The notes beneath the pieces were generated by a model. It searched no databases and was not told the DNA's origin. It saw only the letters and a list, made by a program, of their open reading frames with translations. Shown here piece by piece: positions 1-64,000 of a DNA stretch of 64,000 bases. Within the stretch, counting starts at the first letter, position 1, and each line of letters begins with the position of its first letter. A program made the position numbers and the translations under genes. The stretch comes from Singulisphaera sp. GP187 (lineage in GTDB: Bacteria; Planctomycetota; Planctomycetia; Gemmatales; Gemmataceae). The stretch is taken from assembly GCA_945905925.1 (NCBI GenBank), contig CAMDQN010000014.1, positions 1 to 64,000 of the forward strand, given 5' to 3'.

Positions 1-185
1 ACATAGCAAGTGCAATGTGGGGAATGGTTTGTGACTCAGGCGACCGAATAGTTTCAGCCATCAACCCGCATCCCACCCAAACGAAAACCGCTGAGTTTTC
101 CAAGGTTTCCCGTGTCAAGCCCAAAGATGTCATGAACTGTCAGCCCTGATGGTCGCGGCTCCGCTACGACTTTTCTGAAAGCGTT
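1..185. other. Window edge, no gene seen
   Basis: This stretch lies downstream of the first minus-strand gene, and I see no convincing coding frame in it. Positions 150-162 (GGTCGCGGCTCCG) also occur in the right arm of the hairpin at 36112-36172, so a fragment of that palindrome family may sit here. Confidence 0.5.
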
Positions 186-3100
186 CTAGCCGACGAACAC
201 ACCGAGGCTGAACGGGTCGCTCGCCGCCACATCGGAGAGGGTCGCCAGGGTCAGGCCGTCGAAGGTCCGAACACGAGCGGCAGCGCCCACCCCACCGCCG
301 ACGATGATGTCCGCGAACACGTCGGTGTTCACAAGCCGCGACGCGACCCGTGTCGGCGCGAGGGAACCGGGGAACGCGAAGAACGAGCGGTGTTCCGAGT
401 TGTCCAGACCGCTGAACACCTTCACGTGCCCGAACGCGTCCGACCCGGTGACGATGTCGGCTCGGCCGTCACCATTCACGTCACCGGCCGCGACGCTGAT
501 CCCACCGTTGAAGCCCGTGTAGGTGAAGAACGAGCGGATCTCAGCACCCGTCACGCCGCTGAACACCTTCACGTGGCCGTTGACGCTCGCCCCCGTGATG
601 ATGTCGTCCCGGCCGTCACCGTCGATGTCGCCGCCGGCAACACGCACCTCGCCGGGGAAGCCCTGATAAGCAAGGAACGAGCGAATCTCCGCACCCGTCG
701 CACCGTCGAACACCTTCACGTGACCGTTGACGCTCGCCCCCGTGATGATGTCGGCCTGGCCGTCACCGTTGATGTCACCGGACCCGACGTAGATGCCACC
801 ACCGAAGTTGGTGAAGGCCAGGAACGAGCTGATCTCCGCACCCGTCACACCGTTGAACACCTTCACGTGACCGTTGATGCCGGCACCGGTGACAACGTCG
901 GCCACGCCATCGTTGTTCACGTCCCCGGTCGCCGTCGTGACCACACCATTGAACCCGGAGAACGGAGTGATGGCCTGGGTGACACCGCCCAGAGTGACGG
1001 TAACGACCGGACCCACGGCGACCGGGTTCGTGGTCTCGACCACAGCCGGTGGAGGAGGAGGCGGCGGCGACGGCGGCGGGACGTCGGTGATCGTCAGCGT
1101 GGTGGTGGCCTGTGCTCCCAGAACGGCCAGGTTGGTCGGCGCAGACAGTGTGAACACCAGGGTTTCGTCCCCCTCGGTGAGCGAGTCCGTCAGGATCGGG
1201 ATGTCTAACGTGGCAGTCGCCACGCCGTCTGCGAACGTGACCGTGTACGGACCGGCCAACCCAATGTCGGCGGCGACCCCTGTGCCGCCAGTGATGGACA
1301 CCGTGACCGACACCGTCCCGTTCAGGCCACCGGTGCGAGTGAGTGTGATCACCGCAGTCGTACCCTCGACCGCACTGAACATCTCTGTGGTAAACGCGAC
1401 CGTTCCCGCTGGCGAGTCACCCAGCGCAAGCCCAGACAGCCCCGTCGCCGCGGGACGGATCAAGGCCGTGACCCCGGTGGTCAGGTTGATCTTGTAGAGG
1501 TTTGTTACATTGCCCACGACGAGCGACGCGTAACCAAACCCGCTCGCGACCGCCCCCGAACTGGTGACGCGAACACCCGCGGGGATGTCGAACCCGGTCA
1601 CGTCGGTGAAGTCGATGAAGTTGATCAGGTTCCCGTCCGGAGTGAGGGCAAGTTGGTTCGTCTGCGTGCCGGCGTTAGCCGGGTTCTGGATGTACAGTCC
1701 GTCGGTGGCCGCGTCCAGCGTGTAGAGAGTGGTCGCCCCGCCCGTCAGCGACTGACCGAAACTGTTCGTGTAAGCCGCAGCGCTCACACCGAGGGCCTGC
1801 CCGTTGATGGCCCCGTCCGGGTTGGTCCCGGCGACGCTCCCGCCCGCTCCGCCGTTGTCACCATCGACGGCGGCGCCGTTGTTCGGATTCACGCGGAAGT
1901 TCAACCCGGTGCCGGTCGTCACGCGGATGCGGTCCACCGTCGGGTTGAAGTCGAACCCGTAGCCGCCCGTCGGCAGATCGACAGGGGTCGTGCCATCGGT
2001 CGTGAACGCGACCCCGCTCGGGGCTCCGATAATGGTGGCGGCGCCGGTCTGCGGGTCGATCAGATACAATGTGGCGAAATCCCCGAGGGCGTTGACGCCC
2101 AGGCCGTAGAGTTGACCGGTCTGCGGGCGGAAGTCGATCCCCACCAACGTCTCCCCGGCCACGAGACCAGTGACGCTCACCGACGCGGCATCGCCGGCCG
2201 CTGCAGTGTTAAATCGCACCAGGGTACCCCCAGCGGTACCCAACCCGATCGCCGCCTCTCCGCCCACGTCGCTCTGCACGGCGAAGCCCTGAACCGCCGT
2301 CGTGCCGTTGCCGACGTTCCCGATAAACGTCGCTTGGCCGTTCACGAGGTTGATGCTGTACAAGCCCGTGTTGCTGCCCACGTTCAGCACCGCGAACGCG
2401 GACCCGCTCGTCACCGCCGTGTTGTTAGCGGACACGTTCACACCCGCTGGGATGTCAAAACCGCTCACGCTGCCGAAGTCAAGTTGGCCGCTGTTGAGCG
2501 TCACCACTTGGCCCAGTACTTCGGTGCCGGCGTTGGGCGGGTTCTGGATGTGCAGACTGTTGTTCACGGCATCGAGCGTGTACAGCGTGGTGAACGGAGT
2601 GGCGACAGTCGTCTGCTGGTTGTTTGTGTACGCGGAGCCGTTTGCGGTGCTCGCGCCGCCGTTGATCGAGCCGTCCGGGTTGGTGCCGGTGACGGTGCCC
2701 GAGGTCAACCCGGTGTTATCGCCATCGACACCGAGTCCCGTGTTCGGGTTGACCCGGAAGTTCAGACTCCCCGCCACCACGCGCACGCGGTCCGCCGCCG
2801 GGTTGAAGTCGAACCCGTAGCCGACCATCGCCGAATCGGGCAGATCGACAGGGGTCGTGCCATCGGTCGTGAACACGATGCCACTGGCCGTGCCGACCAC
2901 ACCCGCGAACCCGGTCCGCGTCGAGATCGCGTACAGTGTCGCGGTGTCCGCAACCGCGTTCACGCCCAGCCCGTAAAGCAACCCGTTCTGCGGGCGGAAG
3001 TCGATTCCGACAAGCGCCTCACCAGCCGTGAGGTTGGTGATCGCGGTTGTCTGGGTGATCGTCGGGTTGGCGGTGTCGAACGCGAGCAGGTTCGTCCCGC

Positions 3101-3194
3101 TCAGCGCCCAGGCAACAGCCGGTGTCACCCGGTCTTCCAGGGTTTCGCAGTTCAGACGAACGCTGGACTTGGTTGCCTGTGCGTGTGGGCGCAT
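186..3194 (-). CDS. Secreted DUF4394 / Calx-beta / FG-GAP repeat surface protein
   Basis: Predicted large extracellular protein of 1002 residues with no known enzymatic role. Two successive DUF4394 propeller-like units (about residues 30-310 and 310-590) share phrases such as LVGIDFRPQ and GYGFDFNP. A Calx-beta-like segment follows (about 605-700), then a run of prolines (about 703-716). The C-terminus has about four FG-GAP/VCBS-type repeats of roughly 50 residues with a GDxNGDGxADI calcium-binding pattern and VKVF. The N-terminus has no classical hydrophobic signal. It carries LNCETLEDRVTPA, a motif seen at the start of many large planctomycete surface proteins. I chose the ATG at 3194 over an upstream in-frame start because that motif normally sits near the N-terminus. 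Adhesion or cell-surface structure is an inference. Confidence 0.85.
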   Translation of the reverse strand: MRPHAQATKSSVRLNCETLEDRVTPAVAWALSGTNLLAFDTANPTITQTTAITNLTAGEALVGIDFRPQNGLLYGLGVNAVADTATLYAISTRTGFAGVVGTASGIVFTTDGTTPVDLPDSAMVGYGFDFNPAADRVRVVAGSLNFRVNPNTGLGVDGDNTGLTSGTVTGTNPDGSINGGASTANGSAYTNNQQTTVATPFTTLYTLDAVNNSLHIQNPPNAGTEVLGQVVTLNSGQLDFGSVSGFDIPAGVNVSANNTAVTSGSAFAVLNVGSNTGLYSINLVNGQATFIGNVGNGTTAVQGFAVQSDVGGEAAIGLGTAGGTLVRFNTAAAGDAASVSVTGLVAGETLVGIDFRPQTGQLYGLGVNALGDFATLYLIDPQTGAATIIGAPSGVAFTTDGTTPVDLPTGGYGFDFNPTVDRIRVTTGTGLNFRVNPNNGAAVDGDNGGAGGSVAGTNPDGAINGQALGVSAAAYTNSFGQSLTGGATTLYTLDAATDGLYIQNPANAGTQTNQLALTPDGNLINFIDFTDVTGFDIPAGVRVTSSGAVASGFGYASLVVGNVTNLYKINLTTGVTALIRPAATGLSGLALGDSPAGTVAFTTEMFSAVEGTTAVITLTRTGGLNGTVSVTVSITGGTGVAADIGLAGPYTVTFADGVATATLDIPILTDSLTEGDETLVFTLSAPTNLAVLGAQATTTLTITDVPPPSPPPPPPPAVVETTNPVAVGPVVTVTLGGVTQAITPFSGFNGVVTTATGDVNNDGVADVVTGAGINGHVKVFNGVTGAEISSFLAFTNFGGGIYVGSGDINGDGQADIITGASVNGHVKVFDGATGAEIRSFLAYQGFPGEVRVAGGDIDGDGRDDIITGASVNGHVKVFSGVTGAEIRSFFTYTGFNGGISVAAGDVNGDGRADIVTGSDAFGHVKVFSGLDNSEHRSFFAFPGSLAPTRVASRLVNTDVFADIIVGGGVGAAARVRTFDGLTLATLSDVAASDPFSLGVFVG
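400..880 (-). repeat. Tandem FG-GAP coding repeats, period about 145-153 bp
   Basis: The phrase GAACACCTTCACGTG recurs near 414, 556, 709 and 853. Each copy marks the HVKVF strand of one FG-GAP unit in the surface protein. The nucleotide similarity between units is high, which suggests recent internal duplication or gene conversion. Confidence 0.8.
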
Positions 3195-3370
3195 GGTCGC
3201 TCCGGTTGCGAACTTGTGGTGTTGTAACACAGTTAACGAGGTCTGATGAAAACCTGTCATACTCGCATCGGATCGGTCTGAATAGCAATAAACCAGTTAA
3301 TTTGGCTAATCTGGGACGGCGGCGGTAGCGTTCCCGGACAAAGCGGCCCGCACGGGAAAACCGGATGTCT

Positions 3371-4888
3371 CTACTTCTTCGCGCGCCGGAATTCCTGCTC
3401 CAGAAACCTCACGCCGTCTACCTCACCGTTCGTGCCAAGCCGGAACAGCACGTCAAACGTGCTGCGGTCGAACGAGATCACGTCGTCTTTCGGTTCCACC
3501 GGGACCGCTGTGAACGTGTCGAAGTGGTGGTGATCCAAACGGAACGTGTACTTCCCCCACCGGATCATCAGCGTGTCGTTCTCGACGAACACCTCGGCGC
3601 GCCCGTAGGCGCGCTCCTCGAACGCGCCGGTGTAGTCCCTCAGCGCAAGGCTCGGTTTCGTGTCCCGCTTGCGGGTAGCCTCTCGCTTCTCCTTCCCGGC
3701 CGCGATGTTGAAGTCCAGGCGCGCAAACTGGAACTTGTAGAACGCGACCCAGTCTTCCGCTGGCAGGTCGAGCAGCGCGTCGAGCGCGGTCTTGCACACC
3801 GCTTCGCTCACGTAAGACGGGCGCAGGTTGCACAGCACGAACACGCCGATCTTCTTCTCGGGCACGAACATGCACTGCGCGCGGAACCCGGTGAGCGTGC
3901 CGCCGTGCGACACGCACGTGACCCCGCGATAGTCGTGGGTGAACCAGCCCAGCCCGTAGGTGGCGAACCGCGTCACGTTCGGCGGGAAGTACACGCTGAA
4001 CGGGTCTTCGAGCTTGAGGATGATCTGTGCGGCGTGCGTTTCGCGCAGTCCGCGTTCAGTGACGAACCGGCGCCCGTCGTACTTGCCGCCCGCGAGTTGG
4101 AACTGGAGCCACGCGGCCATGTCGCGTGCAGTGCTGTTGACGGCCCCGGCCCCGCCCACATGATCGTTATCGTCCCACTTCAGTACGGAAACGGACTTGT
4201 CCAGTCCCTTATAGTGCGGGGTCGCGTGATCGGGGTGCACCGTGCCTTCCTTCCGGGTGCAACTGCTCCGCTCCATGCCGAGCGGCTTGAAGATGCGTGC
4301 TTTCATGACGCCGGCCCAGTCGGTGTTGTCGAGCTTCCCCGCGAGGACGCCGGCCGCGGTGAACGGCACGTTGGAATATTCCCATTTCGAGCGGAACGAA
4401 CTCGACGACGCGGCCTTGCCCCACCGCCGAATCACATCACCACTATCGGTGCTCAATCCGGCCCAGAGCATGTCGTGCCTGGGCATCCCGGTGCGATGGC
4501 AGAGGAGGTCGCGAAGGGTCACGTCGCGGTCGGCGAGTTCGTCGGAGAGTCGAAAGTAGTCGAGGTGGTCACGGACGCGGTCGTCCCATTTCAGTTTACC
4601 GTCGTCACCGAGCATCGCGAGCGCCGTGGCAGTAAACGCTTTCGAGCACGACGCGATGGGGAACACCGTGTCGGGTGTGACTTTTTCGGGCTTGCCCTTC
4701 TCGCGCACGCCGAAGCCCTTGAGGTAGATCACCGCACCGTCCTTTACGATGACAACCGACGCACCGGGCGCGTCGAATTCTTTGAGCGCCTTCTCGACAA
4801 CGGTGTCGATGGTCTTCGGGTCGAAGTCGGCCGCCCGCAACGGCGCGGGAACGAGCAAGAGAGCGAACAGCAGGGTGGAGCGGCGCAC
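3371..4888 (-). CDS. Serine hydrolase, beta-lactamase class C / penicillin-binding fold
   Basis: Predicted exported serine hydrolase of 505 residues. The nucleophile motif S-x-x-K is seen as SCSK (about residues 80-83). The Tyr motif is YSN in WEYSN (about 171), and the third motif is HGG in VSHGGTLTG. A hydrophobic N-terminal stretch ending in LRAA is a signal peptide. The family includes class C beta-lactamases, D-amino acid peptidases and esterases. A long C-terminal extension (last 120 residues or so) resembles the lipocalin-like tail found in many 'beta-lactamase-related' proteins, so the substrate cannot be stated. I chose the GTG at 4888 because it has GGAG six bases upstream and puts the signal peptide at the very N-terminus. 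Another in-frame GTG lies at 4939. It is followed downstream by no partner gene on the same strand. Confidence 0.85.
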   Translation of the reverse strand: MRRSTLLFALLLVPAPLRAADFDPKTIDTVVEKALKEFDAPGASVVIVKDGAVIYLKGFGVREKGKPEKVTPDTVFPIASCSKAFTATALAMLGDDGKLKWDDRVRDHLDYFRLSDELADRDVTLRDLLCHRTGMPRHDMLWAGLSTDSGDVIRRWGKAASSSSFRSKWEYSNVPFTAAGVLAGKLDNTDWAGVMKARIFKPLGMERSSCTRKEGTVHPDHATPHYKGLDKSVSVLKWDDNDHVGGAGAVNSTARDMAAWLQFQLAGGKYDGRRFVTERGLRETHAAQIILKLEDPFSVYFPPNVTRFATYGLGWFTHDYRGVTCVSHGGTLTGFRAQCMFVPEKKIGVFVLCNLRPSYVSEAVCKTALDALLDLPAEDWVAFYKFQFARLDFNIAAGKEKREATRKRDTKPSLALRDYTGAFEERAYGRAEVFVENDTLMIRWGKYTFRLDHHHFDTFTAVPVEPKDDVISFDRSTFDVLFRLGTNGEVDGVRFLEQEFRRAKK

Positions 4889-5079
4889 GAGGTTCTCCGG
4901 GTGTCGCGGTAATTTCTTGGTGGAATCGCCTTTTGCCACTCGGGATCGGCGTCCGGGCGTTCCTGGGCGAGCGCAAGCGGTGTTGTCGCGGTCTTGGGCA
5001 CGACGCCACCGAAAGCGGATCGAGTGGGTGAACGGCCACCATCATTCACGAAATAGGTGAGGCTGCAAGGTTGGTCTTG

Positions 5080-5109
5080 GGCGAGCAGGGGCTCACGCCC
5101 CGCTCTCCT
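5080..5109 (+). repeat. Short palindromic element, intergenic copy
   Basis: GGGCGAGCAGGGGCTCACGC continues into CCCGCTCTCC and folds on itself. It is a diverged relative of the 25-bp unit (GGCGAGCGG...CGTAAGCC) found inside the NtrC and Hsp70-like genes of this window. Confidence 0.6.
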
Positions 5110-5184
5110 TGAGAAAGTCGGGCTTGCGGGCGCCGCGGCAAACGGGGTAAAGTCGCCCGCTGTTTGCAACCGACCTATGCCGTC

Positions 5185-5191
5185 AAGGAGG
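5185..5191 (+). promoter_or_regulatory. Ribosome binding site fixing the cytidylyltransferase start
   Basis: AAGGAGG lies 11 bases before the ATG at 5203. It rules out the longer in-frame start at 5164, whose extra 13 residues precede the nucleotidyltransferase motif. Confidence 0.75.
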
Positions 5192-5202
5192 ACGGAGTCC
5201 CC

Positions 5203-5970
5203 ATGCGCGCGGTCATTCTCGCTGGCGGCCTCGGCACCCGGCTCGCCGAGGAAACCGAGACTCGGCCCAAGCCGATGGTCGAGATCGGCGGCCGGCCGAT
5301 CCTGTGGCACATTATGAGCCACTACGCCGCCCACTGGGTGACCGAGTTCGTGGTCGCGCTGGGCTACAAGAGCGACGTCATCAAACAGTTCTTCGTCGAA
5401 TACTCGCGGTACACCGGCAGCATGTCCGTGAACCTCTCGCGCGGCGAGGTGACACACCACGAACACGCCAGCGTGGACTGGACCGTTCACCTCCTCGACA
5501 CCGGTCTAAACACCAACACCGGCGGGAGAGTCAAGCGGGTCGCCGCGTGGGTGAGCGACGAGACCTTTATGCTCACCTACGGCGACGGCGTGAGCGACGT
5601 GGACGTTCAGGCGCTGCTCCGCTTCCACCGCGAGACCGGCAAACTCGCGACGGTGACCGCGGTGCGCCCGCCGGCCAGGTTCGGCGGGCTGGAGTTCGAC
5701 GGCGACCTCGTCCGCGAGTTCACCGAGAAACCGCAAAGTGGCGAGGGGTGGATCAACGGTGGGTTCTTCGTGCTGGAACCAAAGGTGTTCGACTACATCG
5801 GCGGGGACGCGGAGAGCTTTGAACATGACGTGCTGCCCCGCCTGGTGAAGGAAGGCCAACTGGCCGCGTACAAGCACGACAAGTTTTGGCAGTGCATGGA
5901 CACGCTCCGCGACAAGCGGCAGTTGGAATCGCTGTGGCAGAACGGCCGCGCACCGTGGAAGGCCGCATGA
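5203..5970 (+). CDS. rfbF: Glucose-1-phosphate cytidylyltransferase
   Basis: Makes CDP-glucose from CTP and glucose 1-phosphate, the entry step to CDP-deoxysugars. The 255-residue protein starts [14 protein letters not shown], the nucleotide-binding signature (GGLGTRL at 8-14), followed by RPKPM and [17 protein letters not shown] holds the metal-binding Asp, and GWINGGFFV and FWQCMDT match the C-terminal pattern of this family. The length is typical (about 257). It is the first gene of a plus-strand operon, and the next gene is the matching CDP-glucose 4,6-dehydratase. That neighbour supports cytidylyl rather than thymidylyl specificity. Confidence 0.93.
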
Positions 5971-5978
5971 GCCTCGTT

Positions 5979-6000
5979 TCGCCGCTTGCGGCTTCGCGGG
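5979..6000 (+). repeat. GCCGCTTGCGGCTTCGCG palindrome, intergenic copy
   Basis: Palindromic GCCGCTTGCGGCTTCGCGGG between the first two genes of the sugar operon. Related copies lie at 39996-40018, 40035-40055 and 45313-45334. Confidence 0.6.
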
Positions 6001-6031
6001 TGTTGCATTTCTCTGCTGCTCGGAGGACCGC

Positions 6032-7018
6032 GTGAACGGATTCTGGCAGGACCGACCAACGCTCGTCACGGGCGCAACCGGCCTCGTGGGAGGTTGGGTC
6101 GTACGCCGCTTGCTGCGCGCACAAGCGGACGTCGTTTGTCTGGTGCGCGACTGGGTGCCCGAGAGCGAGTTCGAGCGCAGCGGCCTCGTGAAGCAGGTGA
6201 AGACCGTTCGCGGCGACGTGTGCGATCAGGCGATACTCGAGCGCGTGTGCGGTGAATACGAAATCGATACCGTCATTCACCTCGCGGCGCAAACGCTCGT
6301 TCCGGTGGCGAACCGCAACCCGGTCGCGACCTTTGAAAGCAACATCCAGGGCACCTGGGCGCTACTCGAAGCGTGCCGCCGCAGCCCGCGTGTGAAGCAG
6401 ATCGTGTTGGCTTCCTCAGACAAAGCCTACGGCGACGCCGAGAAACTCCCCTACGACGAATCGACACCGCTCCAGGGGCGGCACCCTTACGACGTGAGCA
6501 AGTCGTGCGCGGACCTGATCGCGCAGAGCTACGCGACGACTTACGGGCTGCCGGTCGCGATCACGCGGTGCGGCAACTTCTACGGCCCCGGCGATTTGAA
6601 CTGGAACCGCATCGTCCCTGGAACGATTCGCAGTGTGCAGCGCGGCGAGCGCCCGGTCGTCCGGTCCGACGGCACGCACATTCGCGATTACTTCTACGTC
6701 GAGGACGGGGCCGCCGCGTACCTGATGCTCGCGGAGAAGCTCGCAAACGATCCGTCGCTGCGCGGCGAGGCGTTCAACTTCTCGAACGAGACGCAGGTGA
6801 GCGTGCTGGAACTCGTCGAGAAGTTGCTCGCCCTCCTGGGGTCGCGTTTGACGCCCGACGTGCGGAACGAAGCGAGCAACGAGATCAAGCACCAGAGCTT
6901 GAGCGCCGCGAAGGCCCGCGACCGCCTGGGCTGGCGCCCACTGTTCACGCTCGACGAAGGTTTGCGCAAGACGGTGCCCTGGTACGAAAACTTCCTGGCG
7001 ATGAGGAAAGCCGCGTGA
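6032..7018 (+). CDS. rfbG: CDP-glucose 4,6-dehydratase
   Basis: Short-chain dehydrogenase/reductase that converts CDP-glucose to CDP-4-keto-6-deoxyglucose using bound NAD. Of its 328 residues, GATGLVG (14-20) is the dinucleotide-binding loop, the SSDKAYGD strand carries the active-site region, and Tyr153/Lys157 in YDVSK form the catalytic pair. [16 protein letters not shown] and [13 protein letters not shown] are characteristic of the CDP-glucose branch rather than RmlB. Translation starts at a GTG with CGGAGGA upstream. Its stop overlaps the start of the next gene (GTGA at 7015-7018), so the two are translationally coupled. It is slightly shorter than Yersinia DdhB (about 357). Confidence 0.92.
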
Positions 7019-8250
7019 CCGCGATTCCTGCTTGTCGATCGTGCGGGTGTACCCCGCTCGCGCCGGTGCTCTCGCTCGGTAACACGCCGCTCGCGAACGC
7101 GCTCTGTGACGCGTCGCAACTCGGCGCGCAGGAGGCAACGTTCCCGCTAGACCTCGCGGTGTGCCCGCGGTGCGCGCTGGTGCAGATCACCGCGACCGTG
7201 CCGCCGGACGACCTGTTCCGCGACTACGTGTACTTCTCGTCGTTCTCGGACACGATGCTGAGGCACGCGGCCGAACTCGCGCTGCAACTCATGCGTGACG
7301 AGGATCTCAGCCCCGCGAGTCTCGTCGTCGAAGCGGCGAGCAACGATGGTTATTTGCTCAAGAACTACCAGGCGTCTGGAGTGCAGGTACTCGGCATCGA
7401 GCCTGCCAGGAACATCGCGCAAGTCGCGGTGGAGCGCCACGGCATCCCAACACGCGATGAGTTCTTCGGCCGCGATTACGCGAAGCAGCTCGTCGCCGAA
7501 GGCTACCGCGCCGACGTGTTCCACGCGCACAACGTTCTGGCGCACGTCCCGGACCTGAACGGCTTCGTGGCTGGCATCCGCACGCTGCTGAAGCCGAGCG
7601 GCGTCGCGGTGATTGAAGCGCCTTACGTCAAGGACATGCTCGATCACTGCGAGTTCGACACGATCTACCACGAACACCTCTGCTACTTCTCGCTGACGAC
7701 ACTCGACGCCCTTTTCCGGCGCCACGACCTGATCATTCGCGACGTGGCACGCGTTCCCATTCACGGCGGCTCGCTCAGGCTATTCGCGTCACCGCTTGAG
7801 AGCGTGGATGAAGTCTCTCCACGCGTCACGCGATTGCTCGCGGAAGAAGCGGCGTGGGGCGTGAACACCTTCGAGCCGTACCGTGCGTTCGCGGAGCGAG
7901 TCGCCACGATCAAGCGCGGCTTACGCGACCTCCTGGAACAACTCAAAGCCTCGGGCAAACGGATCGCGGCTTACGGCGCGTCGGCGAAAGGCAGCACGCT
8001 GCTGAACTACTGCGGCATCGGCCCGGAAACGCTCGATTTCATCGTGGACCGCAGCACCGTGAAGCAGGGGAAGTTCACGCCCGGTACGCGGCTGCAAATC
8101 CACGCGCCGGACAAACTGCTCGAAGACATGCCGGACTACACGCTGCTGCTAACGTGGAACTTCGCGGACGAAATCTTGCGTCAGCAGTCCGAGTACCAAC
8201 AGCGCGGCGGGAAGTTCATCCTGCCCGTGCCACTGCCCCGTGTCGCGTGA
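7015..8250 (+). CDS. NDP-hexose C-methyltransferase (TylCIII/NovU-like)
   Basis: SAM-dependent methyltransferase of 411 residues predicted to add a methyl carbon to the CDP-4-keto-6-deoxyhexose made by the preceding enzymes. The N-terminus has a zinc-binding CRSCG...CPRC domain. The central SAM fold shows [12 protein letters not shown] and the later [10 protein letters not shown]. The hallmark YHEHLCYFS (catalytic His-Glu-His region of TylC3/NovU-type C-methyltransferases) follows, and a C-terminal Rossmann-like domain ([13 protein letters not shown]...DFIVDRS) closes the protein. The GTG start overlaps the previous stop by four bases. The in-frame open region upstream to 6373 lies inside rfbG and is not coding. 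Methylation at C3 is inferred from the family, not shown. Confidence 0.88.
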
Positions 8251-8253
8251 GCC

Positions 8254-8787
8254 ATGCTGTTCCTACCCACCGAGTTGCCGGGCGTGTTCGTGATCGAGCC
8301 GGAACCGATGGCCGACAATCGCGGGCTATTCGCGCGGACCTACTGCCGCGACGAGTTCGCCGCACACGGGCTTTGCACCACTTGGATGCAGTGCAACGTG
8401 TCGTTCAACACACGCGTCGGGACGCTCCGCGGGATGCACTGGCAAGCCGCTCCGCACGAAGAGGTGAAGCTGGTTCGCTGCACGGCCGGCGCGGCCTTTG
8501 ATGTGGTCGCGGACCTTCGACCGGATTCGCCGACGTTTCGGAAGTGGGTCGCGGTGGGAATCAGCGCCGAGAACCGGCGGTCGGTGTACATCCCCGGGGG
8601 CTTCGCGCACGGCTTCCAGACGCTCGCCGCGGGCACCGAACTGTTCTACCAGATGTCCGCGGTTTACGTGCCCGAAGCGGCACGCGGCGCTCGCTGGGAC
8701 GATCCCGCACTCGGTATCGTGTGGCCCATCTGTGAGGCGCGCGTGATCGCGCCGCGCGATCTGTCGTTTCTGGATCTGCCGATATGA
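8254..8787 (+). CDS. rfbC: NDP-4-keto-6-deoxyhexose 3,5-epimerase (RmlC-like)
   Basis: Cupin-fold epimerase of 177 residues acting on the 4-keto sugar. Visible family features are DNRGLFARTYC near the N-terminus and LRGMHWQ with the catalytic His. VVADLRPDSPTFRKW, YIPGGFAHGF and FYQMSAVYVPE, which carries the active-site Tyr, also match. The last 20 residues are the usual DPALGIVWP tail. The gene starts three bases after the methyltransferase stop and overlaps the next gene by ATGA. In a CDP pathway with a C-methyltransferase it may epimerise only one centre, as dTDP-sugar 5-epimerases do. That cannot be decided from sequence. Confidence 0.9.
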   Translation: MLFLPTELPGVFVIEPEPMADNRGLFARTYCRDEFAAHGLCTTWMQCNVSFNTRVGTLRGMHWQAAPHEEVKLVRCTAGAAFDVVADLRPDSPTFRKWVAVGISAENRRSVYIPGGFAHGFQTLAAGTELFYQMSAVYVPEAARGARWDDPALGIVWPICEARVIAPRDLSFLDLPI

Positions 8788-9686
8788 CGCGGCTCCTCAT
8801 TACCGGTGCGACGGGCTTCATCGGCGAACCGGCGGTGCGCCTCGCGGCTGAGACCTTCGAGGTTCACGGCACGGCACGCGGCACGCACGCGAAGACGCAA
8901 GCGGCATTTTACCGCTGCGACCTCCTCAACACTCGCGACGTTACTCGCCTGATCGAGGACGTGCGGCCGACGCACCTGCTTCATCTCGCGTGGATCGCGA
9001 CACCCGGCGTGTACTGGGCCTCACCGGAAAATCATCGGTGGGTGGAAGCGTCGAAGCACCTGCTACTCGCATTCGCGCGGTGCGGCGGACGGCGTGCGGT
9101 TCTCGCGGGAACGTGCGCCGAATACGACTGGAGCGTCGCCGGCGTGTGCCACGAACACGACACGCCGACGCACCCGCACACGACCTACGGGCGCTGCAAA
9201 CTCGAACTCGGCCGCTGGGCCGAAACGTTCGGAAACGCTCGCGGAATCGCCGTCGCGCGGGCGCGACTGTTCTTCATTTACGGGCCGCGCGAGTACCCGG
9301 CGCGGCTGGTTCCTTCCGTGGCGAACGCGCTGCTCAACGGCGCGTCGGCCGCGTGTTCTGCGGGCACGCAGGAGCGGGACTTCCTACACGTCGAGGACGT
9401 GGCCGACGCGATCGTGGCACTCACGCGGAGCGACCTCACCGGTCCCGTGAACATCGGCTCCGGTGAAGCGGTCGCGGTGCGCGACGTGATCGAGTGTGTG
9501 GCGCACGCGTCCGGGCGCCCGGAACTGGTGCGCCTCGGCGCCCGCGAAACACCCGCGAACGAACCGGCGATACTGGTGGCCGACGTGAACAGACTCCGCG
9601 ACGAACTCGGCTGGCGCCCGCGCATCGCGCTCGCGAGTGGCCTGTGCGAAACCGCGAACTGGTGGAGGCTAAATCGTGCCGCCTAA
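8784..9686 (+). CDS. NAD(P)-dependent sugar epimerase/4-ketoreductase
   Basis: Extended short-chain dehydrogenase of 300 residues. GATGFIG at the N-terminus is the cofactor loop. YGRCKLE supplies the catalytic Tyr-x-x-x-Lys, and FIYGPREYPARLVPSV and RDFLHVEDVADAIV are the expected distal motifs. As the last reductase-like enzyme in the operon it probably reduces the 4-keto group of the modified sugar, giving the final CDP-deoxysugar. Reduction at another carbon or epimerisation is possible. It overlaps the gene before (ATGA) and the one after (11 bases), consistent with coupled expression. Confidence 0.85.
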   Translation: MTRLLITGATGFIGEPAVRLAAETFEVHGTARGTHAKTQAAFYRCDLLNTRDVTRLIEDVRPTHLLHLAWIATPGVYWASPENHRWVEASKHLLLAFARCGGRRAVLAGTCAEYDWSVAGVCHEHDTPTHPHTTYGRCKLELGRWAETFGNARGIAVARARLFFIYGPREYPARLVPSVANALLNGASAACSAGTQERDFLHVEDVADAIVALTRSDLTGPVNIGSGEAVAVRDVIECVAHASGRPELVRLGARETPANEPAILVADVNRLRDELGWRPRIALASGLCETANWWRLNRAA

Positions 9687-10947
9687 GAATTGCCCGGTCT
9701 GCGATTCGATGAACACCGAACGCTTCTTGGTTCGGCGCGGTGTGCCAGTTCACCAGAACATGCTGTTCGACACGCCCGAAGCGGCCCGCGCCATCGCGCG
9801 CGGCGACCTCGAAATGCGCGTCTGCGGCGCGTGCGAGTTCGTGTTCAACGCGGCGTTCGACCCGGCCCTCGTGGACTACGGCCCCGCTTACGAGAACAGT
9901 CAGGACTGTTCCCCCGCGTTCAACGCTCACCTGGACGAATTAGCTGACCACATCGTGACGGGACGCGGTATTCGGACCGGCCGAATCGTCGAAATCGGGT
10001 GCGGTAAGGGAATGTTCCTCCGCAAGTTGCTCGCGCATCCAGAGTGCGCGTGCGACGCGATCGGCTTCGACCCCGCGTACATCGGCCCGGCGGAGCTCAT
10101 GGGTGGCCGGGCGCGATTCGTTACCGACTTCTACAACCCCGCGACCGCAGTGCCTGCTGACACGGTAACGTGCCGGCACGTGATCGAACACATCCCGGAG
10201 CCGCTCGACCTCTTGCGCACCGTGCGCGCCGGGGTCGGCGCGTCGGGCGGCACGCGCGTGTTCTTCGAGACGCCGTGCGCCGAGTGGATTTTGCGAAACC
10301 GCGTCCCGTGGGACTTCTTCTACGAACACTGCTCGCTGTTCACGGCGGGAAGTCTCGCGCTCGCGATGGAGCGCGCCGGGTTCGCGGTCACCGGGGTGCG
10401 ACACATCTTCGGCGGGCAATACCTGTGGGCGGAAGGCGAAGCGAAGAACCTCTCCCCCCAACCCCCTCCCCTAAGAAGGGAGGGGGAGAATGCCATTGAG
10501 AATCAAGTCGCGTATCTGGCGCGCGTTAGCTTTGCTCCCCCTCCCTTCTTAGGGGAGGGGGTTGGGGGGAGAGGTTCTGCCGCCCGCGCGTTCGCCACCG
10601 AGGAGCGTGAGCGCCGCGCCCACTGGGACGCGATCCTCACCGAAACGTGCCCACGCGGCCCGGTGTTCGCCTGGGGCGCTGGCGCGAAGGGCGTCACGTT
10701 CTGCAACCTCGCGGACCCGAACCGCACACGGCTCGCCGGCGTGATCGACGTGAACCCCGCGAAGCAAAACAAGTTTCTCCCGGGCACCGGGCACCCGATC
10801 GTTCCGCCGAACGCAGTGCGGGACGCTGCGGCGGTTCTTGTGTTCAACCCGAATTACCTCGCCGAAGTGCGCGCGATGATCGAGCAACTCGGCTCGCGCG
10901 CCGAAGTCATCGACCCCATGCAGGAGGCAGCGCCATGCAGCTCGTGA
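9676..10947 (+). CDS. Second sugar-type methyltransferase, carrying an in-frame palindromic insertion
   Basis: SAM-dependent methyltransferase of 423 residues related to the C-methyltransferase upstream. It has a zinc-binding N-terminus (CPVC...CGAC), VPVHQNMLF and a SAM-binding core IVEIGCGKGMFL. TCRHVIEHIPEPLDLL and YEHCSLF (the YHEH equivalent) follow, and a C-terminal Rossmann-like domain contains FAWGAGAKGVTF and VIDVNPAKQNKFLPGT. Between the two domains, residues of about 257-301 are encoded by a 134-bp palindromic element (10445-10578) and read as NLSPQPPPLRREGE ... PPPFLGEGVGGRG. The reading frame continues intact. GTG start inside the previous gene. Its target in the operon, a second C- or O-methylation, is unknown. 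Confidence 0.85.
   Translation: MPPKNCPVCDSMNTERFLVRRGVPVHQNMLFDTPEAARAIARGDLEMRVCGACEFVFNAAFDPALVDYGPAYENSQDCSPAFNAHLDELADHIVTGRGIRTGRIVEIGCGKGMFLRKLLAHPECACDAIGFDPAYIGPAELMGGRARFVTDFYNPATAVPADTVTCRHVIEHIPEPLDLLRTVRAGVGASGGTRVFFETPCAEWILRNRVPWDFFYEHCSLFTAGSLALAMERAGFAVTGVRHIFGGQYLWAEGEAKNLSPQPPPLRREGENAIENQVAYLARVSFAPPPFLGEGVGGRGSAARAFATEERERRAHWDAILTETCPRGPVFAWGAGAKGVTFCNLADPNRTRLAGVIDVNPAKQNKFLPGTGHPIVPPNAVRDAAAVLVFNPNYLAEVRAMIEQLGSRAEVIDPMQEAAPCSS
10445..10578. repeat. 134-bp palindromic element inside a gene, perfect 44-bp inverted arms
   Basis: The left arm 10445-10488 begins AGAACCTCTCCCCCCAACCC. The right arm 10535-10578 is its exact reverse complement, and 46 bases lie between. Each arm is itself partly self-complementary around CCCTAAGAAGGG. 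Relatives occur between genes at 27650-27750 (both arms, diverged) and 39953-39995 (one arm). The element is read through in frame as about 45 residues. Confidence 0.95.
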
Positions 10948-11702
10948 TCGACACCGACACCCGGACCGTGACCGCCGAAACCAACGGCGCGCGCGCGGTA
11001 CACCCACTCGACTCACCTGAAGCGTTCAGGCTCATCACCGAACACTGGGTCACCGTCGGTTGGACGCAAAAATACGCGTACAGTTTCACGTGGCTCGGGC
11101 GGCCAATCATTCAGTTGCCCGAGGACATGATCCGCATTCAAGAGATCATTCACCGGGTCAAGCCGGACGTGATCGTCGAAACCGGCGTCGCGCACGGCGG
11201 GTCGCTGATCTACTACGCGAGCCTGTGCAAAGCCACCGACCGCGGACGCGTGATCGGCGTGGACATCGAGATTCGCGCCCACAACCGCACCGCGATCGAA
11301 GCGCACCCGCTCACGAGTTACATCACGCTCATCGAGGGAAGTTCCACCGCGCCGGGAACCGTGGCACAGGTGCGCGAACTCATCCGGCCCGGCGAGCGCG
11401 TGCTTATCCTACTCGACTCGAACCACACGAAAGCACACGTGCGGGCAGAACTCGACGTGTACGCGGACCTCGTCAGCGACGGGTCGTACATCGTCGCGAC
11501 TGACGGGATTATGGGCGCACTGGCAGGGCGTCCGGGGTCGCAGCCAGGGTGGGACTGGGACAACCCCTCGGAAGCCGCCCGCGAGTTCGCTGAAGCCAAC
11601 CCACAGTTCAAACTCGAAGAGCCTGGGTTCTTGTTCAACGAAGGCAAGATCACGCAGCACGTCACTTACTGGCCGTCGGCGTACTTGCGCAAGGTCGCGT
11701 GA
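10935..11702 (+). CDS. CmcI-family SAM-dependent enzyme (cephalosporin hydroxylase / rhamnosyl O-methyltransferase family)
   Basis: 255-residue Rossmann-fold protein. Matching family features are IQEIIHRVKPDVIVETGVAHGGSLIYYASL, GRVIGVDIEIRAHNR, VLILLDSNHTKAHVRAELDVYADLVS and SYIVATDG. Members of this family methylate hydroxyls on sugars (mycobacterial rhamnosyl O-methyltransferases). The name 'cephalosporin hydroxylase' is historical. Its position as the last gene of the deoxysugar operon, overlapping the previous one by 13 bases, makes sugar O-methylation the best guess. The start is the ATG preceded by CAGGAGG. Confidence 0.85.
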   Translation: MQLVIDTDTRTVTAETNGARAVHPLDSPEAFRLITEHWVTVGWTQKYAYSFTWLGRPIIQLPEDMIRIQEIIHRVKPDVIVETGVAHGGSLIYYASLCKATDRGRVIGVDIEIRAHNRTAIEAHPLTSYITLIEGSSTAPGTVAQVRELIRPGERVLILLDSNHTKAHVRAELDVYADLVSDGSYIVATDGIMGALAGRPGSQPGWDWDNPSEAAREFAEANPQFKLEEPGFLFNEGKITQHVTYWPSAYLRKVA

Positions 11703-11815
11703 TATGGTGTTGGTCGGTGCCGCGTGCAGTGCGGCACGGCTATCCAACGCGAAAAACCGTCCCCGACAATCCGCCGCCATTACATTCCGTGGGATGTGAT
11801 TTCGGCAAGCAGCAC
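11703..11815. other. Convergent gap
   Basis: The end of the sugar operon meets the end of the minus-strand glycosyltransferase here. GGTGCCGCGTGCAGTGCGGCACGGC near 11717-11741 can fold into a short hairpin and is a candidate terminator. It has no T-run. Confidence 0.4.
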
Positions 11816-13282
11816 CTACTTCGGGGCGAACTTGCGGCCCGCGAGGAGGCGCTTCGCGACTCGGAGCGGGCGTTTCAGTGACCACCGCCGTTCTTCCCGT
11901 AGTTGCTCGTCGCGTTCTTGGACCCGCTTGTCCAGATCGTGGATAAGCTCCTCCCGCTCCTCCCGCTCCTCCCGGAGCCGAGTCACGGTCTGAAGCAACT
12001 CGCCGTGCCCCAAGTGGAGCCGGAGGATGGCGCGATCGCGCTCGTCACACACGTAGGCGAGGTCGGCAATCTTCATCGCGGCGACCTGGCCATCGTTCTC
12101 GGATCCGGAGTACGGAACCGGTTGGTTCCGGTAGTTCAGCAGGTGTTCACACAACCGCGCGGCCCCGGCCACGTCTGAGACGCCAAACGCAGCCGCGTCC
12201 AGGTGCAGGTAGGTGCCGTCGAACCCCAACCGGGACGGCCGCAATTGCACTGGCGCCGGGGCGCGGTACGGGGTGCCGGCGAGTTCGGTGTCGAACCACG
12301 CCTGTAGTTCGGGCACGTCCGCCAGTGACGCGCGAACGGCCGCCAGCGCCGCGGGCCAGTCGGACTCTGCCACTCTCGCGCCGGCCACGCACGCGGACGC
12401 CAAGGCGCGCCGGTCCAGGTTCGCCGCGAGTTCCGGGAACAGGGTCCGTTTGGCGAACGCGAACGCATCAGCGACCGGGACCTGCGGAAACACGGGCAGG
12501 TCCGGCACCGTCGGTTCAGACCGCAGCCCGTCGCGCGCGTTGAGGGCGTGGAACTCGCGGTCGATCGCGTTGCGTCCGCGGTGGAACAGCGTCGCGATCC
12601 CGTTGCTCGCGCCGGACTGACCGGATACGCCCATCGGCACGGTCGTGGAGATGTAGCGCCCGGCTGCGTGCGCGACGGCGAACCCGGAATACACGTCCGG
12701 AACCGGGTGCGGGAACACGCGCCCGGTGAGCCGGCGCAGGTCCGTGAGCACGTCGCGGTGGACCGCCGAGTTGTACAGCATCGGCAGTGCCGTGTAGAAC
12801 TCGCGGAACGCGACCACTTCGCGAATCGCTCCGCGCCCGTCGCGCTCGGCCCTCTCACACCTGAACGGTAGTCGGAGGTAATCGCCCTGCCCAGGGAGCG
12901 CGATGTTCGGCCACGTGTAGAACGCTGGCTCCCACCGGATCGCCTTCGTTCGCGTCTCGCGTGCGACCCAATCCAGTTCGGCCAGCGCGTGTCGGAGCAG
13001 TCCGTCATCGTCACCGATGAGAACGACGTACTCGCCTTGCGCGTGCGAGACGGCGAACTCCCAACTGTTGCTCATCGCCACCGGTTCGGGGGTGCGCACG
13101 TACCGCACCTTCGGCGACCCGGCCTCCTCGACGACGGCCCGCGTCGCGGGCGAACTACAGTTGTCCGAGACGATGATCTCGTAATCGTCGAACGACTGAT
13201 CCAGGCACGTGCGCAGCGCAAACCGGAGCGTCTCGGCGCGTTCGCGCGTCGGGATCACCACACTGAATTTCACGGCAGACAT
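11816..13282 (-). CDS. Family 2 glycosyltransferase with C-terminal coiled coil
   Basis: 488 residues. The N-terminal GT-A domain shows FSVVIPTRERAETL, IIVSDNCSSP and VLIGDDDGLL (the metal-binding DxD-like DDD). The middle is unlike well-known members. The C-terminus is highly charged (EEREEREELIHDLDKRVQERDEQL) and should form a coiled coil before a basic end. ATG at 13282 was preferred to the longer frame because the beta-strand VVIPT follows at once. No membrane segment is seen, so it is probably a cytoplasmic or peripherally bound transferase for glycan assembly. It faces the deoxysugar operon and could use its product, but that is inference. Confidence 0.87.
   Translation of the reverse strand: MSAVKFSVVIPTRERAETLRFALRTCLDQSFDDYEIIVSDNCSSPATRAVVEEAGSPKVRYVRTPEPVAMSNSWEFAVSHAQGEYVVLIGDDDGLLRHALAELDWVARETRTKAIRWEPAFYTWPNIALPGQGDYLRLPFRCERAERDGRGAIREVVAFREFYTALPMLYNSAVHRDVLTDLRRLTGRVFPHPVPDVYSGFAVAHAAGRYISTTVPMGVSGQSGASNGIATLFHRGRNAIDREFHALNARDGLRSEPTVPDLPVFPQVPVADAFAFAKRTLFPELAANLDRRALASACVAGARVAESDWPAALAAVRASLADVPELQAWFDTELAGTPYRAPAPVQLRPSRLGFDGTYLHLDAAAFGVSDVAGAARLCEHLLNYRNQPVPYSGSENDGQVAAMKIADLAYVCDERDRAILRLHLGHGELLQTVTRLREEREEREELIHDLDKRVQERDEQLREERRWSLKRPLRVAKRLLAGRKFAPK
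11948..11974 (-). repeat. 9-bp tandem repeat (three copies) coding for the coiled coil
   Basis: CTCCTCCCG is repeated three times without interruption and encodes the EERE run in the glycosyltransferase tail. Copy number could vary without a frameshift. Confidence 0.8.
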
Positions 13283-13412
13283 TGTGTCCCCCCGCACGGC
13301 GGTCGGCACCACGAGCGACTCACTCGAGAGAATGCGAGGGTGTAGCAAATGCCCACGAAACGAGCAACCCCAACCCGTCGCGGTCAGGGTTGTGCACGAA
13401 CCGTAAAGCGGC

Positions 13413-15227
13413 TCATTTCGCTGGTTTGAGCACGATCTGGCGGAGGTCCATCACCGCGGCGCCCGGCTTGGTCTTCGCCTTCACGGTCATCGTGTAGCGC
13501 CCGGCCTTCTCGACCTTCAGTGTGCCGACCTCGCGCGCCTCGAATGCCTGGAAACCGCCCGTGTCCTTCACGGTGAACGCGAGCTTCTCGGCACCAACGG
13601 CGAGTTCGACTTCTGAACCGCCGCTGCCTTTCCCACACCCTTGCAGCACTTCCACGGTGAACGTACCGCCCTTCTCCACGGTGAAGTCGAAAGTCGCGTA
13701 GTCGTCCTTGTTTACCCAGAACCCGAGCGTGTTCTTGTGCGGCAGCGGCTCGAACCGCAACATCACGCCATTCACCAATGCGGTCCGCGCGTGCATCGTG
13801 ATGACGCCGTCCTTGTTCGGCGGGTTCGGTTTGTAGTCCGCGTTCGGGGTTGGCATCTTCGCGCCGACTTCCTTGCGCCACTTGTCGAGTTCGGCCGCGA
13901 GTTCCTTCGCGATCTCTGGGTTCGCCACGATCAGGTTCCGGCTCTCGGAAAGATCCTTCTTCACATCAAACAGTTCGCGGCGTCCGTCCTCGTAAAACTC
14001 GATGAGTTTGTAATCGCCGCGACGCACCGCGCCGCCCGGCCGCGAGCCTTGATTCGCGTAGTGCGGATAATGCCAGAAGACGGGCCACTCCTTCATCCTC
14101 ACACCCTGGAAGATCGGTACGAGTGAGCGGCCGTCACGCGGCTTGCCGGCCACATCAGGGTCGTTCAGTGGCGGAGTGGTCGCCTTCAGGATGGTCTCGA
14201 AGAAGTCGTTGCTGTTCGCGACCTCGTTCGTGACCGTGCCGTCCTTGATCATCGCGGGCCATTTCATGACGCACGCGACCCGCACGCCGCCTTCGTAGAG
14301 GTAGCCCTTTCCTTCGCGCAGGGGGGCGTTGCTAGTCGGCGCGAACGGCATCCCCTCGAGTGTCGCGAGGCCGCCGTTGTCGCTCGTGAAGATGACGAGC
14401 GTGTTGTCGCTCAACTTCAGGTCGTCGAGTTTCTTGAGCACGCGCCCTACGGCTTCGTCCATGCTCTCGACCATCGCCGCGTACACCGGGTTACTCTGCT
14501 TGCCGTGAGTCGGCGTCACCTTGTACTTGTCGGTGACGCTCTGCTTCGCGCGTAGCGGCGTGTGAACGCCATAGTGCGGCAGGTAGAGGAAGAACCGCTT
14601 GTCCTTGTTCTTCTCGATGAACTTCTCCGCCTCTGCCGCGAGCCGGTCAGTGAGGTACTCGCCGTCTTCGGCTTTCTCCAGGCCCGGCATCTTGCCCTGT
14701 TTATTCTCGAACGGGCTGAAGTAGCTTCGCGGCGTACCGGTTTGATCGCCCGCGATATTCACGTCGAAGCCGTGCTTCTCCGGTTCGAACCCGGTGCCAC
14801 CAAGGTGCCACTTGCCCATCAGTGCGGTGACGTAGCCGCGCTTCTTGAGCGCGGTCGCGATAGTCGTCTCTTCGAGTGGAAGTTCGTTGCTGATCTCGGA
14901 CCGCTTGAGGCGCTGGTCGGCTGTGTCTTTACGCCCGGGAATCCAGTCGGTGATGTTCATGCGTTGGGGATAGCGGCCGGTCATGATACTGGCCCGCGTC
15001 GGCGAGCAGACCGGGCACGCGGCGTAGAAGTCGGTGAAACGCAGTCCTTCTTTCGCCATCCGGTCGATGTTCGGAGTCTTGTAGAACGTGCTGCCGTAGC
15101 AGCCGAGATCGCGTTGCCCGAGGTCGTCGATGACGATCAGCACGACGTTGGGCTGTTTCTCCGCGGCGCGTGCCGAAGGGAATGAGCCACAGAGGCACAG
15201 AGACACCGATAGGAGGAAACGAAACAC
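13413..15227 (-). CDS. Secreted sulfatase, formylglycine type
   Basis: Sulfate ester hydrolase of 604 residues with an N-terminal signal peptide ending SARAAE. NVVLIVIDDLG holds the metal-binding Asp pair. CSPTRAS is the C-x-P-x-R motif whose Cys becomes formylglycine, and TGRYPQR, MGKWHLG and FTSDNGG complete the arylsulfatase signature. The body ends near residue 450, and the last 120 residues look like a beta-sandwich. Family members cleave sulfate from polysaccharides, but the substrate is not predictable here. The start is a GTG. An anaerobic or aerobic formylglycine-generating enzyme is not in the window. Confidence 0.92.
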   Translation of the reverse strand: MFRFLLSVSLCLCGSFPSARAAEKQPNVVLIVIDDLGQRDLGCYGSTFYKTPNIDRMAKEGLRFTDFYAACPVCSPTRASIMTGRYPQRMNITDWIPGRKDTADQRLKRSEISNELPLEETTIATALKKRGYVTALMGKWHLGGTGFEPEKHGFDVNIAGDQTGTPRSYFSPFENKQGKMPGLEKAEDGEYLTDRLAAEAEKFIEKNKDKRFFLYLPHYGVHTPLRAKQSVTDKYKVTPTHGKQSNPVYAAMVESMDEAVGRVLKKLDDLKLSDNTLVIFTSDNGGLATLEGMPFAPTSNAPLREGKGYLYEGGVRVACVMKWPAMIKDGTVTNEVANSNDFFETILKATTPPLNDPDVAGKPRDGRSLVPIFQGVRMKEWPVFWHYPHYANQGSRPGGAVRRGDYKLIEFYEDGRRELFDVKKDLSESRNLIVANPEIAKELAAELDKWRKEVGAKMPTPNADYKPNPPNKDGVITMHARTALVNGVMLRFEPLPHKNTLGFWVNKDDYATFDFTVEKGGTFTVEVLQGCGKGSGGSEVELAVGAEKLAFTVKDTGGFQAFEAREVGTLKVEKAGRYTMTVKAKTKPGAAVMDLRQIVLKPAK

Positions 15228-15431
15228 GTAATCACCTGGAGAGAAGCAACATGACGGGACATGCAGATTTCAACGCAGTCGCGCGCGGATTGCAAATCTC
15301 TTCTGGTCCGTGGTCCGCAAGATCATCTTGAGACCCCAGAAGCGGAAGATTCCGATTGCGGGCACGTCCGTTTGAGATTACCTTCACACAACTCTACTCA
15401 TAGCCCACATCATCTTCACTGGGGAGGAGTC
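15228..15431. other. Divergent intergenic region
   Basis: Between the sulfatase and the pseudopilin. Lower in GC than its neighbours, as expected for promoters. No individual promoter could be called. GGGGAGGAG immediately before 15432 is the ribosome binding site of the pseudopilin gene. Confidence 0.5.
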
Positions 15432-16517
15432 ATGTCCGGGTTCCACTCACATCATCGAACCCGATCCACCGGGTTCACGTTGATCGAGTTGTTGGTGGTG
15501 ATCGCGATCATTGCGATTCTCATAGGGCTACTGCTTCCCGCCGTGCAGAAGGTTCGTGAAGCAGCCAGCCGCATGAAGTGTTCGAACAACCTCAAGCAGG
15601 TCGGGTTGGCGATCCACAACTATCACGACGCGAACGGCACGTTCCCGCCCGCCACGACGCGCACTCCTGGTCAGTCCTGGCAGCACGGTCCGACATGGTG
15701 GGTGTACACGCTTCCCTACATCGAACAGGACAACGTCTACAAGAAGTCAACGTTCACCACGACCGGCGGCGTGAACGCCACGTTCTGGTTTGCCGACACG
15801 GGTGCAGTCAATAAGGCCGCCTACGACGGGATCGCGTTCCCGATGACCCGGTGCCCGTCCAGTCCTCTTCCCGAGTGGAACATCATCAACGGGGCACAGT
15901 ACAAGGGGTACGAGCCGACCTACACCTGCATCCTCGGCTCCGATGTCCACCGCTCGGCTGACACGTCGGCGCGGAACGGTGCGATTTCAGACGGCGGGGT
16001 GATCGGTCTGCGCATGAACCCCCAAGACGCCACCCGCATGGCGCAGGTCACCGACGGCACCTCCAACACGATCATGGTCGGTGAGCAATCCGACTGGTCT
16101 AACCCGCGACAAGCGATGGTCGATCTGGGTGGCGGCAATCTACAAGACATCTATTCCGACATCCGCAGTTCGGACAGTCGCGGGGCGTTCATGGGCACCT
16201 CGCACACGACCCAACCGAATGGCCCCGGCTCGCTGGGCAACCCGGTCACCGCAGCCTCGTGCGGCGGAACCGGGGTCGTCAACTGCCAACGATGCTACAA
16301 CACGACCACGGTGGTCTGGCCGATCGGACGCAAAGCGTACCAGTTCGCTTCGATGGGCGACCAGCGATGCGGCACGCCGCTCCAGTCGGCCCACCAGGGC
16401 GGGGCGATGATGCTGTTCGCCGACGGACACATCCAGTTCCTGACCGAAGCCACCACCGTCGCCACGCTCAAGAACCTCGTGGACAAGGACGACGGCAACG
16501 TCACCAACGTGCCGTAA
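15432..16517 (+). CDS. DUF1559 pseudopilin-like protein (H-X9-DG type)
   Basis: 361 residues with a type IV pilin-like N-terminus. Prepilin cleavage is expected after the Gly in TGFTLIELL, followed by a hydrophobic helix ([17 protein letters not shown]) and [16 protein letters not shown]. The DUF1559 body has [11 protein letters not shown] and a [12 protein letters not shown] segment. The tail carries the H-X9-DG signature in [13 protein letters not shown]. Planctomycete genomes hold large numbers of these genes, and their function is not established. Surface or secretion-associated pseudopilins are likely. It is followed 90 bp later by a lipoprotein gene, the usual pairing. Confidence 0.92.
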
Positions 16518-16594
16518 CCACACACACCGTTCCTCGACTCTTCCGCCTCGGCGTTGTTATCAACGCCGGGGCGGGCGCGTCCCGTCACCAACTC

Positions 16595-16600
16595 GGAGGA
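16595..16600 (+). promoter_or_regulatory. Ribosome binding site selecting a TTG start
   Basis: GGAGGA lies seven bases before TTG at 16608. The upstream in-frame start at 16554 has no such site and would put 18 non-hydrophobic residues before the lipoprotein signal. Confidence 0.7.
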
Positions 16601-16607
16601 AGTTCCC

Positions 16608-17033
16608 TTGTCTCTCTCGTTCTCCGGCTTCCGGTTCGTCGGCGTTCCCGTGTTCGCGGCCGGGTTGCTGTTTCTGACCGCCTGCGCCAAACCCATCCCG
16701 CCGGCGGGGGAAGTATCCGGGAAGGTGACATTCAAGAACGTGCCGGTGGTTGAAGGGATCGTGTCGTTCACGAGCGCGGGCACCGGGTCCGGGAGCGAGG
16801 GCGAGGTGAAGAACGGGGACTACAAGCTCACATCGACGCTGCCGCCGGGCGAGTACAAGGTCGCGGTGATGCCGATCGTTGTTCGCCAACAGGACGGCGG
16901 CAAAGGCCCGGAGGTGGGTATGGACAAACCGGCCCCAGACATCCCAGGGAAGTACCGCGTCGTCGGGACGACCGACCTGACGGTGACCGTCAAGGAAGGA
17001 AAGAACGAGCTGAACTTCGACCTGAAGCCGTGA
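16608..17033 (+). CDS. Small lipoprotein paired with the DUF1559 gene
   Basis: 141 residues. The N-terminal hydrophobic stretch ends in the lipobox LTAC, so the mature protein should be lipid-anchored at Cys. The rest resembles a carboxypeptidase-regulatory/transthyretin-like beta sandwich: GEVSGKVTFKNVPVVEGIVSF, then LPPGEYKVAV and a final VTVKEGKNELNFDL. Such small proteins commonly sit directly after DUF1559 genes in planctomycetes, and their role is unknown. The start is TTG, chosen from the ribosome binding site. Confidence 0.82.
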   Translation: MSLSFSGFRFVGVPVFAAGLLFLTACAKPIPPAGEVSGKVTFKNVPVVEGIVSFTSAGTGSGSEGEVKNGDYKLTSTLPPGEYKVAVMPIVVRQQDGGKGPEVGMDKPAPDIPGKYRVVGTTDLTVTVKEGKNELNFDLKP

Positions 17034-17042
17034 CCGGTCGCC

Positions 17043-18455
17043 TTAAGCGATGATCTCCTTGATCGCGCTGCCGTGGTCGATGTCGAGGCGCTTGCGGCCG
17101 GGGATTTCGAGTTTGCGCGAGTCCAGCCCGAGTTGATGCAGAATGGTCGCGTGGACGTCGGTCACGTAGTGCCGATCTTCCACTGCGTGGAAGCCGATTT
17201 CGTCCGTCGCGCCGTGAACGATCCCGCCCTTCAACCCGCCACCGGCCATCCACACCGAGAAGCCGTAGATGTGGTGGTCGCGACCGTCGCTGCCCTGCGT
17301 CCCCGGCGTGCGACCGAACTCCGTGCAGAACACCACGATCGTATCCTTCAGTAGCCCCGTGCGTTTCAGGTCTTTCAACAGCCCGCCGATCGGTTGATCC
17401 ACCGCGAGGCAGTTCCGCGTGTGGTTCGCCTTCAGGCCGCCGTGAGCGTCCCACACACCCGCACCGCCGGCTCCGTGCTGAATCTGAATGAACCGCACGC
17501 CGCGTTCCACCAACCGCCGCGACGCGAGCAGTTGCATCCCGAACGCTTTGGTTTCGTTGCGGTCGATGCCGTACAGTTTCTTCGTCTCCTCAGTCTCCTT
17601 GCCAAAATCGAGCAACTCCGGCAGCGACTTCTGCATCTTGAACGCGAGTTCGTAACTCTTGATGCGCGCGTCCAACGCGGCGTCACCGGGGTACTCCTTC
17701 TCGCGGAGCTTGTTGAGTTTTCCGGATAGCTCGAAGCCGGCTTTCTGCTCGGCAGTAGTTACAGGCACCTCCGGCTTGCCGTAGTCGAGCGGGTTCGCGG
17801 GATCGACGCGAATCGGCACCGCGTCGTGCGCCGGCCCGAGGTAGTGCCCGTCCTTGATGTTCCAGTATTCGCGGTTGCCCATCGAGACGAACTGCGGCAG
17901 GTTGTCGTTGAGCGACCCGAGACCGTAATGCACCCACGCGCCGAGCGTTGGGTACTCGCCGTCGAGCATGTGCCGCCCGGTGTGGAACTGCGTCTGCGCG
18001 CCGTGGTTGTCGTCGGTCGTCCACATCGAGCGAATTAACGCGATGTCGTCGATGCACGACCCGGTGTGCGGCAGCCAGTCGCTTACCTCGATGCCGGACT
18101 TGCCGTACTTCTTAAAGCCGACTTGCAGTGGATACAGTTTGTTGCGCTGTTGGCCGTTCGCGTCGTTGATGACGGTGACGCGCGCGAGCGCGAGCTTCTC
18201 CGGGTCTTGCGCGTCCGGGACCGGGGATTCTTTGATGGTCTTCCCCGCGAACTTCGTGAGCGCCGGTTTCGGGTCGAACGTCTCCATGTGCGAGACGCCG
18301 CCGTTCATGAACAACCAGATGACGCTCTTGGCTTTCGGGGCGTGGTGCGGTTTACCGTCCGGCGGCGCCCACTTCGCGTCGGCGCAGTAGCCGTCGCGGT
18401 GGAGCATGGCCGCGAGCGCCACCCCGGAGAAGCCGAAGAAGTTCCGACGATCCAT
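17043..18455 (-). CDS. DUF1501 protein
   Basis: 470 residues. The N-terminus [18 protein letters not shown] is a Tat-like signal typical of the family (here with RR). The body has the DUF1501 features: [20 protein letters not shown], a segment ending [12 protein letters not shown] and [30 protein letters not shown] and [19 protein letters not shown] follow. The fold is alkaline-phosphatase/sulfatase-like, but no activity is known. It lies 57 bp downstream of the PSD1 gene, the standard planctomycete two-gene unit, and the two proteins are presumed to work together. Confidence 0.93.
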
Positions 18456-18479
18456 AAAGCACCAAGAAGTGGGAGGTAT

Positions 18480-18500
18480 ATTTTTAGCCCTGGAAGGGCG
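18480..18500 (-). repeat. AGCCCTGGAAGGGC short palindrome
   Basis: Sits between the PSD1 and DUF1501 genes. The core AGCCCTG-AAGGGCG also occurs at 61253-61266 in a larger inverted repeat. Confidence 0.55.
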
Positions 18501-18512
18501 GCGAAGACAAAG

Positions 18513-20912
18513 TCACCTCACGGTGACGAAGTCATTATGGTTGATGAGCGCCTGCACCAGTTGCAGTCTCGTGCGCTTACCCTGCTCCGGTTCCGCCACG
18601 GCCTTCAGCGCGGCGCGTAACTCCGCGAGCGATTCGAGGCACGTCGCGAGTTCGTCCTTCGTGGGCGACGTACCCAGTACGGTCTCGAACGCGGCGGTCA
18701 CGAACTTCGCGTCGTCGGCGTCCTTCAACTTCGCGTGAAGCCGGTCGTTGATCTTCGCGGCCATCGTTTGCGCGAGCCGGCTGTTCCACAACGCGAGCGC
18801 CTGTTGCGGCACGATGCTCTCGCTGCGCCGGTAACACTCCAACACGTTCGCGTTGTCGAAGATGTCGAGCAGCTTGTTGTGGTCGTTGTGCGAGTGGAAG
18901 AAGTACATCGAGCGCCGGCGCGAGGCTTCTTGCGCCGCGGCCAGCACCGGCGGACCGCTCATTGTGGTGTCGAGTTCGCCGGCCAGGTGAAGTAGGCTGT
19001 CGCGAATCGCGTTCGCGTCGAGGCGCGTTGAGTTCATGCGCCACAATGCACGGTTCTCCGGGTCGATCCTCGCGCTTGCCTCGGCGTTCGCGCTGGAGGA
19101 AGAAAGGCGATAGACGTTGCTCGTCACCATCAGCTTGTGAAGGTGCTTGAGGCTCCACTTCTTCTCGGCGAACTCCACCGCGAGCCAATCCAACAGTTCG
19201 GGGTGCGTCGGCGAGCTACCCTTGCGGCCGAACTCGAACACGTTCGCCACGAGGGGCTTCCCGAAGTGCCGTAGCCACAGGTGATTCACTGCGACGCGAG
19301 CCGTCAGCGGGTTCTTCGCATCGCTGATCCAGTTCGCGAGCGAGCTGCGGCGCCCGGTGCTCGTCTCGGGATACGGGCGCGATTTCGATGCGGCGCTCTC
19401 CACGTTCGACTCGGCGCTCTTCACCGCGCCGCGGAGCGCGAGCGGAGCCTTCGTCGGATCCGCGAAGGCGTCTTCGAGGGCGGCGATTTCAGCTGCCAAT
19501 ACCGCGACCGCCCGATGATGTGGGGCGATTAGCGCGAGGCGCACCAGCACGAAGCGCCCGGCGTGAGTTGCTTCGGATTTTGCGAGGTTCGCGCGAGCGG
19601 CGACGATTTTCGTTTCCACCGCCACGCGATACGTCATCGCGATCTCCGGGCGGCGCAGTGGCTGGTACGCTTCTGGCGGCAGCTTCACCGGCGTAACCTT
19701 CAAGCCGTCGGGCTTAAGGAACTTTGGCAAATCGGGAAGCACGGCACGGTCCTTGTCCGGGTTGCGCTCGTCGCCGCGAATGTGAAATGGCGTTTTGACA
19801 TCGAGGTTGCAGTCGAACGCCCGCGGGATGCCGGCTTTGGTCGCGTCCGGTTCGCCCGGGATCAGATCGGTGCGCAGTTGGTACGGCTCGAAGATCGCGC
19901 GAAACTGGTAGTAGTCGGTTTGCTTGATCGGGTCGTACTTGTGATCGTGGCACTTGCAGCAGTTGAACGTGAGACCGAGGAATCCCTTACCCGAGTGTTC
20001 GACGACTTCGTCGAGCCACGACGTGCGGTTGAACAGGAAGTATGACCGCGCGAGGTAGCCGGTGGCGCGGAGCTTCTTCTCGTCGGTGGGGTACAGTTCG
20101 TCGGCCGCGAGCATCTGCCTGATCATCTCGGCGTAGCTGAGATCGGCGTTGAAGTTCTCGATGGTCCAGTCGCGCCAGTGCCAGATGTGCCGCTGGCTAT
20201 TGCGGAGTTCGGCGCCCAGTCCCCACCAGTCGGAATAGCGCCAGATGTCGAGGAAGTGCCTACCCCATCGCTCGCCATATTGTGGCGACGCGAGCAACGC
20301 ATCGACCACCTTCTCGTAGGCGTCGGGCGCGGCGTCCTTCACGAACGCTTCGGTCTGCTCCGCGGTGGGCGGCAGCCCGATGAGGTCGAGGTACACGCGG
20401 CGCAACAGCACACGCTGCTCAGCGGGAGCGACGGGCTTCAGCCCCAGTTCCTTCCACTTCGCTTGAACGAAGTGGTCTATGGGGTTCTCGTTAGCCGCAA
20501 GCCGAGGGCGAGCGTCTTTGACCGGCGCGCGAAAGGCCCAGTGCGCGAGCGGGTCCGGTTCGGGCGCGTCGTCGGCGGGCACCTTCGCGCCTTGCTCGAT
20601 CCACGCTTTCAGTTTCGCGATCTGTTCGGGCTTGAGGGCGTGGCCTTCCGGCGGCATCCGCTGCGCTTCGTTCTCGGCCGACACGCGCAGGATCAGTTCG
20701 CTGTCGTCGGGCTTACCGGGGATGATCACTTTGCCCTTCAGCAGATTGGCCCCGCTATCGACGCGCAGTTTCGCCTTCTGCGCGAGCGCGCCGTGGCACG
20801 CGTAGCACCGCTCTTGAAGGACCGGTTTCACGTCCTTGCGGTAATCGACCGGGTCCGCGGCCTGAGCGGAAAGGGGGAGCAACAACACAAGCGCGAAGCC
20901 GAGGAACCGCAT
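18513..20912 (-). CDS. PSD1 protein: planctomycete cytochrome c + DUF1549 + DUF1553
   Basis: 799 residues, exported (signal peptide ending SAQAAD). A haem-binding C-x-x-C-H occurs at residues 36-40 (CYACH) in the planctomycete cytochrome C domain. It is followed by MPPEGHALKPEQIAKLKAWIEQGA, which may supply the distal Met ligand. DUF1549 covers about 130-350 (YLDLIGLPPTAEQTEAFV, YGERWGRHFLDIWRYSDWWG, CCKCHDHKYDPI with a second CxxCH). DUF1553 follows (LANWISDAKNPLTARVAVNHLW, IVPQQALALWNS). An electron-transfer or polymer-degrading role has been suggested for the family but is unproven. I started at the ATG preceding the signal peptide. The open frame continues upstream to 21368 and overlaps the NtrC gene, so that part is not coding. 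Confidence 0.92.
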   Translation of the reverse strand: MRFLGFALVLLLPLSAQAADPVDYRKDVKPVLQERCYACHGALAQKAKLRVDSGANLLKGKVIIPGKPDDSELILRVSAENEAQRMPPEGHALKPEQIAKLKAWIEQGAKVPADDAPEPDPLAHWAFRAPVKDARPRLAANENPIDHFVQAKWKELGLKPVAPAEQRVLLRRVYLDLIGLPPTAEQTEAFVKDAAPDAYEKVVDALLASPQYGERWGRHFLDIWRYSDWWGLGAELRNSQRHIWHWRDWTIENFNADLSYAEMIRQMLAADELYPTDEKKLRATGYLARSYFLFNRTSWLDEVVEHSGKGFLGLTFNCCKCHDHKYDPIKQTDYYQFRAIFEPYQLRTDLIPGEPDATKAGIPRAFDCNLDVKTPFHIRGDERNPDKDRAVLPDLPKFLKPDGLKVTPVKLPPEAYQPLRRPEIAMTYRVAVETKIVAARANLAKSEATHAGRFVLVRLALIAPHHRAVAVLAAEIAALEDAFADPTKAPLALRGAVKSAESNVESAASKSRPYPETSTGRRSSLANWISDAKNPLTARVAVNHLWLRHFGKPLVANVFEFGRKGSSPTHPELLDWLAVEFAEKKWSLKHLHKLMVTSNVYRLSSSSANAEASARIDPENRALWRMNSTRLDANAIRDSLLHLAGELDTTMSGPPVLAAAQEASRRRSMYFFHSHNDHNKLLDIFDNANVLECYRRSESIVPQQALALWNSRLAQTMAAKINDRLHAKLKDADDAKFVTAAFETVLGTSPTKDELATCLESLAELRAALKAVAEPEQGKRTRLQLVQALINHNDFVTVR

Positions 20913-21105
20913 GTCGAGAGTTCCAGCGAAGGTGAGCCAGAGGCGGGCAGGTTGAATCAGGGTAAGCGATCCGCGTTCGCGTTGCAAGAAACACGCACCA
21001 AGCAGGCCGATTCCGGCTCGCGTGCTGTTGTGTGTCGCCCTGGAGCTTATGATGAGTTGTGAGCTTGCCCGCGGACGGAAAAGCAGAAGACACGAGCGGA
21101 CCCAC

Positions 21106-22542
21106 ATGCCACATTCCGTACTCATCATCGACGACGAGGAGCCGATCGCGTGGGCGCTGCGGCGGGCGTTCGAGCGCGAGAAGCACCGCGTCGAAGTGGC
21201 CGCGACCGCCGAAGACGGACTCGCGAAGGCGAAACTGAACCCGCCCGACGTGATCTTTCTCGACGTGCGGTTGCCCGGCATGGACGGCCTCACGGCGCTC
21301 GGCGAACTGAAGAAGCTAGCCCCGCGTGCGGCGGTCGTGGTCATCACCGCGCACGGGAACCTGAACACCGCGGTGAAGGCCGTCGAGGGTGGCGCGTTCG
21401 ATTACCTCGCGAAGCCGTTCGAGCTGGCGCAAGCGATCGACGCCGCCAAGCGGGCGCTCTCGAACCGCGGCGCGAAGGAAGACTCGGAGGGCTTACGCCC
21501 CCCGCTCGCCGAAGAAGACAATACCCCCGACGCGATCATCGGCCGCAGTCCCGCGATGCAGACCGTGTTCAAGCGGATCGCGCTGGTCGCGCCGACGATG
21601 GCGTGCGTACTCATCACCGGCGAAAGCGGCACCGGCAAGGAACTCGTCGCGCGTGCGGTCCACGCGAACAGCCCGCGGCGTGGCAAGCCGTTCATCGCGG
21701 CGCACGTCGCGGCGTACAACCCGAACCTTGTCGAGAGCGAGTTGTTCGGGCACGTCAAAGGCGCGTTCACGGGCGCGGACCGGGCGCGCGACGGTCTGCT
21801 GAAACTCGCCGACGGCGGCACCGTGTTCCTCGACGAACTCGCGGACATCCCACTTCCGGTGCAGGCGAAGTTGCTCCGCGTGCTCGAGCGCCAAGAAGTG
21901 CAACCGGTCGGCGGGAGCGAGTCGCAATTCGTGGACGTGCGCATCGTCTCCGCGACGCACGCGAACCTTTCGGACGCCGTGCGCGAAGGGAAGTTCAGGA
22001 ACGACTTGTTCTTCCGGTTGAACGTGTACCCGATTCACCTGCCACCGCTGCGCGACCGCGTGGACGACATCCCGGCACTCGCCGAGCACTTCCTCCGCAA
22101 GTTCGGCGTGGCGAACCCCGCCGGTGCGATTCCCGCGGACACGCTCGCGTTCCTGAAATCGCGCCCGTGGCCGGGGAACGTGCGCGAACTTCGCAACGCG
22201 ATTGAACACGCCGCGATCGAATCGCGCGGCGCGGCGCGGCGACCCGAGCATTTCCCCGAACCGAGCACCGCGACCGGCCCGGCCTCGACCGTCGAGCGGA
22301 TGCGATCGCTGGTCGCGGAGTGGGTGCGTGAGCAGGTGCAGGCTCTCGAAGGGCGCGAACCCGCCGACCTTCACCTGAAGTTGATCGAAGCGGTCGAACC
22401 GGCCGTTCTGGACGAAGTGTTACGGCAGGTGGACGGCAACCGGCTCGTCGCGGCCCGCTGGCTCGGCCTCGCGCGCGCGACGGTCCGCAAGCTGATCCGG
22501 AAATACCACCCCGAGAGCGCGGAACCCGACGGGGATGAATAA
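21106..22542 (+). CDS. NtrC-type sigma-54-dependent response regulator
   Basis: Activates sigma-54 promoters after phosphorylation. 478 residues. Receiver domain 1-120 with acidic pocket IIDDEE, phosphoacceptor Asp53 in FLDVRLPGMDG and the conserved Lys in AKPF. The AAA+ domain spans about 145-385, with Walker A GESGTGKE and the sigma-54 contact loop GAFTGA within ESELFGHVKGAFTGAD. A Fis-type HTH lies at the C-terminus (DEVLRQVDGNRLVAARWLGLARATVRKLIRKY). The linker (127-136) is encoded by a 25-bp palindromic element at 21486-21510. No cognate histidine kinase is next to it. Divergent to the PSD1 gene. The S9 peptidase follows 101 bp later, and a regulatory link to it is unproven. Confidence 0.94.
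   Translation: MPHSVLIIDDEEPIAWALRRAFEREKHRVEVAATAEDGLAKAKLNPPDVIFLDVRLPGMDGLTALGELKKLAPRAAVVVITAHGNLNTAVKAVEGGAFDYLAKPFELAQAIDAAKRALSNRGAKEDSEGLRPPLAEEDNTPDAIIGRSPAMQTVFKRIALVAPTMACVLITGESGTGKELVARAVHANSPRRGKPFIAAHVAAYNPNLVESELFGHVKGAFTGADRARDGLLKLADGGTVFLDELADIPLPVQAKLLRVLERQEVQPVGGSESQFVDVRIVSATHANLSDAVREGKFRNDLFFRLNVYPIHLPPLRDRVDDIPALAEHFLRKFGVANPAGAIPADTLAFLKSRPWPGNVRELRNAIEHAAIESRGAARRPEHFPEPSTATGPASTVERMRSLVAEWVREQVQALEGREPADLHLKLIEAVEPAVLDEVLRQVDGNRLVAARWLGLARATVRKLIRKYHPESAEPDGDE
21486..21510 (-). repeat. 25-bp palindromic element in the REC-AAA+ linker
   Basis: The minus strand reads GGCGAGCGGGGGGCGTAAGC then CCTCC. It is the same unit as those inside the Hsp70-like gene (59964-59988, 60597-60621) and between genes at 26199-26223. 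In the NtrC frame it encodes EGLRPPLA. Confidence 0.9.
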
Positions 22543-22643
22543 TCCGCCCCTTCAGGTCGGACGCTAAACCTTCCTTGTGGGTTGTTGATTCGCTCTCGCC
22601 GCGCTGTTCCAATTCATTCCCTTGCCACCCACGAGGAATCTTC

Positions 22644-24683
22644 ATGCGCCGTTTGCTTCCCTTTTTTGTCCTTCTCGTTGCAGCGGCGCGCCTCACCGCC
22701 GCGCCACCTGAAAGAACACACGACATCGTTCCCGCTGACTACGCAAGCGTGAACGCGATTACCGAAATCGCGCTCTCGCCGGACGGCAAACAGGTCGCGT
22801 ACTGCCTCGCGACGTGGGACAAGAAAAGCGACCGCCGCGCCACGGAACTGTGGGTCGTGGACACCGACGGCAAGGGCAAGCCGAAGCAACTCACCACTGA
22901 TCGGGCGAACGACCGGCACCCGAAATGGAGCGCCGATGGGAAGGCGATCTACGTTCTGTCGGACCGCAAGAGGAAGGACGACACGAAGGGCATTACGCGG
23001 GTGTGGAAGATCTGGCTGGACGGCGTCATGCCGCCGGTCGCGGCCTCCCCCGATAGCCGTGAACCCGTCACCGGGTTCGACTACGCACCGAAGATCGACC
23101 GCATCTATTACGCGTACGACGCGACCGCCACCGACAAGGACGACTTCTCCGCGCTCCGTGAGAAGTTCGGCAAGATCGACTACGGCCACGGGAAGCGCAC
23201 CGTCAGCGAGATGTACATGAACAACGACGATGGCGTCCCGGAGAAGGTGTTCGCCGGCAACCGATACATCCGCGAGTTCGCGGTCACGCGAGACGGCAAG
23301 CGAATCGCGATGGTCAGCGCAATCGACGACTCGGTGGTGAAGTCCGAGGGCGAGTCGCGCGTCGATGTGTGGGAGGCTGGCAAGATCATCACGCCACCCA
23401 CCGACGTGTACCGCGCGAAGGCCGCGAGTCCGTATGCGTGGCTCGAAAACCTCGCGTGGAACCCGGACGGCACCAAGTACGCGTTCTGCTGCATCCACGA
23501 CGCGTACCCGGCGGAAGTCATCCTCGGCGAGTTGAAGGAAGGGAAGTGGACGACGAAGCGATTAAAACGCGTGGCAAACGCACAGAAAACTCCGTTCCAA
23601 GTTCGAGGCTATGGGTCTCCGTTAAAATGGGTTGATGCGACCCGCCTCAGTTTCCTCGAAGAGTCGGCGGGCACGGTTGGTTGGTTAGGAGTTGATGTCG
23701 AACGCGGGGACACGGTTGTGAATTCTGGCACGAGCGAGGTCATCTACGCCTTCGATCGTTTGCCGGGGGCCAAGATAGCAGCCTTTGTGAGTGGCTCATA
23801 TCAAGGATTCCCGATGCTCCGCCGTGGTTGGAACGCGGAGGATGTTTTGCTGGACCCGAACCCGCACACCGCGACTTGGAAGTTCCCGACCATCTCGCAC
23901 GTCACCTGGAAGGCACCGGACGGCGTCAGCGTCGGCGGGCCGCTCGAACTGCCGCACGGCTGGAAGAAAGGCGACAAGCCGCTGCCGCTGGTCGTCGCGA
24001 TCCACGGCGGGCCGACCACCGCGAGCTACAACGATCAGCGGTTCGACCCGCACAACGGACGGCTCTACTTCGCCGCGAAGGGCTACGCGGTGCTGTGCCC
24101 CAACTATCGCGGCTCCACCGGCTACGGCGACAAATTCCTCACCGACCTCGTTGGCAACGAAAACGACATCGAAGTGAAGGACATCATCGCGGGGATTCAA
24201 CACCTCATCAAAGAAGGCATCGCGGACCCGGAGCGCATCGCGGTCATGGGCTGGTCGAACGGCGGCTACCTCACGAACTGTCTCATCGCGCTCAAGAACC
24301 CCGCGGTGAAGATCAAGGCCGCGAGCAGCGGAGCCGGGATTCTCGACACGGTCGCGGAGTGGGGCTTCAACGACGAACCCGCATACCCGATGGTGTTCAA
24401 GAAGGGTCCGCCGTGGGAACAGCCTGAACTCTACAAGAAGTCGTCGCCGATCTACGGCATCGGCAACGTGACAACGCCCACACTCATTCATGTGGGCGGG
24501 AACGACGTGCGCTGCCCGCCGGGTCACAGCCGCATGCTGTACCGCGCGCTCAAGGAGTACAAGAACGTGCCGACACAACTGTGTGAGTACCCGGGCCAAC
24601 CGCACGGGCTGGGCACGCTCACGTTCCGCACCGCGAAGATGGAATGGGATCTCGCGTGGTTCGAGAAGTACCTGAAGAAGTGA
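22644..24683 (+). CDS. S9 family prolyl oligopeptidase-like peptidase
   Basis: Exported serine peptidase of 679 residues with signal peptide MRRLLPFFVLLVAAARLTAA. An N-terminal WD40-like propeller (SPDGKQVAYCLA, RHPKWSADGKAIYVLS) covers most of the first 400 residues. The C-terminal alpha/beta-hydrolase domain has VVAIHGGPTTAS and the nucleophile in GWSNGGY (Ser about 537). The Asp follows in GGNDVRCPPG and the His in GQPHGLG. It should cleave short peptides, acylaminoacyl- or dipeptidyl-type. ATG at 22644 heads the signal peptide. Codon use shifts to a lower third-position GC between about 23560 and 23830 inside the propeller. Confidence 0.93.
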   Translation: MRRLLPFFVLLVAAARLTAAPPERTHDIVPADYASVNAITEIALSPDGKQVAYCLATWDKKSDRRATELWVVDTDGKGKPKQLTTDRANDRHPKWSADGKAIYVLSDRKRKDDTKGITRVWKIWLDGVMPPVAASPDSREPVTGFDYAPKIDRIYYAYDATATDKDDFSALREKFGKIDYGHGKRTVSEMYMNNDDGVPEKVFAGNRYIREFAVTRDGKRIAMVSAIDDSVVKSEGESRVDVWEAGKIITPPTDVYRAKAASPYAWLENLAWNPDGTKYAFCCIHDAYPAEVILGELKEGKWTTKRLKRVANAQKTPFQVRGYGSPLKWVDATRLSFLEESAGTVGWLGVDVERGDTVVNSGTSEVIYAFDRLPGAKIAAFVSGSYQGFPMLRRGWNAEDVLLDPNPHTATWKFPTISHVTWKAPDGVSVGGPLELPHGWKKGDKPLPLVVAIHGGPTTASYNDQRFDPHNGRLYFAAKGYAVLCPNYRGSTGYGDKFLTDLVGNENDIEVKDIIAGIQHLIKEGIADPERIAVMGWSNGGYLTNCLIALKNPAVKIKAASSGAGILDTVAEWGFNDEPAYPMVFKKGPPWEQPELYKKSSPIYGIGNVTTPTLIHVGGNDVRCPPGHSRMLYRALKEYKNVPTQLCEYPGQPHGLGTLTFRTAKMEWDLAWFEKYLKK

Positions 24684-24691
24684 TCTGGGCG

Positions 24692-24714
24692 TACCCCGAC
24701 CGCAAGGCCGGGTG
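24692..24714 (+). repeat. ACCCCG-CAAGGCCGGG palindrome, copy 1
   Basis: Lies in the gap between the convergent S9 peptidase and nhaA stops and could form a bidirectional terminator. An inverted copy lies at 24757-24785 inside the last codons of nhaA. Confidence 0.65.
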
Positions 24715-24715
24715 T

Positions 24716-26104
24716 TCACACTGCCCTCGCGCTTCCCGCCGTCTCACCTGTGTCCGCACCCCCGGCCTTGTGGCCGGGGTTCGGTCGTAAGGTCCACACC
24801 AACACTCCGACACCGACCAGCGCGCTGAGCACGGAGCCGAGCAGGATGCCGATCTTCGCGTCCGCGAGCAGGGGTTCGTCTCCCTTGAACGCCAACCCCG
24901 CGACGAACAACGACATCGTGAACCCGATCCCCGCGAGGAACCCACCACCGAGCAAGACGGGCCACGTCACGCCATGCGGCAACTTCGCGATACCGAGCTT
25001 CACGGCGGCGAAGCTGAACAGCATCACGCCGATCGGCTTGCCCAAGAACAGTCCCAGCATCACCGCGACCGACACTGGTTCGGTGACCGCTTTCAACTCG
25101 ATGTGAACGCCCGCGTTCGCCAGCGCGAACAGCGGCATGATCGCGAACCCGACCCACGGGTGCAACCGGTGTTCGAGGCGTTCCAGGGGCGACACGCTCT
25201 CCTTCGCGGCGAACGCCATTAGCTCCAGTTCATCCACGTCCGGCCCCGCGTGGTCTTCCGCCAAACTCGCCTGGAGGTCGGCGACCGATAGGCGGAGCGC
25301 GTCGCGCCCGACCCACACGGACGCAGGCGTGAGCAGCCCGAGCATCACGCCCGCGACCGTCGGATGAACACCCGACTTGTAAACTGCCAGCCAGATCAGT
25401 GCGCCCGCCAGAATGTAAACAGGAACGGCGCGCACGCCAGCGCGGGCGAGGAGGCGAACCCCCGCGAAGCCGCAAGCGGCTGCGGCCAACATCGCCCAAT
25501 TCAACCCCGTGCTGTAGAACGCGGCGATCACGATGACGGCGCCAATGTCGTCGGCGATGGCGAGAGACAACAGCATGATCTTCAACCCAAACGGGACTCG
25601 CTTACCGAGCACAGCCATGATGCCGACGACGAACGCGATGTCCGTTGCCATCGGCACGCCCCATCCGCGGAATGCCGGTTCGCTGAAGTGGTTCACCTGT
25701 ATCGCCATGTAGATGCCGGCAGGCACGAGCATGCCGCCGAGCGCCGCGACCAGCGGCAACGCCGCTTTGCGAGCGTCACGCAGTTCGCCCGCGACCAGTT
25801 CGCGCTTGATCTCCAAGCCGACGACGAAGAAGAAGATCGTCATCAGCACGTCGTTGACGACAAAGTGACCGAGGTCGCCGCCGAGTTCCCAACCGCCGAT
25901 TTGGAGGCGAACCGACGTGTGCCAAAACGCGTGGTAGAGGGGTGCGGCGAAGCTGTTCGCCAACACGAGGGCGAACAACGTGCAGACGAGCAGCACGAAG
26001 CCGCTCGCGGACTCGATCTGAAGGAACTGCGCGAGCGGGCGTGCGAACCTGCGGATCGGAGCGACGGGTAGGTGCGGGCTGGTGCGACGATCGGGATGGG
26101 ACAT
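24716..26104 (-). CDS. nhaA: Na+/H+ antiporter NhaA
   Basis: Inner-membrane antiporter that exports Na+ in exchange for protons, active in pH and salt homeostasis. 462 residues with about 11-12 hydrophobic helices. Diagnostic stretches are IFFFVVGLEIKREL, PMATDIAFVVGIMAVLG and LSLAIADDIGAVIVIA, whose adjacent Asp pair binds the ion. VYKSGVHPTVAGVMLG, FALANAGV, LGLFLGKPIGV and GIGFTMSLFVA are also present. Longer than E. coli NhaA (388) at both ends. The last 20 residues (RPNPGHKAGGADTG...) include a translated copy of a palindromic repeat. Next to a PQQ-like gene on the same strand but separated by repeats, so probably its own unit. Confidence 0.96.
   Translation of the reverse strand: MSHPDRRTSPHLPVAPIRRFARPLAQFLQIESASGFVLLVCTLFALVLANSFAAPLYHAFWHTSVRLQIGGWELGGDLGHFVVNDVLMTIFFFVVGLEIKRELVAGELRDARKAALPLVAALGGMLVPAGIYMAIQVNHFSEPAFRGWGVPMATDIAFVVGIMAVLGKRVPFGLKIMLLSLAIADDIGAVIVIAAFYSTGLNWAMLAAAACGFAGVRLLARAGVRAVPVYILAGALIWLAVYKSGVHPTVAGVMLGLLTPASVWVGRDALRLSVADLQASLAEDHAGPDVDELELMAFAAKESVSPLERLEHRLHPWVGFAIMPLFALANAGVHIELKAVTEPVSVAVMLGLFLGKPIGVMLFSFAAVKLGIAKLPHGVTWPVLLGGGFLAGIGFTMSLFVAGLAFKGDEPLLADAKIGILLGSVLSALVGVGVLVWTLRPNPGHKAGGADTGETAGSARAV
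24757..24785 (-). repeat. Palindromic element within the nhaA C-terminal tail
   Basis: The minus strand reads CCGAACCCCGGCCACAAGGC followed by CGGGGGTGC, the inverted relative of 24692-24714. It is translated as PNPGHKAGGA after the last transmembrane helix. Confidence 0.8.
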
Positions 26105-26124
26105 TGGCGGTTTTGTTTGGTATC

Positions 26125-26223
26125 GGCAAGCGGGGGCGTCAGCCCCCTGGTAGAACCAACACGATCACTCCACGACCGCGAATGTGGAGAACTCGAAACG
26201 GGGGCTTACGCCCCCGCTCGCCT
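26125..26223. repeat. Pair of short palindromic elements in opposite orientation
   Basis: 26125-26150 (GGCAAGCGGGGGCGTCAGCC...) and 26199-26223 (CGGGGGCTTACGCCCCCGCT...) are inverted copies of the 25-bp unit seen inside the NtrC and Hsp70-like genes. They flank about 50 bp of unrelated sequence between the PQQ-like gene stop and the nhaA start. Confidence 0.85.
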
Positions 26224-26229
26224 AGACAA

Positions 26230-27546
26230 TCACTTCTTCGTGATCGCGTAGAGGTGCGTCTTCGTTCGCAGGAACAACTCGTCGCCAACGATCGCGGGCG
26301 AGGCCATGAAGGTGCCGTCGAGCCGGTTCTCCGCAAGCAGTTCGTAGGTCTTGCCAGCCTTGACCACGAACGTCTTGGCGTCCTGGTTCTTACCGCCCTG
26401 GTTGCAGAAGTACACGTTGCCGTTGGCGAACACCGGCGACGCGGAGAACTCGCCGTCAAGCCGCTCGCTCCACAACACCTTGCCGGTCGCGGCCTCCAGG
26501 CACGATGCGATGCCGTTGTCGGTCACCATGAACACCAAGTCCCCGGCCACGAGGACCGACGACCGCACCGACGCGCCCTTCGGCATCTGCCACACGAGGG
26601 CTTCCTTCGGCACGGCGCCTTTCAGCCCTTCGGCCTTCACCGCGAACAGCTTCCCGGTATGACCACTGTTAAGGAACAGGGAGCCGTTCGACATGATCGG
26701 GCGTGCGGAGCCGTTCATCCCGCCGTGCGTGAACCGCCACAGTTCGTCGCCGGTCTTCGGGTCGTAGCCCATTGTGCATTCCGCCGACGGGCAGACGAGT
26801 TGCGGCTTGCCATCGATCGTAAGCAGCGCGGGCGTGGCGTAGCCCTTCTTGTGGTCACCATCCGCCGGGCCGGGGCCATACTTGATCTGCCGGTCCGTCT
26901 TCCACACCGTCTTGCCGGTCGACTTGTCGAGCGCCACGACGTACTGCAAATCGGCGCCGTCGAGAATGAGGTAAAGGAGATCGCCGTATACGGCGGGCGA
27001 CGAGCCGGGACCGCGGAAGTGGTCGCACTTAAGGTCCGTGCGTTCCCACAGCACCTTACCGCTAACCGTGTCCACGCAGAATGTGCCGTGGCTGCTGAAG
27101 TGCGCGTACAGCCGGCCGGTTTCGATGAACGGTGTTGGGGACGCGTAGGTGTTGAATGGGTGGCAGTACAGCGGTTTCTGCTCGGTGCGCAGTTTCACGT
27201 CGTGTAGCACCTTCCCGGTCTTGCGGTCGGCACACACCGCGTAGAAAGTGACCTCCTTGACCGCGTTGGCTGGCGGCCCGCCCTTCTTCGGGGCCGGTGC
27301 CGTTTCCATCACCTCTTCCGAGGTGGTGACCCATACCTGGTCGCCCAGCACGACTGGGGACGAGTGGCCCTTGCCGTGGATTGCGGTCTTCCAGGCGACG
27401 TTTTCCTTCTCGCTCCACTTGGTGGGAGCGTTCTTGCCGGGCGCGTGTCCGTCACCGGTGCCGCGGAAGCCGGGCCACGAGTCGGTGGCGAAACTCAGTG
27501 TCGCGACGAAGAAAGCGAAGGCAGAAAGCAGCAAGCGAGTGCGCAT
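26230..27546 (-). CDS. Secreted PQQ-like beta-propeller protein
   Basis: 438 residues with a signal peptide (MRTRLLLSAFAFFVATLSFA) followed by WPGFRGTGDGHAPGKNAPTKWSEKENVAW, the usual opening of planctomycete outer-membrane-type PQQ-like propellers. Propeller blades recur as GKVLWERTDL, GKTVWKTDRQI, GDELWRFTHGG and GKVLWSERLDGEFSASPV. It has no PQQ-dehydrogenase catalytic Asp pattern that I can identify, so a scaffolding or binding role is as likely as enzyme activity. ATG at 27546 chosen because the signal peptide starts there. An upstream ATG at 27576 adds only ten residues. Confidence 0.88.
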   Translation of the reverse strand: MRTRLLLSAFAFFVATLSFATDSWPGFRGTGDGHAPGKNAPTKWSEKENVAWKTAIHGKGHSSPVVLGDQVWVTTSEEVMETAPAPKKGGPPANAVKEVTFYAVCADRKTGKVLHDVKLRTEQKPLYCHPFNTYASPTPFIETGRLYAHFSSHGTFCVDTVSGKVLWERTDLKCDHFRGPGSSPAVYGDLLYLILDGADLQYVVALDKSTGKTVWKTDRQIKYGPGPADGDHKKGYATPALLTIDGKPQLVCPSAECTMGYDPKTGDELWRFTHGGMNGSARPIMSNGSLFLNSGHTGKLFAVKAEGLKGAVPKEALVWQMPKGASVRSSVLVAGDLVFMVTDNGIASCLEAATGKVLWSERLDGEFSASPVFANGNVYFCNQGGKNQDAKTFVVKAGKTYELLAENRLDGTFMASPAIVGDELFLRTKTHLYAITKK

Positions 27547-27649
27547 GAGGTGGGTTCCGGTTAGGCGGGGAATCACTTCAGCCTACCGCGAAGATATATG
27601 GGTTACAACGGACAAGCGGCACGCGAATGGGTACATTGTGGGCACAACA

Positions 27650-27750
27650 CAACCCCTCCCAACCCCTCCACCAAGAAGGGAGGGGCTAAGAACGGTCGTC
27701 AGTTCTTAGCCCCTCCCTTCTTCGGGAAGGGGTTGGGGGGATAGGTTCTT
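27650..27750. repeat. Intergenic copy of the CCCCTCCC/GGGAGGGG palindromic element
   Basis: The left arm contains AACCCCTCC and AAGAAGGGAGGGGCTAAGAAC, ending at 27693. The right arm starts GTTCTTAGCCCCTCCCTTCT at 27702 and ends near 27750 with TTGGGGGGATAGGTTCTT. The loop is eight bases. It is a diverged relative of the element inside the methyltransferase at 10445-10578, and lies in the promoter gap before the glucosidase gene. Confidence 0.9.
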
Positions 27751-27765
27751 CTCTGGAATCACTCC

Positions 27766-30606
27766 ATGCCCGCACCGACCATCGAACTCGATCGGCTCAA
27801 CGACCCCAACGAGCGCCCGGCGTGGCGCCGGTGGGGGCCGTACCTTGCGGACCGGCAGTGGAGCACCGTGCGTGAGGACTACTCCGCGACCGGCGACCCG
27901 TGGGCGTACTTCCCGTTTTGGCACGCACACCGCCGAGCCTACCGCTGGGGCGAAGACGGTCTCGCGGGCGTCAGCGACGACTTGCAGTATTTGTGCCTCG
28001 CGCTGAGTCTGTGGAACGGCAAAGACCCGATCCTGAAAGAGCGGCTATTCGGGCTGCCGAACGAGGACGGGAACCACGGCGAAGACGTGAAGGAACTCTA
28101 CTACTACCTCGACGCAACCCCATCGCACTCGTACTTGAAGATGCTCTACAAGTACCCGCAGCGACAATACCCGTATGAGAAGTTGCACGAAGAGAGCAAA
28201 CGCCGCGGGCGGCAGGACATCGAGTACGAGATCCTCGACACGGGGACGTTCGACGACAACCGATACTTCGACGTGTTCGTGGAGTACGCAAAAGGCGCCG
28301 ACCCGCGCGACATCCTGATGCGCGTAACCGCGCACAACCGAGGCCCGGACGCGGCCGAGTTGCACGTCTTGCCGACCGTCTGGTTCCGCAACACGTGGGG
28401 GTGGAAGCCGGACCAACCGCGGCCCGAGATCTCGCACTCCACGCAGGGCGGGTTGAAACTGTTCCACCCGGAATGGGACGCGTACCGGTTCTGGGCCGGC
28501 GGCGCGACCCGCTCGACCGACCCGCACGCGGCCCAGGAAGCGGTCAGTTCGCTCATGCGGCACGCGTACCTGTTCACCGAGAACGAGACGAATACCCCGG
28601 CGCTGTTCAACACACAGGACAAGGGGTTCTTCAAGGATGGCGTCAACGACTACGTCGTCCAGGGCAATCGCAACGCGGTGAACCCCGAGGGGCACGGCAC
28701 CAAGGCCGCGGCGCACTACAAGCTCACCATTCCGGCTGGCGAGTCGGTCACCATCCGGTGCCGGTTGCGGCACGCGTCCGACGGCGTCGCGGACGTGTTC
28801 ACCGAGTTCGATCAGGTGTTCGCGGAGCGCATCGCGGAGGCCGACGCGTACTTCGAGAACTTCCAGAAAGACATCCCGGATGAAGACGCGCGGCGCGTGC
28901 AACGTCAGGCCGTCGCGGGTTTGATCTGGACGAAGCAGTTCTACATGTACGACGCCTACCGGTGGCTGAAAGGCGACTCGGCCACCATTACTCCACCGGA
29001 ACAGCGGTGGTACACGCGCAACAGCGACTGGCAACACTTCAAAGCGGCCGATGTACTGTCGATGCCGGACAAGTGGGAGTACCCGTACTTCTGCGCGTGG
29101 GACACCGCGTTCCACGCGGTCGCGTTCGCACCGTTCGACCCGGAGTTCGCCAAAGGGCAGTTAATGCTCCTGTGTCGCGAGTGGTACTCGCACCCGAACG
29201 GCCAACTCCCCGCCTACGAGTGGAACTTCTCGGACGCGAACCCGCCGGTACACGCGTGGGCCGCGTGGCGCGTGTTCCAGATCGACCGCAAACACCGGCA
29301 CAGCCTGCGCACCGGCGGACACGAACAGCACGGCGACCACGAGAAGGACGAGGACGACGCGGACTGGGGCTTCCTGGAACGCGTGTTCCACAAACTGATG
29401 ATCAACTTCACGTGGTGGGTGAACCGTAAAGACGCACAAGGCCGGAACGTCTTCCAGGGCGGGTTCCTGGGACTCGACAACATCGGCGTGTTCGACCGCA
29501 GTCACCCGCTACCGACCGGCGGGTTCATCAACCAGGCGGACGGCACCGCGTGGATGGCGATGTACGCGCTGAACCTGATGCGTATCGCCCTGGAGTTGGC
29601 GACCCGCAACCCGGTGTACGAAGATATCGCGATCAAATTCTTCGAGCACTTCCTGGGCATCGCGAAGGCGATGACCGACATGGCCGGCAAGGGCGTCGGG
29701 CTGTGGGACGAACAAGACGGCTTCTACTACGACGAACTCACGATGCCGGACGGCCACGTCGAACCGCTGAAGGTGCGGTCGATGGTGGGCTTGATTCCGC
29801 TGTACGCGGTGGAGGTGCTGGAGCCGGAACTGCTCGCGAAGATGCCGAAATTCGCGAACCGGATGCGGTGGGTTCTCGAAAACCGCGCTGACATGGCGGG
29901 GTTGGTGTCGCGCTGGTTCGAGCCGGGACGCGGCGAACGCCGCTTGCTGTCGCTGATGCGCGGTCACCGGATCAAGAAGTGTCTGGCGCGCGTGATGGAC
30001 GAGAACGAGTTCCTGAGTCCTTACGGGGTGCGCGGCCTGTCGCGCTATCACCGCGACAAGCCGTACACGCTCAACGTGGGTGGGCACACCGTGTCCGTCG
30101 GCTATGTGCCTGGCGATTCGGACACGGGGATGTTCGGCGGCAACTCGAACTGGCGAGGCCCGGTGTGGTTCCCGGTTAACTTCCTGATCATCGAGAGTTT
30201 GCAGAAGTTCCATCACTACTACGGCAACGACTTCAAGATCGAGTTCCCGGTGGGCAGCGGGAAGCAAATCACGGTGCAGGAGGCCGGCGTCGAGATTACG
30301 CGGCGGTTAACTCGCCTCTTCCTTCGTGACGCGAACGGCAACCGCCCGTGTTTCGGCAATTACGACAAGATGCAAGCCGACCCGCACTTCCGCGACCACT
30401 TGTTGTTCCACGAGTTCTTCCACGGCGACCACGGCGCGGGTTTAGGTGCGAGTCACCAAACCGGTTGGACGGCGCTCGTGGCGAAGTTGCTGGTGCCGCG
30501 TCGCGGGGAGAGACTGTACGACGAGTCGGCGGGCGAAGTAGCGGACCCAGTCCAGGGTCAGGCGGGCGTGTCAATGGGCAAGTCCGCAAGGACTGGGCAG
30601 CAGTGA
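27766..30606 (+). CDS. GH63-type glucosidase (mannosyl-oligosaccharide glucosidase-like)
   Basis: Glycoside hydrolase of 946 residues without an obvious signal peptide. The (alpha/alpha)6 barrel region shows WEYPYFCAWDTAFHAV, GQLPAYEWNFSDANPPVHAWA, FLGLDNIGVFDRS and GTAWMAMYALNLMRIA. GLWDEQDGFYYDEL, NSNWRGPVWFPVNFLIIESL and HQTGWTALVAKLL also occur. These match bacterial GH63 'glucosidase' proteins, in which two acidic residues in the WDTAF and NWRGPVW neighbourhoods act. Likely substrates are alpha-glucosides such as glycerate glycosides or oligosaccharides. Specificity cannot be read from sequence. The last 25 residues are low-complexity and weakly conserved. Confidence 0.88.
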   Translation: MPAPTIELDRLNDPNERPAWRRWGPYLADRQWSTVREDYSATGDPWAYFPFWHAHRRAYRWGEDGLAGVSDDLQYLCLALSLWNGKDPILKERLFGLPNEDGNHGEDVKELYYYLDATPSHSYLKMLYKYPQRQYPYEKLHEESKRRGRQDIEYEILDTGTFDDNRYFDVFVEYAKGADPRDILMRVTAHNRGPDAAELHVLPTVWFRNTWGWKPDQPRPEISHSTQGGLKLFHPEWDAYRFWAGGATRSTDPHAAQEAVSSLMRHAYLFTENETNTPALFNTQDKGFFKDGVNDYVVQGNRNAVNPEGHGTKAAAHYKLTIPAGESVTIRCRLRHASDGVADVFTEFDQVFAERIAEADAYFENFQKDIPDEDARRVQRQAVAGLIWTKQFYMYDAYRWLKGDSATITPPEQRWYTRNSDWQHFKAADVLSMPDKWEYPYFCAWDTAFHAVAFAPFDPEFAKGQLMLLCREWYSHPNGQLPAYEWNFSDANPPVHAWAAWRVFQIDRKHRHSLRTGGHEQHGDHEKDEDDADWGFLERVFHKLMINFTWWVNRKDAQGRNVFQGGFLGLDNIGVFDRSHPLPTGGFINQADGTAWMAMYALNLMRIALELATRNPVYEDIAIKFFEHFLGIAKAMTDMAGKGVGLWDEQDGFYYDELTMPDGHVEPLKVRSMVGLIPLYAVEVLEPELLAKMPKFANRMRWVLENRADMAGLVSRWFEPGRGERRLLSLMRGHRIKKCLARVMDENEFLSPYGVRGLSRYHRDKPYTLNVGGHTVSVGYVPGDSDTGMFGGNSNWRGPVWFPVNFLIIESLQKFHHYYGNDFKIEFPVGSGKQITVQEAGVEITRRLTRLFLRDANGNRPCFGNYDKMQADPHFRDHLLFHEFFHGDHGAGLGASHQTGWTALVAKLLVPRRGERLYDESAGEVADPVQGQAGVSMGKSARTGQQ

Positions 30607-30640
30607 TTGCAAGAGGCGCGGAAGCGTTGGGAGAGTGAAC

Positions 30641-30671
30641 CGTAGTCCTCACGCTCCGCGTGAGGACTACG
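30641..30671. terminator. Perfect 14-bp hairpin between convergent genes
   Basis: CGTAGTCCTCACGC, loop TCC, then GCGTGAGGACTACG. It lies between the stop of the glucosidase (30606) and the stop of the SMP-30/LRR gene (30683). It has no T-tract, so if it terminates it is not a textbook intrinsic terminator. It may equally be another mobile palindrome. Confidence 0.6.
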
Positions 30672-30682
30672 ATCAAGAACAC

Positions 30683-32830
30683 TCACGGCACAATCACCGT
30701 CTTCGGCAGCGCCTTCGCGAGCTTCGCCTTCCCATCGGCAGTGATCTTCGTACCCGCGATGTTCAACTTGCGGAGCCGCTTCAACCCCGCGAGCGTGTCA
30801 ATGCTCGCGTCGGTCACCTTCGCGGAGTTCAGCGTCAGTTCTTCGAGCGTGACCAGTCCCGCGAGCTGTTTCACACCCGCGTCGTCGAACGGCCCACCGG
30901 TAAGCATCAGCAACCGCAACTTCGGGAGTTTCGCGATCTGAGCGCAGGTCGTGTTGCTCGCGGCCTTCTCATACACGTCGAGTTGATCGAGTTCCATCAA
31001 CTTCGCGAGGAACGGTAGCGCGTTCTCGGTCGTGTCGTGACTCGCGATGTGAAGTTGCCGCAAGTTGGTGAGGTTCGTGACGTGCTTCAGTCCCGCGTCG
31101 GTCACGTTCGTGTGAACGATCTCCAAGCGGCGAAGGTTCGTTAACTTGCCGATCGCTTCGAGGCCTGCGTCGCTCGCGGGCGAGGAGTGAAGGTTGATCG
31201 ACTCGATTTGTTTCATGCCCGCGAGGTGCTTGAAGCCGTTGCCAGTGATCTTCGACGAACACACCACCATCCGCTTCATCTTGGTCATACCGGCGAGGTG
31301 CTCGAAGCCGTCGTCGGTCACGGCGGTGAGGCACACGTTGAGCACTTCGAGGTACTTCAGTCCCTTCAGGTGAACCAGCCCTGCGCTCGTGACCGCGGTG
31401 CCGGAGAGTTCGAGCCGCCGCAACTGATCTTGCCACACGAGTTGCTTCAACCACTCGTCCGTGACGCGGTCGGTGAGCTTCTTCGGCGTCGGCTCTTTGT
31501 GCCCGTCGCTGCGCTCGTTCAGAAGGATCTCGGTGATGCGGCCGAACACCGCGAGGTGTTCGTCGCCCGCGATCTCGCGTAACCAGTGCGGAGCGTCTAC
31601 TTCGATGGTCGCAGTGCCGCCGAGTCGCTTGATCTCCGCGAGCAGAAATTTGTCCTTCGCGTGCCCCAGCGCGGCCTGTTCGAGGACAACGAATAGCTCT
31701 GCCTTCGCCGCGTCGGTGGCCGCGGCCGGGTGAGTGAGTGCGGCGATCATCTGTCGAAGCCCAGCGGCCGAGTTCGGCCCGATGTTGTTGCCCCCGCGGA
31801 TTACGGCCGCGGCGGTCGCCTTCGCGAGTTCGCGCACCTTGTCCGCGTCCGCGTGCGGCTTCCGCGCGACCACGTTCAGCGCGCGAATCGCCTTCATCGG
31901 CTTGCCGGGGTGACCGGCGAAGCCCTTCACGCCGACCTTCGCGTGGAACACGCCGGGTGGGTCGCCGGTGGTGCAGAAGATTTCGTCGTGGTCATTCCCG
32001 CCGAACGCGATGTTGCTCACCACCTTCGCGGGCACGTTCAGGTACGCGAGTGGCTTCCCTTCGGGACTCAGCACCGTGATGCGGCCCTTCATTGTGTCGG
32101 GCCGGTGGAAGTCCGCGACCCACAGGTTACCGGCCGCGTCGAACGCGCAGCCGTCGCCGCCGGAACCGCCGAGGTCGTAGAACTCTTCCGGCTTGCCGCA
32201 CAGTTCGTCGTCGGGCGGAAGTGCGTATCGCAGAATCTTCTTCGATTGCGATTCGATTACGTACAGGTACTTGCTGGCGGGATCGACATCGAGGCCGTTC
32301 GGGAACGCGAGTCCGGTCGCAACGCGATCCACGCGCCCGTCGGGGCGCACGCGGAACACGCTGCCGACGGGCGTCTTCGGGGTCGAGCCTTCGGGGTCAG
32401 TCCAATACACGTTGCCCCGCGCATCGACGGTGACGTCGTTCAAGCTGCGAAGTGTCTGGCCCTCCCATCTCTCGGCGATCACACTGACCTTGCCGTCGGG
32501 CGCCACGTCCAGCAGCGATTTGTACTTGTTATCGACGACGAGCATGTGCCCGTCGGCGCGAAGCACGGTCCCGGCCGGATTGAGTTCGAGGTACTTGTGA
32601 AGCGTCTTCTTCTCGTCCACGCGAAGCATCGCGCCACTGCAGAAGAAGACTTCGCCGTTCCGCCACGTCGGGCCTTCGGAGTAGCCCGGTGCGTCCGCGT
32701 ACTTCTCGAACGTCACGCCCTTGAGCTTCTTCGACAGCTCCGTGTCGGGGTCTTGCGCGTGTGTGCCCGTTACGAGCAACCCCACGAGGAGCGCGAATGC
32801 GAGTGCGGTGTATCGTAAGCGCGGTGACAT
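30683..32830 (-). CDS. Secreted SMP-30/gluconolactonase-like protein fused to leucine-rich repeats
   Basis: 715 residues. Signal peptide 1-26 ending THAQ. An SMP-30/gluconolactonase-type propeller covers about 35-310 (GPTWRNGEVFFCSG, NDVTVDARGNVYWTDP, PNGLDVDPASKYLYV, GCAFDAAGNLWVADF). A helical, alanine-rich segment of about 140 residues has no family I recognise. The last 260 residues form about ten leucine-rich repeats of the TDAGLKHLxxLTxLRxL type. The lactonase domain may act on sugar lactones, while the LRR block suggests binding. The fusion is seen in planctomycetes, but its function is unknown. Confidence 0.86.
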   Translation of the reverse strand: MSPRLRYTALAFALLVGLLVTGTHAQDPDTELSKKLKGVTFEKYADAPGYSEGPTWRNGEVFFCSGAMLRVDEKKTLHKYLELNPAGTVLRADGHMLVVDNKYKSLLDVAPDGKVSVIAERWEGQTLRSLNDVTVDARGNVYWTDPEGSTPKTPVGSVFRVRPDGRVDRVATGLAFPNGLDVDPASKYLYVIESQSKKILRYALPPDDELCGKPEEFYDLGGSGGDGCAFDAAGNLWVADFHRPDTMKGRITVLSPEGKPLAYLNVPAKVVSNIAFGGNDHDEIFCTTGDPPGVFHAKVGVKGFAGHPGKPMKAIRALNVVARKPHADADKVRELAKATAAAVIRGGNNIGPNSAAGLRQMIAALTHPAAATDAAKAELFVVLEQAALGHAKDKFLLAEIKRLGGTATIEVDAPHWLREIAGDEHLAVFGRITEILLNERSDGHKEPTPKKLTDRVTDEWLKQLVWQDQLRRLELSGTAVTSAGLVHLKGLKYLEVLNVCLTAVTDDGFEHLAGMTKMKRMVVCSSKITGNGFKHLAGMKQIESINLHSSPASDAGLEAIGKLTNLRRLEIVHTNVTDAGLKHVTNLTNLRQLHIASHDTTENALPFLAKLMELDQLDVYEKAASNTTCAQIAKLPKLRLLMLTGGPFDDAGVKQLAGLVTLEELTLNSAKVTDASIDTLAGLKRLRKLNIAGTKITADGKAKLAKALPKTVIVP

Positions 32831-32937
32831 GGCGGAATCCTGGCGGAAGGTTCGCGGTGGGCGGTGTAAGATTATGCCCGCACCGCGACGGGCGCGAATA
32901 GGCTAATTCCGCGCTGCCGAGTTCCAAGGGGGCCGAC

Positions 32938-34248
32938 ATGCGACCCGGCGACGTGATCCAGACGAAGCGCGACCGCAGCGAACTGTCGGCGGAACAGATC
33001 GACGCCTTCGTGCGCGCCGCCGCGCGACTCGACGGCAGCGGGTGGGAAAAGTATCACCTCACCGCGCTGTTAATGGCGATCTACCTCAACGACATGACAC
33101 CGGGCGAAACGGCCCACCTCACACGCGCGATGGCCGATTCCGGAAAGCGGCTCGACCTGTCCGACATCGACGGCCCGAAGGTCGATAAGCACAGCACCGG
33201 CGGCGTCGGTGACAAAACATCGCTGATCGTGGGTCCGCTCGCGGCGGCGTGCGGGGTGATCGTCCCGATGATGTCCGGTCGCGGGCTGGGGCACACCGGC
33301 GGCACGCTAGATAAACTCGAAGCGATCCCCGGCTTCAACGTGAACCTCACAGAAGCCGAGTTCCGCGCCGCACTCAAGAACGTCGGGTTGGGCATGATCG
33401 GTCAGACCGCGGACATCGCTCCTGCGGACAAAACGCTCTATTCGCTACGCGACGTGACCGCGACCGTGGAGAGCATCCCGCTCATCACCGCGTCGATTCT
33501 CAGCAAGAAACTGTCAGAGGGCATTTCCGGGTTGGTGATGGACGTGAAGAGCGGTCGCGGGGCGTTTATGAAGACGCTCGCGAGCGCCCGCGCACTGGCG
33601 CAATCCATCGTTAAGGTCGGCACCGCGAACGGCCTCAAGGTAAACGCGATCATTACCGCGATGGACGCACCGTTAGGCCGCTACGTGGGCAACGCGCTCG
33701 AAGTGATCGAGTCGATTGAGGCCCTGAAGGGTAACGGCCCGCGCGACCTGACGGACTTGTCGGTAACGTTCGCGGTGCGAATGGTCGAGTTTGACGGAGT
33801 CACGACCGGAGCGGCAGCCGAGGCGAAGGTGCGTACCGCGCTTTCGAGCGGCGCTGGTCTCGAAGTGTTCCGCAAGTGCATCGAGCAACAAGGCGGCGAC
33901 CCAAAGGTGATCGACGATTATTCGATCCTGCCGCATACGAGCGCGACCTTTCAGGTAACCACCAACCGCACCGGTTACATCACCGCCATCGACGCGGAGA
34001 AGGTCGGGATCGCGGCGCGGATGCTCGGTGGCGGGCGCAGTCGGGCGGAGGACGCGATCGACGCCGCGGTGGGAATCATCGTGCGCGCGAAACCGGGCGA
34101 GCGCGTCACGCCGCAAGATTCGGTGTTCGAGGTTCACTACCGCGACGGTACGAAACTCTTTGCCGCGATGCCGCTGTTGGCGGGCGCGTTTGAACTAGGA
34201 GATGCACCGCCCCCAGACTCGCAATTGGTGTTGGAAGAAATCGCGTAG
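32938..34248 (+). CDS. deoA: Thymidine / pyrimidine-nucleoside phosphorylase
   Basis: Splits (deoxy)pyrimidine nucleosides with phosphate into base and (deoxy)ribose 1-phosphate. 436 residues, the usual length. The signature KHSTGGVGDKTSLIVGPL is followed by MMSGRGLGHTGGTLDKLEAIPG, with the phosphate-binding Lys and Ser in place. MDVKSGRGAFMKT and the C-terminal domain ending near PLLAGAFELGD are as in the family. Thymidine-specific and broad pyrimidine enzymes cannot be separated by eye. First gene of a salvage cluster with cdd (45 bp later) and upp. AAGGGGG lies just before the start codon. Confidence 0.93.
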   Translation: MRPGDVIQTKRDRSELSAEQIDAFVRAAARLDGSGWEKYHLTALLMAIYLNDMTPGETAHLTRAMADSGKRLDLSDIDGPKVDKHSTGGVGDKTSLIVGPLAAACGVIVPMMSGRGLGHTGGTLDKLEAIPGFNVNLTEAEFRAALKNVGLGMIGQTADIAPADKTLYSLRDVTATVESIPLITASILSKKLSEGISGLVMDVKSGRGAFMKTLASARALAQSIVKVGTANGLKVNAIITAMDAPLGRYVGNALEVIESIEALKGNGPRDLTDLSVTFAVRMVEFDGVTTGAAAEAKVRTALSSGAGLEVFRKCIEQQGGDPKVIDDYSILPHTSATFQVTTNRTGYITAIDAEKVGIAARMLGGGRSRAEDAIDAAVGIIVRAKPGERVTPQDSVFEVHYRDGTKLFAAMPLLAGAFELGDAPPPDSQLVLEEIA

Positions 34249-34292
34249 CGCTGGCCCCTGCGGATCCGACACTAACAAGAGGCGAGAGGACG

Positions 34293-34685
34293 ATGGCGAT
34301 TGATCCACTGGTTGCTGCTGCGACCTCAGCGCGCGAGAAGGCGTTTAGCCCGTTCTCGAAGTTCCAGGTGGGGGCCGCGCTTGAAACCCCCGACGGCACC
34401 ATTATCCCTGGGTGCAACGTCGAGAGCGCGAGCTACGGGTTAACGATGTGCGCGGAACGCGTCGCGATCTTCCGCGGTGTGGTCGACGGGTTCCACTGCT
34501 TCACGCGTGTGGCAGTCGTCACCGACACGGCGACACCCACACCACCGTGCGGCGCGTGCCGACAACTGCTCTGGGAGTTCGCGCCGGACGCCGAGGTGCT
34601 GCTCGCCAACCTCAAGGGCGATGTCGTGAAACGGACCGTGCGCGAGTTAATTCCCGGCGCGTTCGACGCGAAACAGTTGGGTTGA
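34293..34685 (+). CDS. cdd: Cytidine deaminase
   Basis: Deaminates cytidine/deoxycytidine to uridine/deoxyuridine. 130 residues, the small tetrameric type. Zinc ligands are visible as CNVESASYG (Cys plus catalytic Glu on NVE) and PCGACRQLLWEF (two Cys). FSPFSKFQVGAAL is the substrate-binding N-terminal motif. It feeds uridine to the phosphorylase encoded just upstream and uracil to the Upp enzyme downstream, so the three genes form one pyrimidine salvage unit. GAGAGGAC precedes the ATG. Confidence 0.95.
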   Translation: MAIDPLVAAATSAREKAFSPFSKFQVGAALETPDGTIIPGCNVESASYGLTMCAERVAIFRGVVDGFHCFTRVAVVTDTATPTPPCGACRQLLWEFAPDAEVLLANLKGDVVKRTVRELIPGAFDAKQLG

Positions 34686-34806
34686 GGTAGGCCCGCCTTG
34701 CCGAGGCGGGCGCCTTCGCGAGTTCCGACGCGATACGTTCGTTCGGAAAGCAATTTCGAGTTGTGCAGCCGTGCCGCTCGGCAATCGGCACCTACGGAAA
34801 ACACCC
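34686..34806. repeat. cdd-upp gap with palindromic repeat copies
   Basis: 34769-34795 (GCCGTGCCGCTCGGCAATCG...) is a copy of the right arm of the inverted repeat downstream of upp (35444-35533). CCCGCCTTGCCGAGGCGGGC at 34692-34711 folds into a short hairpin. Both could affect mRNA processing within the cluster. Confidence 0.65.
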
Positions 34807-35436
34807 ATGCCCGCACCCGTTTACGTTTCGACGCACCCACTGATCCAACACAAACTCGCGCGACTGCGGGCCGTCGACACAAAGCCGCCGGAGTTCCGGG
34901 AGTTGGTCGCGAGCATTTCGCGCGGGTTGCTCTTCGAAGCGACGCATGACCTGCGTCTCGCGCCGGTTCCGGTGCAAACGCCACTCAAGGAAGTGACGTG
35001 TCACCGGATCGCGGACCGTGTGGGCTTCGTCCCAGTGTTGCGTGCGGGGTTGGGAATGGCGGAGGCGATGCTCGAAGCGCTGCCGGAAGCGGCGGTGTGG
35101 CACCTCGGCCTCTACCGCGACCACGCTACACTCAAACCGGTGACGTACTACAACAAGTTGCCGCCGAAGCCGGATATGGACGTGGGCATCGTACTCGACC
35201 CAATGCTCGCAACCGGTGGCAGCGCGATCGCGGCCCTGGACATCCTGCGGAAGACCGGCACGCCGCGACTAATCTTCGCGGGACTGCTCGCGGCGCCCGA
35301 AGGCGTGGCCGCTCTGCAAGCGGCTCACCCCGATGTGCCCATCTTCCTCGCGGCGCTGGATTCGCACTTGAACGAACTTGGCTACATCGTGCCGGGTCTG
35401 GGAGACGCGGGCGACCGGCAGTTCGGAACCGCGTGA
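34807..35436 (+). CDS. upp: Uracil phosphoribosyltransferase
   Basis: Converts uracil and PRPP to UMP. 209 residues, the family's normal length. VSTHPLIQHKLARLR is the opening motif. VPVLRAGLGMAEAML, LPPKPDMDVGIVLDPMLATGGSA (PRPP-binding loop) and the C-terminal GLGDAGDRQFGT, which binds uracil, are all present. An earlier in-frame start at 34771 lies in repeat sequence, so the ATG at 34807 is preferred. Confidence 0.95.
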   Translation: MPAPVYVSTHPLIQHKLARLRAVDTKPPEFRELVASISRGLLFEATHDLRLAPVPVQTPLKEVTCHRIADRVGFVPVLRAGLGMAEAMLEALPEAAVWHLGLYRDHATLKPVTYYNKLPPKPDMDVGIVLDPMLATGGSAIAALDILRKTGTPRLIFAGLLAAPEGVAALQAAHPDVPIFLAALDSHLNELGYIVPGLGDAGDRQFGTA

Positions 35437-35443
35437 TGCCTTT

Positions 35444-35533
35444 GGTAGGTGCCGCTTGCCGAGCGGCGCGACGGACGTCCGTTACGCTCGAAGCGCCGGT
35501 TAAAGCCGTGCCACTCGGCAAGCGGCACCTACC
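35444..35533. repeat. 24-bp inverted repeat downstream of upp (one mismatch)
   Basis: GGTAGGTGCCGCTTGCCGAG at 35444 and CTCGGCAAGCGGCACCTACC ending at 35533 are complementary. The arms are about 42 bases apart and contain one mismatch. The next gene (minus strand) stops at 35538, so the structure separates convergent transcripts. Confidence 0.85.
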
Positions 35534-35537
35534 CACC

Positions 35538-36080
35538 CTACTTCAAAGCCTTGATCCACGTCTCGAACGCCTTCGCGTGTTCGGCCATGGTGATTGCCGG
35601 CCCGCTCAGGCGGAAGTGATGCGTCTCCTCTTTCTCCTCGACGATCACCCAGATCACGCGCCAGTCTTCGAGCAACATCTCCTTCGACTTCGGGTCAAAT
35701 GGCCGCTCCTTGAACTTCCACGTCCCGGTCACGTCGAGAACGTTCACGGTCGCGCCCTTGACCTCCCACTTCGCCGTCTTGCTGATGTCATCCACCGTCT
35801 TGCCTTCGGGAGGCATAAACGTGTTCTTCCACTTGGGGAAGTTCTTGTCCGCGCCAGGCAGGCTCTCGTTCATCACGCTCAGTTCGGCCTCGGGGTGATC
35901 CTTCGCACCAGGCAACTTGAACTGGAACGTGCGGAGCCGGTTCGATGGTTTCTCGCTCTTCCAGACGGCCGGGGCGGTCGCGGAGAGCTTGTTGAGTTTC
36001 ACCACAACGGGTTTTTCTTCCGCGCCGCGGGCGACGCCCACAAGGAAAAACGCTGCGAGCAAGTATGAGACGCGGTGCAT
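35538..36080 (-). CDS. Small secreted protein of unknown function
   Basis: 180 residues with a signal peptide (MHRVSYLLAAFFLVGVARGAEE). The mature part has a pattern of short strands: PAVWKSEKPSNRLRTFQFKLPGAKDHPEAELSV, WKNTFMPPEGKTVDD, KATVNVLDVTGTWK-like segments and a final VEEKEETHHFRLSGPA. A C-terminal helix with MAEHAKAFETWIKALK resembles secreted PsbP-like or DUF1795-like proteins of planctomycetes. I cannot assign a function. Confidence 0.75.
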   Translation of the reverse strand: MHRVSYLLAAFFLVGVARGAEEKPVVVKLNKLSATAPAVWKSEKPSNRLRTFQFKLPGAKDHPEAELSVMNESLPGADKNFPKWKNTFMPPEGKTVDDISKTAKWEVKGATVNVLDVTGTWKFKERPFDPKSKEMLLEDWRVIWVIVEEKEETHHFRLSGPAITMAEHAKAFETWIKALK

Positions 36081-36111
36081 GGTTGGGACTCCGAAATGTG
36101 TTGGCGCGTAT

Positions 36112-36172
36112 TTCGGAGCCGCGACCGTAAGGGAGCGAATCGCTCTCGCTCCCTTACGGTCGCGGCTCCGAA
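36112..36172. repeat. Perfect 27-bp inverted repeat, 7-base loop
   Basis: 36112-36138 (TTCGGAGCCGCGACCGTAAG...) pairs exactly with 36146-36172. It lies between two minus-strand genes, eight bases after the stop of the large haem-binding gene, so it will form in the transcript. No T-run follows. Part of it is shared with position 150-162. Confidence 0.95.
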
Positions 36173-36180
36173 TGAATGGA

Positions 36181-39100
36181 TCACTTCTTCGGCATCACCT
36201 TCGTTTCTTCAGCCGAGGTGAGGCTGAAGTAGAAGCCGTGCGGGTTGTTGCCGTTCGCGACCTTCAGCAACACCGTGTTCTTCCCCTTCACGAGTTTCAC
36301 ACTAACCTTTTGCGTTTCGGGCGCCGCGGCCTTCGTGTCGCGCGACGTGAACACGTCCTTGCCGTTCACCCACAGCTTCGCACCGTCATCCGGCCCGAGC
36401 AGGATTTCCGCGGCCTGATCGACAGGCGATTCGACCTCGACATACACATACGACGCGGAGTTGTTGCCAGCGGTTCCGTGAAGCGCGGCGAGATCGAAGT
36501 AGCCCTTCCCGTCCGGGCGGATCGTCTTCCAACCCAGAGCCGTGACGCCCTTCATGGTCCACGTCGCCTTCGGGTCGAACTCGCCTTTCTCCGGGCCGAA
36601 CGTTTTGTCCATCGCGTCGTTCATGTCTTTCGCGGGAAACGGGCCGACGACGGCGAAACTGTCCGGCGTGAGTGCTGCCATCTTCAGCGTTTCGAGATAC
36701 GCGACGAGGTCAACGAGTTCCTCTTCCGTCATCGCAGCGATGATATCTTCCGGCATGATGGACACCTTCAGTTTGCGAACCGCGCCGTCGATGTCCTTCT
36801 TCGCGATGGTGGTGTCCTTGCCGTTCGCGTCGCGGAGCGTGATGCTCGCGGGCGTGTCGCTCACCAACAACCCGCTCACGGTGACATCCGCAGTCGTGGT
36901 CACAGCGTGCTGAATGTACTGGTCCGCGATAGCCTTCGACGGCAACAGCAGTGATTCGTACAGGTTCTCGCGACTCGTGGCCTTCTTGCCGATCATCGAA
37001 AGATCCGGGCCGACCTGACCGCCGACGCCACGAAGCATGTGGCACTTCGCGCACTGCGACGCACCCGTGAGGCTCGCATTCCAGACGGCCTTGCCGCGAG
37101 CCACGTCGCCGCTGCGCTTCGCGAGTTCGGTGACCGCGGGGAGGTTTTTGGGGTTCAGTTTGCCCGGTGCCGGGAACGCGAGCTTCGCCCGGTTCGCGAG
37201 GTCCGCGTAGGCCGAGTTCCGCAGCAGGCGCCCGGCTTCCGCGAGCAGTTCCTTCGGCAAGGCGTCCTTCGCGTGGGCGTCGAGGAGCCACTGCGAACCG
37301 GCACGGTTCGCCGCGAGTGCCGAGAGCGCCGCGGACTTCAACTCTGGCGTGCCGCGATCACCCGCGTTGATGGCACGCACGAGCGAGTCGAGCGCAATCG
37401 TTGTGTATTTCGGCGGCTTCTGGCCCTTCGGGAGCAGTTCGCCGAGAGCCTGAACACACGCGATGGACAGCGGGTTCTCCGGGCTGCCGACATCAATCAG
37501 CGCGGCCACGCTCTTGTCGTCGGGCAGTTTGCCGAGCGTGCGGACCGCTTCTTTGCGAAGGTCGAGCGCGGCCTCTTTGTTCTTCGCGATTGCGGACACC
37601 GCGTCGAGACGGTCGAGCGCGCCGGCGGCTGCGATCAGTTGAAGCCCGGTCGCGGTGGTCTTGCCGTCCTTGAGTAGCGCGTCGAGCGCCGCGGCGAGTT
37701 CCTTGCCGGATTGCAACCCCTTCCACTTCGTCGGCAGGAAGAGTTTGAGGTTCGCGATGGCTTGCGCCTTCGTCTCGGGCGCCGCGTCAGATTTGAGAAC
37801 GTCGAGCATCGTCTGCCCGGCGGCGAGGTCGTCGCTGGTCGCGAGGATATCGACTATGCGGCCCTTCTGCGCGCCGGTGAGTTTCGGATCGCTGAGCAAC
37901 TTCCCGAGTCGCGGGAGAACGGACTTCGGCCGCAGTTCCCACACAAGGTCCGCGACCTTGTCGTTCCACTCCGGGAAGTGCTTGTCGAAGTCCGCGAGGA
38001 TGGCATCCCGCCGCACCGGGTCCGTGCCGCACGCGATGTTCAGTGCCGCGAGGTAGAAGTGGTCATTTCCACCGTACACTTTTGCAAGTTGGTAGAAGGC
38101 GGGCTTGGCCTCCACAGGCTCGACTCCTCGCAGGGCGAGTAGAACCTCGCGCCGCCACCCAGGAGACACGTTGCGAAGCCCTCTGTGCTCGTCTTCACCG
38201 CGCCCGAAGAGTTTCGGCATTTGATAGTTATCTAACGGCCTTTTGGCGACCTTGCCTATCCAATTGCGCAGTGAGGGTGAATGAGACGCTGCCAACCGAA
38301 TCACTAACTCATGTGTCGCGTCGAAGGAAACCCAGGGAGCGAGGAAGTCGAAGAAAAGAATCATCTCCGCGACCTCCTTCATATCCCCATCCTTCGCCCC
38401 TTCAACCTTGGCGAGATGTGACCAATCGGTTACGGAAAAGAACCACGCGAGTCTCGCCCTGACTGAAGGCTCCTTGGGGGGCTGCCGCACACCAGCGTCA
38501 GGATCACCGAAGAGGAAACGGACCATCTCCTCGGAGAGTGATCCCAACCCCTTCGGATCGAGCTTGTTCATCTCCATCGGGAAGGCCTTCATCGCAAGCG
38601 CCCGCGTGGCTAGATTCGGCGAACCAAGCGTTTCGACGAACCCGGCAAACTTGTCGAGTTTCACCTCCGGTATCTTGTACCCCTTGTGTCCCTTCGGGGT
38701 GATGCGGTAGATGCGGCCGTCGGTGGGGTCGCCCATGCCGTGCCCGCCGACGCCGCGGTCGTACCAGTCGGCCACGAAGATGCTGCCGTCGGGAGCGACG
38801 CACACGTCCGACGGTCTGAACCACGGGTCGCTACTCGTCAGCAGCAGTTCCTTGTCGAGTTCGTAACCGGCGCCCTTCGGTTTCGGGAAGAACCACCGGA
38901 CTTCGGACGGGGCGCAGTCGCAGTGCAGCAGCGCACCGGTGTACTTCTTCGCGAACATTGCGCCTTCGTAGAACGTGATTCCCGTCGGGCTGCCCTGCCC
39001 CGTGCGGAGCGTCTTGTGAACGATGCCGGGTTGTTCCTCGTGCCAGTGCGTCTGACCGGCGCCGCGCGGGCCGTAGCCGTAGTTGCCCCCTGGCATCACG

Positions 39101-39900
39101 AAACAAATCCGGGTTTGCTGGTTGCCGTCGTCGTCGTTGTCCGAGAGCCACACCTCGCCGAAGCTGTTCACGCAACACTCGTAGTTGTTGCGGAAGTTGT
39201 GCGCGATGAGTTCGAGGTTCGTGCCGTCCGCGTCGCAGCGCCACACGGTCGCCTTCTGCACGTCGGTGGTGTTCGACGTCCACTGCTTGCCCTTGCCGTC
39301 GCTGCTTTGCAAATCCTTCACGCCCGAGTCGCCGACGGTGAAGTAGAGCTTCCCGTCCGGGCCGATGTTGAGGCCGTGAACGCCGTGGTCGTGGTCGAAC
39401 CCGCCGAACCCCGTGAGGAACTTCTTCGGCGGGCCGTCCGCCTTCAGGTCACCGTCTTTGTCCTCGAACACGAGGATGTCCGGCGACTGGCACACGAACA
39501 CGCGTTGCCCCTTGCCATCGGCGTAAGGCGACACGCACACTCCGAGCGGGCCGTAGATTTCCTTCCCCTGGTAGAAGGTCTTCGCTTCGGTCGCCTTCCC
39601 CTCTCCCTTCGCGTCGATCAGCACGACGATGCGGTCGCCTTCTTCGCGGATGATCGGCCGGTTGAAGTTCTTCCGCCGGTAGTTCACCGCCTCCGCGACC
39701 CACACGCGGCCCTTGTGATCGACGTCGATTGACGTGGGGTTAATGAGCATCGGTTCGGCGGCGAACAGTTCCACCTGGAAGCCGTCCGCGACCTTCAACG
39801 CCGCGAGCGCTTTCTCGGGCGAGAGCGGTCCGCCTTTGGGCTGCGCGGAGAGTGGCGAAGCGAGAGCAACGAAGGCGATGAGGCAAACAAGCCGGCGCAT
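36181..39900 (-). CDS. PVC-type haem-binding CxxCH protein with propeller and HEAT repeats
   Basis: Very large exported protein of 1239 residues. Signal peptide ending PLSAQ. An N-terminal six-bladed propeller of the 'membrane-bound dehydrogenase' type spans about 30-430 (FAAEPMLINPTSIDVDHKGRVWVAEAVNYRRK, GVHGLNIGPDGKLYFTVGD, WLSDNDDDGNQQTRICF, PSDVCVAPDGSIFVADWYD). About 500 residues of HEAT-like helices follow. A cytochrome c domain holds CAKCH near residues 950-955 with VGPDLSMIGKKATSRENLYESLLLPSKAI after it. A C-terminal carbohydrate-binding-like sandwich ends the protein. Electron transfer to sugar oxidation has been proposed for the family and is unproven. Codon use drops to low GC between about 38120 and 38640. 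Confidence 0.92.
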   Translation of the reverse strand: MRRLVCLIAFVALASPLSAQPKGGPLSPEKALAALKVADGFQVELFAAEPMLINPTSIDVDHKGRVWVAEAVNYRRKNFNRPIIREEGDRIVVLIDAKGEGKATEAKTFYQGKEIYGPLGVCVSPYADGKGQRVFVCQSPDILVFEDKDGDLKADGPPKKFLTGFGGFDHDHGVHGLNIGPDGKLYFTVGDSGVKDLQSSDGKGKQWTSNTTDVQKATVWRCDADGTNLELIAHNFRNNYECCVNSFGEVWLSDNDDDGNQQTRICFVMPGGNYGYGPRGAGQTHWHEEQPGIVHKTLRTGQGSPTGITFYEGAMFAKKYTGALLHCDCAPSEVRWFFPKPKGAGYELDKELLLTSSDPWFRPSDVCVAPDGSIFVADWYDRGVGGHGMGDPTDGRIYRITPKGHKGYKIPEVKLDKFAGFVETLGSPNLATRALAMKAFPMEMNKLDPKGLGSLSEEMVRFLFGDPDAGVRQPPKEPSVRARLAWFFSVTDWSHLAKVEGAKDGDMKEVAEMILFFDFLAPWVSFDATHELVIRLAASHSPSLRNWIGKVAKRPLDNYQMPKLFGRGEDEHRGLRNVSPGWRREVLLALRGVEPVEAKPAFYQLAKVYGGNDHFYLAALNIACGTDPVRRDAILADFDKHFPEWNDKVADLVWELRPKSVLPRLGKLLSDPKLTGAQKGRIVDILATSDDLAAGQTMLDVLKSDAAPETKAQAIANLKLFLPTKWKGLQSGKELAAALDALLKDGKTTATGLQLIAAAGALDRLDAVSAIAKNKEAALDLRKEAVRTLGKLPDDKSVAALIDVGSPENPLSIACVQALGELLPKGQKPPKYTTIALDSLVRAINAGDRGTPELKSAALSALAANRAGSQWLLDAHAKDALPKELLAEAGRLLRNSAYADLANRAKLAFPAPGKLNPKNLPAVTELAKRSGDVARGKAVWNASLTGASQCAKCHMLRGVGGQVGPDLSMIGKKATSRENLYESLLLPSKAIADQYIQHAVTTTADVTVSGLLVSDTPASITLRDANGKDTTIAKKDIDGAVRKLKVSIMPEDIIAAMTEEELVDLVAYLETLKMAALTPDSFAVVGPFPAKDMNDAMDKTFGPEKGEFDPKATWTMKGVTALGWKTIRPDGKGYFDLAALHGTAGNNSASYVYVEVESPVDQAAEILLGPDDGAKLWVNGKDVFTSRDTKAAAPETQKVSVKLVKGKNTVLLKVANGNNPHGFYFSLTSAEETKVMPKK

Positions 39901-40216
39901 GCGAGAGGCTCCGGGAGGGTAGGTTGAGGAACAGTGTACCGCGAAGGGGACGAAGAACCTACCCCCAACCCCCTCCCTGAAAGGAAGGGGAGTTTGAAGC
40001 CGCTCGCGGCTTCGCGAGTGTCCCCCTCGCGCGTCTCGCAAAGCCGCAAGCGGCTGTTGCTACCCTTGGCTTCAGGAATGGGGTCGGTTTCTTCGCGCCC
40101 CGCCTCAACATCGACTTTGCGGATGTGGTAACCCCGTTGGCTTGTGCAAATTTTCCGATCTAGAGTTGCTCGCCATTACCCTCGTCCATCATCGGACGTC
40201 GTGCGAGCGCACTTTC
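39901..40216. other. Divergent intergenic region with two palindrome types
   Basis: Upstream region shared by the haem-binding gene and the kinase gene. It holds a half copy of the CCCCTCCC element (39953-39995), then an inverted pair of the GCCGC-GCGGC palindrome (39996-40018 and 40035-40055). The frame that runs through it from the haem gene reads repeat sequence (TPLPFREGVGG) and is not taken as coding. Confidence 0.7.
39953..40055. repeat. Composite palindromic repeats
   Basis: AGAACCTACCCCCAACCCCC at 39954 matches one arm of the element at 10445. Next to it AGCCGCTCGCGGCTTCGCGAG and CTCGCAAAGCCGCAAGCGGCT form an imperfect inverted repeat with a loop of about 16 bases. Two repeat families have landed side by side. 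Confidence 0.85.
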
Positions 40217-41617
40217 ATGATCGGCCGCGTATTCATGGGTCGGTACGAGACCCGACGCTTGCTCGGCGAAGGCGGTATGGGCAAAGTGTACCTCGCGCGC
40301 CAGGTCGATCTGGGCCGCGAGGTCGTCGTCAAGGTGATGCACGAGACGATCGCCACCGACCCGAAGTTCCGCGACCGGTTCCTGCGCGAAACGTTTCTCA
40401 TGGCGCGGTTCCAGCACCCGGGCGCGGTAACCCTTTACGATGCGACCCTCGACGACCCGCTCGGGCCGTGCATCGTGATGGAGTACGTTCGCGGGGTGAA
40501 CCTCGAAGTGCTGCTCGCGAAAAACAAGCGAATGACCGCCCCCCGCGTTGGCCGCATCATCGGTGAGTTGTGCGAGGTGCTCCAGGCCGCGCACGAAGAA
40601 GGCATCATCCATCGCGACCTGAAGCCCGCGAACCTCATGGTCGTGGACGCGGACACCCCACACGAGCGCATCAAGGTCATGGATTTTGGCCTGGCGAAGT
40701 TGATCGAGGATGAGCCGGGCATGCACAAAGTCACCGATACCAACGTGGACTTCGCCATCGGCACGCCGGGTTACATCTGCCCGGAACAAGTTCGCGGTGA
40801 GGAAATGGATCACCGTGGCGACTTGTACAGCGTCGGCGTGATGATGTACGAGTTGCTCACGGGCCGGCGCCCGTTCAACGGGCCGACCGGCATGGACATT
40901 CTGCTCGCGCACGCGACCGAGTTCGCAACGCCGTTCGCGGAACTGGGTTTGAGCGGGTGGGTTCCCGCCGAGATCGAAAAACTGGTTTTCGACACACTGG
41001 CGAAAGACCCTGACGACCGGCCACAAACGGCGCGCGAACTGGCGGAACGGTTCGACACGGCGTTGAACCGCGCGCAGGCAAAGGCAGACTCTCGCGTTTT
41101 GGCAGTCGGCCCGCAATCGCACGCCAGTCTCAAGTCCGGCGGGTTGCAGTCCGGTTCGACGCGCTCGGACCCCGCGCTACCATCATCAGCAATCACGACA
41201 CCCCCACCGGCGGTCGTAACGCAGTCCATGACAAACCGTGAGAACGCCGCGCTGCCGTTTCAAATGGAAGCGTGGATGCCGGAGAGCATCGCGATCATGA
41301 AACTCCGCGGGTTCGTCCACGACGCCGGCGGCGAGGTAGTTGAAAGCGTCCCCGGGCTAATCAAGGTACGGTTGGGCGGTCGCAAGGCCCCGACCAACGG
41401 GCCGCTTTCCTGGCTCGGCTTGAGGCGTTCGTCCAGCCCGATCGACGTGGAACTTCACCTTCACCGCCTGAACCCAACGAAAGACAATCAGTTAACAGTT
41501 CACGTCCTGTTCCGTCCATCGCACCCGGCACTGCTCACGGACCGCAACTGGCGGCAGCGCTCCACGCAGGTTTTCATCGAACTGCGCTCGTACCTGATGG
41601 GCCGCTCGCCGGAATAA
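40217..41617 (+). CDS. Serine/threonine protein kinase with an unassigned C-terminal domain
   Basis: 466 residues. The kinase domain (about 10-280) has the glycine loop LGEGGMGKVYLA, the VVVKVM lysine, HRDLKPANLMV catalytic loop, DFGLAKL and GTPGYICPEQVRG. MMYELLTGRRPF follows. All catalytic residues are present, so it should be active. No transmembrane helix or PASTA domain is seen, so it is probably cytoplasmic. After a Ser/Pro-rich linker, the last 120 residues (FQMEAWMPESIAIMKLRGFVHDAGG...) form a compact domain of strands that I do not recognise. ATG at 40217 is preferred to 40142 because it immediately precedes the kinase fold. Confidence 0.92.
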   Translation: MIGRVFMGRYETRRLLGEGGMGKVYLARQVDLGREVVVKVMHETIATDPKFRDRFLRETFLMARFQHPGAVTLYDATLDDPLGPCIVMEYVRGVNLEVLLAKNKRMTAPRVGRIIGELCEVLQAAHEEGIIHRDLKPANLMVVDADTPHERIKVMDFGLAKLIEDEPGMHKVTDTNVDFAIGTPGYICPEQVRGEEMDHRGDLYSVGVMMYELLTGRRPFNGPTGMDILLAHATEFATPFAELGLSGWVPAEIEKLVFDTLAKDPDDRPQTARELAERFDTALNRAQAKADSRVLAVGPQSHASLKSGGLQSGSTRSDPALPSSAITTPPPAVVTQSMTNRENAALPFQMEAWMPESIAIMKLRGFVHDAGGEVVESVPGLIKVRLGGRKAPTNGPLSWLGLRRSSSPIDVELHLHRLNPTKDNQLTVHVLFRPSHPALLTDRNWRQRSTQVFIELRSYLMGRSPE

Positions 41618-41645
41618 GGAAGGGGAGAAAGGTTGAAGGGGAGAA

Positions 41646-41687
41646 GGGGTGAAAAGACCGGGCACGATGGCTCGGTCTTTTCACCCC
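41646..41687. terminator. Perfect 15-bp hairpin after the kinase gene
   Basis: GGGGTGAAAAGACCG pairs with CGGTCTTTTCACCCC around a 12-base loop, and the stem can extend with one bulge into AGGGGAG/CTCCCCT. It lies 28 bases after the kinase stop. CTTTCTCCCC follows rather than a T-run. Possible terminator or repeat-derived hairpin. Confidence 0.6.
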
Positions 41688-41796
41688 TTTCTCCCCTCCC
41701 TGTATTCCGCGGGAATAAAGCTTTCCGGTCCGGGATCACATCTCACGACAGCACACATCGCTGCCAACAACTTCCACAACACTCAAGGGTTTACCC

Positions 41797-42234
41797 ATGT
41801 GGTACGGCATTGCCGCCGACCTCGTCGTCGCCGTTCACGTCGCCTACGTCGCTTACGTCGTTCTCGGCCAGTTGGCGATCATCGTCGCAGCTCCTTTTAA
41901 GTGGCAGTGGGCGCGGAACCCGTGGTTCCGGTTCACGCACCTCGCCGCGATCGCGGTCGTCGCCTACGAGGAACTGCGCGGCATCCGCTGCCCGCTCAGC
42001 GTGTGGGAAGAGCAGTTGCGCCTCCTTGCAGGCCAGGTGACCCACACGAGCGAGACGTTCATAGGTCGGCTGTTCCACGACCTCCTGTTCATCGAAGGCA
42101 AGCCGGAAATCTTCTTCACGACGGTTCACCTCGCGGCATTCGCGCTGATCGTGCAGGGACTCATCATGCTCCCGCCGCGGATGTTCCGGTTCGGTCGCAC
42201 GGCGAAGACGGAACCGGCACCCGCCGCTGCGTAA
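41797..42234 (+). CDS. DUF2784 membrane protein
   Basis: 145 residues with three to four predicted transmembrane helices (VVAVHVAYVAYVVLGQLAIIVAA, FTHLAAIAVVAYEEL, FTTVHLAAFALIVQGLIML). Family features include the CPLSVWEEQLR segment and the following GRLFHDLLF. DUF2784 proteins are small inner-membrane proteins of unknown function. It stands alone between the kinase and a glycosyltransferase, 81 bp before the latter. Confidence 0.88.
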   Translation: MWYGIAADLVVAVHVAYVAYVVLGQLAIIVAAPFKWQWARNPWFRFTHLAAIAVVAYEELRGIRCPLSVWEEQLRLLAGQVTHTSETFIGRLFHDLLFIEGKPEIFFTTVHLAAFALIVQGLIMLPPRMFRFGRTAKTEPAPAAA

Positions 42235-42315
42235 ACACCCCGGGGTCGCGCGAGGTCGCCTTGATTTCCCCAGGCGCCACCGTACTATCCGCCATCTGGA
42301 TAACGGAGTACCGCT

Positions 42316-43599
42316 ATGGCCGACGCGTCCGCGCCGAATCGCGGCGGGCTGATGCCCGCACTTCGGGCGAAGCTCAACCTGCTAATGTACACGCGGGACT
42401 ACTGGGGCATTTGCAAATCTGCCGGGCGCGCGGCCCGGATGCTCGCGACCGGCCAGTTCGGTACGGTGTTCCAGAAGCTCCGCATTAACCGGCACGGGCC
42501 GAAGTCAGCCGGGGGGTTCACGCCGGTGCGCACCGGTCCGCCGCTGTACCTTGCGGGCCACATCCACGGGCACGGCGGGTACGATCACGTCGTACTCAAA
42601 ACGCTCGTCGGGCTGACCGCGTCCAACGTCCACGTGTTCCGCGATGCGCGCGCGTTCATGAACCCGAAGTTCGTCCCTGACGACGCGGTGCCAACGGAGC
42701 GGATGTACACGTTCGACGAACCGCGGCTAGCGATCATCCCACCGCACCTGCTCTACCGGTTCCGCCCGGGCGCGCGAACCGCGGCCTGGACCATGTGGGA
42801 AACCGATACGCTCCCGCGCGGCTCCGTGAAGTACCTGAACAAGTGTGGGCTGTTGCTCATCCCGAGCCAGTGGGGTTGCGACTGCTTCCGCTCGAACGGC
42901 GTCACGGTGCCGACCGAAATCGTGCCGCTCGGCTACGACCCGGAAATCTTCTCCCCGCGACCGCCAAACAACGGCCCGGACATCTGCACGTACGGCACCG
43001 CCGGCGCGCTCGACGAGGGCGGGTTGCGCAAGAACGTGCAGCGCGTCATCGACCTATTCGTGAAGGCATTCCCGAACAACCCCGATGTGCGCCTGAAAGT
43101 AAAGATCACCCCGCGTTCGCCGATGGTGAAGACGCACAATGATGCACGAATCGAAGTCGTAAACACGAGCCTCACGCCCGCGGCGCTGGCCGACTGGTAC
43201 CGCTCTCTGACGTGTTACGTGAACGCGTCTTACGGTGAAGGCTTTGGGCTGCACCTGCTAGAAGCGATGGGCTGCGGCGTGCCTCTGGTGAGTACCACGT
43301 TCAGCGCGGTCGGCGAGGTGTTCGATGCGTCGGTGGGTTACACGGTCGGCTACACGCTGATCCCCGCGAAGAACAAGATTTACTCCGGCATGTGGGCGGA
43401 CCCTGACAACGATCACTTGATTACGCGGATGCGCGAGGTATTCGCGGACCGCGACACCGCGGACCGATTCGGCGTGGCTGCGGCGCAGCGCGCCCCGTCG
43501 TTCAGTTGGCTTGAGGCGATTCGCAAGTTAACGGCCGCGCTCGCGAAGCACGGTTACCTACCAGCGGAAACACCCATGATTGAGAAGAGAGTCGCGTGA
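42316..43599 (+). CDS. GT4-like glycosyltransferase
   Basis: 427 residues, GT-B fold. The N-terminal half has LYLAGHIHGHGGYDHV and TMWETDTLP. The C-terminal half has the nucleotide-sugar site: VNASYGEGFGLHLLEAMGCGVPLVSTTFSAVGEVF, matching the E-x(7)-E of GT4 enzymes. The VPLGYDPEIFSP segment is typical just after the interdomain hinge. A single-gene locus, so acceptor and donor are unknown. No signal or membrane segment. Confidence 0.85.
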   Translation: MADASAPNRGGLMPALRAKLNLLMYTRDYWGICKSAGRAARMLATGQFGTVFQKLRINRHGPKSAGGFTPVRTGPPLYLAGHIHGHGGYDHVVLKTLVGLTASNVHVFRDARAFMNPKFVPDDAVPTERMYTFDEPRLAIIPPHLLYRFRPGARTAAWTMWETDTLPRGSVKYLNKCGLLLIPSQWGCDCFRSNGVTVPTEIVPLGYDPEIFSPRPPNNGPDICTYGTAGALDEGGLRKNVQRVIDLFVKAFPNNPDVRLKVKITPRSPMVKTHNDARIEVVNTSLTPAALADWYRSLTCYVNASYGEGFGLHLLEAMGCGVPLVSTTFSAVGEVFDASVGYTVGYTLIPAKNKIYSGMWADPDNDHLITRMREVFADRDTADRFGVAAAQRAPSFSWLEAIRKLTAALAKHGYLPAETPMIEKRVA

Positions 43600-43632
43600 G
43601 TTCTTGGGTGGGCGGTGCCCATCCAGCAAATC

Positions 43633-43938
43633 TCAGCATCCCACCATCATCACCAGCGCCGCGAAGAGCGCCAGCAGCATCAGCACGACCCACACCGGCG
43701 ATCTCCCACCACTCGGCGCATCTTCCCGCGAGATAAACATCCCGCACTTCGGGCACTGCTCCGATTCCTCGTCCATCTCCGCGCGGCAGTGCGGGCACGG
43801 GATCAGCGCGCGTTCGTCGTCCGCGTACAGGCCGGCCGGGTACGTCTCGGGGTCTTCCGGGTCGTAGTCGTGCTCGGCGTCGTACTCGTCGCCGTCATCC
43901 TCTTCGTCTTCTGGTTCGTCGTGTCGCGTGCGTGCCAC
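43633..43938 (-). CDS. Small membrane-anchored zinc-ribbon protein
   Basis: 101 residues. The first 40 residues are strongly acidic (DEPEDEEDDGDEYDAEHDYDPEDPE). A zinc ribbon with CPHC and CPKC pairs follows, and the last 22 residues are a hydrophobic anchor (VWVVLMLLALFAALVMMVGC). Topology suggests a C-tail-anchored protein with the ribbon in the cytoplasm. Starts with GTG and lies four bases after the DUF1015 gene, so it is probably in the same operon. Function unknown. Confidence 0.8.
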   Translation of the reverse strand: MARTRHDEPEDEEDDGDEYDAEHDYDPEDPETYPAGLYADDERALIPCPHCRAEMDEESEQCPKCGMFISREDAPSGGRSPVWVVLMLLALFAALVMMVGC

Positions 43939-43942
43939 GGAC

Positions 43943-45250
43943 TCAGTCCTTCTTGAGCGAGTTGAACACGAGACCAGTGAGCAATTTCGGGTAGAAGTAC
44001 GTGGACTTCGGCGGCATCTTCTCGCCGTGACCCGCGATTCGCTCGACGTGACCCATCGTCGCGGGTGGAACGAGACACGCGACCTGACATTCTTTCTTCG
44101 AGGTCGCGTCCGTCGCTTCAGATAAAAGGTGGACGTACTTGCACATCGGTGTGCCGCCGATCTTGTCGCGCAGCAAGCGGTCGAGAATGAGTTTGTGCAG
44201 GATGCTGACGCCCAGCCCGCGCCACTCGTTGCTCTGCTCGGGGGCGAGTTCTTTCATGACCTCCGCGTCGCGGAGTTTCGCCACGATCCACTGCCCGTCC
44301 GCGACCGTGCCGAACGCGAACGCCGATTGCGAACCGTCCATCTGCACGTGTTCCCACGCGGCTTGCGCGTTCGCGCCGGTGCGTTCGAGGATGTCGAAGT
44401 GCCCCGCGAGCGCTGCTACAAGTTCGGGCGCGGTGACGTTCGTTGCGAGACCGCTCACGAGCCGGTGCGTCGGCAGAATGAGTAACCCGGGGTCGCTCAT
44501 GCCGACGAGTTGCATCAGACAGAAGTTCGGGGCGGCTTCGTCGTCTGCCACTTCGCCCGCGTCGCGGCGCTCTTCCAAATACTTTAACCCCGTTTCGTAG
44601 CGGTGGTGGCCGTCCGCGATGTACACAGGCTTCGGACCGATAGCCCCGATTACCCGGCTGATGGTCGCGGAGTCGGTGATGGTCCAAAGGCGATTGGTAA
44701 CGCCGAGGTGGTCACGCGCCACAAGCGGTGGCGCGGATCGGATGAGCGATTCGAGCGGCTTGAACACGTCGCCGTCGGTGTCCGGGTACAGCCCGAAGAT
44801 CGGCGAGAGGTTGAACCCGGTGGCGCGGTACAGTTTCAACCGGTCCTCTTTCGGGCCGGACATGGTCTGTTCGTGCGGGTAAATCTTCCCCTTCCCAAAC
44901 GGTTCGAGCCGGACGCGCGCGAAGAACCCGCGGCGCGTGAACGTCTGGCCTTCGACGGTGTATTCTTGCTCATACACATACAGCCCGCGTGCTGTGTCCT
45001 GCTGAATCACGTTCGCCGCGACCCACTCGCGGAGCGCGAACCCGGCGCGCGTGTACTTGTTGTTGTTCTCGTCGTCGCCTGGCTCTTCACGAGTCAGTTC
45101 GAGACGGATCGCGTTGTACGGGCTGGCGTCGTAGAGACGCTGTTGAAGAGTCGTGTCGATCACGTCGTAAGGCGGCGCGACAACGTCGGACAGCGTCCCG
45201 ACGTGCCCGAGGTCGTACCGAAACCCACGAAACGCCCGGATATCAGCCAT
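43943..45250 (-). CDS. DUF1015 protein
   Basis: 435 residues. The diagnostic N-terminus is FRGFRYDLGHVGTLSDVVAPPYDVID, then YNAIRLELTREEPG, YVYEQEYTVEGQTFTRRGFFARVRLEPFGKGKIYPHEQT and the central IADGHHRYETGLKY. LPTHRLV and a C-terminal KKECQVACLVPP segment complete the family. DUF1015 has been called a HTH regulator in some annotations, but its role is unknown. AGGAGG lies nine bases before the ATG at 45250, which excludes the longer frame. Confidence 0.9.
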   Translation of the reverse strand: MADIRAFRGFRYDLGHVGTLSDVVAPPYDVIDTTLQQRLYDASPYNAIRLELTREEPGDDENNNKYTRAGFALREWVAANVIQQDTARGLYVYEQEYTVEGQTFTRRGFFARVRLEPFGKGKIYPHEQTMSGPKEDRLKLYRATGFNLSPIFGLYPDTDGDVFKPLESLIRSAPPLVARDHLGVTNRLWTITDSATISRVIGAIGPKPVYIADGHHRYETGLKYLEERRDAGEVADDEAAPNFCLMQLVGMSDPGLLILPTHRLVSGLATNVTAPELVAALAGHFDILERTGANAQAAWEHVQMDGSQSAFAFGTVADGQWIVAKLRDAEVMKELAPEQSNEWRGLGVSILHKLILDRLLRDKIGGTPMCKYVHLLSEATDATSKKECQVACLVPPATMGHVERIAGHGEKMPPKSTYFYPKLLTGLVFNSLKKD

Positions 45251-45312
45251 CGAAGAGTGCCTCCTGCTTGCGAAAGAAGTGCTGCTTGTTGTACTGAAGT
45301 GCGACGCCTCTT

Positions 45313-45334
45313 GAGCCGCTTGCGGCTTCGCGAG
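45313..45334 (+). repeat. GAGCCGCTTGCGGCTTCGCGAG palindrome, intergenic copy
   Basis: Lies in the 123-bp gap between the FHA and DUF1015 genes. Same family as 5979-6000 and 39996-40055. Confidence 0.75.
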
Positions 45335-45373
45335 CGTTGGCGCAAGGGACAAATACGATGCAAACTGGGTTCG

Positions 45374-45883
45374 TTAGCCCGCGACGGCGGGTTCGCAGGC
45401 TTCGGCGATGTGGAATGTGAGCCGGCGGTTGCAAAGCGTGATCTGGTCGCCGGACTGGAGTTTGGTCGGCTGCGGGATCTTCTTCCCGTTCAGCAGTGTG
45501 CCGTTCTTCGACGCGACATCGTGCAGTTCGCACCGCATGTCGGAGTGAATCAGGACGGCACAGTGGCGCCTGGAAACACACTCGTCGCGAACGACCACGT
45601 CGTTGTCGGGCAGGCGCCCGACGCTGTTCATCCCCAGATGAAGGGGGTAAACGTTCACGCCATCTTTGAGGTAGAAGGTAAAGTGACCGGCGAGAGGGTT
45701 GGGGCTGGCCCCGCCAACAGGGGTGACGAGAGTGGAGCCGTTGAGATCGTCGTTGAGGAGGCGCACGTCGCCGGCCAGGGTTTGGCTCCCGCACGCGGAC
45801 TGAAGTTTCTCGCGTGCAGCGCGGAACGCGTCCCGCCTGGGCTGGCCCTCCAAGTGCAAACTGTGAAGTTGGGGATCCGACAC
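45374..45883 (-). CDS. FHA-domain protein
   Basis: 169 residues. The C-terminal FHA domain (about 70-160) shows NSVGRLPDNDVVVRDECVSRRHCAVL, LHDVASKNGTLLNGKKI and LQSGDQITLCNRRLTF, with the conserved Gly-Arg, Ser-Arg-Arg-His and Asn-Gly that read phosphothreonine. The first 65 residues are unstructured or helical. It is likely a partner of a Ser/Thr kinase such as the one encoded at 40217, although they are on opposite strands. GTG start with AAGGAGG five bases upstream. Confidence 0.92.
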   Translation of the reverse strand: MSDPQLHSLHLEGQPRRDAFRAAREKLQSACGSQTLAGDVRLLNDDLNGSTLVTPVGGASPNPLAGHFTFYLKDGVNVYPLHLGMNSVGRLPDNDVVVRDECVSRRHCAVLIHSDMRCELHDVASKNGTLLNGKKIPQPTKLQSGDQITLCNRRLTFHIAEACEPAVAG

Positions 45884-46101
45884 GCCTGCCTCCTTAGGAG
45901 GCCCGGCGGGGGCGCGACCTAAGTACCGTTCCTACCCATAGCATTCGTCAACGACTGGAACCCGTCCACACAGGTAGACGAGACATCGAAAGACGCTGTG
46001 AACTCATGTGTCGTCCGAACCTACCCTATTTTCCTGTATCCACGAAAAAAGGGGGAACATTCGGCCGGCCAAGTCTACTTCTCTCACTCCATCGCGACTA
46101 T

Positions 46102-46587
46102 CTATATGTTCGCGGCGGAAATCTCTAAGACCTTGAAGTGAATGGTCCCGCTGGGCACCTGAATCGCCACAGTCTCGCCCTTTTTCCGCCCGATCAAGCC
46201 CTGACCGATCGGGCTTCCTGTCAGAATCCGACCCTTGTCGGGGTTCTCCTGCCCGGGGCTGACCAACTCAAACGTCTCTTCCTCGTCAATGTCGAGGTCG
46301 AGGACTCGAACACGACTCCCGAAGGCGACGGTGTCTTTCGGCAACGAACTGGTATCGACAATGACCGCGCGGGAAAGCCGGTCGGACAGGTCGTTGATGC
46401 GAGCCTGGAGGATGCCTTGGTCTTCGCGTGCCGCGTGATATTCGGCATTCTCGCTCAGGTCGCCCATTTCGCGAGCGGTGGCGACGCGTTTGGTTATCTC
46501 AATCATCTCCGGGCCGCGGAGTCGGTCCAGTTCGACCTTGAGTTTGTCGTAGCCTTCCCGCGTCATGGGGATGCGGTCGTTGGTCAT
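46102..46587 (-). CDS. greA: Transcription elongation factor GreA
   Basis: Rescues backtracked RNA polymerase by stimulating transcript cleavage. 161 residues, the standard length. N-terminal coiled coil with MTREGYDKLKVELDRLR and the catalytic tip GDLSENAEYHAAREDQ (acidic Asp and Glu present). The C-terminal domain has SPIGQGLIGRKKGETVAIQVPSGTIHFKVLEI. It stands alone with a 218-bp AT-richer gap downstream. Confidence 0.97.
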   Translation of the reverse strand: MTNDRIPMTREGYDKLKVELDRLRGPEMIEITKRVATAREMGDLSENAEYHAAREDQGILQARINDLSDRLSRAVIVDTSSLPKDTVAFGSRVRVLDLDIDEEETFELVSPGQENPDKGRILTGSPIGQGLIGRKKGETVAIQVPSGTIHFKVLEISAANI

Positions 46588-46862
46588 AACCCCGCGCTCC
46601 TGGTCGGTCGGTCCGTCGGTCCGTCTCGGATGAGCGGTGTGGACGGCAACAACACAAAATCATCCCGCCCCGGCCGGCGGTTGTAAAGGGCGGACTCGGG
46701 ATTGAAGGCTCCGAGTTTCCGCGTGCCGGAAGATCGCCGCTCGTCGCCGGGTTTGTGGAACGCTAAACGCGCACCAGTCCGTTAAGAGGGCATCGGAAAC
46801 GGTCCGGCGGTCGCCAGCCCTGATGCGGTGGCGACCGCCGTGTGAACTCGATGTGCGGTATT
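46588..46862. other. Gap without a gene
   Basis: Between greA and the next minus-strand gene. It includes a small direct repeat (GGTCGGTCGGTCCGTCGGTC from about 46603) just upstream of greA and no coding frame I would accept. Confidence 0.5.
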
Positions 46863-47585
46863 TTACACATCGTCGCGCACAGCGCGCAGAAGAATCCGCC
46901 GAAAAGGGCGGTCCGGGACCGGCCAGCCCCACACAGTCCACTCCCCGACCCGCGCCCGGTGCGGCAGGTTGAGTTCCATCACTCGCTCGACGCACTCCTG
47001 TTCAGCGTCACTCAGTTTCCGTGGCGCCGGCGCCTGGTTCCCGCGACGGGTCGCGACGACGCCATCATCGACCACCGCGATGACGCACGGTTCATCGAGG
47101 TCTAACAGCCGCAGCGCGATCATCTCCATACTCGCAGTGGAGAACACCGCTTGGAGTGCCGGGATGTCGTACTTGCAATCGCGGAGCGCCGAGCGTAACA
47201 GGCGCCCGGGGATCAGCACTCGCGGAACGATCAGCCCGCGGACGTGCGCGACGAACTGCTTGCTCTCGGCGCCGATCGTGACGTTGAGCTTGCGAAAGAC
47301 GTCCGGCATCATCAGTTGGGCGATCCCGCCGGCCGCAGCGCGGTGCCGCTGTTCGACACTCATGTCAGTGGTGAGTGCGATCCCGGCACCCGGTGGGCGG
47401 GATCGCGGTCGTCGGCGCCCGGACTCGTCCTCTTCGGCTGGTTCGACGAACTGAACGGGGATGCCGAGGTGATGCTCGGCGAGCCTGATCGCGTCGACCG
47501 GACCTGTAGTAATGCCGGCACGTTCGATCATCCCCGCGACGAGGCGGTCGATGCTCTCGATCAGTTCTTCCTGCGAGAATTCCAT
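46863..47585 (-). CDS. ImmA/IrrE-like protein lacking the metallopeptidase motif
   Basis: 240 residues. The layout resembles ImmA/IrrE (DUF955) proteins: an N-terminal helical region with AIRLAEHHLGIPVQFVE, a core helix and YDIPALQAVFSTASMEMIALRLLDL, which corresponds to the usual C-terminal helix of the domain. At the place where HExxH is expected the sequence reads EQRHRAAAGGIAQLM, so the zinc site is missing. It is therefore probably non-catalytic or not a true member. No XRE-type partner gene is adjacent. Family call is by pattern and tentative. Confidence 0.55.
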   Translation of the reverse strand: MEFSQEELIESIDRLVAGMIERAGITTGPVDAIRLAEHHLGIPVQFVEPAEEDESGRRRPRSRPPGAGIALTTDMSVEQRHRAAAGGIAQLMMPDVFRKLNVTIGAESKQFVAHVRGLIVPRVLIPGRLLRSALRDCKYDIPALQAVFSTASMEMIALRLLDLDEPCVIAVVDDGVVATRRGNQAPAPRKLSDAEQECVERVMELNLPHRARVGEWTVWGWPVPDRPFRRILLRAVRDDV

Positions 47586-47666
47586 TGGAAAGTACGAGGG
47601 TGAGTATGGGTGCAGAGTATCAGACTCGTTCGCAGGAGGCGTGGCAAGGTCTGTTGGTCTCGTTGT

Positions 47667-47951
47667 TCACTCGACACACGCTGAGGAGCACGGGTCTTTG
47701 AGGGTCCACGCGAACGGCGCGGCCGGGTCGGATTCGCTTCGCAGAATGCGCCCGTCGATTACTCCGCCGTTCAAGCCGAGAACCATGGGGATCGTGAGCA
47801 CACCGTTGTCACGGGTGAGTTGCGCGGCGATCCGCAGATCCCGTGAATAGCCATCCAAATCGCGAAGTCGAACGTTGAGTTCGCCAAGTTTGTAAAGATA
47901 GTTTCCGCCACCAACCGACGCGATGCGCCGGTGCTGCGGCTGCGGCATCAT
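47667..47951 (-). CDS. Possible small protein or gene remnant
   Basis: A 94-codon frame from ATG at 47951 (MMPQPQHRRIASVGGGNYLY...), containing LGELNVRLRDLDGYSRDLRIAAQL and MVLGLNGGVIDGRILR. It fills an otherwise empty 400-bp gap between the M42 peptidase and the ImmA-like gene. The residue mix is not the arginine-rich pattern of shadow frames here. No family is recognised and it could be the tail of a decayed gene. Confidence 0.4.
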   Translation of the reverse strand: MMPQPQHRRIASVGGGNYLYKLGELNVRLRDLDGYSRDLRIAAQLTRDNGVLTIPMVLGLNGGVIDGRILRSESDPAAPFAWTLKDPCSSACVE

Positions 47952-47988
47952 CGAGTCGAAAAGCAGTGGCGTTCCAAGGCGAGAGCGA

Positions 47989-49059
47989 TTACGGAATCCA
48001 GTTCGTATCCGGTTCGACCGCGGCGCAGAACTCCGCAAGCAGTTTCGCCGCGTTCGTCAGGTCGTCGAGGTGAACCACTTCGACCGGGCTGTGCATGTAC
48101 CGGTTAGGGATGCCAATCAAGCCCGTGGCAACACCTTCGCGCGCGATCTGAATCGCGTTCGCGTCGGTGCCGGTGGCTCTGGGCGTGCCACGCACTTGAA
48201 CCGGAATCTGATGTGCCTTCGCGGTCTCTTCGAGCAGATCGAAGACGCGGGGGCTGATGTTCGGTCCGCGGTACAGCACCGGCCCCCCGCCGCACTTGAT
48301 GTCACCTTGTGTCTTCTTGTCGTTGCCGGGTGTGTCGGTCGCGTGCGTCACATCCACCGCGACACCGACAATGGGGTTGATCGCGTAAGCGGCTGTGGTC
48401 GCCCCGCGAAGCCCGATCTCTTCGGACACCGTGGAAACGCCGTACACGGCGGCTTTCAGCGGCCGCCCGTGGAGCAGCCGCACGGCTTCCAGGCACACCC
48501 ACAGCCCGACCTTGTCGTCCATCGCGGGGCTGGCGGCGAGACTGTTGCGGAGCGGGCGGTAACCAAGCGCGAACGTGAGCGGGTCGCCGCACCGCACGAG
48601 CGATTCGGCTTCTTCTTTGTTCTTCGCGCCGATGTCCACCCACACGTCGGTGAAGTCTGGCACCTTGCCGCGCTCGTCTGGCTTCAACAGGTGGATCGCG
48701 CGCCGCGCGACGATCCCGTGAATACCGCCGGTCTTGGTCCAGACGGTGAGGTGCTGTCCAAGGAGAATCTGCATGTCCCAGCCGCCGATGGGCTGAATGT
48801 AGAGGAACCCGTCGGAGTCGATGTACTGCACCATCAGACCGATTTGGTCACAGTGCCCGGCGAGCATGATTCGCGGGGCGTCGGCGGGCTTCCCCTCTGG
48901 GAATCGCGCTGCGAAGACGTTCCCGTGCGAGTCGGTGCGGATGTCGTCCGCGAACGCCTTCGCATAGGTACGGACCACCTGCTGTATCTGCTGCTCGAAC
49001 CCGGACGGGCTGGGCGTTTCGAGCAGCGCCTTCAAGAACTCGTGCGACGTATGCTCCAT
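47989..49059 (-). CDS. M42 family metallo-aminopeptidase
   Basis: Cobalt/zinc aminopeptidase of 356 residues of the tetrahedral aminopeptidase/'endoglucanase' family. LAGHCDQIGLMVQYI carries the first metal-binding His and the catalytic Asp. DDKVGLWVCLEAVRLL has the bridging Asp and STVSEEIGLRGA the catalytic Glu pair. VDVTHATDTPG holds a further metal Asp. ATG at 49059 chosen. The longer frame upstream reads repeat sequence. Likely third gene of a tilS-purH-M42 run, although repeats separate it from purH. Confidence 0.93.
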   Translation of the reverse strand: MEHTSHEFLKALLETPSPSGFEQQIQQVVRTYAKAFADDIRTDSHGNVFAARFPEGKPADAPRIMLAGHCDQIGLMVQYIDSDGFLYIQPIGGWDMQILLGQHLTVWTKTGGIHGIVARRAIHLLKPDERGKVPDFTDVWVDIGAKNKEEAESLVRCGDPLTFALGYRPLRNSLAASPAMDDKVGLWVCLEAVRLLHGRPLKAAVYGVSTVSEEIGLRGATTAAYAINPIVGVAVDVTHATDTPGNDKKTQGDIKCGGGPVLYRGPNISPRVFDLLEETAKAHQIPVQVRGTPRATGTDANAIQIAREGVATGLIGIPNRYMHSPVEVVHLDDLTNAAKLLAEFCAAVEPDTNWIP

Positions 49060-49070
49060 GTAATCTCCTG

Positions 49071-49163
49071 GCGACCCCCGCTCGCGAAGGGCGGGGGGTT
49101 GGGGGGTGTTCGCTGGCAGGTGTCGCGGCGAGTCACCCCCGCCCTTGCGGGCGGGGTTCGCCA
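49071..49163. repeat. CCCCCGC/GCGGGGG palindromic repeats between purH and the M42 gene
   Basis: 49071-49100 (GCGACCCCCGCTCGCGAAGG...) and 49130-49163 (AGTCACCCCCGCCCTTGCGG...) are each self-complementary and related to each other. They occupy almost the whole gap. Confidence 0.75.
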
Positions 49164-49164
49164 A

Positions 49165-50742
49165 TCAGTGCCGGAAATGCCTTACTCCGGTGAACAACAT
49201 CGCGATGCCGTGTTCGTCGCACGCCGCGATGCTATCCGGGTCTTTCACGGAGCCGCCGGGTTGGATGATCGCGGTGACGCCGGCCGCAGCAGCTGCGTGA
49301 ACGTTGTCCGGGAACGGGAAGAACGCGTCGGACGCCAACACGCTACCCTTCGACTTCTCACCGGCCTTCTTCACGGCGATCTCCACCGACACGACGCGCG
49401 ACATCTGTCCAGCCCCGACGCCGACAATGTGCGTGTCCTTCGCGAGCACGATCGCGTTCGACTTCACGTGCTTGCACACGAACCACGCGAAATGCAGCCC
49501 GGCAAACTCCAATTCGCTGGGCTTGCGCTTCGAGACGCACTTCCACTTATCGGGGTTGTCGGCGCTCACGTCGCGAGTCTGCACGAGCAACCCGCCATCG
49601 ACGCGGCGGTAGTCCAAGCCCTGCGGGAAGCCGGTAAGCTCGCCGGTCTTCAGAAGCCGGACGTTCTCCTTCCACTTCTTGAGCGCATCGAGCGCGTGCG
49701 GTTCGTAGTCCGGCGCGACGACGCACTCCACGAACCGCTTCGCCTTCGGGTCCATGATTGCCGAGGCGGTGTCGGCATCCACCACCTTGTTGAGTGCGAT
49801 GATCCCTCCAAAGGCGGAGAGCGGGTCGCCGTCCCACGCCGCGTTGAAGGCGTCCGCGAGTTTCGCCGACACCGCGGCACCGCACGGGTTGTTGTGCTTC
49901 ACGACCACGCACGCCGGCCCCGCGAACTCGCGCACGCAGTTCAGCGCGCCGTCGAGGTCGAGAATGTTGTTGTAACTGAGTTCCTTCCCGTGCAGTTGCT
50001 CCGCGGTCGCGACACAGGGACGCGTAGGCGCGGGGTGTTCACCGTAGAACGCGGCCTTCTGATGTGGGTTCTCACCGTACCGAAGGTCTTGCTTCTTTGT
50101 CATCTCGGCTGCAAAGTAGCCCGGCAGTTCGGGGTTCTCCAAACTCGTGAGCCGATTGAAGTAGGTGGCGATGGCTCTGTCGTAGCGAGCGATTTCACGG
50201 AATGCCGACGCAGCGAGCGTCTGACGATGTTCCCTTCCAAGAGAGCCATTGTTCGCACTCATGATGCCCAGCGCGTAGCCGTAATCTTCCGAATCGACAA
50301 TGACTGCCACGCTCTCGAAGTTCTTCGCCGCGGCGCGGACCATGCACGGGCCGCCGATGTCGATGTTCTCGATCGCCTCGGCTTCGGTCACGCCCGGCTT
50401 CGCAACCGTCTGCTCGAACGGGTACAGGTTGCACACCACCAGGTCGATTTCCGGCAGCGCATGATCCGCGAGCGTTTGCATGTGGTCCGGCTTGTCGCGC
50501 TTCGCAAGCAAGCCGGCGAAGATCGCGGGGTGCAGGCTCTTCACGCGACCGTCGAGCATCTCGGGGAACTTGGTGATCTCCGAGACATCCTTCACCGGCA
50601 AACCGGCATCGGCGAGCAACTTGCGCGTGCCGCCGGTGGCGATCAGTTCGACGCCGTACTTGGTGACAAGCTCGCGCGCGAAGTCCATGAGACCGGTTTT
50701 GTCGGAGACGCTCAACAGCGCGCGGCGAATGGGACGAAGCAT
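49165..50742 (-). CDS. purH: Bifunctional AICAR formyltransferase / IMP cyclohydrolase
   Basis: Performs the last two steps of purine synthesis (AICAR to FAICAR to IMP). 525 residues, normal length. The N-terminal IMP cyclohydrolase domain has RRALLSVSDKTGLMDFARELV, ELIATGGTRKLL and FPEMLDGRVKSLHPAIFAGLLA. The C-terminal transformylase has LRYGENPHQKAAFY, the Lys-His pair in CVVVKHNNPCGAA, and SDAFFPFPDNVHAAAAAGVTAIIQPGGS. AAAGGAG lies eight bases before the ATG at 50742. The in-frame TTG at 50748 is too close to it. Thirty bases downstream of tilS. Confidence 0.97.
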   Translation of the reverse strand: MLRPIRRALLSVSDKTGLMDFARELVTKYGVELIATGGTRKLLADAGLPVKDVSEITKFPEMLDGRVKSLHPAIFAGLLAKRDKPDHMQTLADHALPEIDLVVCNLYPFEQTVAKPGVTEAEAIENIDIGGPCMVRAAAKNFESVAVIVDSEDYGYALGIMSANNGSLGREHRQTLAASAFREIARYDRAIATYFNRLTSLENPELPGYFAAEMTKKQDLRYGENPHQKAAFYGEHPAPTRPCVATAEQLHGKELSYNNILDLDGALNCVREFAGPACVVVKHNNPCGAAVSAKLADAFNAAWDGDPLSAFGGIIALNKVVDADTASAIMDPKAKRFVECVVAPDYEPHALDALKKWKENVRLLKTGELTGFPQGLDYRRVDGGLLVQTRDVSADNPDKWKCVSKRKPSELEFAGLHFAWFVCKHVKSNAIVLAKDTHIVGVGAGQMSRVVSVEIAVKKAGEKSKGSVLASDAFFPFPDNVHAAAAAGVTAIIQPGGSVKDPDSIAACDEHGIAMLFTGVRHFRH

Positions 50743-50772
50743 CGGCAAACTCCTTTTGCGGAAAGCGTTGTT

Positions 50773-51723
50773 CTAGCTTCTTCGGCTCACCTGTACCACC
50801 CTCCCTGCGTGGCGCATCGAAACCCCACCTGGAAAGTCGCACGCGCCAACGTTACGACACGCAACTTCGACCGCGCGCTCCCAGGCGTCGAACGTCATGT
50901 CTGCCACCGGCCACCCTTCGCGTTCCCACAAAAGGCGCAGCGCGGCCCGCGTCACCGCGCGCGGTGCGGAGAGGAACTCGCCGGCGTCGAGTATGATCGC
51001 ACTCGCGGCTCGCGGGCGCTCAGCTTTTGACAGCAGCTCGGCCGCCGCCATCGTGATAACTTCGTGCGCCTCGTTTGCGTGTTCCGCGAGGTGCGTGAGT
51101 GCGCTCACCACATCCGGGTTGAACGTGCGGAGCAGCGGCAGCAGTTCGTGGCGGATGCGGTTGCGGGTGAACCGTGCGTCCGCGTTCGTACTGTCCGTGC
51201 GGTACGGTTGGTTGACCGCCACAAGGTGTTCGATCACATCAGCGCGCGTGACCGCGAGGAGCGGACGAACGACATGTTCGCGCGCGAGCGCGATTCCCCT
51301 CAGCCCCTGTAACCCGGTTCCGCGAATCAGCCGGTGCAACACCGTTTCGGCCTGGTCGTCGGCGGTGTGCGCGGTCGCCACCCACGCCGCCCCCACTTCG
51401 TTCGCTACCTCCGAGAAGAACTCGTACCGCACGCGGCGCGCGGTCGATTCGAGGTTGTCGCCTGCCGCGAGTGCGATCACGTCCACCGACTTGACACGAC
51501 ACTCCGCGCCGAGTTGCGCGCACAGTTCGCGCACAAACGCTGCGTCGCCGTCAGATTCTTCGCCGCGTAGCAAATGGTTCACGTGCGCGACCACGACCGC
51601 CACGCCGCATGTGTGGAGGGCGCGCAGAAGCGCGACACTGTCCGCGCCGCCGGAGACCGCCACGACGCCCACGCCGGGCCGGATCGCCGCGAACCGCCGC
51701 ACTTCTCGCAACACCCGCGTCAC
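50773..51723 (-). CDS. tilS: tRNA(Ile)-lysidine synthase
   Basis: Converts the wobble C34 of the minor Ile tRNA (CAU) to lysidine using ATP and lysine, so that AUA is read as Ile. 316 residues. ATP-loop AVSGGADSVALL, then HVNHLLRGEESDGDAAFV, ARRVRYEFF, TAHTADDQAETVL and RTDSTNADARFTRNRIRHELLPLL, all typical. It is much shorter than E. coli TilS (432) and appears to lack the full C-terminal tRNA-binding domain, as in some other bacteria. GTG start. Heads a run with purH. Confidence 0.94.
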   Translation of the reverse strand: MTRVLREVRRFAAIRPGVGVVAVSGGADSVALLRALHTCGVAVVVAHVNHLLRGEESDGDAAFVRELCAQLGAECRVKSVDVIALAAGDNLESTARRVRYEFFSEVANEVGAAWVATAHTADDQAETVLHRLIRGTGLQGLRGIALAREHVVRPLLAVTRADVIEHLVAVNQPYRTDSTNADARFTRNRIRHELLPLLRTFNPDVVSALTHLAEHANEAHEVITMAAAELLSKAERPRAASAIILDAGEFLSAPRAVTRAALRLLWEREGWPVADMTFDAWERAVEVACRNVGACDFPGGVSMRHAGRVVQVSRRS

Positions 51724-51810
51724 GCTGGATCCCCTGTTTCGGTAGAATACTTGGTATCATCCTGACGCACGCGGATAACGTGCGAAAGTCCGCTTGCGTC
51801 GCGATCGGTC

Positions 51811-51815
51811 GGAGG
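51811..51815 (+). promoter_or_regulatory. Ribosome binding site for the DUF2752 gene
   Basis: GGAGG six bases before GTG at 51822. It sets the start and excludes the longer open frame, which overlaps tilS. Confidence 0.65.
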
Positions 51816-51821
51816 CTATGC

Positions 51822-52346
51822 GTGCAACCCGAACAACCAGATACGAACAACAAAGACCCGAAACCACCTCGAGCACGGGTGGTTCGCCCCGCGAACGAGA
51901 CCGTCCACCTGAAGCGCCTCGTGCGTGCGGTGCTGCTCGCGATCGGGGTGGCGATCACGATGATCTTCGCCGCGGCCACCTACATCAACCCGTACAACGC
52001 GGACGGCACGCCGCGGACGTCGGCCACGCACACGCAGCTCGGCATGCCGCCGTGCAACTTCAAGATGATCACCGACAAGGGCTGCCCGTCGTGCGGGATG
52101 ACAACGAGTTTCGCCCTGTTGGTTCGTGGCGACGTGTCGGCCTCACTCCGGGCGAACTGGGTCGGCACCACGATCTGCGTGCTGTGGGCGATCACGCTGG
52201 TCTGGTCCGTTGCGAGCGCCCTGTGGGGTCGGGCGCTGTTCGTTCCGCGGCGCCGCGGGGCTGGCGAGGTGATCTTCACCGCGATCCTCGGAATCGTCGT
52301 TGTGCTGATGCTGGCGCGCTGGGGCGCGCTCTTATTGTGGGGATAG
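51822..52346 (+). CDS. DUF2752 membrane protein
   Basis: 174 residues. A hydrophilic head of about 30 residues (PEQPDTNNKDPKPPRARVV) precedes three hydrophobic helices. The family motif CPSCGMTTSFALLVRGDVSASLRANW follows the first helix. DUF2752 is a small membrane protein family of unknown function, frequent in Bacteroidetes and planctomycetes. It is divergent from tilS and followed by a lipoprotein gene about 100 bp later. Confidence 0.87.
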   Translation: MQPEQPDTNNKDPKPPRARVVRPANETVHLKRLVRAVLLAIGVAITMIFAAATYINPYNADGTPRTSATHTQLGMPPCNFKMITDKGCPSCGMTTSFALLVRGDVSASLRANWVGTTICVLWAITLVWSVASALWGRALFVPRRRGAGEVIFTAILGIVVVLMLARWGALLLWG

Positions 52347-52363
52347 GTCGCGGTGGGCAGCAG

Positions 52364-52427
52364 GCAGTGAACAGTTAGCAGTCACAACCGTGACTGTCAT
52401 TTGTCTTTCCTGCCCACTGTTCACTGC
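52364..52427. repeat. Nested inverted repeats (12 bp outer, 6 bp inner)
   Basis: GCAGTGAACAGT (52364-52375) pairs with ACTGTTCACTGC (52416-52427). Inside, AGTCAC (52380-52385) pairs with GTGACT (52390-52395). Lies upstream of the lipoprotein gene. Confidence 0.8.
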
Positions 52428-52450
52428 ACACTACCTTGGGGGGTTCACGG

Positions 52451-53161
52451 ATGAACCAGAGCAAAACTTGGAAGTGGACCCGGCGAGCGGTGTGGGGATC
52501 GTTCCTCGCGGTCGCGGCCATCGGGTGCAACCCGCTGCAACTCGCCGGGTTCATTTTCGCACGCGAAGATAAGGAGCCGGCCCAAAAGCCGCTCAGGTTC
52601 GCGAAAGACGGGCCGAAGAAAGACAAAGAAGAGGTGGTTATCGTGCTGTTGCCGCGTGTGGCGCCCGGCAGCGGCACACAGTTCGCGACCGCACCGAGCG
52701 AACTCGCGGACAAGCTCTCGCGGCAGTTGCCCGAGATGGCGAAAGAGAACAAGGACAAGGATAAGCGCAAGTTCAAGGTTCTGAGCCAGACCCAGGTGGA
52801 CAAGTTCAAAATCGCGAACCCGACCTGGAACAAGATGGACCCGAGCGAAATCGGCGAGAAGCTCGGGGCCGACTTCGTGCTCGAAATATGGCTCGACAGG
52901 ATGCGGCTCTACCAGCCCGGCAGCCTGAACGCCATTTACGAAGGCCGCGCCGAGGTGAAGGTCAGCATCTACGAGGTCGGGACCGAGGGCATGAAGGACA
53001 AGTACGAGGTGTCGTTCGCGTACCCGCGAACCGGGGTGCGTTCCGCCGACGCGGTATCCGAGAGCACGTTCAAGGGGCTATTCCTCGAGAACCTCGCGAC
53101 GGACATCGCCAACATGCACGTCGATCACAAGCCGAGCGACACCGTCGCCAACGGCCGCTGA
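52451..53161 (+). CDS. Lipoprotein of unknown function
   Basis: 236 residues. Signal with lipobox-like AAIGC near residue 28, so likely lipid-anchored. A short lysine/glutamate-rich linker (KDGPKKDKEEVV) follows. The body has VVIVLLPRVAPGSG, a conserved-looking KFKVLSQTQVDKFKIANPTWNKMDPSEIGEKLGADFVLEIWLDRMRLYQPGSLNAIYEGRAEVKVSIYEV split over strands, and a final helix. Resembles planctomycete secreted proteins with a 'penicillin-binding-activator LpoB-like' layout (GADFVLEIWLDRM), but this is tentative. ATG at 52451 chosen for its position before the signal. Confidence 0.75.
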   Translation: MNQSKTWKWTRRAVWGSFLAVAAIGCNPLQLAGFIFAREDKEPAQKPLRFAKDGPKKDKEEVVIVLLPRVAPGSGTQFATAPSELADKLSRQLPEMAKENKDKDKRKFKVLSQTQVDKFKIANPTWNKMDPSEIGEKLGADFVLEIWLDRMRLYQPGSLNAIYEGRAEVKVSIYEVGTEGMKDKYEVSFAYPRTGVRSADAVSESTFKGLFLENLATDIANMHVDHKPSDTVANGR

Positions 53162-53182
53162 CCAAGTAGTTAAAAGCTGTCT

Positions 53183-53274
53183 TGTAGGGTGGGTACTGCC
53201 CACCATGCGCCGCAAGTCAAATAACGTAGACGTTATTCGAGTTGTTCCGCATGGTGGGCAGTACCCACCCTACA
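53183..53274. repeat. Perfect 27-bp inverted repeat with a nested palindrome
   Basis: Arms 53183-53209 (TGTAGGGTGGGTACTGCCCA...) and 53248-53274 are exact reverse complements. The loop itself contains AATAACGT-AG-ACGTTATT (53220-53237). Lies between two plus-strand genes, 12 bases before the methyltransferase start. Confidence 0.95.
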
Positions 53275-53285
53275 GAGACATTCCC

Positions 53286-53957
53286 ATGTTCCCGAGCTTC
53301 GTTCGCCCCACGCCGATGACGGATCGGCTGTACGAGTACGTCCTTTCGATCGGTCTGCGCGAGCCGGAGGCGTTCGGAAAGCTCCGCGAAGAAACCGGCA
53401 AACTTGCCGAAGGCGAGTGGCAGATCGCGCCGGAACAGGGGCCGTTTCTCGCGCTGCTCGTGCAACTGATGGGCGCGAAGAAGTGTCTGGAAATCGGCAC
53501 GTTCACGGGCTACTCGGCGATGTGGGTCGCGAGCGTACTCCCACCCGACGGCAAACTCGTGTGCTGCGAACTCAGCGGCGCCTACGCGGCCATCGCCCAA
53601 AAACATCTCACCGTCGCGGACCTCATCGATAAGGTCGAATTCCGCATCGCACCCGCGAGCCAGTCGCTCGCGGACCTGCTCAGCACCGGTCACGCGGGCA
53701 CGTTCGACTACGCCTTCATCGACGCTGACAAGGGCGCGTACAACCTGTACTACGAGCGGTGCCTCGAACTCGTCCGCCCCGGCGGGCTGATCGCGATCGA
53801 CAACACGCTCTGGGACGGCAAGCCGGCCGACGCGAGTGTGACCGACCTGGATACACTCGCGATCCGCGCGCTCAACGAGAAACTCCACGGTGACAGCCGG
53901 GTGTCACTCAGTTTCCTACCCCTTGCTGATGGGCTTACATTGGCACTGAAGCGATGA
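53286..53957 (+). CDS. Class I O-methyltransferase (family 3)
   Basis: 223 residues, SAM-dependent, related to catechol/caffeoyl-CoA O-methyltransferases. [20 protein letters not shown] is the SAM-binding motif I, LVCCELSG the acidic residue that binds the ribose, and [39 protein letters not shown] carries the metal-binding Asp and Asn. The DNTLWDG end is diagnostic. Natural substrate unknown. ATG at 53286 lies just after the hairpin. The longer frame runs through the repeat. Confidence 0.92.
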
Positions 53958-53966
53958 GGGCTCGAA

Positions 53967-54027
53967 GTTAGCTGCAAGCCGAAGGCGAGCGCGTAAAGGC
54001 CACGCTCGCCTTCGGCTTGCAGCTAAC
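53967..54027. repeat. Perfect 25-bp inverted repeat, 11-base loop
   Basis: 53967-53991 (GTTAGCTGCAAGCCGAAGGC...) pairs exactly with 54003-54027. It begins ten bases after the O-methyltransferase stop and precedes dapA on the same strand. Not followed by a T-run. Confidence 0.95.
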
Positions 54028-54111
54028 ATGGCAAACTTGATCGCGCGCGGCGCGTTCCATAATCTGACACTTCAACGAAACGCCTCTCCTTCCACCCTGC
54101 CGAGGTCCGTC

Positions 54112-55011
54112 ATGGCTGCCACTCGCGGCGAACTGTTCGCCGGCGTCACCGTCGCAATTGTCACCCCGTTCAAGAACGGCGACATCGATTGGGACGAACT
54201 CGGCAAACTCGTGGACTGGCACTGCGAACAGGGCACCGACGCGCTCGCCCCGTGCGGTACCACCGGCGAATCGCCCACACTCACGCACGACGAGAACGAG
54301 AAGGTAGTCGCGTTCGTCTGCGAGCGCGCCCGCGGTCGCACGAAAATCATGGCCGGCACTGGGTCGAACTCGACGTCCGAAGCGATCCGCATGACGAAGG
54401 CCGCGAAGAGGGCCGGAGCGAACGGCACACTGCAAGTCGGGCCGTACTACAACAAGCCATCGCAAGAGGGCTACTTCCGCCACTTCGCCGCGATCGCGGA
54501 CGCCACCGATCTGCCGATCGTCGTTTACAACATCCCCGGGCGCACCGCGTCGAACATCCTTCCCGAAACGCTCGCGCGCATGGCGGAGAAGTGCCCCACG
54601 ATCGTCGCGGTGAAGGAAGCCACCGGTTCGCTCGATCAGGCGAGTTCGGTCGCGGCGCTCTCCGACCTGACCATCCTGAGCGGCGACGACAGCCTCACGC
54701 TTCCGCTGATGAGCATCGGCGGCAAGGGCGTGGTTAGCGTGGTCGGGAACATCGTGCCGCGCGACATGATGGCGCTGGTGAAGGCGTTCGCCGCAGGCAA
54801 GTTCGACGAAGCGTTGCAGTGGCACCGGAAGCTATTCCCGCTGTGCCGAGACATGCTAAGCGTGTCCACGAACCCGATCCCGCTGAAGGCCGCGATGAAG
54901 TTGCTCGGGCGCGGCAATGGCGAGATGCGCCTGCCGATGTACCCGCTCGACGCGGTCGGCGAAGCGAAGGTCCGCCAAACGCTGGTGAACTACGGCCTGC
55001 TCAAGGCGTGA
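54112..55011 (+). CDS. dapA: 4-hydroxy-tetrahydrodipicolinate synthase
   Basis: Condenses pyruvate with aspartate semialdehyde, the first committed step to lysine and diaminopimelate. 299 residues. [21 protein letters not shown] starts the barrel. [37 protein letters not shown] (Tyr that relays protons, Arg that binds the substrate) and [11 protein letters not shown] (Schiff-base Lys) are in order. [14 protein letters not shown] also fits. The Tyr-x-x-x-Gly-Arg-Thr combination favours DapA over other aldolases of the superfamily. Its start is well after the hairpin. Confidence 0.95.
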
Positions 55012-55039
55012 CGTTACCCACCCCTCGAAGGTAATTCAC

Positions 55040-55558
55040 ATGACCGCCCGCGTCCTCGCGTGTGTTGTCCTCGTCGCGTTCGCGCCGTTCATCGTCGCCG
55101 AGGACGCGACGATCAAAAAGACCGCGAAAGCGAAAGCCGAAGAGTGCCAGAACGCGCTCATCAAGGGCGACTACGAGAAGTACGCGGACCTATCGCACTC
55201 GGTGGTAGTCGCGGCGGGCGGCGGGCGGCAGAAGATGGTCGAAGGCATGGCCGCCGAAATGAAGAAGATGAGGGCGATGGGAACGGAGTTCAAATCGGTG
55301 AAGGTGTTCGACGCGACCGACCCCGTGGCCGCGGGCAAGGTGCTGTACATCTGCGTGCCGTTCACCTTTGAAATCGCCACCTCGACAAACCGGGTGGCGG
55401 TGAAGAGCGCGCTTCTCGGAATCTCTGACAACGGCGGGAAAACGTGGACTTTCGTCGATGCCCTCGCGGGCCGCGAGTCACTCAAGAAGTCGTTCCCCGA
55501 CCTGCCCGAGAAACTGGAGATTCCAACGAAGGAACCGCCGACGGTCTTCAAGGACTAA
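55040..55558 (+). CDS. Small secreted protein of unknown function
   Basis: 172 residues with signal peptide MTARVLACVVLVAFAPFIVAE. A helix-rich start (KAKAEECQNALIKGDYEKYADLSHS) is followed by strands YICVPFTFEIAT and KSALLGISDNGGKTWTFVDALAG. The order and helix content resemble an NTF2-like fold, but no functional residues can be named. Co-directional with dapA, 28 bp apart, and probably co-transcribed. Confidence 0.75.
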   Translation: MTARVLACVVLVAFAPFIVAEDATIKKTAKAKAEECQNALIKGDYEKYADLSHSVVVAAGGGRQKMVEGMAAEMKKMRAMGTEFKSVKVFDATDPVAAGKVLYICVPFTFEIATSTNRVAVKSALLGISDNGGKTWTFVDALAGRESLKKSFPDLPEKLEIPTKEPPTVFKD

Positions 55559-55566
55559 CGAGGCCC

Positions 55567-56772
55567 TCATGCCCCGTACTTGCCGAGGCGCCCGGCGTGC
55601 GCCATCGCGAGCAACATCAGATGCATCGCCTGGAACTGGCCCAACCCGCCACGTAAACACGCCCGCTCGCTGAACTCCGTCACCTCGTCCGGGCGGCACG
55701 TGTCCGCGAGCAACAGCGTCGGGACCGGGTGCCACGAGTGCGACTTCATCTTGCTCGGCGTGCTGTGGTCGCCTGTCACGATGAACACGTCCGGTTTCAG
55801 CGCCGTGATGCCCGGAATCACCGCGTCGAGTTGCTCAATCATCTGCACCTTCGCGGGGAAGTTGCCGTCCTCGCCGGTGCTGTCCGTGTACTTGTAATGC
55901 ATGAAGAAGAAGTCGTAGTCGTTCCACACTTTCGCGAGCGTATCCACCTGCCCTTGCAGCGTCTGACCGGGGTCGAGGATGTCCATTCCGACGAGCCGCG
56001 CGAGTCCCTTGTACATCGGGTAAACCGCGATCGCGGCGGCTTTCAGCCCATACACGTCCGCGAACGTCGCGATCTTCGGGTAGGTCGCGAACCCGCGAAG
56101 CGTGGCGCCGTTGATCGCGCCCTCGCTTGCGAGAACCTTCGTCGCCTCGGCAATAAACTGGTTGACCACGACCGCGGTCTTCTTCGAGGCGTCGTCCGCG
56201 CCTTCGGCCTTGAGGGGCGACACGCCAACCTGTTGCGGGTCGGTGTCGTTCACGCGGTCGCCCAAGCCATCCCCGCGAATCACCAGCACGAAGCGGTGTT
56301 CCTTCACTGGTTCGACGAAGAGTTCGACACCGGGAATTTTGATCGCGCGAAGTTTTTCAACTGCCGCCTTATTCTTTTCGTTCGTCGGGCGTCCGGCGCG
56401 CCTGTCCGTAATCTTCCCGTCAGCGCCCAGCGTGCAGAAGTTTCCGCGAATCGCCACGTCGCGCGAACCGACCGCGAAGTTGATGCCGAGCGCTTCGAGA
56501 ATGCCGCGGCCGATGCGGTATTCGAGCGGGTCGTAGCCGAATAACCCGAGGTGACCGGGGCCGCTTCCGGGCGTTATTCCCGGCAGAACCGGCACACTCA
56601 GACCGGTCACGCCATCGCGGGCGCAAGCGTCGAGGTTCGGCGTGCGCGCGGTTTCGAGTTCAGTCGAACCGCCCGGTTTCAGTGGGAGTCCGCCGAGTCC
56701 GTCGGCCACGAGGAGAACGATCTTGGTTTTCGCGGGTTCGCGGAGGTCGCGGACGAGTTCGTGTATGTTCAT
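55567..56772 (-). CDS. apgM: Cofactor-independent phosphoglycerate mutase, archaeal type
   Basis: Interconverts 3- and 2-phosphoglycerate without a 2,3-bisphosphoglycerate cofactor. 401 residues of the alkaline phosphatase superfamily. KIVLLVADGLGGLP holds the metal-binding Asp. ARTPNLDACARDGVTGLSVPVLPGITPGSGPGHLGLFGYDP carries the Ser nucleophile region. GNFCTLGADGKITDRRAGR, HYKYTDSTGEDGNF and DVFIVTGDHSTPS complete the pattern. Placed tail-to-tail with a small secreted gene and head-to-head with pgi, another glycolytic gene (96 bp between start codons). The ATG at 56772 is preferred to a GTG at 56793. Confidence 0.93.
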   Translation of the reverse strand: MNIHELVRDLREPAKTKIVLLVADGLGGLPLKPGGSTELETARTPNLDACARDGVTGLSVPVLPGITPGSGPGHLGLFGYDPLEYRIGRGILEALGINFAVGSRDVAIRGNFCTLGADGKITDRRAGRPTNEKNKAAVEKLRAIKIPGVELFVEPVKEHRFVLVIRGDGLGDRVNDTDPQQVGVSPLKAEGADDASKKTAVVVNQFIAEATKVLASEGAINGATLRGFATYPKIATFADVYGLKAAAIAVYPMYKGLARLVGMDILDPGQTLQGQVDTLAKVWNDYDFFFMHYKYTDSTGEDGNFPAKVQMIEQLDAVIPGITALKPDVFIVTGDHSTPSKMKSHSWHPVPTLLLADTCRPDEVTEFSERACLRGGLGQFQAMHLMLLAMAHAGRLGKYGA

Positions 56773-56868
56773 CTGGAAGAGTTTACGCCCCACAAATAAT
56801 GACGTACAGTTACTCCGAACGAAATCGGTGTGCGGAATCAGTTACGCTCGGCAACAAGAGACCACCCG

Positions 56869-58371
56869 ATGCAACTGCCCGACGAGAATATCGAGTACCA
56901 GTTTTCGCGCCTGCTCGCCCAGCCACACGAAGCCTGGACCCCACTCGCCGAGCTTCAACACCAACATTTCTTGCCACCCGAAAAGGTGGACGAAGTGAAA
57001 CAGTGGGTCACGTCCGTTCGCGGACAGGTGGTCGCGGAGCGCGAACTCCAGAACCCGCCGCAGAAGATGCGCCCGCTGCAACCAGGGTTCATCGACCTAC
57101 CGCAGAAAATGCTCGACAGCTACAAGCGGAAGCTGGACGCCAGCGACCTCGGCAAGGTGCTGCGCCGCGCGCAGCAACTGCGTGACACTGTGGACCGCGT
57201 CGTCGTCCTCGGCATCGGTGGGAGCTACCTCGCGTCGAAGGCGATCTTCGGCGCCCTCTGCCACTCACATCACAACGAACTGCCCGCGAAGTTGCGGATG
57301 GGCAAACCCCGCATCTATTTCGAGGGCAACGACCTCGACAACGACGCGCTGCAAGACCTCTTCGAACTGCTCGAAAACACCTGCGTCGATCCCGACATCA
57401 TCGAAGAGCGCTGGGGCGTGGTGGTCGCGAGCAAGTCCGGGAGCACGCTGGAAACGGCCGCGACGTACCGTGCCGTGCGGGGCGAGGCGAGAAAGTTCTA
57501 CGGCCATAAGAACGAGATGCTCCGCAAGGTGATCGTGCCCATCACCGGGAAGAGCAGCAAGCTCCGCGACCTGTGCCTGGCGGACGGATTCCCGGACGAC
57601 GACATTCTCACAATCCCGGACGACGTGGGCGGGCGGTTCAGCGTATTCACCGCCGTCGGGTTGTTGCCGGCCGCGGTGATGGGCCTCGACGTGCGAGCGA
57701 TGCTTCTCGGCGCCGCGACGATGACGCGCCGGTTCATCGAGGAGCCGTTTGACCGCAACCCGGTATTGCAGTTCGCCACAATCAACCACCTGATGACCGA
57801 GCGCGGCAAGACGACGCGCGTGCTGACTTCGTGGTCGCGCAAGTTGGAAGCGGTGGGTTGGTGGTACGATCAACTCTTGAGCGAATCACTGAGCAAGAAC
57901 GGGCGCGGTCCAACGCCTATCACCACAGTCGGTACGCGTGACCTTCACAGTCGCGGTCAGCAGCACCAGGACGGGACCCGCGACAAGCTTATCAACAACC
58001 TAGTGGTGAAGCAGATCAAGCACCCTCCAGTGATGGTGGGCATGTCAGAGCGGAACGAAGACGACCTGAACCAGTTCAGCCGCAAGGGTCTGCCCGACAT
58101 TTTGGAAGCGGCGATCAAGAACACGAACGAAGCATACGCGGAAGCCGCGCGCCCGACGGCGGACATCACGCTTCCGATGATTAGCGAGCACACAATTGGG
58201 CAACTGCTCCAGATGCTAATGCTGGCGACGGTGGTGGAGGGCCGGTTGAGCGGCACGAACCCTTACGGTCAACCGGGTGTGGAAGCGTACAAGAACAACA
58301 TGATCCGCGCGCTGAAGGCGACGCCGAACTTGCCGAAGGGCGAAGTCCGCGACCAGGCAAAGGGCGTGTGA
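56869..58371 (+). CDS. pgi: Glucose-6-phosphate isomerase
   Basis: Interconverts glucose 6-phosphate and fructose 6-phosphate. 500 residues. VVLGIGGSYLASKAIFGAL is the first phosphate-binding segment. VVASKSGSTLETAATYRAV, DVGGRFSVFTAVGLLPAAVMG and GQQHQDGTRDK follow, and a late VEAYKNNM segment contains the Lys of the active site. A typical bacterial enzyme for glycolysis and for supplying hexose phosphate to the sugar pathways at the start of the window. Between about 57890 and 58100 the codons are lower in third-position GC. Confidence 0.95.
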   Translation: MQLPDENIEYQFSRLLAQPHEAWTPLAELQHQHFLPPEKVDEVKQWVTSVRGQVVAERELQNPPQKMRPLQPGFIDLPQKMLDSYKRKLDASDLGKVLRRAQQLRDTVDRVVVLGIGGSYLASKAIFGALCHSHHNELPAKLRMGKPRIYFEGNDLDNDALQDLFELLENTCVDPDIIEERWGVVVASKSGSTLETAATYRAVRGEARKFYGHKNEMLRKVIVPITGKSSKLRDLCLADGFPDDDILTIPDDVGGRFSVFTAVGLLPAAVMGLDVRAMLLGAATMTRRFIEEPFDRNPVLQFATINHLMTERGKTTRVLTSWSRKLEAVGWWYDQLLSESLSKNGRGPTPITTVGTRDLHSRGQQHQDGTRDKLINNLVVKQIKHPPVMVGMSERNEDDLNQFSRKGLPDILEAAIKNTNEAYAEAARPTADITLPMISEHTIGQLLQMLMLATVVEGRLSGTNPYGQPGVEAYKNNMIRALKATPNLPKGEVRDQAKGV

Positions 58372-58383
58372 GGGGCGACCTGA

Positions 58384-58411
58384 GAACCCGTAACCACGAA
58401 CCCGTAACCAC
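58384..58411 (+). repeat. 14-bp tandem repeat, two copies
   Basis: GAACCCGTAACCAC occurs twice in a row, 13 bases after the pgi stop. A further near repeat (CTTTGGGGA twice) lies around 58446-58478. The 230-bp gap to the next gene holds nothing else I recognise. Confidence 0.7.
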
Positions 58412-58601
58412 GAACCTAACCGCAGACCCAGGCCAACGGACTGGGATCTTTGGGGACGGCCAGGGGTCTTTGGGGATGTCAGGACATGGGTCGTGCGCAT
58501 AACCATCGCGCCTGCCGGAATCGCGGTCCTTCAGGCCGCAACCGTTTCAATACCGCGAACGGGAACGTCACCATCTCCTCCCACAGTTCGCGCTGCGCGA
58601 C

Positions 58602-59456
58602 TCACTTCGGTTCGGCCACTGTGCCGTACTTCGCGTGCCAGGTGCCGAACAGTTTGCACAACTCCGCGGTGCCCAAGTCCTTCCCGATGTAGCCGTCGAA
58701 GTTCTCTACCGGTGCGCCCAACTTGAAGTCCGCGACGTAGCGCTCGATGGTCTGCTTCGCCACACCCGTTGTCGCGTGAATCGCGGCCACGTCATGCCCG
58801 GCGCGGTGTAGCGCGAGGATCAGGTGCGGGCGCCCCTTTGCAATCGCCGACGGTTCCGTCAGGAATCGGTACACGCGGCCAACGTACTTCGGCGCGTCCG
58901 GCTTGCCCTTCGACTTCTTCAAAGACAACCCGACCCGCGAACACGCGAACACACTCGCCGTTCGCGGCTTCTCGGCTTCGACGATGTGAATGGGCGATGT
59001 CGCGTCCCAGATTTTCCGCTGGTTGATGATGCCGTCGAGCGCGGACACACTCGCGGCTTTCGTTTGGCTGAGCAGGTGATCGACCATCACGCACGGTCCG
59101 TCGAGCAGCGTGCTGTCCGGTTTGACCACGGTGCGAATCAGGATGCCGAAGTAAGCGGTGCCGTCGCCGAGCGCGAGGTCGAGACCCTTGAACGACCCGC
59201 CGCGGTACTCTCCGCGCGTGCGGTGAAAGTACCAGCGCCCGTCTTCGAGCTGTACCGGGTCGCGGTGTGCGAAGAGGTCCGGGTGCGCCCCGCCGGAGTA
59301 GTACACTTCGAGTTCCGCGAACCGGTACTTCTCGCCCGCGACAACGAAGTCGCAGTTGTTCATCAGCCGCGCGGCGATCTCCGCGAACCACGGTGCGAAG
59401 TGTTCGTCGGCGGTCACGTGTGCCGGCTTGCGGCTGATTTCAGCGAGCGGGGGCAT
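58602..59456 (-). CDS. Unrecognised protein, possible AAG-like core with HTH-like tail
   Basis: 284 residues, no signal or membrane segment. The core order FAELEVYYSGGAHPDLFAHRDP, GRWYFHRTRGEYRGGSFKGLDLALG, YFGILIRTV, LLDGPCVMVDHLL recalls 3-methyladenine DNA glycosylase (AAG): E-x-E-x-Y, D/H box, glycine-rich strand, LIR, GPG-like turn. The conserved catalytic Glu context is only partly preserved, so homology is tentative. The last 60 residues contain a helix-turn-helix-like AAIHATTGVAKQTIERYVADFKLG. Downstream of and on the same strand as an Hsp70-like gene, 69 bp apart, probably co-transcribed. Confidence 0.6.
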   Translation of the reverse strand: MPPLAEISRKPAHVTADEHFAPWFAEIAARLMNNCDFVVAGEKYRFAELEVYYSGGAHPDLFAHRDPVQLEDGRWYFHRTRGEYRGGSFKGLDLALGDGTAYFGILIRTVVKPDSTLLDGPCVMVDHLLSQTKAASVSALDGIINQRKIWDATSPIHIVEAEKPRTASVFACSRVGLSLKKSKGKPDAPKYVGRVYRFLTEPSAIAKGRPHLILALHRAGHDVAAIHATTGVAKQTIERYVADFKLGAPVENFDGYIGKDLGTAELCKLFGTWHAKYGTVAEPK

Positions 59457-59525
59457 AGGCGAATCTGTAGTGGTGAAATAGGGGAAGGGATTTCGTACGC
59501 CCGCAATACGGGTGCGACGATTGTC

Positions 59526-61094
59526 TCACTGCACATTCAGCGCGCGAACCCATTCCGTCTCGCGGGTCATCTCCGCGTCGGAGAGGCCGCCGGGCCGGTG
59601 AATCGCAGCGGTCACGGCGCGGCCGCTCGTCTCGTCGGTCGCGGTTACCTCGATGCGCCCGTTCGACGCGACCCCACACTTCACGCGCACCGGCGAACCC
59701 TTCGGCAGGTCCGCGGGCAGGCCGTCGATCCAGCACTCGCCCACCGGGATGCACGCCTCCGCTTGGTGCGCCTCACCTTGCAAAATGCGCACGCGAACAC
59801 GGGTCTGGTTGTTCGTCGCGGTGTAGTAGAGCCTGGTCGTGGACGCCGGAAGTTGCGTGTTCTTGGGCACGAGTTTGTCGTTCACGCGATCCACCCCGGA
59901 GCGCACTTCCACGCCGAGGCTGTGCGCGTTCACACTGATCTCGACCACGTCGGCATGTTCGGAGGCGAACGGGGGGCGTAAGCCTCCTGTTAGCGATTCG
60001 GGTGCGTTCGCGAAAATGATCCCCGCGTGAACGGCCGCGCCGCGGGCGACTACCTCACTTACGGCGAGGCTGCGGTTAGGCTCCTTGCCGGTCAACTCCG
60101 CGAGCATCAGCGCGCACGCAGGCATGTGCGTGCTACCGCCGACCATCAGCACTTTGTCCACCGCATCCCACGTCAGTTTCGCGTGCTTGAGAACTTGCTG
60201 AGCTGTCAGCCGCGTGCGCACCAGAAGGTCGCGCGTGACCGACTCGAACTCCGCACGCGACAGCGGAAACGTGAACTTGTACCCGCCGTGGTTCGCGGTG
60301 AAACTCGTCTGCTCGACCTTGCTCAGTGTCCGCTTCACGCGCTCCGCGGTGGAAAACAACTGCGCGAGCGATTGCGGATCGGTTCGCGGGTCGGCGCCGC
60401 ACTGCTGCACGAACCGCTCGGCGGCCCAGTTCACGAGCCGCTCGTCCCAGTCGCGCCCGCCGAGCCGCACGTCGCCCTCGATGGCGAGCACCTGGAACCG
60501 CTTGCGCGACAGCTTCACCAGCGTCACGTCGAACGTGCCGCCACCGAGGTCATAGACGAGGATTGTCTCTTGAGCGACTGGCTGTGAATCACCATCAGGA
60601 GGCTTACGCCCTCCGCTCGCCTGAATGGAATAAGCGAGCGCCGCGGCGGAAGGCTCGTCGATGATGTCGATGACGTTCAGGCCCGCAATCTTACCGGCGT
60701 CCATCGTCGCCTTGCGGCGGGTGTCGTCGAAGTACGCGGGCACGGTGATGACGCACCCGGTCACCGGGCCGAGTTGCGCCTCCGCGTCCTGACTGAGTTT
60801 CTTGAGGATCACGGCCGACAGTGCTTCCGGGCGGAACTCTCGCCCGGCGACCGGTGGACCGAAGTCCGGCAACCCCATCCGCCGCTTGATGAGTATCGCG
60901 ACCCGGTCGGGTTCTTCCAGTGCCATATCGAGGGCGGGCGTGCCGACGACGGCGGACCCGTCAGGCGCGAGGTATACCGCGGAGGGCGTGAGCACATCGC
61001 CGTCGCGGTTGGGCACGGTGAAGGGGCGCCCGCGATCGTCGAGCGCCGCGACAGCGCAGAACGTGGTGCCGAGGTCGATTCCGATCAGCGACAT
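59526..61094 (-). CDS. Hsp70-family ATPase with two palindrome-derived insertions
   Basis: 522 residues, about 115 shorter than DnaK. The actin-like ATPase shows IGIDLGTTFCAVAAL (phosphate 1), VPAYFDDTRRKATMDAGKIAGLNVIDIIDEPSAAALAYS, VYDLGGGTFDVTLV and VLMVGGSTHMPAC. The beta-sandwich substrate domain is present (SLGVEVRSG...) but the helical lid is missing. Two 25-bp palindromic elements are translated: SGGRKPPDG between EPSAAALAYS and VYDLGGG (about residues 158-166), and LTGGLRPPFA just before the beta domain (about 369-377). This is a second, specialised Hsp70, not the housekeeping DnaK. Client unknown. Confidence 0.92.
   Translation of the reverse strand: MSLIGIDLGTTFCAVAALDDRGRPFTVPNRDGDVLTPSAVYLAPDGSAVVGTPALDMALEEPDRVAILIKRRMGLPDFGPPVAGREFRPEALSAVILKKLSQDAEAQLGPVTGCVITVPAYFDDTRRKATMDAGKIAGLNVIDIIDEPSAAALAYSIQASGGRKPPDGDSQPVAQETILVYDLGGGTFDVTLVKLSRKRFQVLAIEGDVRLGGRDWDERLVNWAAERFVQQCGADPRTDPQSLAQLFSTAERVKRTLSKVEQTSFTANHGGYKFTFPLSRAEFESVTRDLLVRTRLTAQQVLKHAKLTWDAVDKVLMVGGSTHMPACALMLAELTGKEPNRSLAVSEVVARGAAVHAGIIFANAPESLTGGLRPPFASEHADVVEISVNAHSLGVEVRSGVDRVNDKLVPKNTQLPASTTRLYYTATNNQTRVRVRILQGEAHQAEACIPVGECWIDGLPADLPKGSPVRVKCGVASNGRIEVTATDETSGRAVTAAIHRPGGLSDAEMTRETEWVRALNVQ
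59964..59988 (+). repeat. 25-bp palindromic element in the Hsp70-like gene, copy B
   Basis: GGCGAACGGGGGGCGTAAGC then CTCCT. Opposite orientation to copy A in the same gene. Read on the minus strand as GGLRPPFA. Confidence 0.9.
60597..60621 (-). repeat. 25-bp palindromic element in the Hsp70-like gene, copy A
   Basis: The minus strand reads GGCGAGCGGAGGGCGTAAGC then CTCCT, encoding SGGRKPP. It matches the NtrC-linker copy in most positions. Confidence 0.9.
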
Positions 61095-61325
61095 GGGGTA
61101 TTTGCGATTGCGGATTGCGGGACGGAAGCCACACCGATTCTAACGGAAACCGGTCCGCAGTGTGAGCGCATCCGGCTTCCGATTCAGGGGCTTGCGCCCG
61201 CTGGCTACAAGACAGCCGCCCCATCCGGGGCTAAAACCAACCGCTGTGTTGAAGCCCTGAAAGGGCGACTGTCTTGTAGCCTGGGTCATGAGACCCTGGA
61301 TCCGGGCGCCCGCGAGGCGATTCCC
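61095..61325. other. Divergent gap with inverted repeat
   Basis: Between the Hsp70-like and arginase-family starts. 61203-61221 (GGCTACAAGACAGCCGCCC) and 61263-61281 (GGGCGACTGTCTTGTAGCC) form a 19-bp inverted repeat with one mismatch. The loop carries GGGGCTAAAACCAACCGC and AGCCCTGAAAGGGC, a core also seen at 18480. The long open frame upstream of 61326 is not coding. Confidence 0.7.
61203..61281. repeat. 19-bp inverted repeat with structured loop
   Basis: One mismatch between the arms. The loop of about 40 bases contains further short pairing. Belongs to the AGCCCTGAAAGGGC repeat family. Confidence 0.8.
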
Positions 61326-62147
61326 ATGCGCACCACCGTCATCGTGTTCCCGTTCGACCTGTTCGGTAGCGCCGGCACTGGTGCAGGCGCGCGACTGCTG
61401 GGCGACGCAGTCAACGAGATCCTCGACGATACCGAGGCCGAAACGCGCCCGTGCCGCGCCGACGCACTTCGCGGAAAGGTGCGCGTGAAGGAACACGCGT
61501 TCGACGCGCTCGCGGAGGTGACCGACTGGCGCAAGCGCGGCCGCGCGGCCGCGAAGCAGGCGATCAAGTCGGGCGAGTTCCTCGTGTGGCTCGGCGGCAA
61601 CCACCTCGCGGCGCTGCCGGTGCTCGAAGAACTCGGGGCCGAAACGCTCGTGGTGCAGTTCGACGCGCACCTCGACGTGTACGCGTTCCATGACACCACC
61701 ACCGACCTGTCGCACGGAAACTTTCTCACGCACTTCGACGCGCCGCGCCCGCGGGTCGTGAACGTCGGGCACCGCGACCTATTCCTCACACCGGAAGAGA
61801 TCGCCGAGACGTTCGAGACGGTCTACCCCGCGTGGGAAGTTGCCGCGGACCTGGGTCGCGTCGTGGCAGATTTGGGGGCGAAAGCGAAAGCGGCAAAACG
61901 TGTGTGGATCGACATCGATTGTGATGCGTTCGACCCGGCCGCGCTGCCGGCCGTTCACGAGCCTCTGCCATTCGGGCTGTCGGCCCCGGCGTTCCTCGCG
62001 CTGTTCGAGGCAGTGTGGGAAGGGAACGTCGCGGGGATGTCGATCACCGAGTTCGACCCCGGCCGCGACGTGCGCGACACCGGTCTGAACCTGTTGGGTT
62101 GGCTCGTGGAATACACACTACTCAAGGTCGCGTCGCGCGTGCCCTGA
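61326..62147 (+). CDS. Arginase/agmatinase-family protein
   Basis: 273 residues, ureohydrolase fold with a two-manganese site. LVWLGGNHLAALPVL replaces the usual GG-D/E/G-H with GGNH. VVQFDAHLDVYAF holds DAHxD, and VWIDIDCDAFDPAALPAVHEPLPFGLS the D-x-D-x-x-DP run. GMSITEFDPGRD is the last acidic motif. All metal-binding Asp and His positions I expect are present. Substrate (arginine, agmatine, formimidoylglutamate or another guanidino compound) cannot be told. ATG at 61326 fits the first beta strand, and no longer start is supported. Confidence 0.85.
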   Translation: MRTTVIVFPFDLFGSAGTGAGARLLGDAVNEILDDTEAETRPCRADALRGKVRVKEHAFDALAEVTDWRKRGRAAAKQAIKSGEFLVWLGGNHLAALPVLEELGAETLVVQFDAHLDVYAFHDTTTDLSHGNFLTHFDAPRPRVVNVGHRDLFLTPEEIAETFETVYPAWEVAADLGRVVADLGAKAKAAKRVWIDIDCDAFDPAALPAVHEPLPFGLSAPAFLALFEAVWEGNVAGMSITEFDPGRDVRDTGLNLLGWLVEYTLLKVASRVP

Positions 62148-62241
62148 CCGGCGTTTCTTGAACCACGTCTCGTGTCCACGCATCTATTTGTCGTCCTCAC
62201 GCGTCGTAGTAATACGGTTCACATTAAACGAGGGTGGTCCC

Positions 62242-62799
62242 ATGCGCGCGACGTTCATTCTGGCGGTACTCCTCGCGGGCAGCGCCGTCGCGGCCGACGG
62301 CGAGCGACTCCTGAAGGTGTCGCCCCAGCGCGGGCTGCCGCCCGCCGAAACCGTGACCGTTTATCAATCAACGGATGGCAAGCGCAAGGTCGTCGCGGAA
62401 GCGGCGAAGTTCGACAACGGGGTGCCGCTGCCCAACGACGGCCTGTTCGAGGTATGGGTGAAACCGAAAGGCGGCATCGCGGTGAAGGTGCTGGACAAAC
62501 TCACCGTGAAGGCAGGTCAAACGCACGACCTGAAGATCGGCGACGTACTCGGAGCGGTCGAGGTGTTCGGCGACAACTTCCCGCGTGCCGACAAGATCGT
62601 GCTGACGGACACCCGCGACCCGGGACCAGGCGAGAAAGGCCACGTCGCAATCCAGGTGGCGAAGGAGTACCGCGTGGACATGTGCGTGCCGCCGGGCATG
62701 TACGCGGTGTGGGTGGTGCCGGCCAACGGTGCGAAGGCGCAACGGGTGGAGGACAACGTCCGCGTGCAAGCCGGGCGCAGCGTTCGCGTCGGGGACTGA
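62242..62799 (+). CDS. Small secreted protein of unknown function
   Basis: 185 residues with signal peptide MRATFILAVLLAGSAVAAD. Repeating strands with regular Gly/Asp turns (LPNDGLFEVWVKPKGGIAVKVLDKLTVKAGQTHDLKIGDV, then MCVPPGMYAVWVVPANGAKAQRVEDNVRVQAGRSVRVGD) suggest two Ig-like or carboxypeptidase-regulatory-like beta-sandwich units. No enzymatic motifs. GGGTGG lies just before the ATG. It separates the arginase-family gene from the isomerase and has no obvious partner. Confidence 0.75.
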   Translation: MRATFILAVLLAGSAVAADGERLLKVSPQRGLPPAETVTVYQSTDGKRKVVAEAAKFDNGVPLPNDGLFEVWVKPKGGIAVKVLDKLTVKAGQTHDLKIGDVLGAVEVFGDNFPRADKIVLTDTRDPGPGEKGHVAIQVAKEYRVDMCVPPGMYAVWVVPANGAKAQRVEDNVRVQAGRSVRVGD

Positions 62800-62886
62800 C
62801 GTCTCCTGACTCCTGCCTTGCATTTCCTTCCCCGCTCGGCTATTCCTCCCAATCCGTATTCACCAGGGCACAAGGACGTGCCGCCG

Positions 62887-63933
62887 ATGACGAACAACCC
62901 TGAATCGCCGTTCGACCGACTGAGCTACGCCCGGCGCGTGCTGCGCGCGGAGGCCGCGTCGCTCGATGTCGTCGCCGGGCGCCTCGACGACGGCTTCACA
63001 CAAGTCGCGGACGCACTCTTTACGTGCCGTGGGCGAGTCGCCGTGATCGGCGTGGGCAAAAGCGCTGACATCGGGCAGAAGACCGTCGGCACGCTCAACT
63101 CCACCGGCACGCGAGCCTACACACTCGACGCCACACGCGCCGTCCACGGCGATCTTGGAAGCATTCACCCCGATGATGTCGCGTTGCTCCTCTCGCATAG
63201 CGGCGAGTCCGAAGAACTGCTCAGGCTCCTCGGCCCGCTCAAGAAACTCGCGTCGTCACTGCTCGCGATTACGAGCAATGCGGACAGCACGCTCGCCCGC
63301 GCTGCGGACGCCGCCATCGTGTACGGCCCGGTAACAGAAGCGTGCCCGCTCAGCCTCGCGCCCAGCACCAGTACAACGGTCATGCTCGCGCTCGGTGACG
63401 CGCTCGCGTTCACGCTACTCGAACAACGGCAGTTCACTGCGGACGAGTTCGCGAGGTTCCACCCAGCCGGCTCGCTTGGCCGGAAACTCGCGGTCGTTTC
63501 CGAATGGATGCGTCAGGGCGGGGAACTCCGCGTCGCGCCAGAAACGGACACCGTGCGCGAGGTTTTCGCGAAGGTTCGGCACAGCGGGCGGCGTACTGGC
63601 GCGATCATGCTCGTGGACGCCGACGGACGGCTCGCGGGCTTGTTCACCGACAGTGACCTCGCTCGCCTCTTCGAGCAGCGTGAGGAAGGACTTCTCGATT
63701 CGCCCATCCGCGACGTGATGACGCGCTCACCCGTGGTGATCGCGCCCGAGTCACGCGTGTTGGTCGCGCGGGAAGTACTGAAGGTGCGGAAGTTCAGCGA
63801 ACTCCCCGTCGTGGACGCGAACGGTTGCCCAGTCGGAATGCTCGACATTACCGATCTGATCGGACTCGATCCGCTCGCCGGGGTCACCGAATCGCGCCCC
63901 CCACTCCGTCTGATCGACCGCAAGAGCGCGTAA
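62887..63933 (+). CDS. kdsD: KpsF/GutQ-type arabinose-5-phosphate isomerase
   Basis: Interconverts ribulose 5-phosphate and arabinose 5-phosphate, the entry to KDO. 348 residues: an SIS domain (about 20-185) with VAVIGVGKSADIGQKTVGTLNSTGT, DATRAVHGDLGSIHPDDVALLLSHSGESEELL and ACPLSLAPSTSTTVMLALGDAL. HPAGSLGRKL is the family-defining segment. Two CBS domains follow (about 205-330: DTVREVFAKVR, VMTRSPVVIAPES). The next gene begins four bases after the stop and looks like kdsC, supporting a KDO role. The ATG at 62887 is preferred, though an in-frame GTG at 62878 is possible. Confidence 0.93.
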   Translation: MTNNPESPFDRLSYARRVLRAEAASLDVVAGRLDDGFTQVADALFTCRGRVAVIGVGKSADIGQKTVGTLNSTGTRAYTLDATRAVHGDLGSIHPDDVALLLSHSGESEELLRLLGPLKKLASSLLAITSNADSTLARAADAAIVYGPVTEACPLSLAPSTSTTVMLALGDALAFTLLEQRQFTADEFARFHPAGSLGRKLAVVSEWMRQGGELRVAPETDTVREVFAKVRHSGRRTGAIMLVDADGRLAGLFTDSDLARLFEQREEGLLDSPIRDVMTRSPVVIAPESRVLVAREVLKVRKFSELPVVDANGCPVGMLDITDLIGLDPLAGVTESRPPLRLIDRKSA

Positions 63934-63937
63934 AGTG

Positions 63938-64000
63938 ATGCAGACGCCCAAACTCTCCGAACGCGCACGCGCAATCGAACTTCTCCTACTCGACGTGGAT
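63938..64000 (+). CDS. kdsC: Start of a KdsC-like HAD phosphatase (cut by window end)
   Basis: Only the first 21 codons are present: MQTPKLSERARAIELLLLDVD. The last residues match the first HAD motif (LLLLDVDGV) of KDO-8-phosphate phosphatases. It follows kdsD by four bases, the usual partner order. An in-frame GTG lies at 63935. Product call rests on context and this short N-terminus. Confidence 0.7.
   Translation, partial: MQTPKLSERARAIELLLLDVD

Follow-up and report, generated by a model that had tools for sequence, protein, structure and literature searches.

Rickettsia is the best-known case of in-frame palindromic repeats inside genes, and the relaxed selection that comes with life inside host cells offers an easy excuse for them there. 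As summarised in PMC3733652 (its references 13 and 14), the Rickettsia palindromic elements RPE-1, RPE-4 and RPE-6 are in-frame palindromic repeats in many unrelated, presumably functional proteins. REP dimers inside open reading frames of Opitutus terrae, Rickettsia conorii and others encode 20-30 or more residues, and in Xanthomonas recB roughly one site holds different REPs, a one-gene precedent for what is described below (PMC3733652). In P. fluorescens SBW25 almost no REP 16-mers lie within genes (PMC3116915), whereas one third of the C-rich dimers sampled here are intragenic and in frame.

Here we report that in-frame palindromes, to judge from genome sequence, are present in dozens of ordinary genes of Gemmata, a genus of Gemmataceae (Planctomycetota), in contrast to the obligate intracellular alphaproteobacterium that hosts the RPEs. 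The initial annotation of this locus remarked that the outcome recalls the Rickettsia elements, and at the level of outcome the likeness is supported: insertion into coding genes is in frame, the reading frame is maintained and, in the methyltransferase, the domains on both sides are intact. Unlike RPEs, the Gemmata copies are REPIN-like inverted dimers with a spacer, in which arms of types A and B mix; REP/REPIN elements are the closer comparison, with RAYT genes present in the genome.

Inverted palindromic pairs, more than 100 copies, conserved arms and a variable spacer are likewise features of REP/REPIN/BIME elements (PMC3116915, PMC3733652), which also match the Gemmata case in their stop-codon-adjacent copies, the lack of an observed target duplication and the presence of palindrome-flanked RAYT genes in the genus. 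In the C-rich family studied here, by contrast, no RAYT was found linked to the repeat in 67 Y1 loci, and a canonical GTAG/CGTC tag seems to be lacking: the arm consensus has neither GTAG nor CGTC in the usual place, and sister variants read CCTACC, which is GTAG on the other strand, at the outer end. The overall kind (RPE or intragenic REP) is already known and no new class is proposed; the new point is the occupancy of the same loop by unrelated families. Compared with the intragenic REPs of PMC3733652, same-site occupancy in Gemmata is seen in each of four genes and in several species, with at least six unrelated families in QueG, and our literature search found no report of in-frame palindromes in Gemmata.

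A paired-hairpin element in a methyltransferase linker

The window (the whole stretch of 64,000 nucleotides that was analysed) contains a C-methyltransferase gene at 9676-10947 on the forward strand, with a GTG start and a product of 423 residues, identified by its ORF, Pfam matches and AlphaFold model, which carries the element in frame. Two arms of 44 nt each, at 10445-10488 and 10535-10578, are 100% complementary and enclose a 46-nt spacer (10489-10534, forward strand); the hairpin cores had 0 chance matches in 100 shuffles, and the 134 nt as RNA have a predicted fold of -112 kcal/mol (z = -14). The initial annotation had described a 134-bp palindromic element with 44-base exact reverse-complement arms read through by the gene, and the exact inverted arms and the open frame through both of them are as it stated. 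The picture of one simple palindrome has to be revised, because each arm holds a hairpin of its own (CCCCTCCC-CTAAGAA-GGGAGGGG), so that the unit is a dimer of two repeats of about 44 nt, two REP-like units in inverted orientation. The left, type A arm (AGAACCTCTCCCCCCAACCCCCTCCCCTAAGAAGGGAGGGGGAG) lies on the forward strand, reads K-N-L-S-P-Q-P-P-P-L-R-R-E-G-E and is the family's modal arm (50 of 132 arms compared), while the right arm, its inverted copy on the reverse strand, reads P-P-P-F-L-G-E-G-V-G-G-R-G.

The insert forms residues 257-302, approximately, between Pfam Methyltransf_23 (PF13489, residues 99-239) and Methyltransf_14 (PF08484, residues 305-404), consistent with the earlier placement between an intact SAM-binding domain and an intact C-terminal Rossmann-like domain. 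In the METHYLTRANSFERASE linker comparison, an alignment of 62 sequences in which the window protein is set beside homologues of many different phyla, the linker has 45-56 residues in nearly all sequences; longer ones occur only in Gemmata-type proteins with palindrome peptides, apart from a single protein (L305) whose 63-residue linker has no palindrome-like peptide. The insert residues are missing from the homologues of other phyla in this alignment, which supports the initial annotation. Its estimate of some 45 added residues is right as to in-frame reading and too high as to net length: the linker of 78 residues against a mode of 49 gives a net gain of about 29, since even the parts of the Gemmata linker that flank the element depart from the usual one.

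An AlphaFold model built from 56 sequences (mean pLDDT 89.6) scores about 48-60 in the insert and mostly above 90 in the domains, so that two well-folded domains are joined by an insert modelled with low confidence. The best PDB matches of the model are the sugar C3-methyltransferases TcaB9, KijD1 and MtmC (PDB 3ndi, 5t64, 4rv9), which have the fold and domain order of the window protein but no counterpart of its palindrome-encoded linker segment. Translation of the element probably yields a floppy additional loop. It would then be a flexible extension of the linker from the SAM domain to the C-terminal Rossmann-like domain, made with the rest of the protein and probably without a catalytic role.

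Orthologues in congeners of the window's own genome (G000) differ at this site. In G005 (84% identical) a same-family element starts at the very base where the G000 element does; its left arm is identical, its spacer belongs to a different subtype, the arms being 44/44 and 43/44 identical to those of G000 and the flanks 85-86%; G017 (85%) carries a shorter element of a different type, and G003 (77%) has none. Orthology of the G000 and G005 spacers, which match at 27 of 46 positions, at first looked significant, and was set aside when other copies proved equally or more alike. Turnover of the element at this site seems the more likely history, because the window spacer, compared with those of known copies, is nearer to that of a second copy elsewhere in its own genome (L060, 85%) than to the G005 spacer at the same site (59%).

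The perfect arms had been read as a sign of recent insertion or of arm-to-arm correction, and neither reading is supported. Identical arm pairs within elements number 9 of 66 against 9.0 expected (edit-distance permutation, 0.03), and many dimers among the sampled C-rich copies combine two different arm types. The permutation rules out arm-to-arm correction, as identity within elements shows no excess above background, and recent insertion is unsupported: the arms match the family consensus, and the same-base element of G005 has near-identical arms. Perfect arms thus indicate neither event, since the two arms of one element are only as alike as arms taken from different copies.

A dispersed family with intragenic copies in frame

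The element is dispersed and multicopy. The 21-nt arm core has 204 matches at up to 3 mismatches in the 6.47-Mb genome (251 contigs) against 18 for the reversed control, about 200 arm copies genome-wide, which agrees with the initial view of a mobile or copied unit rather than a domain. From 60 stretches chosen by exact arm matches, together with the window, we collected 89 copies, of which 76 are inverted pairs and 13 single; inverted doublets are thus over-represented in a dispersed repeat of high copy number, as in REPINs. Across the family the arms are conserved, the spacers vary, the dimer ends read RAAGAACC, and arms of type A (CCTCTCCCCCCAACCCCC..GGGGGAG) and type B (CCCCTCCCCAACCCCTCC..GGGGCTT) mix freely. 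Related arm variants predominate in other species of the genus; of 81 genomes sampled at the level of the family, only 5, belonging to two genera, contain near-exact arms.

The window scan also recovered the two related copies reported previously at 27650-27750 and 39953-39995, both of which look intergenic: a C-rich inverted dimer at 27655-27740 (no strand assigned), just upstream of an ATG, and a single arm of the CCTACC variant at 39957-39977 on the forward strand. Many copies sit just after stop codons, and at two loci (L043, L088) the element's own TAA is the stop of the upstream gene, which ends ...TSPPNPLP*. At another locus (L078, G000:C81), two inverted copies of a 694-aa gene with the in-frame element (3914-4026 and 8125-8237) lie within about 4 kb.

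The 76 dimers of G000 were placed by a codon log-odds model trained on the very loci that it scores. About two thirds are extragenic; 26 are intragenic, and all 26 keep a single frame across the element, free of stops. With a mean open-frame fraction through dimers of 0.38, and a factor of 1/3 for length, a fraction of about 0.13 would be in frame at random. Thirteen same-strand dimers with a stop or frame change, coding on both sides, were considered as broken genes and rejected: all lie between neighbouring genes, because the upstream stop precedes the element by 2-9 nt or, twice, falls on the element's TAA. No visibly disrupted gene was found among the 76 dimers placed by this model, and in a second species, G005, 9 of 38 copies are in frame with no clear disruption.

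The host genes encode NADH-quinone oxidoreductase subunit L (NuoL), RecD2, a RarA-like ATPase, QueG and FPP synthase, as well as a YdiJ/GlcD-like oxidase, PDH E2, an RND transporter, a CobW GTPase, an M16 peptidase, ABC and AMP-ligase proteins and two DUF1549/DUF1553 proteins. In Gemmata, then, inserts are carried by conserved enzymes that act in respiration, repair, tRNA modification and isoprenoid synthesis, with no visible frame breaks in the sample. The inserts are probably translated in working genes, the in-frame rule inside genes being the main evidence. For annotators, the recurrent PLPPTPSPKKGGG and LSPQPPPLRREGE peptides are repeat-derived and not domains.

Unrelated palindromes in the same protein loops

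The comparison between species covered four genes picked for their G000 insert (QueG, RarA, FPP synthase and the methyltransferase), with regions around the insertion point extracted from orthologues of the first three across the genus. In QueG, an inverted repeat above shuffled controls is present in 11 of 17 Gemmata genomes and in 4 of 5 genomes of genus g32; none was found in the QueG loop of the 8 genomes from four other genera, where the loop measures 27-72 nt. The QueG arms are unrelated to one another, some C-rich, others tandem arms of GGAGTGC or TTCGGGA, and others GCGGGGGGCGTAAGCCCCC, CGCGACCGTCAGGGAGCGGG, GAGCGCGGGCCTCCGGCCCGC or GGGACCGCGGCCGTCCCGGCCGC. In all four proteins the same loop holds unrelated palindrome families across Gemmata species, nearly always in frame. 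Two of these families are themselves multicopy, and numerous in species that carry them in the studied loops, GCGTAAG with 228 matches in G017 and 92 in G006, and GGAGTGC with 130 in G015.

Loop insert lengths, as measured here, are multiples of three except in RarA of G001, where a 139-nt insert contains stops; the QueG insert of the same genome also contains stops, together with a run of N. The RarA case may stem from a sequencing error, or the gene may be broken. Two long in-frame inserts, of 219 nt in RarA of G004 (L209) and 258 nt in QueG of G002 (L162), seem to combine palindromes of more than one type, nested or in tandem. Unrelated families in one loop amount to a natural experiment on the positions that tolerate 25-45 extra residues, and make chance plus selection versus targeted insertion directly testable across species.

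Mode of spread and other palindromes in the window

The best explanation, to which we give a probability of roughly 0.78, is a non-autonomous REPIN-like repeat spread by a process of RAYT/Y1 type, with intragenic copies kept only in tolerant loops. The 134-bp element is one member of this multicopy repeat, two C-rich inverted units of about 44 nt around a variable spacer, and its copies would have spread through a single-strand process that recognises hairpins, of the RAYT/Y1-transposase type. Insertions into genes would persist only if their length and frame leave the ORF open and the protein can accommodate a disordered loop rich in Pro, Gly, Arg and Glu, the rest being purged. With few permissive sites and many active repeat families, the same loops would be filled repeatedly by different families.

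Spread of Y1 type is proposed because of the missing target duplication, the palindrome-flanked RAYT genes in genome and genus, and the association of two other same-loop families with RAYTs. In the window's own genome, the Y1-transposase genes at L092 and L093 have similar palindromes on both sides, as do about 25 of 67 Y1 loci (3 in that genome and 64 in the genus). Families F4 (CCGCGACCG..AGGGAGCGGG) and F8 (GGGACCGCGGCCGTCCCGGCCGC) flank RAYT genes, and their relatives turn up in the QueG and RarA loops, whether in congeners or in genus g32. The C-rich repeat flanks none of the 67 Y1 loci identified with the Pfam model, which a RAYT could possibly have escaped, and its candidacy as a RAYT flank was dropped. 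For this reason the C-rich element is described as REPIN-like in the way it works, and is not classed among the RAYT-linked REPINs.

An ordinary DDE-transposon MITE, in frame by chance, would also have terminal inverted arms, conserved ends and many copies. We regard it as improbable, since target-site duplications at C-rich dimers do not rise above shuffled pairs at lengths 4-9 (at length 3, offset 6, there is a slight excess of flanking matches, 4 against 1.3 expected), which fits Y1 transposition and counts against a DDE element, and since heterodimers of two arm types and single arms are BIME-like rather than MITE-like. Removal or bypass at the mRNA level, by intron-like excision or ribosomal hopping over the hairpin, would restore a normal protein and could draw on the great stability of the fold; it is scarcely credible, because it would permit out-of-frame copies and stops, which none of the 26 intragenic G000 copies shows. 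A selected function, whether of the insert as a regulatory linker or binding segment or of the DNA hairpin in place, might be read from occupancy of the methyltransferase site in three congeners and from arms better conserved than their flanks between G000 and G005. We think this very improbable: the conservation of the arms is accounted for by their agreement with the consensus of the family across the genome, the peptide varies among congeners in length and sequence, and G003 does without it.

Directed reuse of sites is a further rival. Here palindromes would be inserted or exchanged at fixed positions, by hairpin-directed transposition or ectopic conversion via the arms, instead of landing at random and being selected. 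Same-type elements begin at the same nucleotide in RarA of G000, G001, G002, G004 and G005, three DUF1553 paralogues in two species carry an element at the same EFQN/GSWS position, and the methyltransferase elements of G000 and G005 share a start base in spite of spacers of different subtypes. Yet unrelated families begin at slightly different positions within one loop, their arms are unable to recombine by homology, and recurrence is already predicted by loop tolerance alone, so that we hold this explanation to be unlikely. Somewhat more doubtful still is the broader conjecture that certain Gemmata loops are docking sites, at which unrelated palindrome families enter or replace one another repeatedly at fixed positions by a hairpin- or target-guided process, as a standing source of new disordered segments in housekeeping enzymes.

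Besides the REPIN-like element, the window holds several other palindromes. That at 53967-54027 (GTTAGCTGCAAGCCGAAGGCGAGCG) belongs to the family flanking the RAYT gene at L092 (1285-1881) of the same genome; a perfect 27-nt palindrome at 36112-36172 is of the CCGCGACCGTAAGGGAGCG family, a RAYT flank in G004, G005 and G012; and a 45-nt inverted repeat (89%; TGTAGGGTGGGTACTGCCCACC...) lies at 53183-53274 near a coding region. Three further palindrome segments, all of GCGGGGGGCGTAAGCCCCC type and absent from the initial annotation, are in frame. Two are in an Hsp70-like ORF on the reverse strand (59526-61094), at 59969-59989 and 60596-60616, reading GGLRPP and GGRKPP. The third, at 21485-21505 in an NtrC-like response regulator on the forward strand (21022-22542), reads SEGLRPPLAEE and falls in an apparent linker between the receiver and AAA+ domains.
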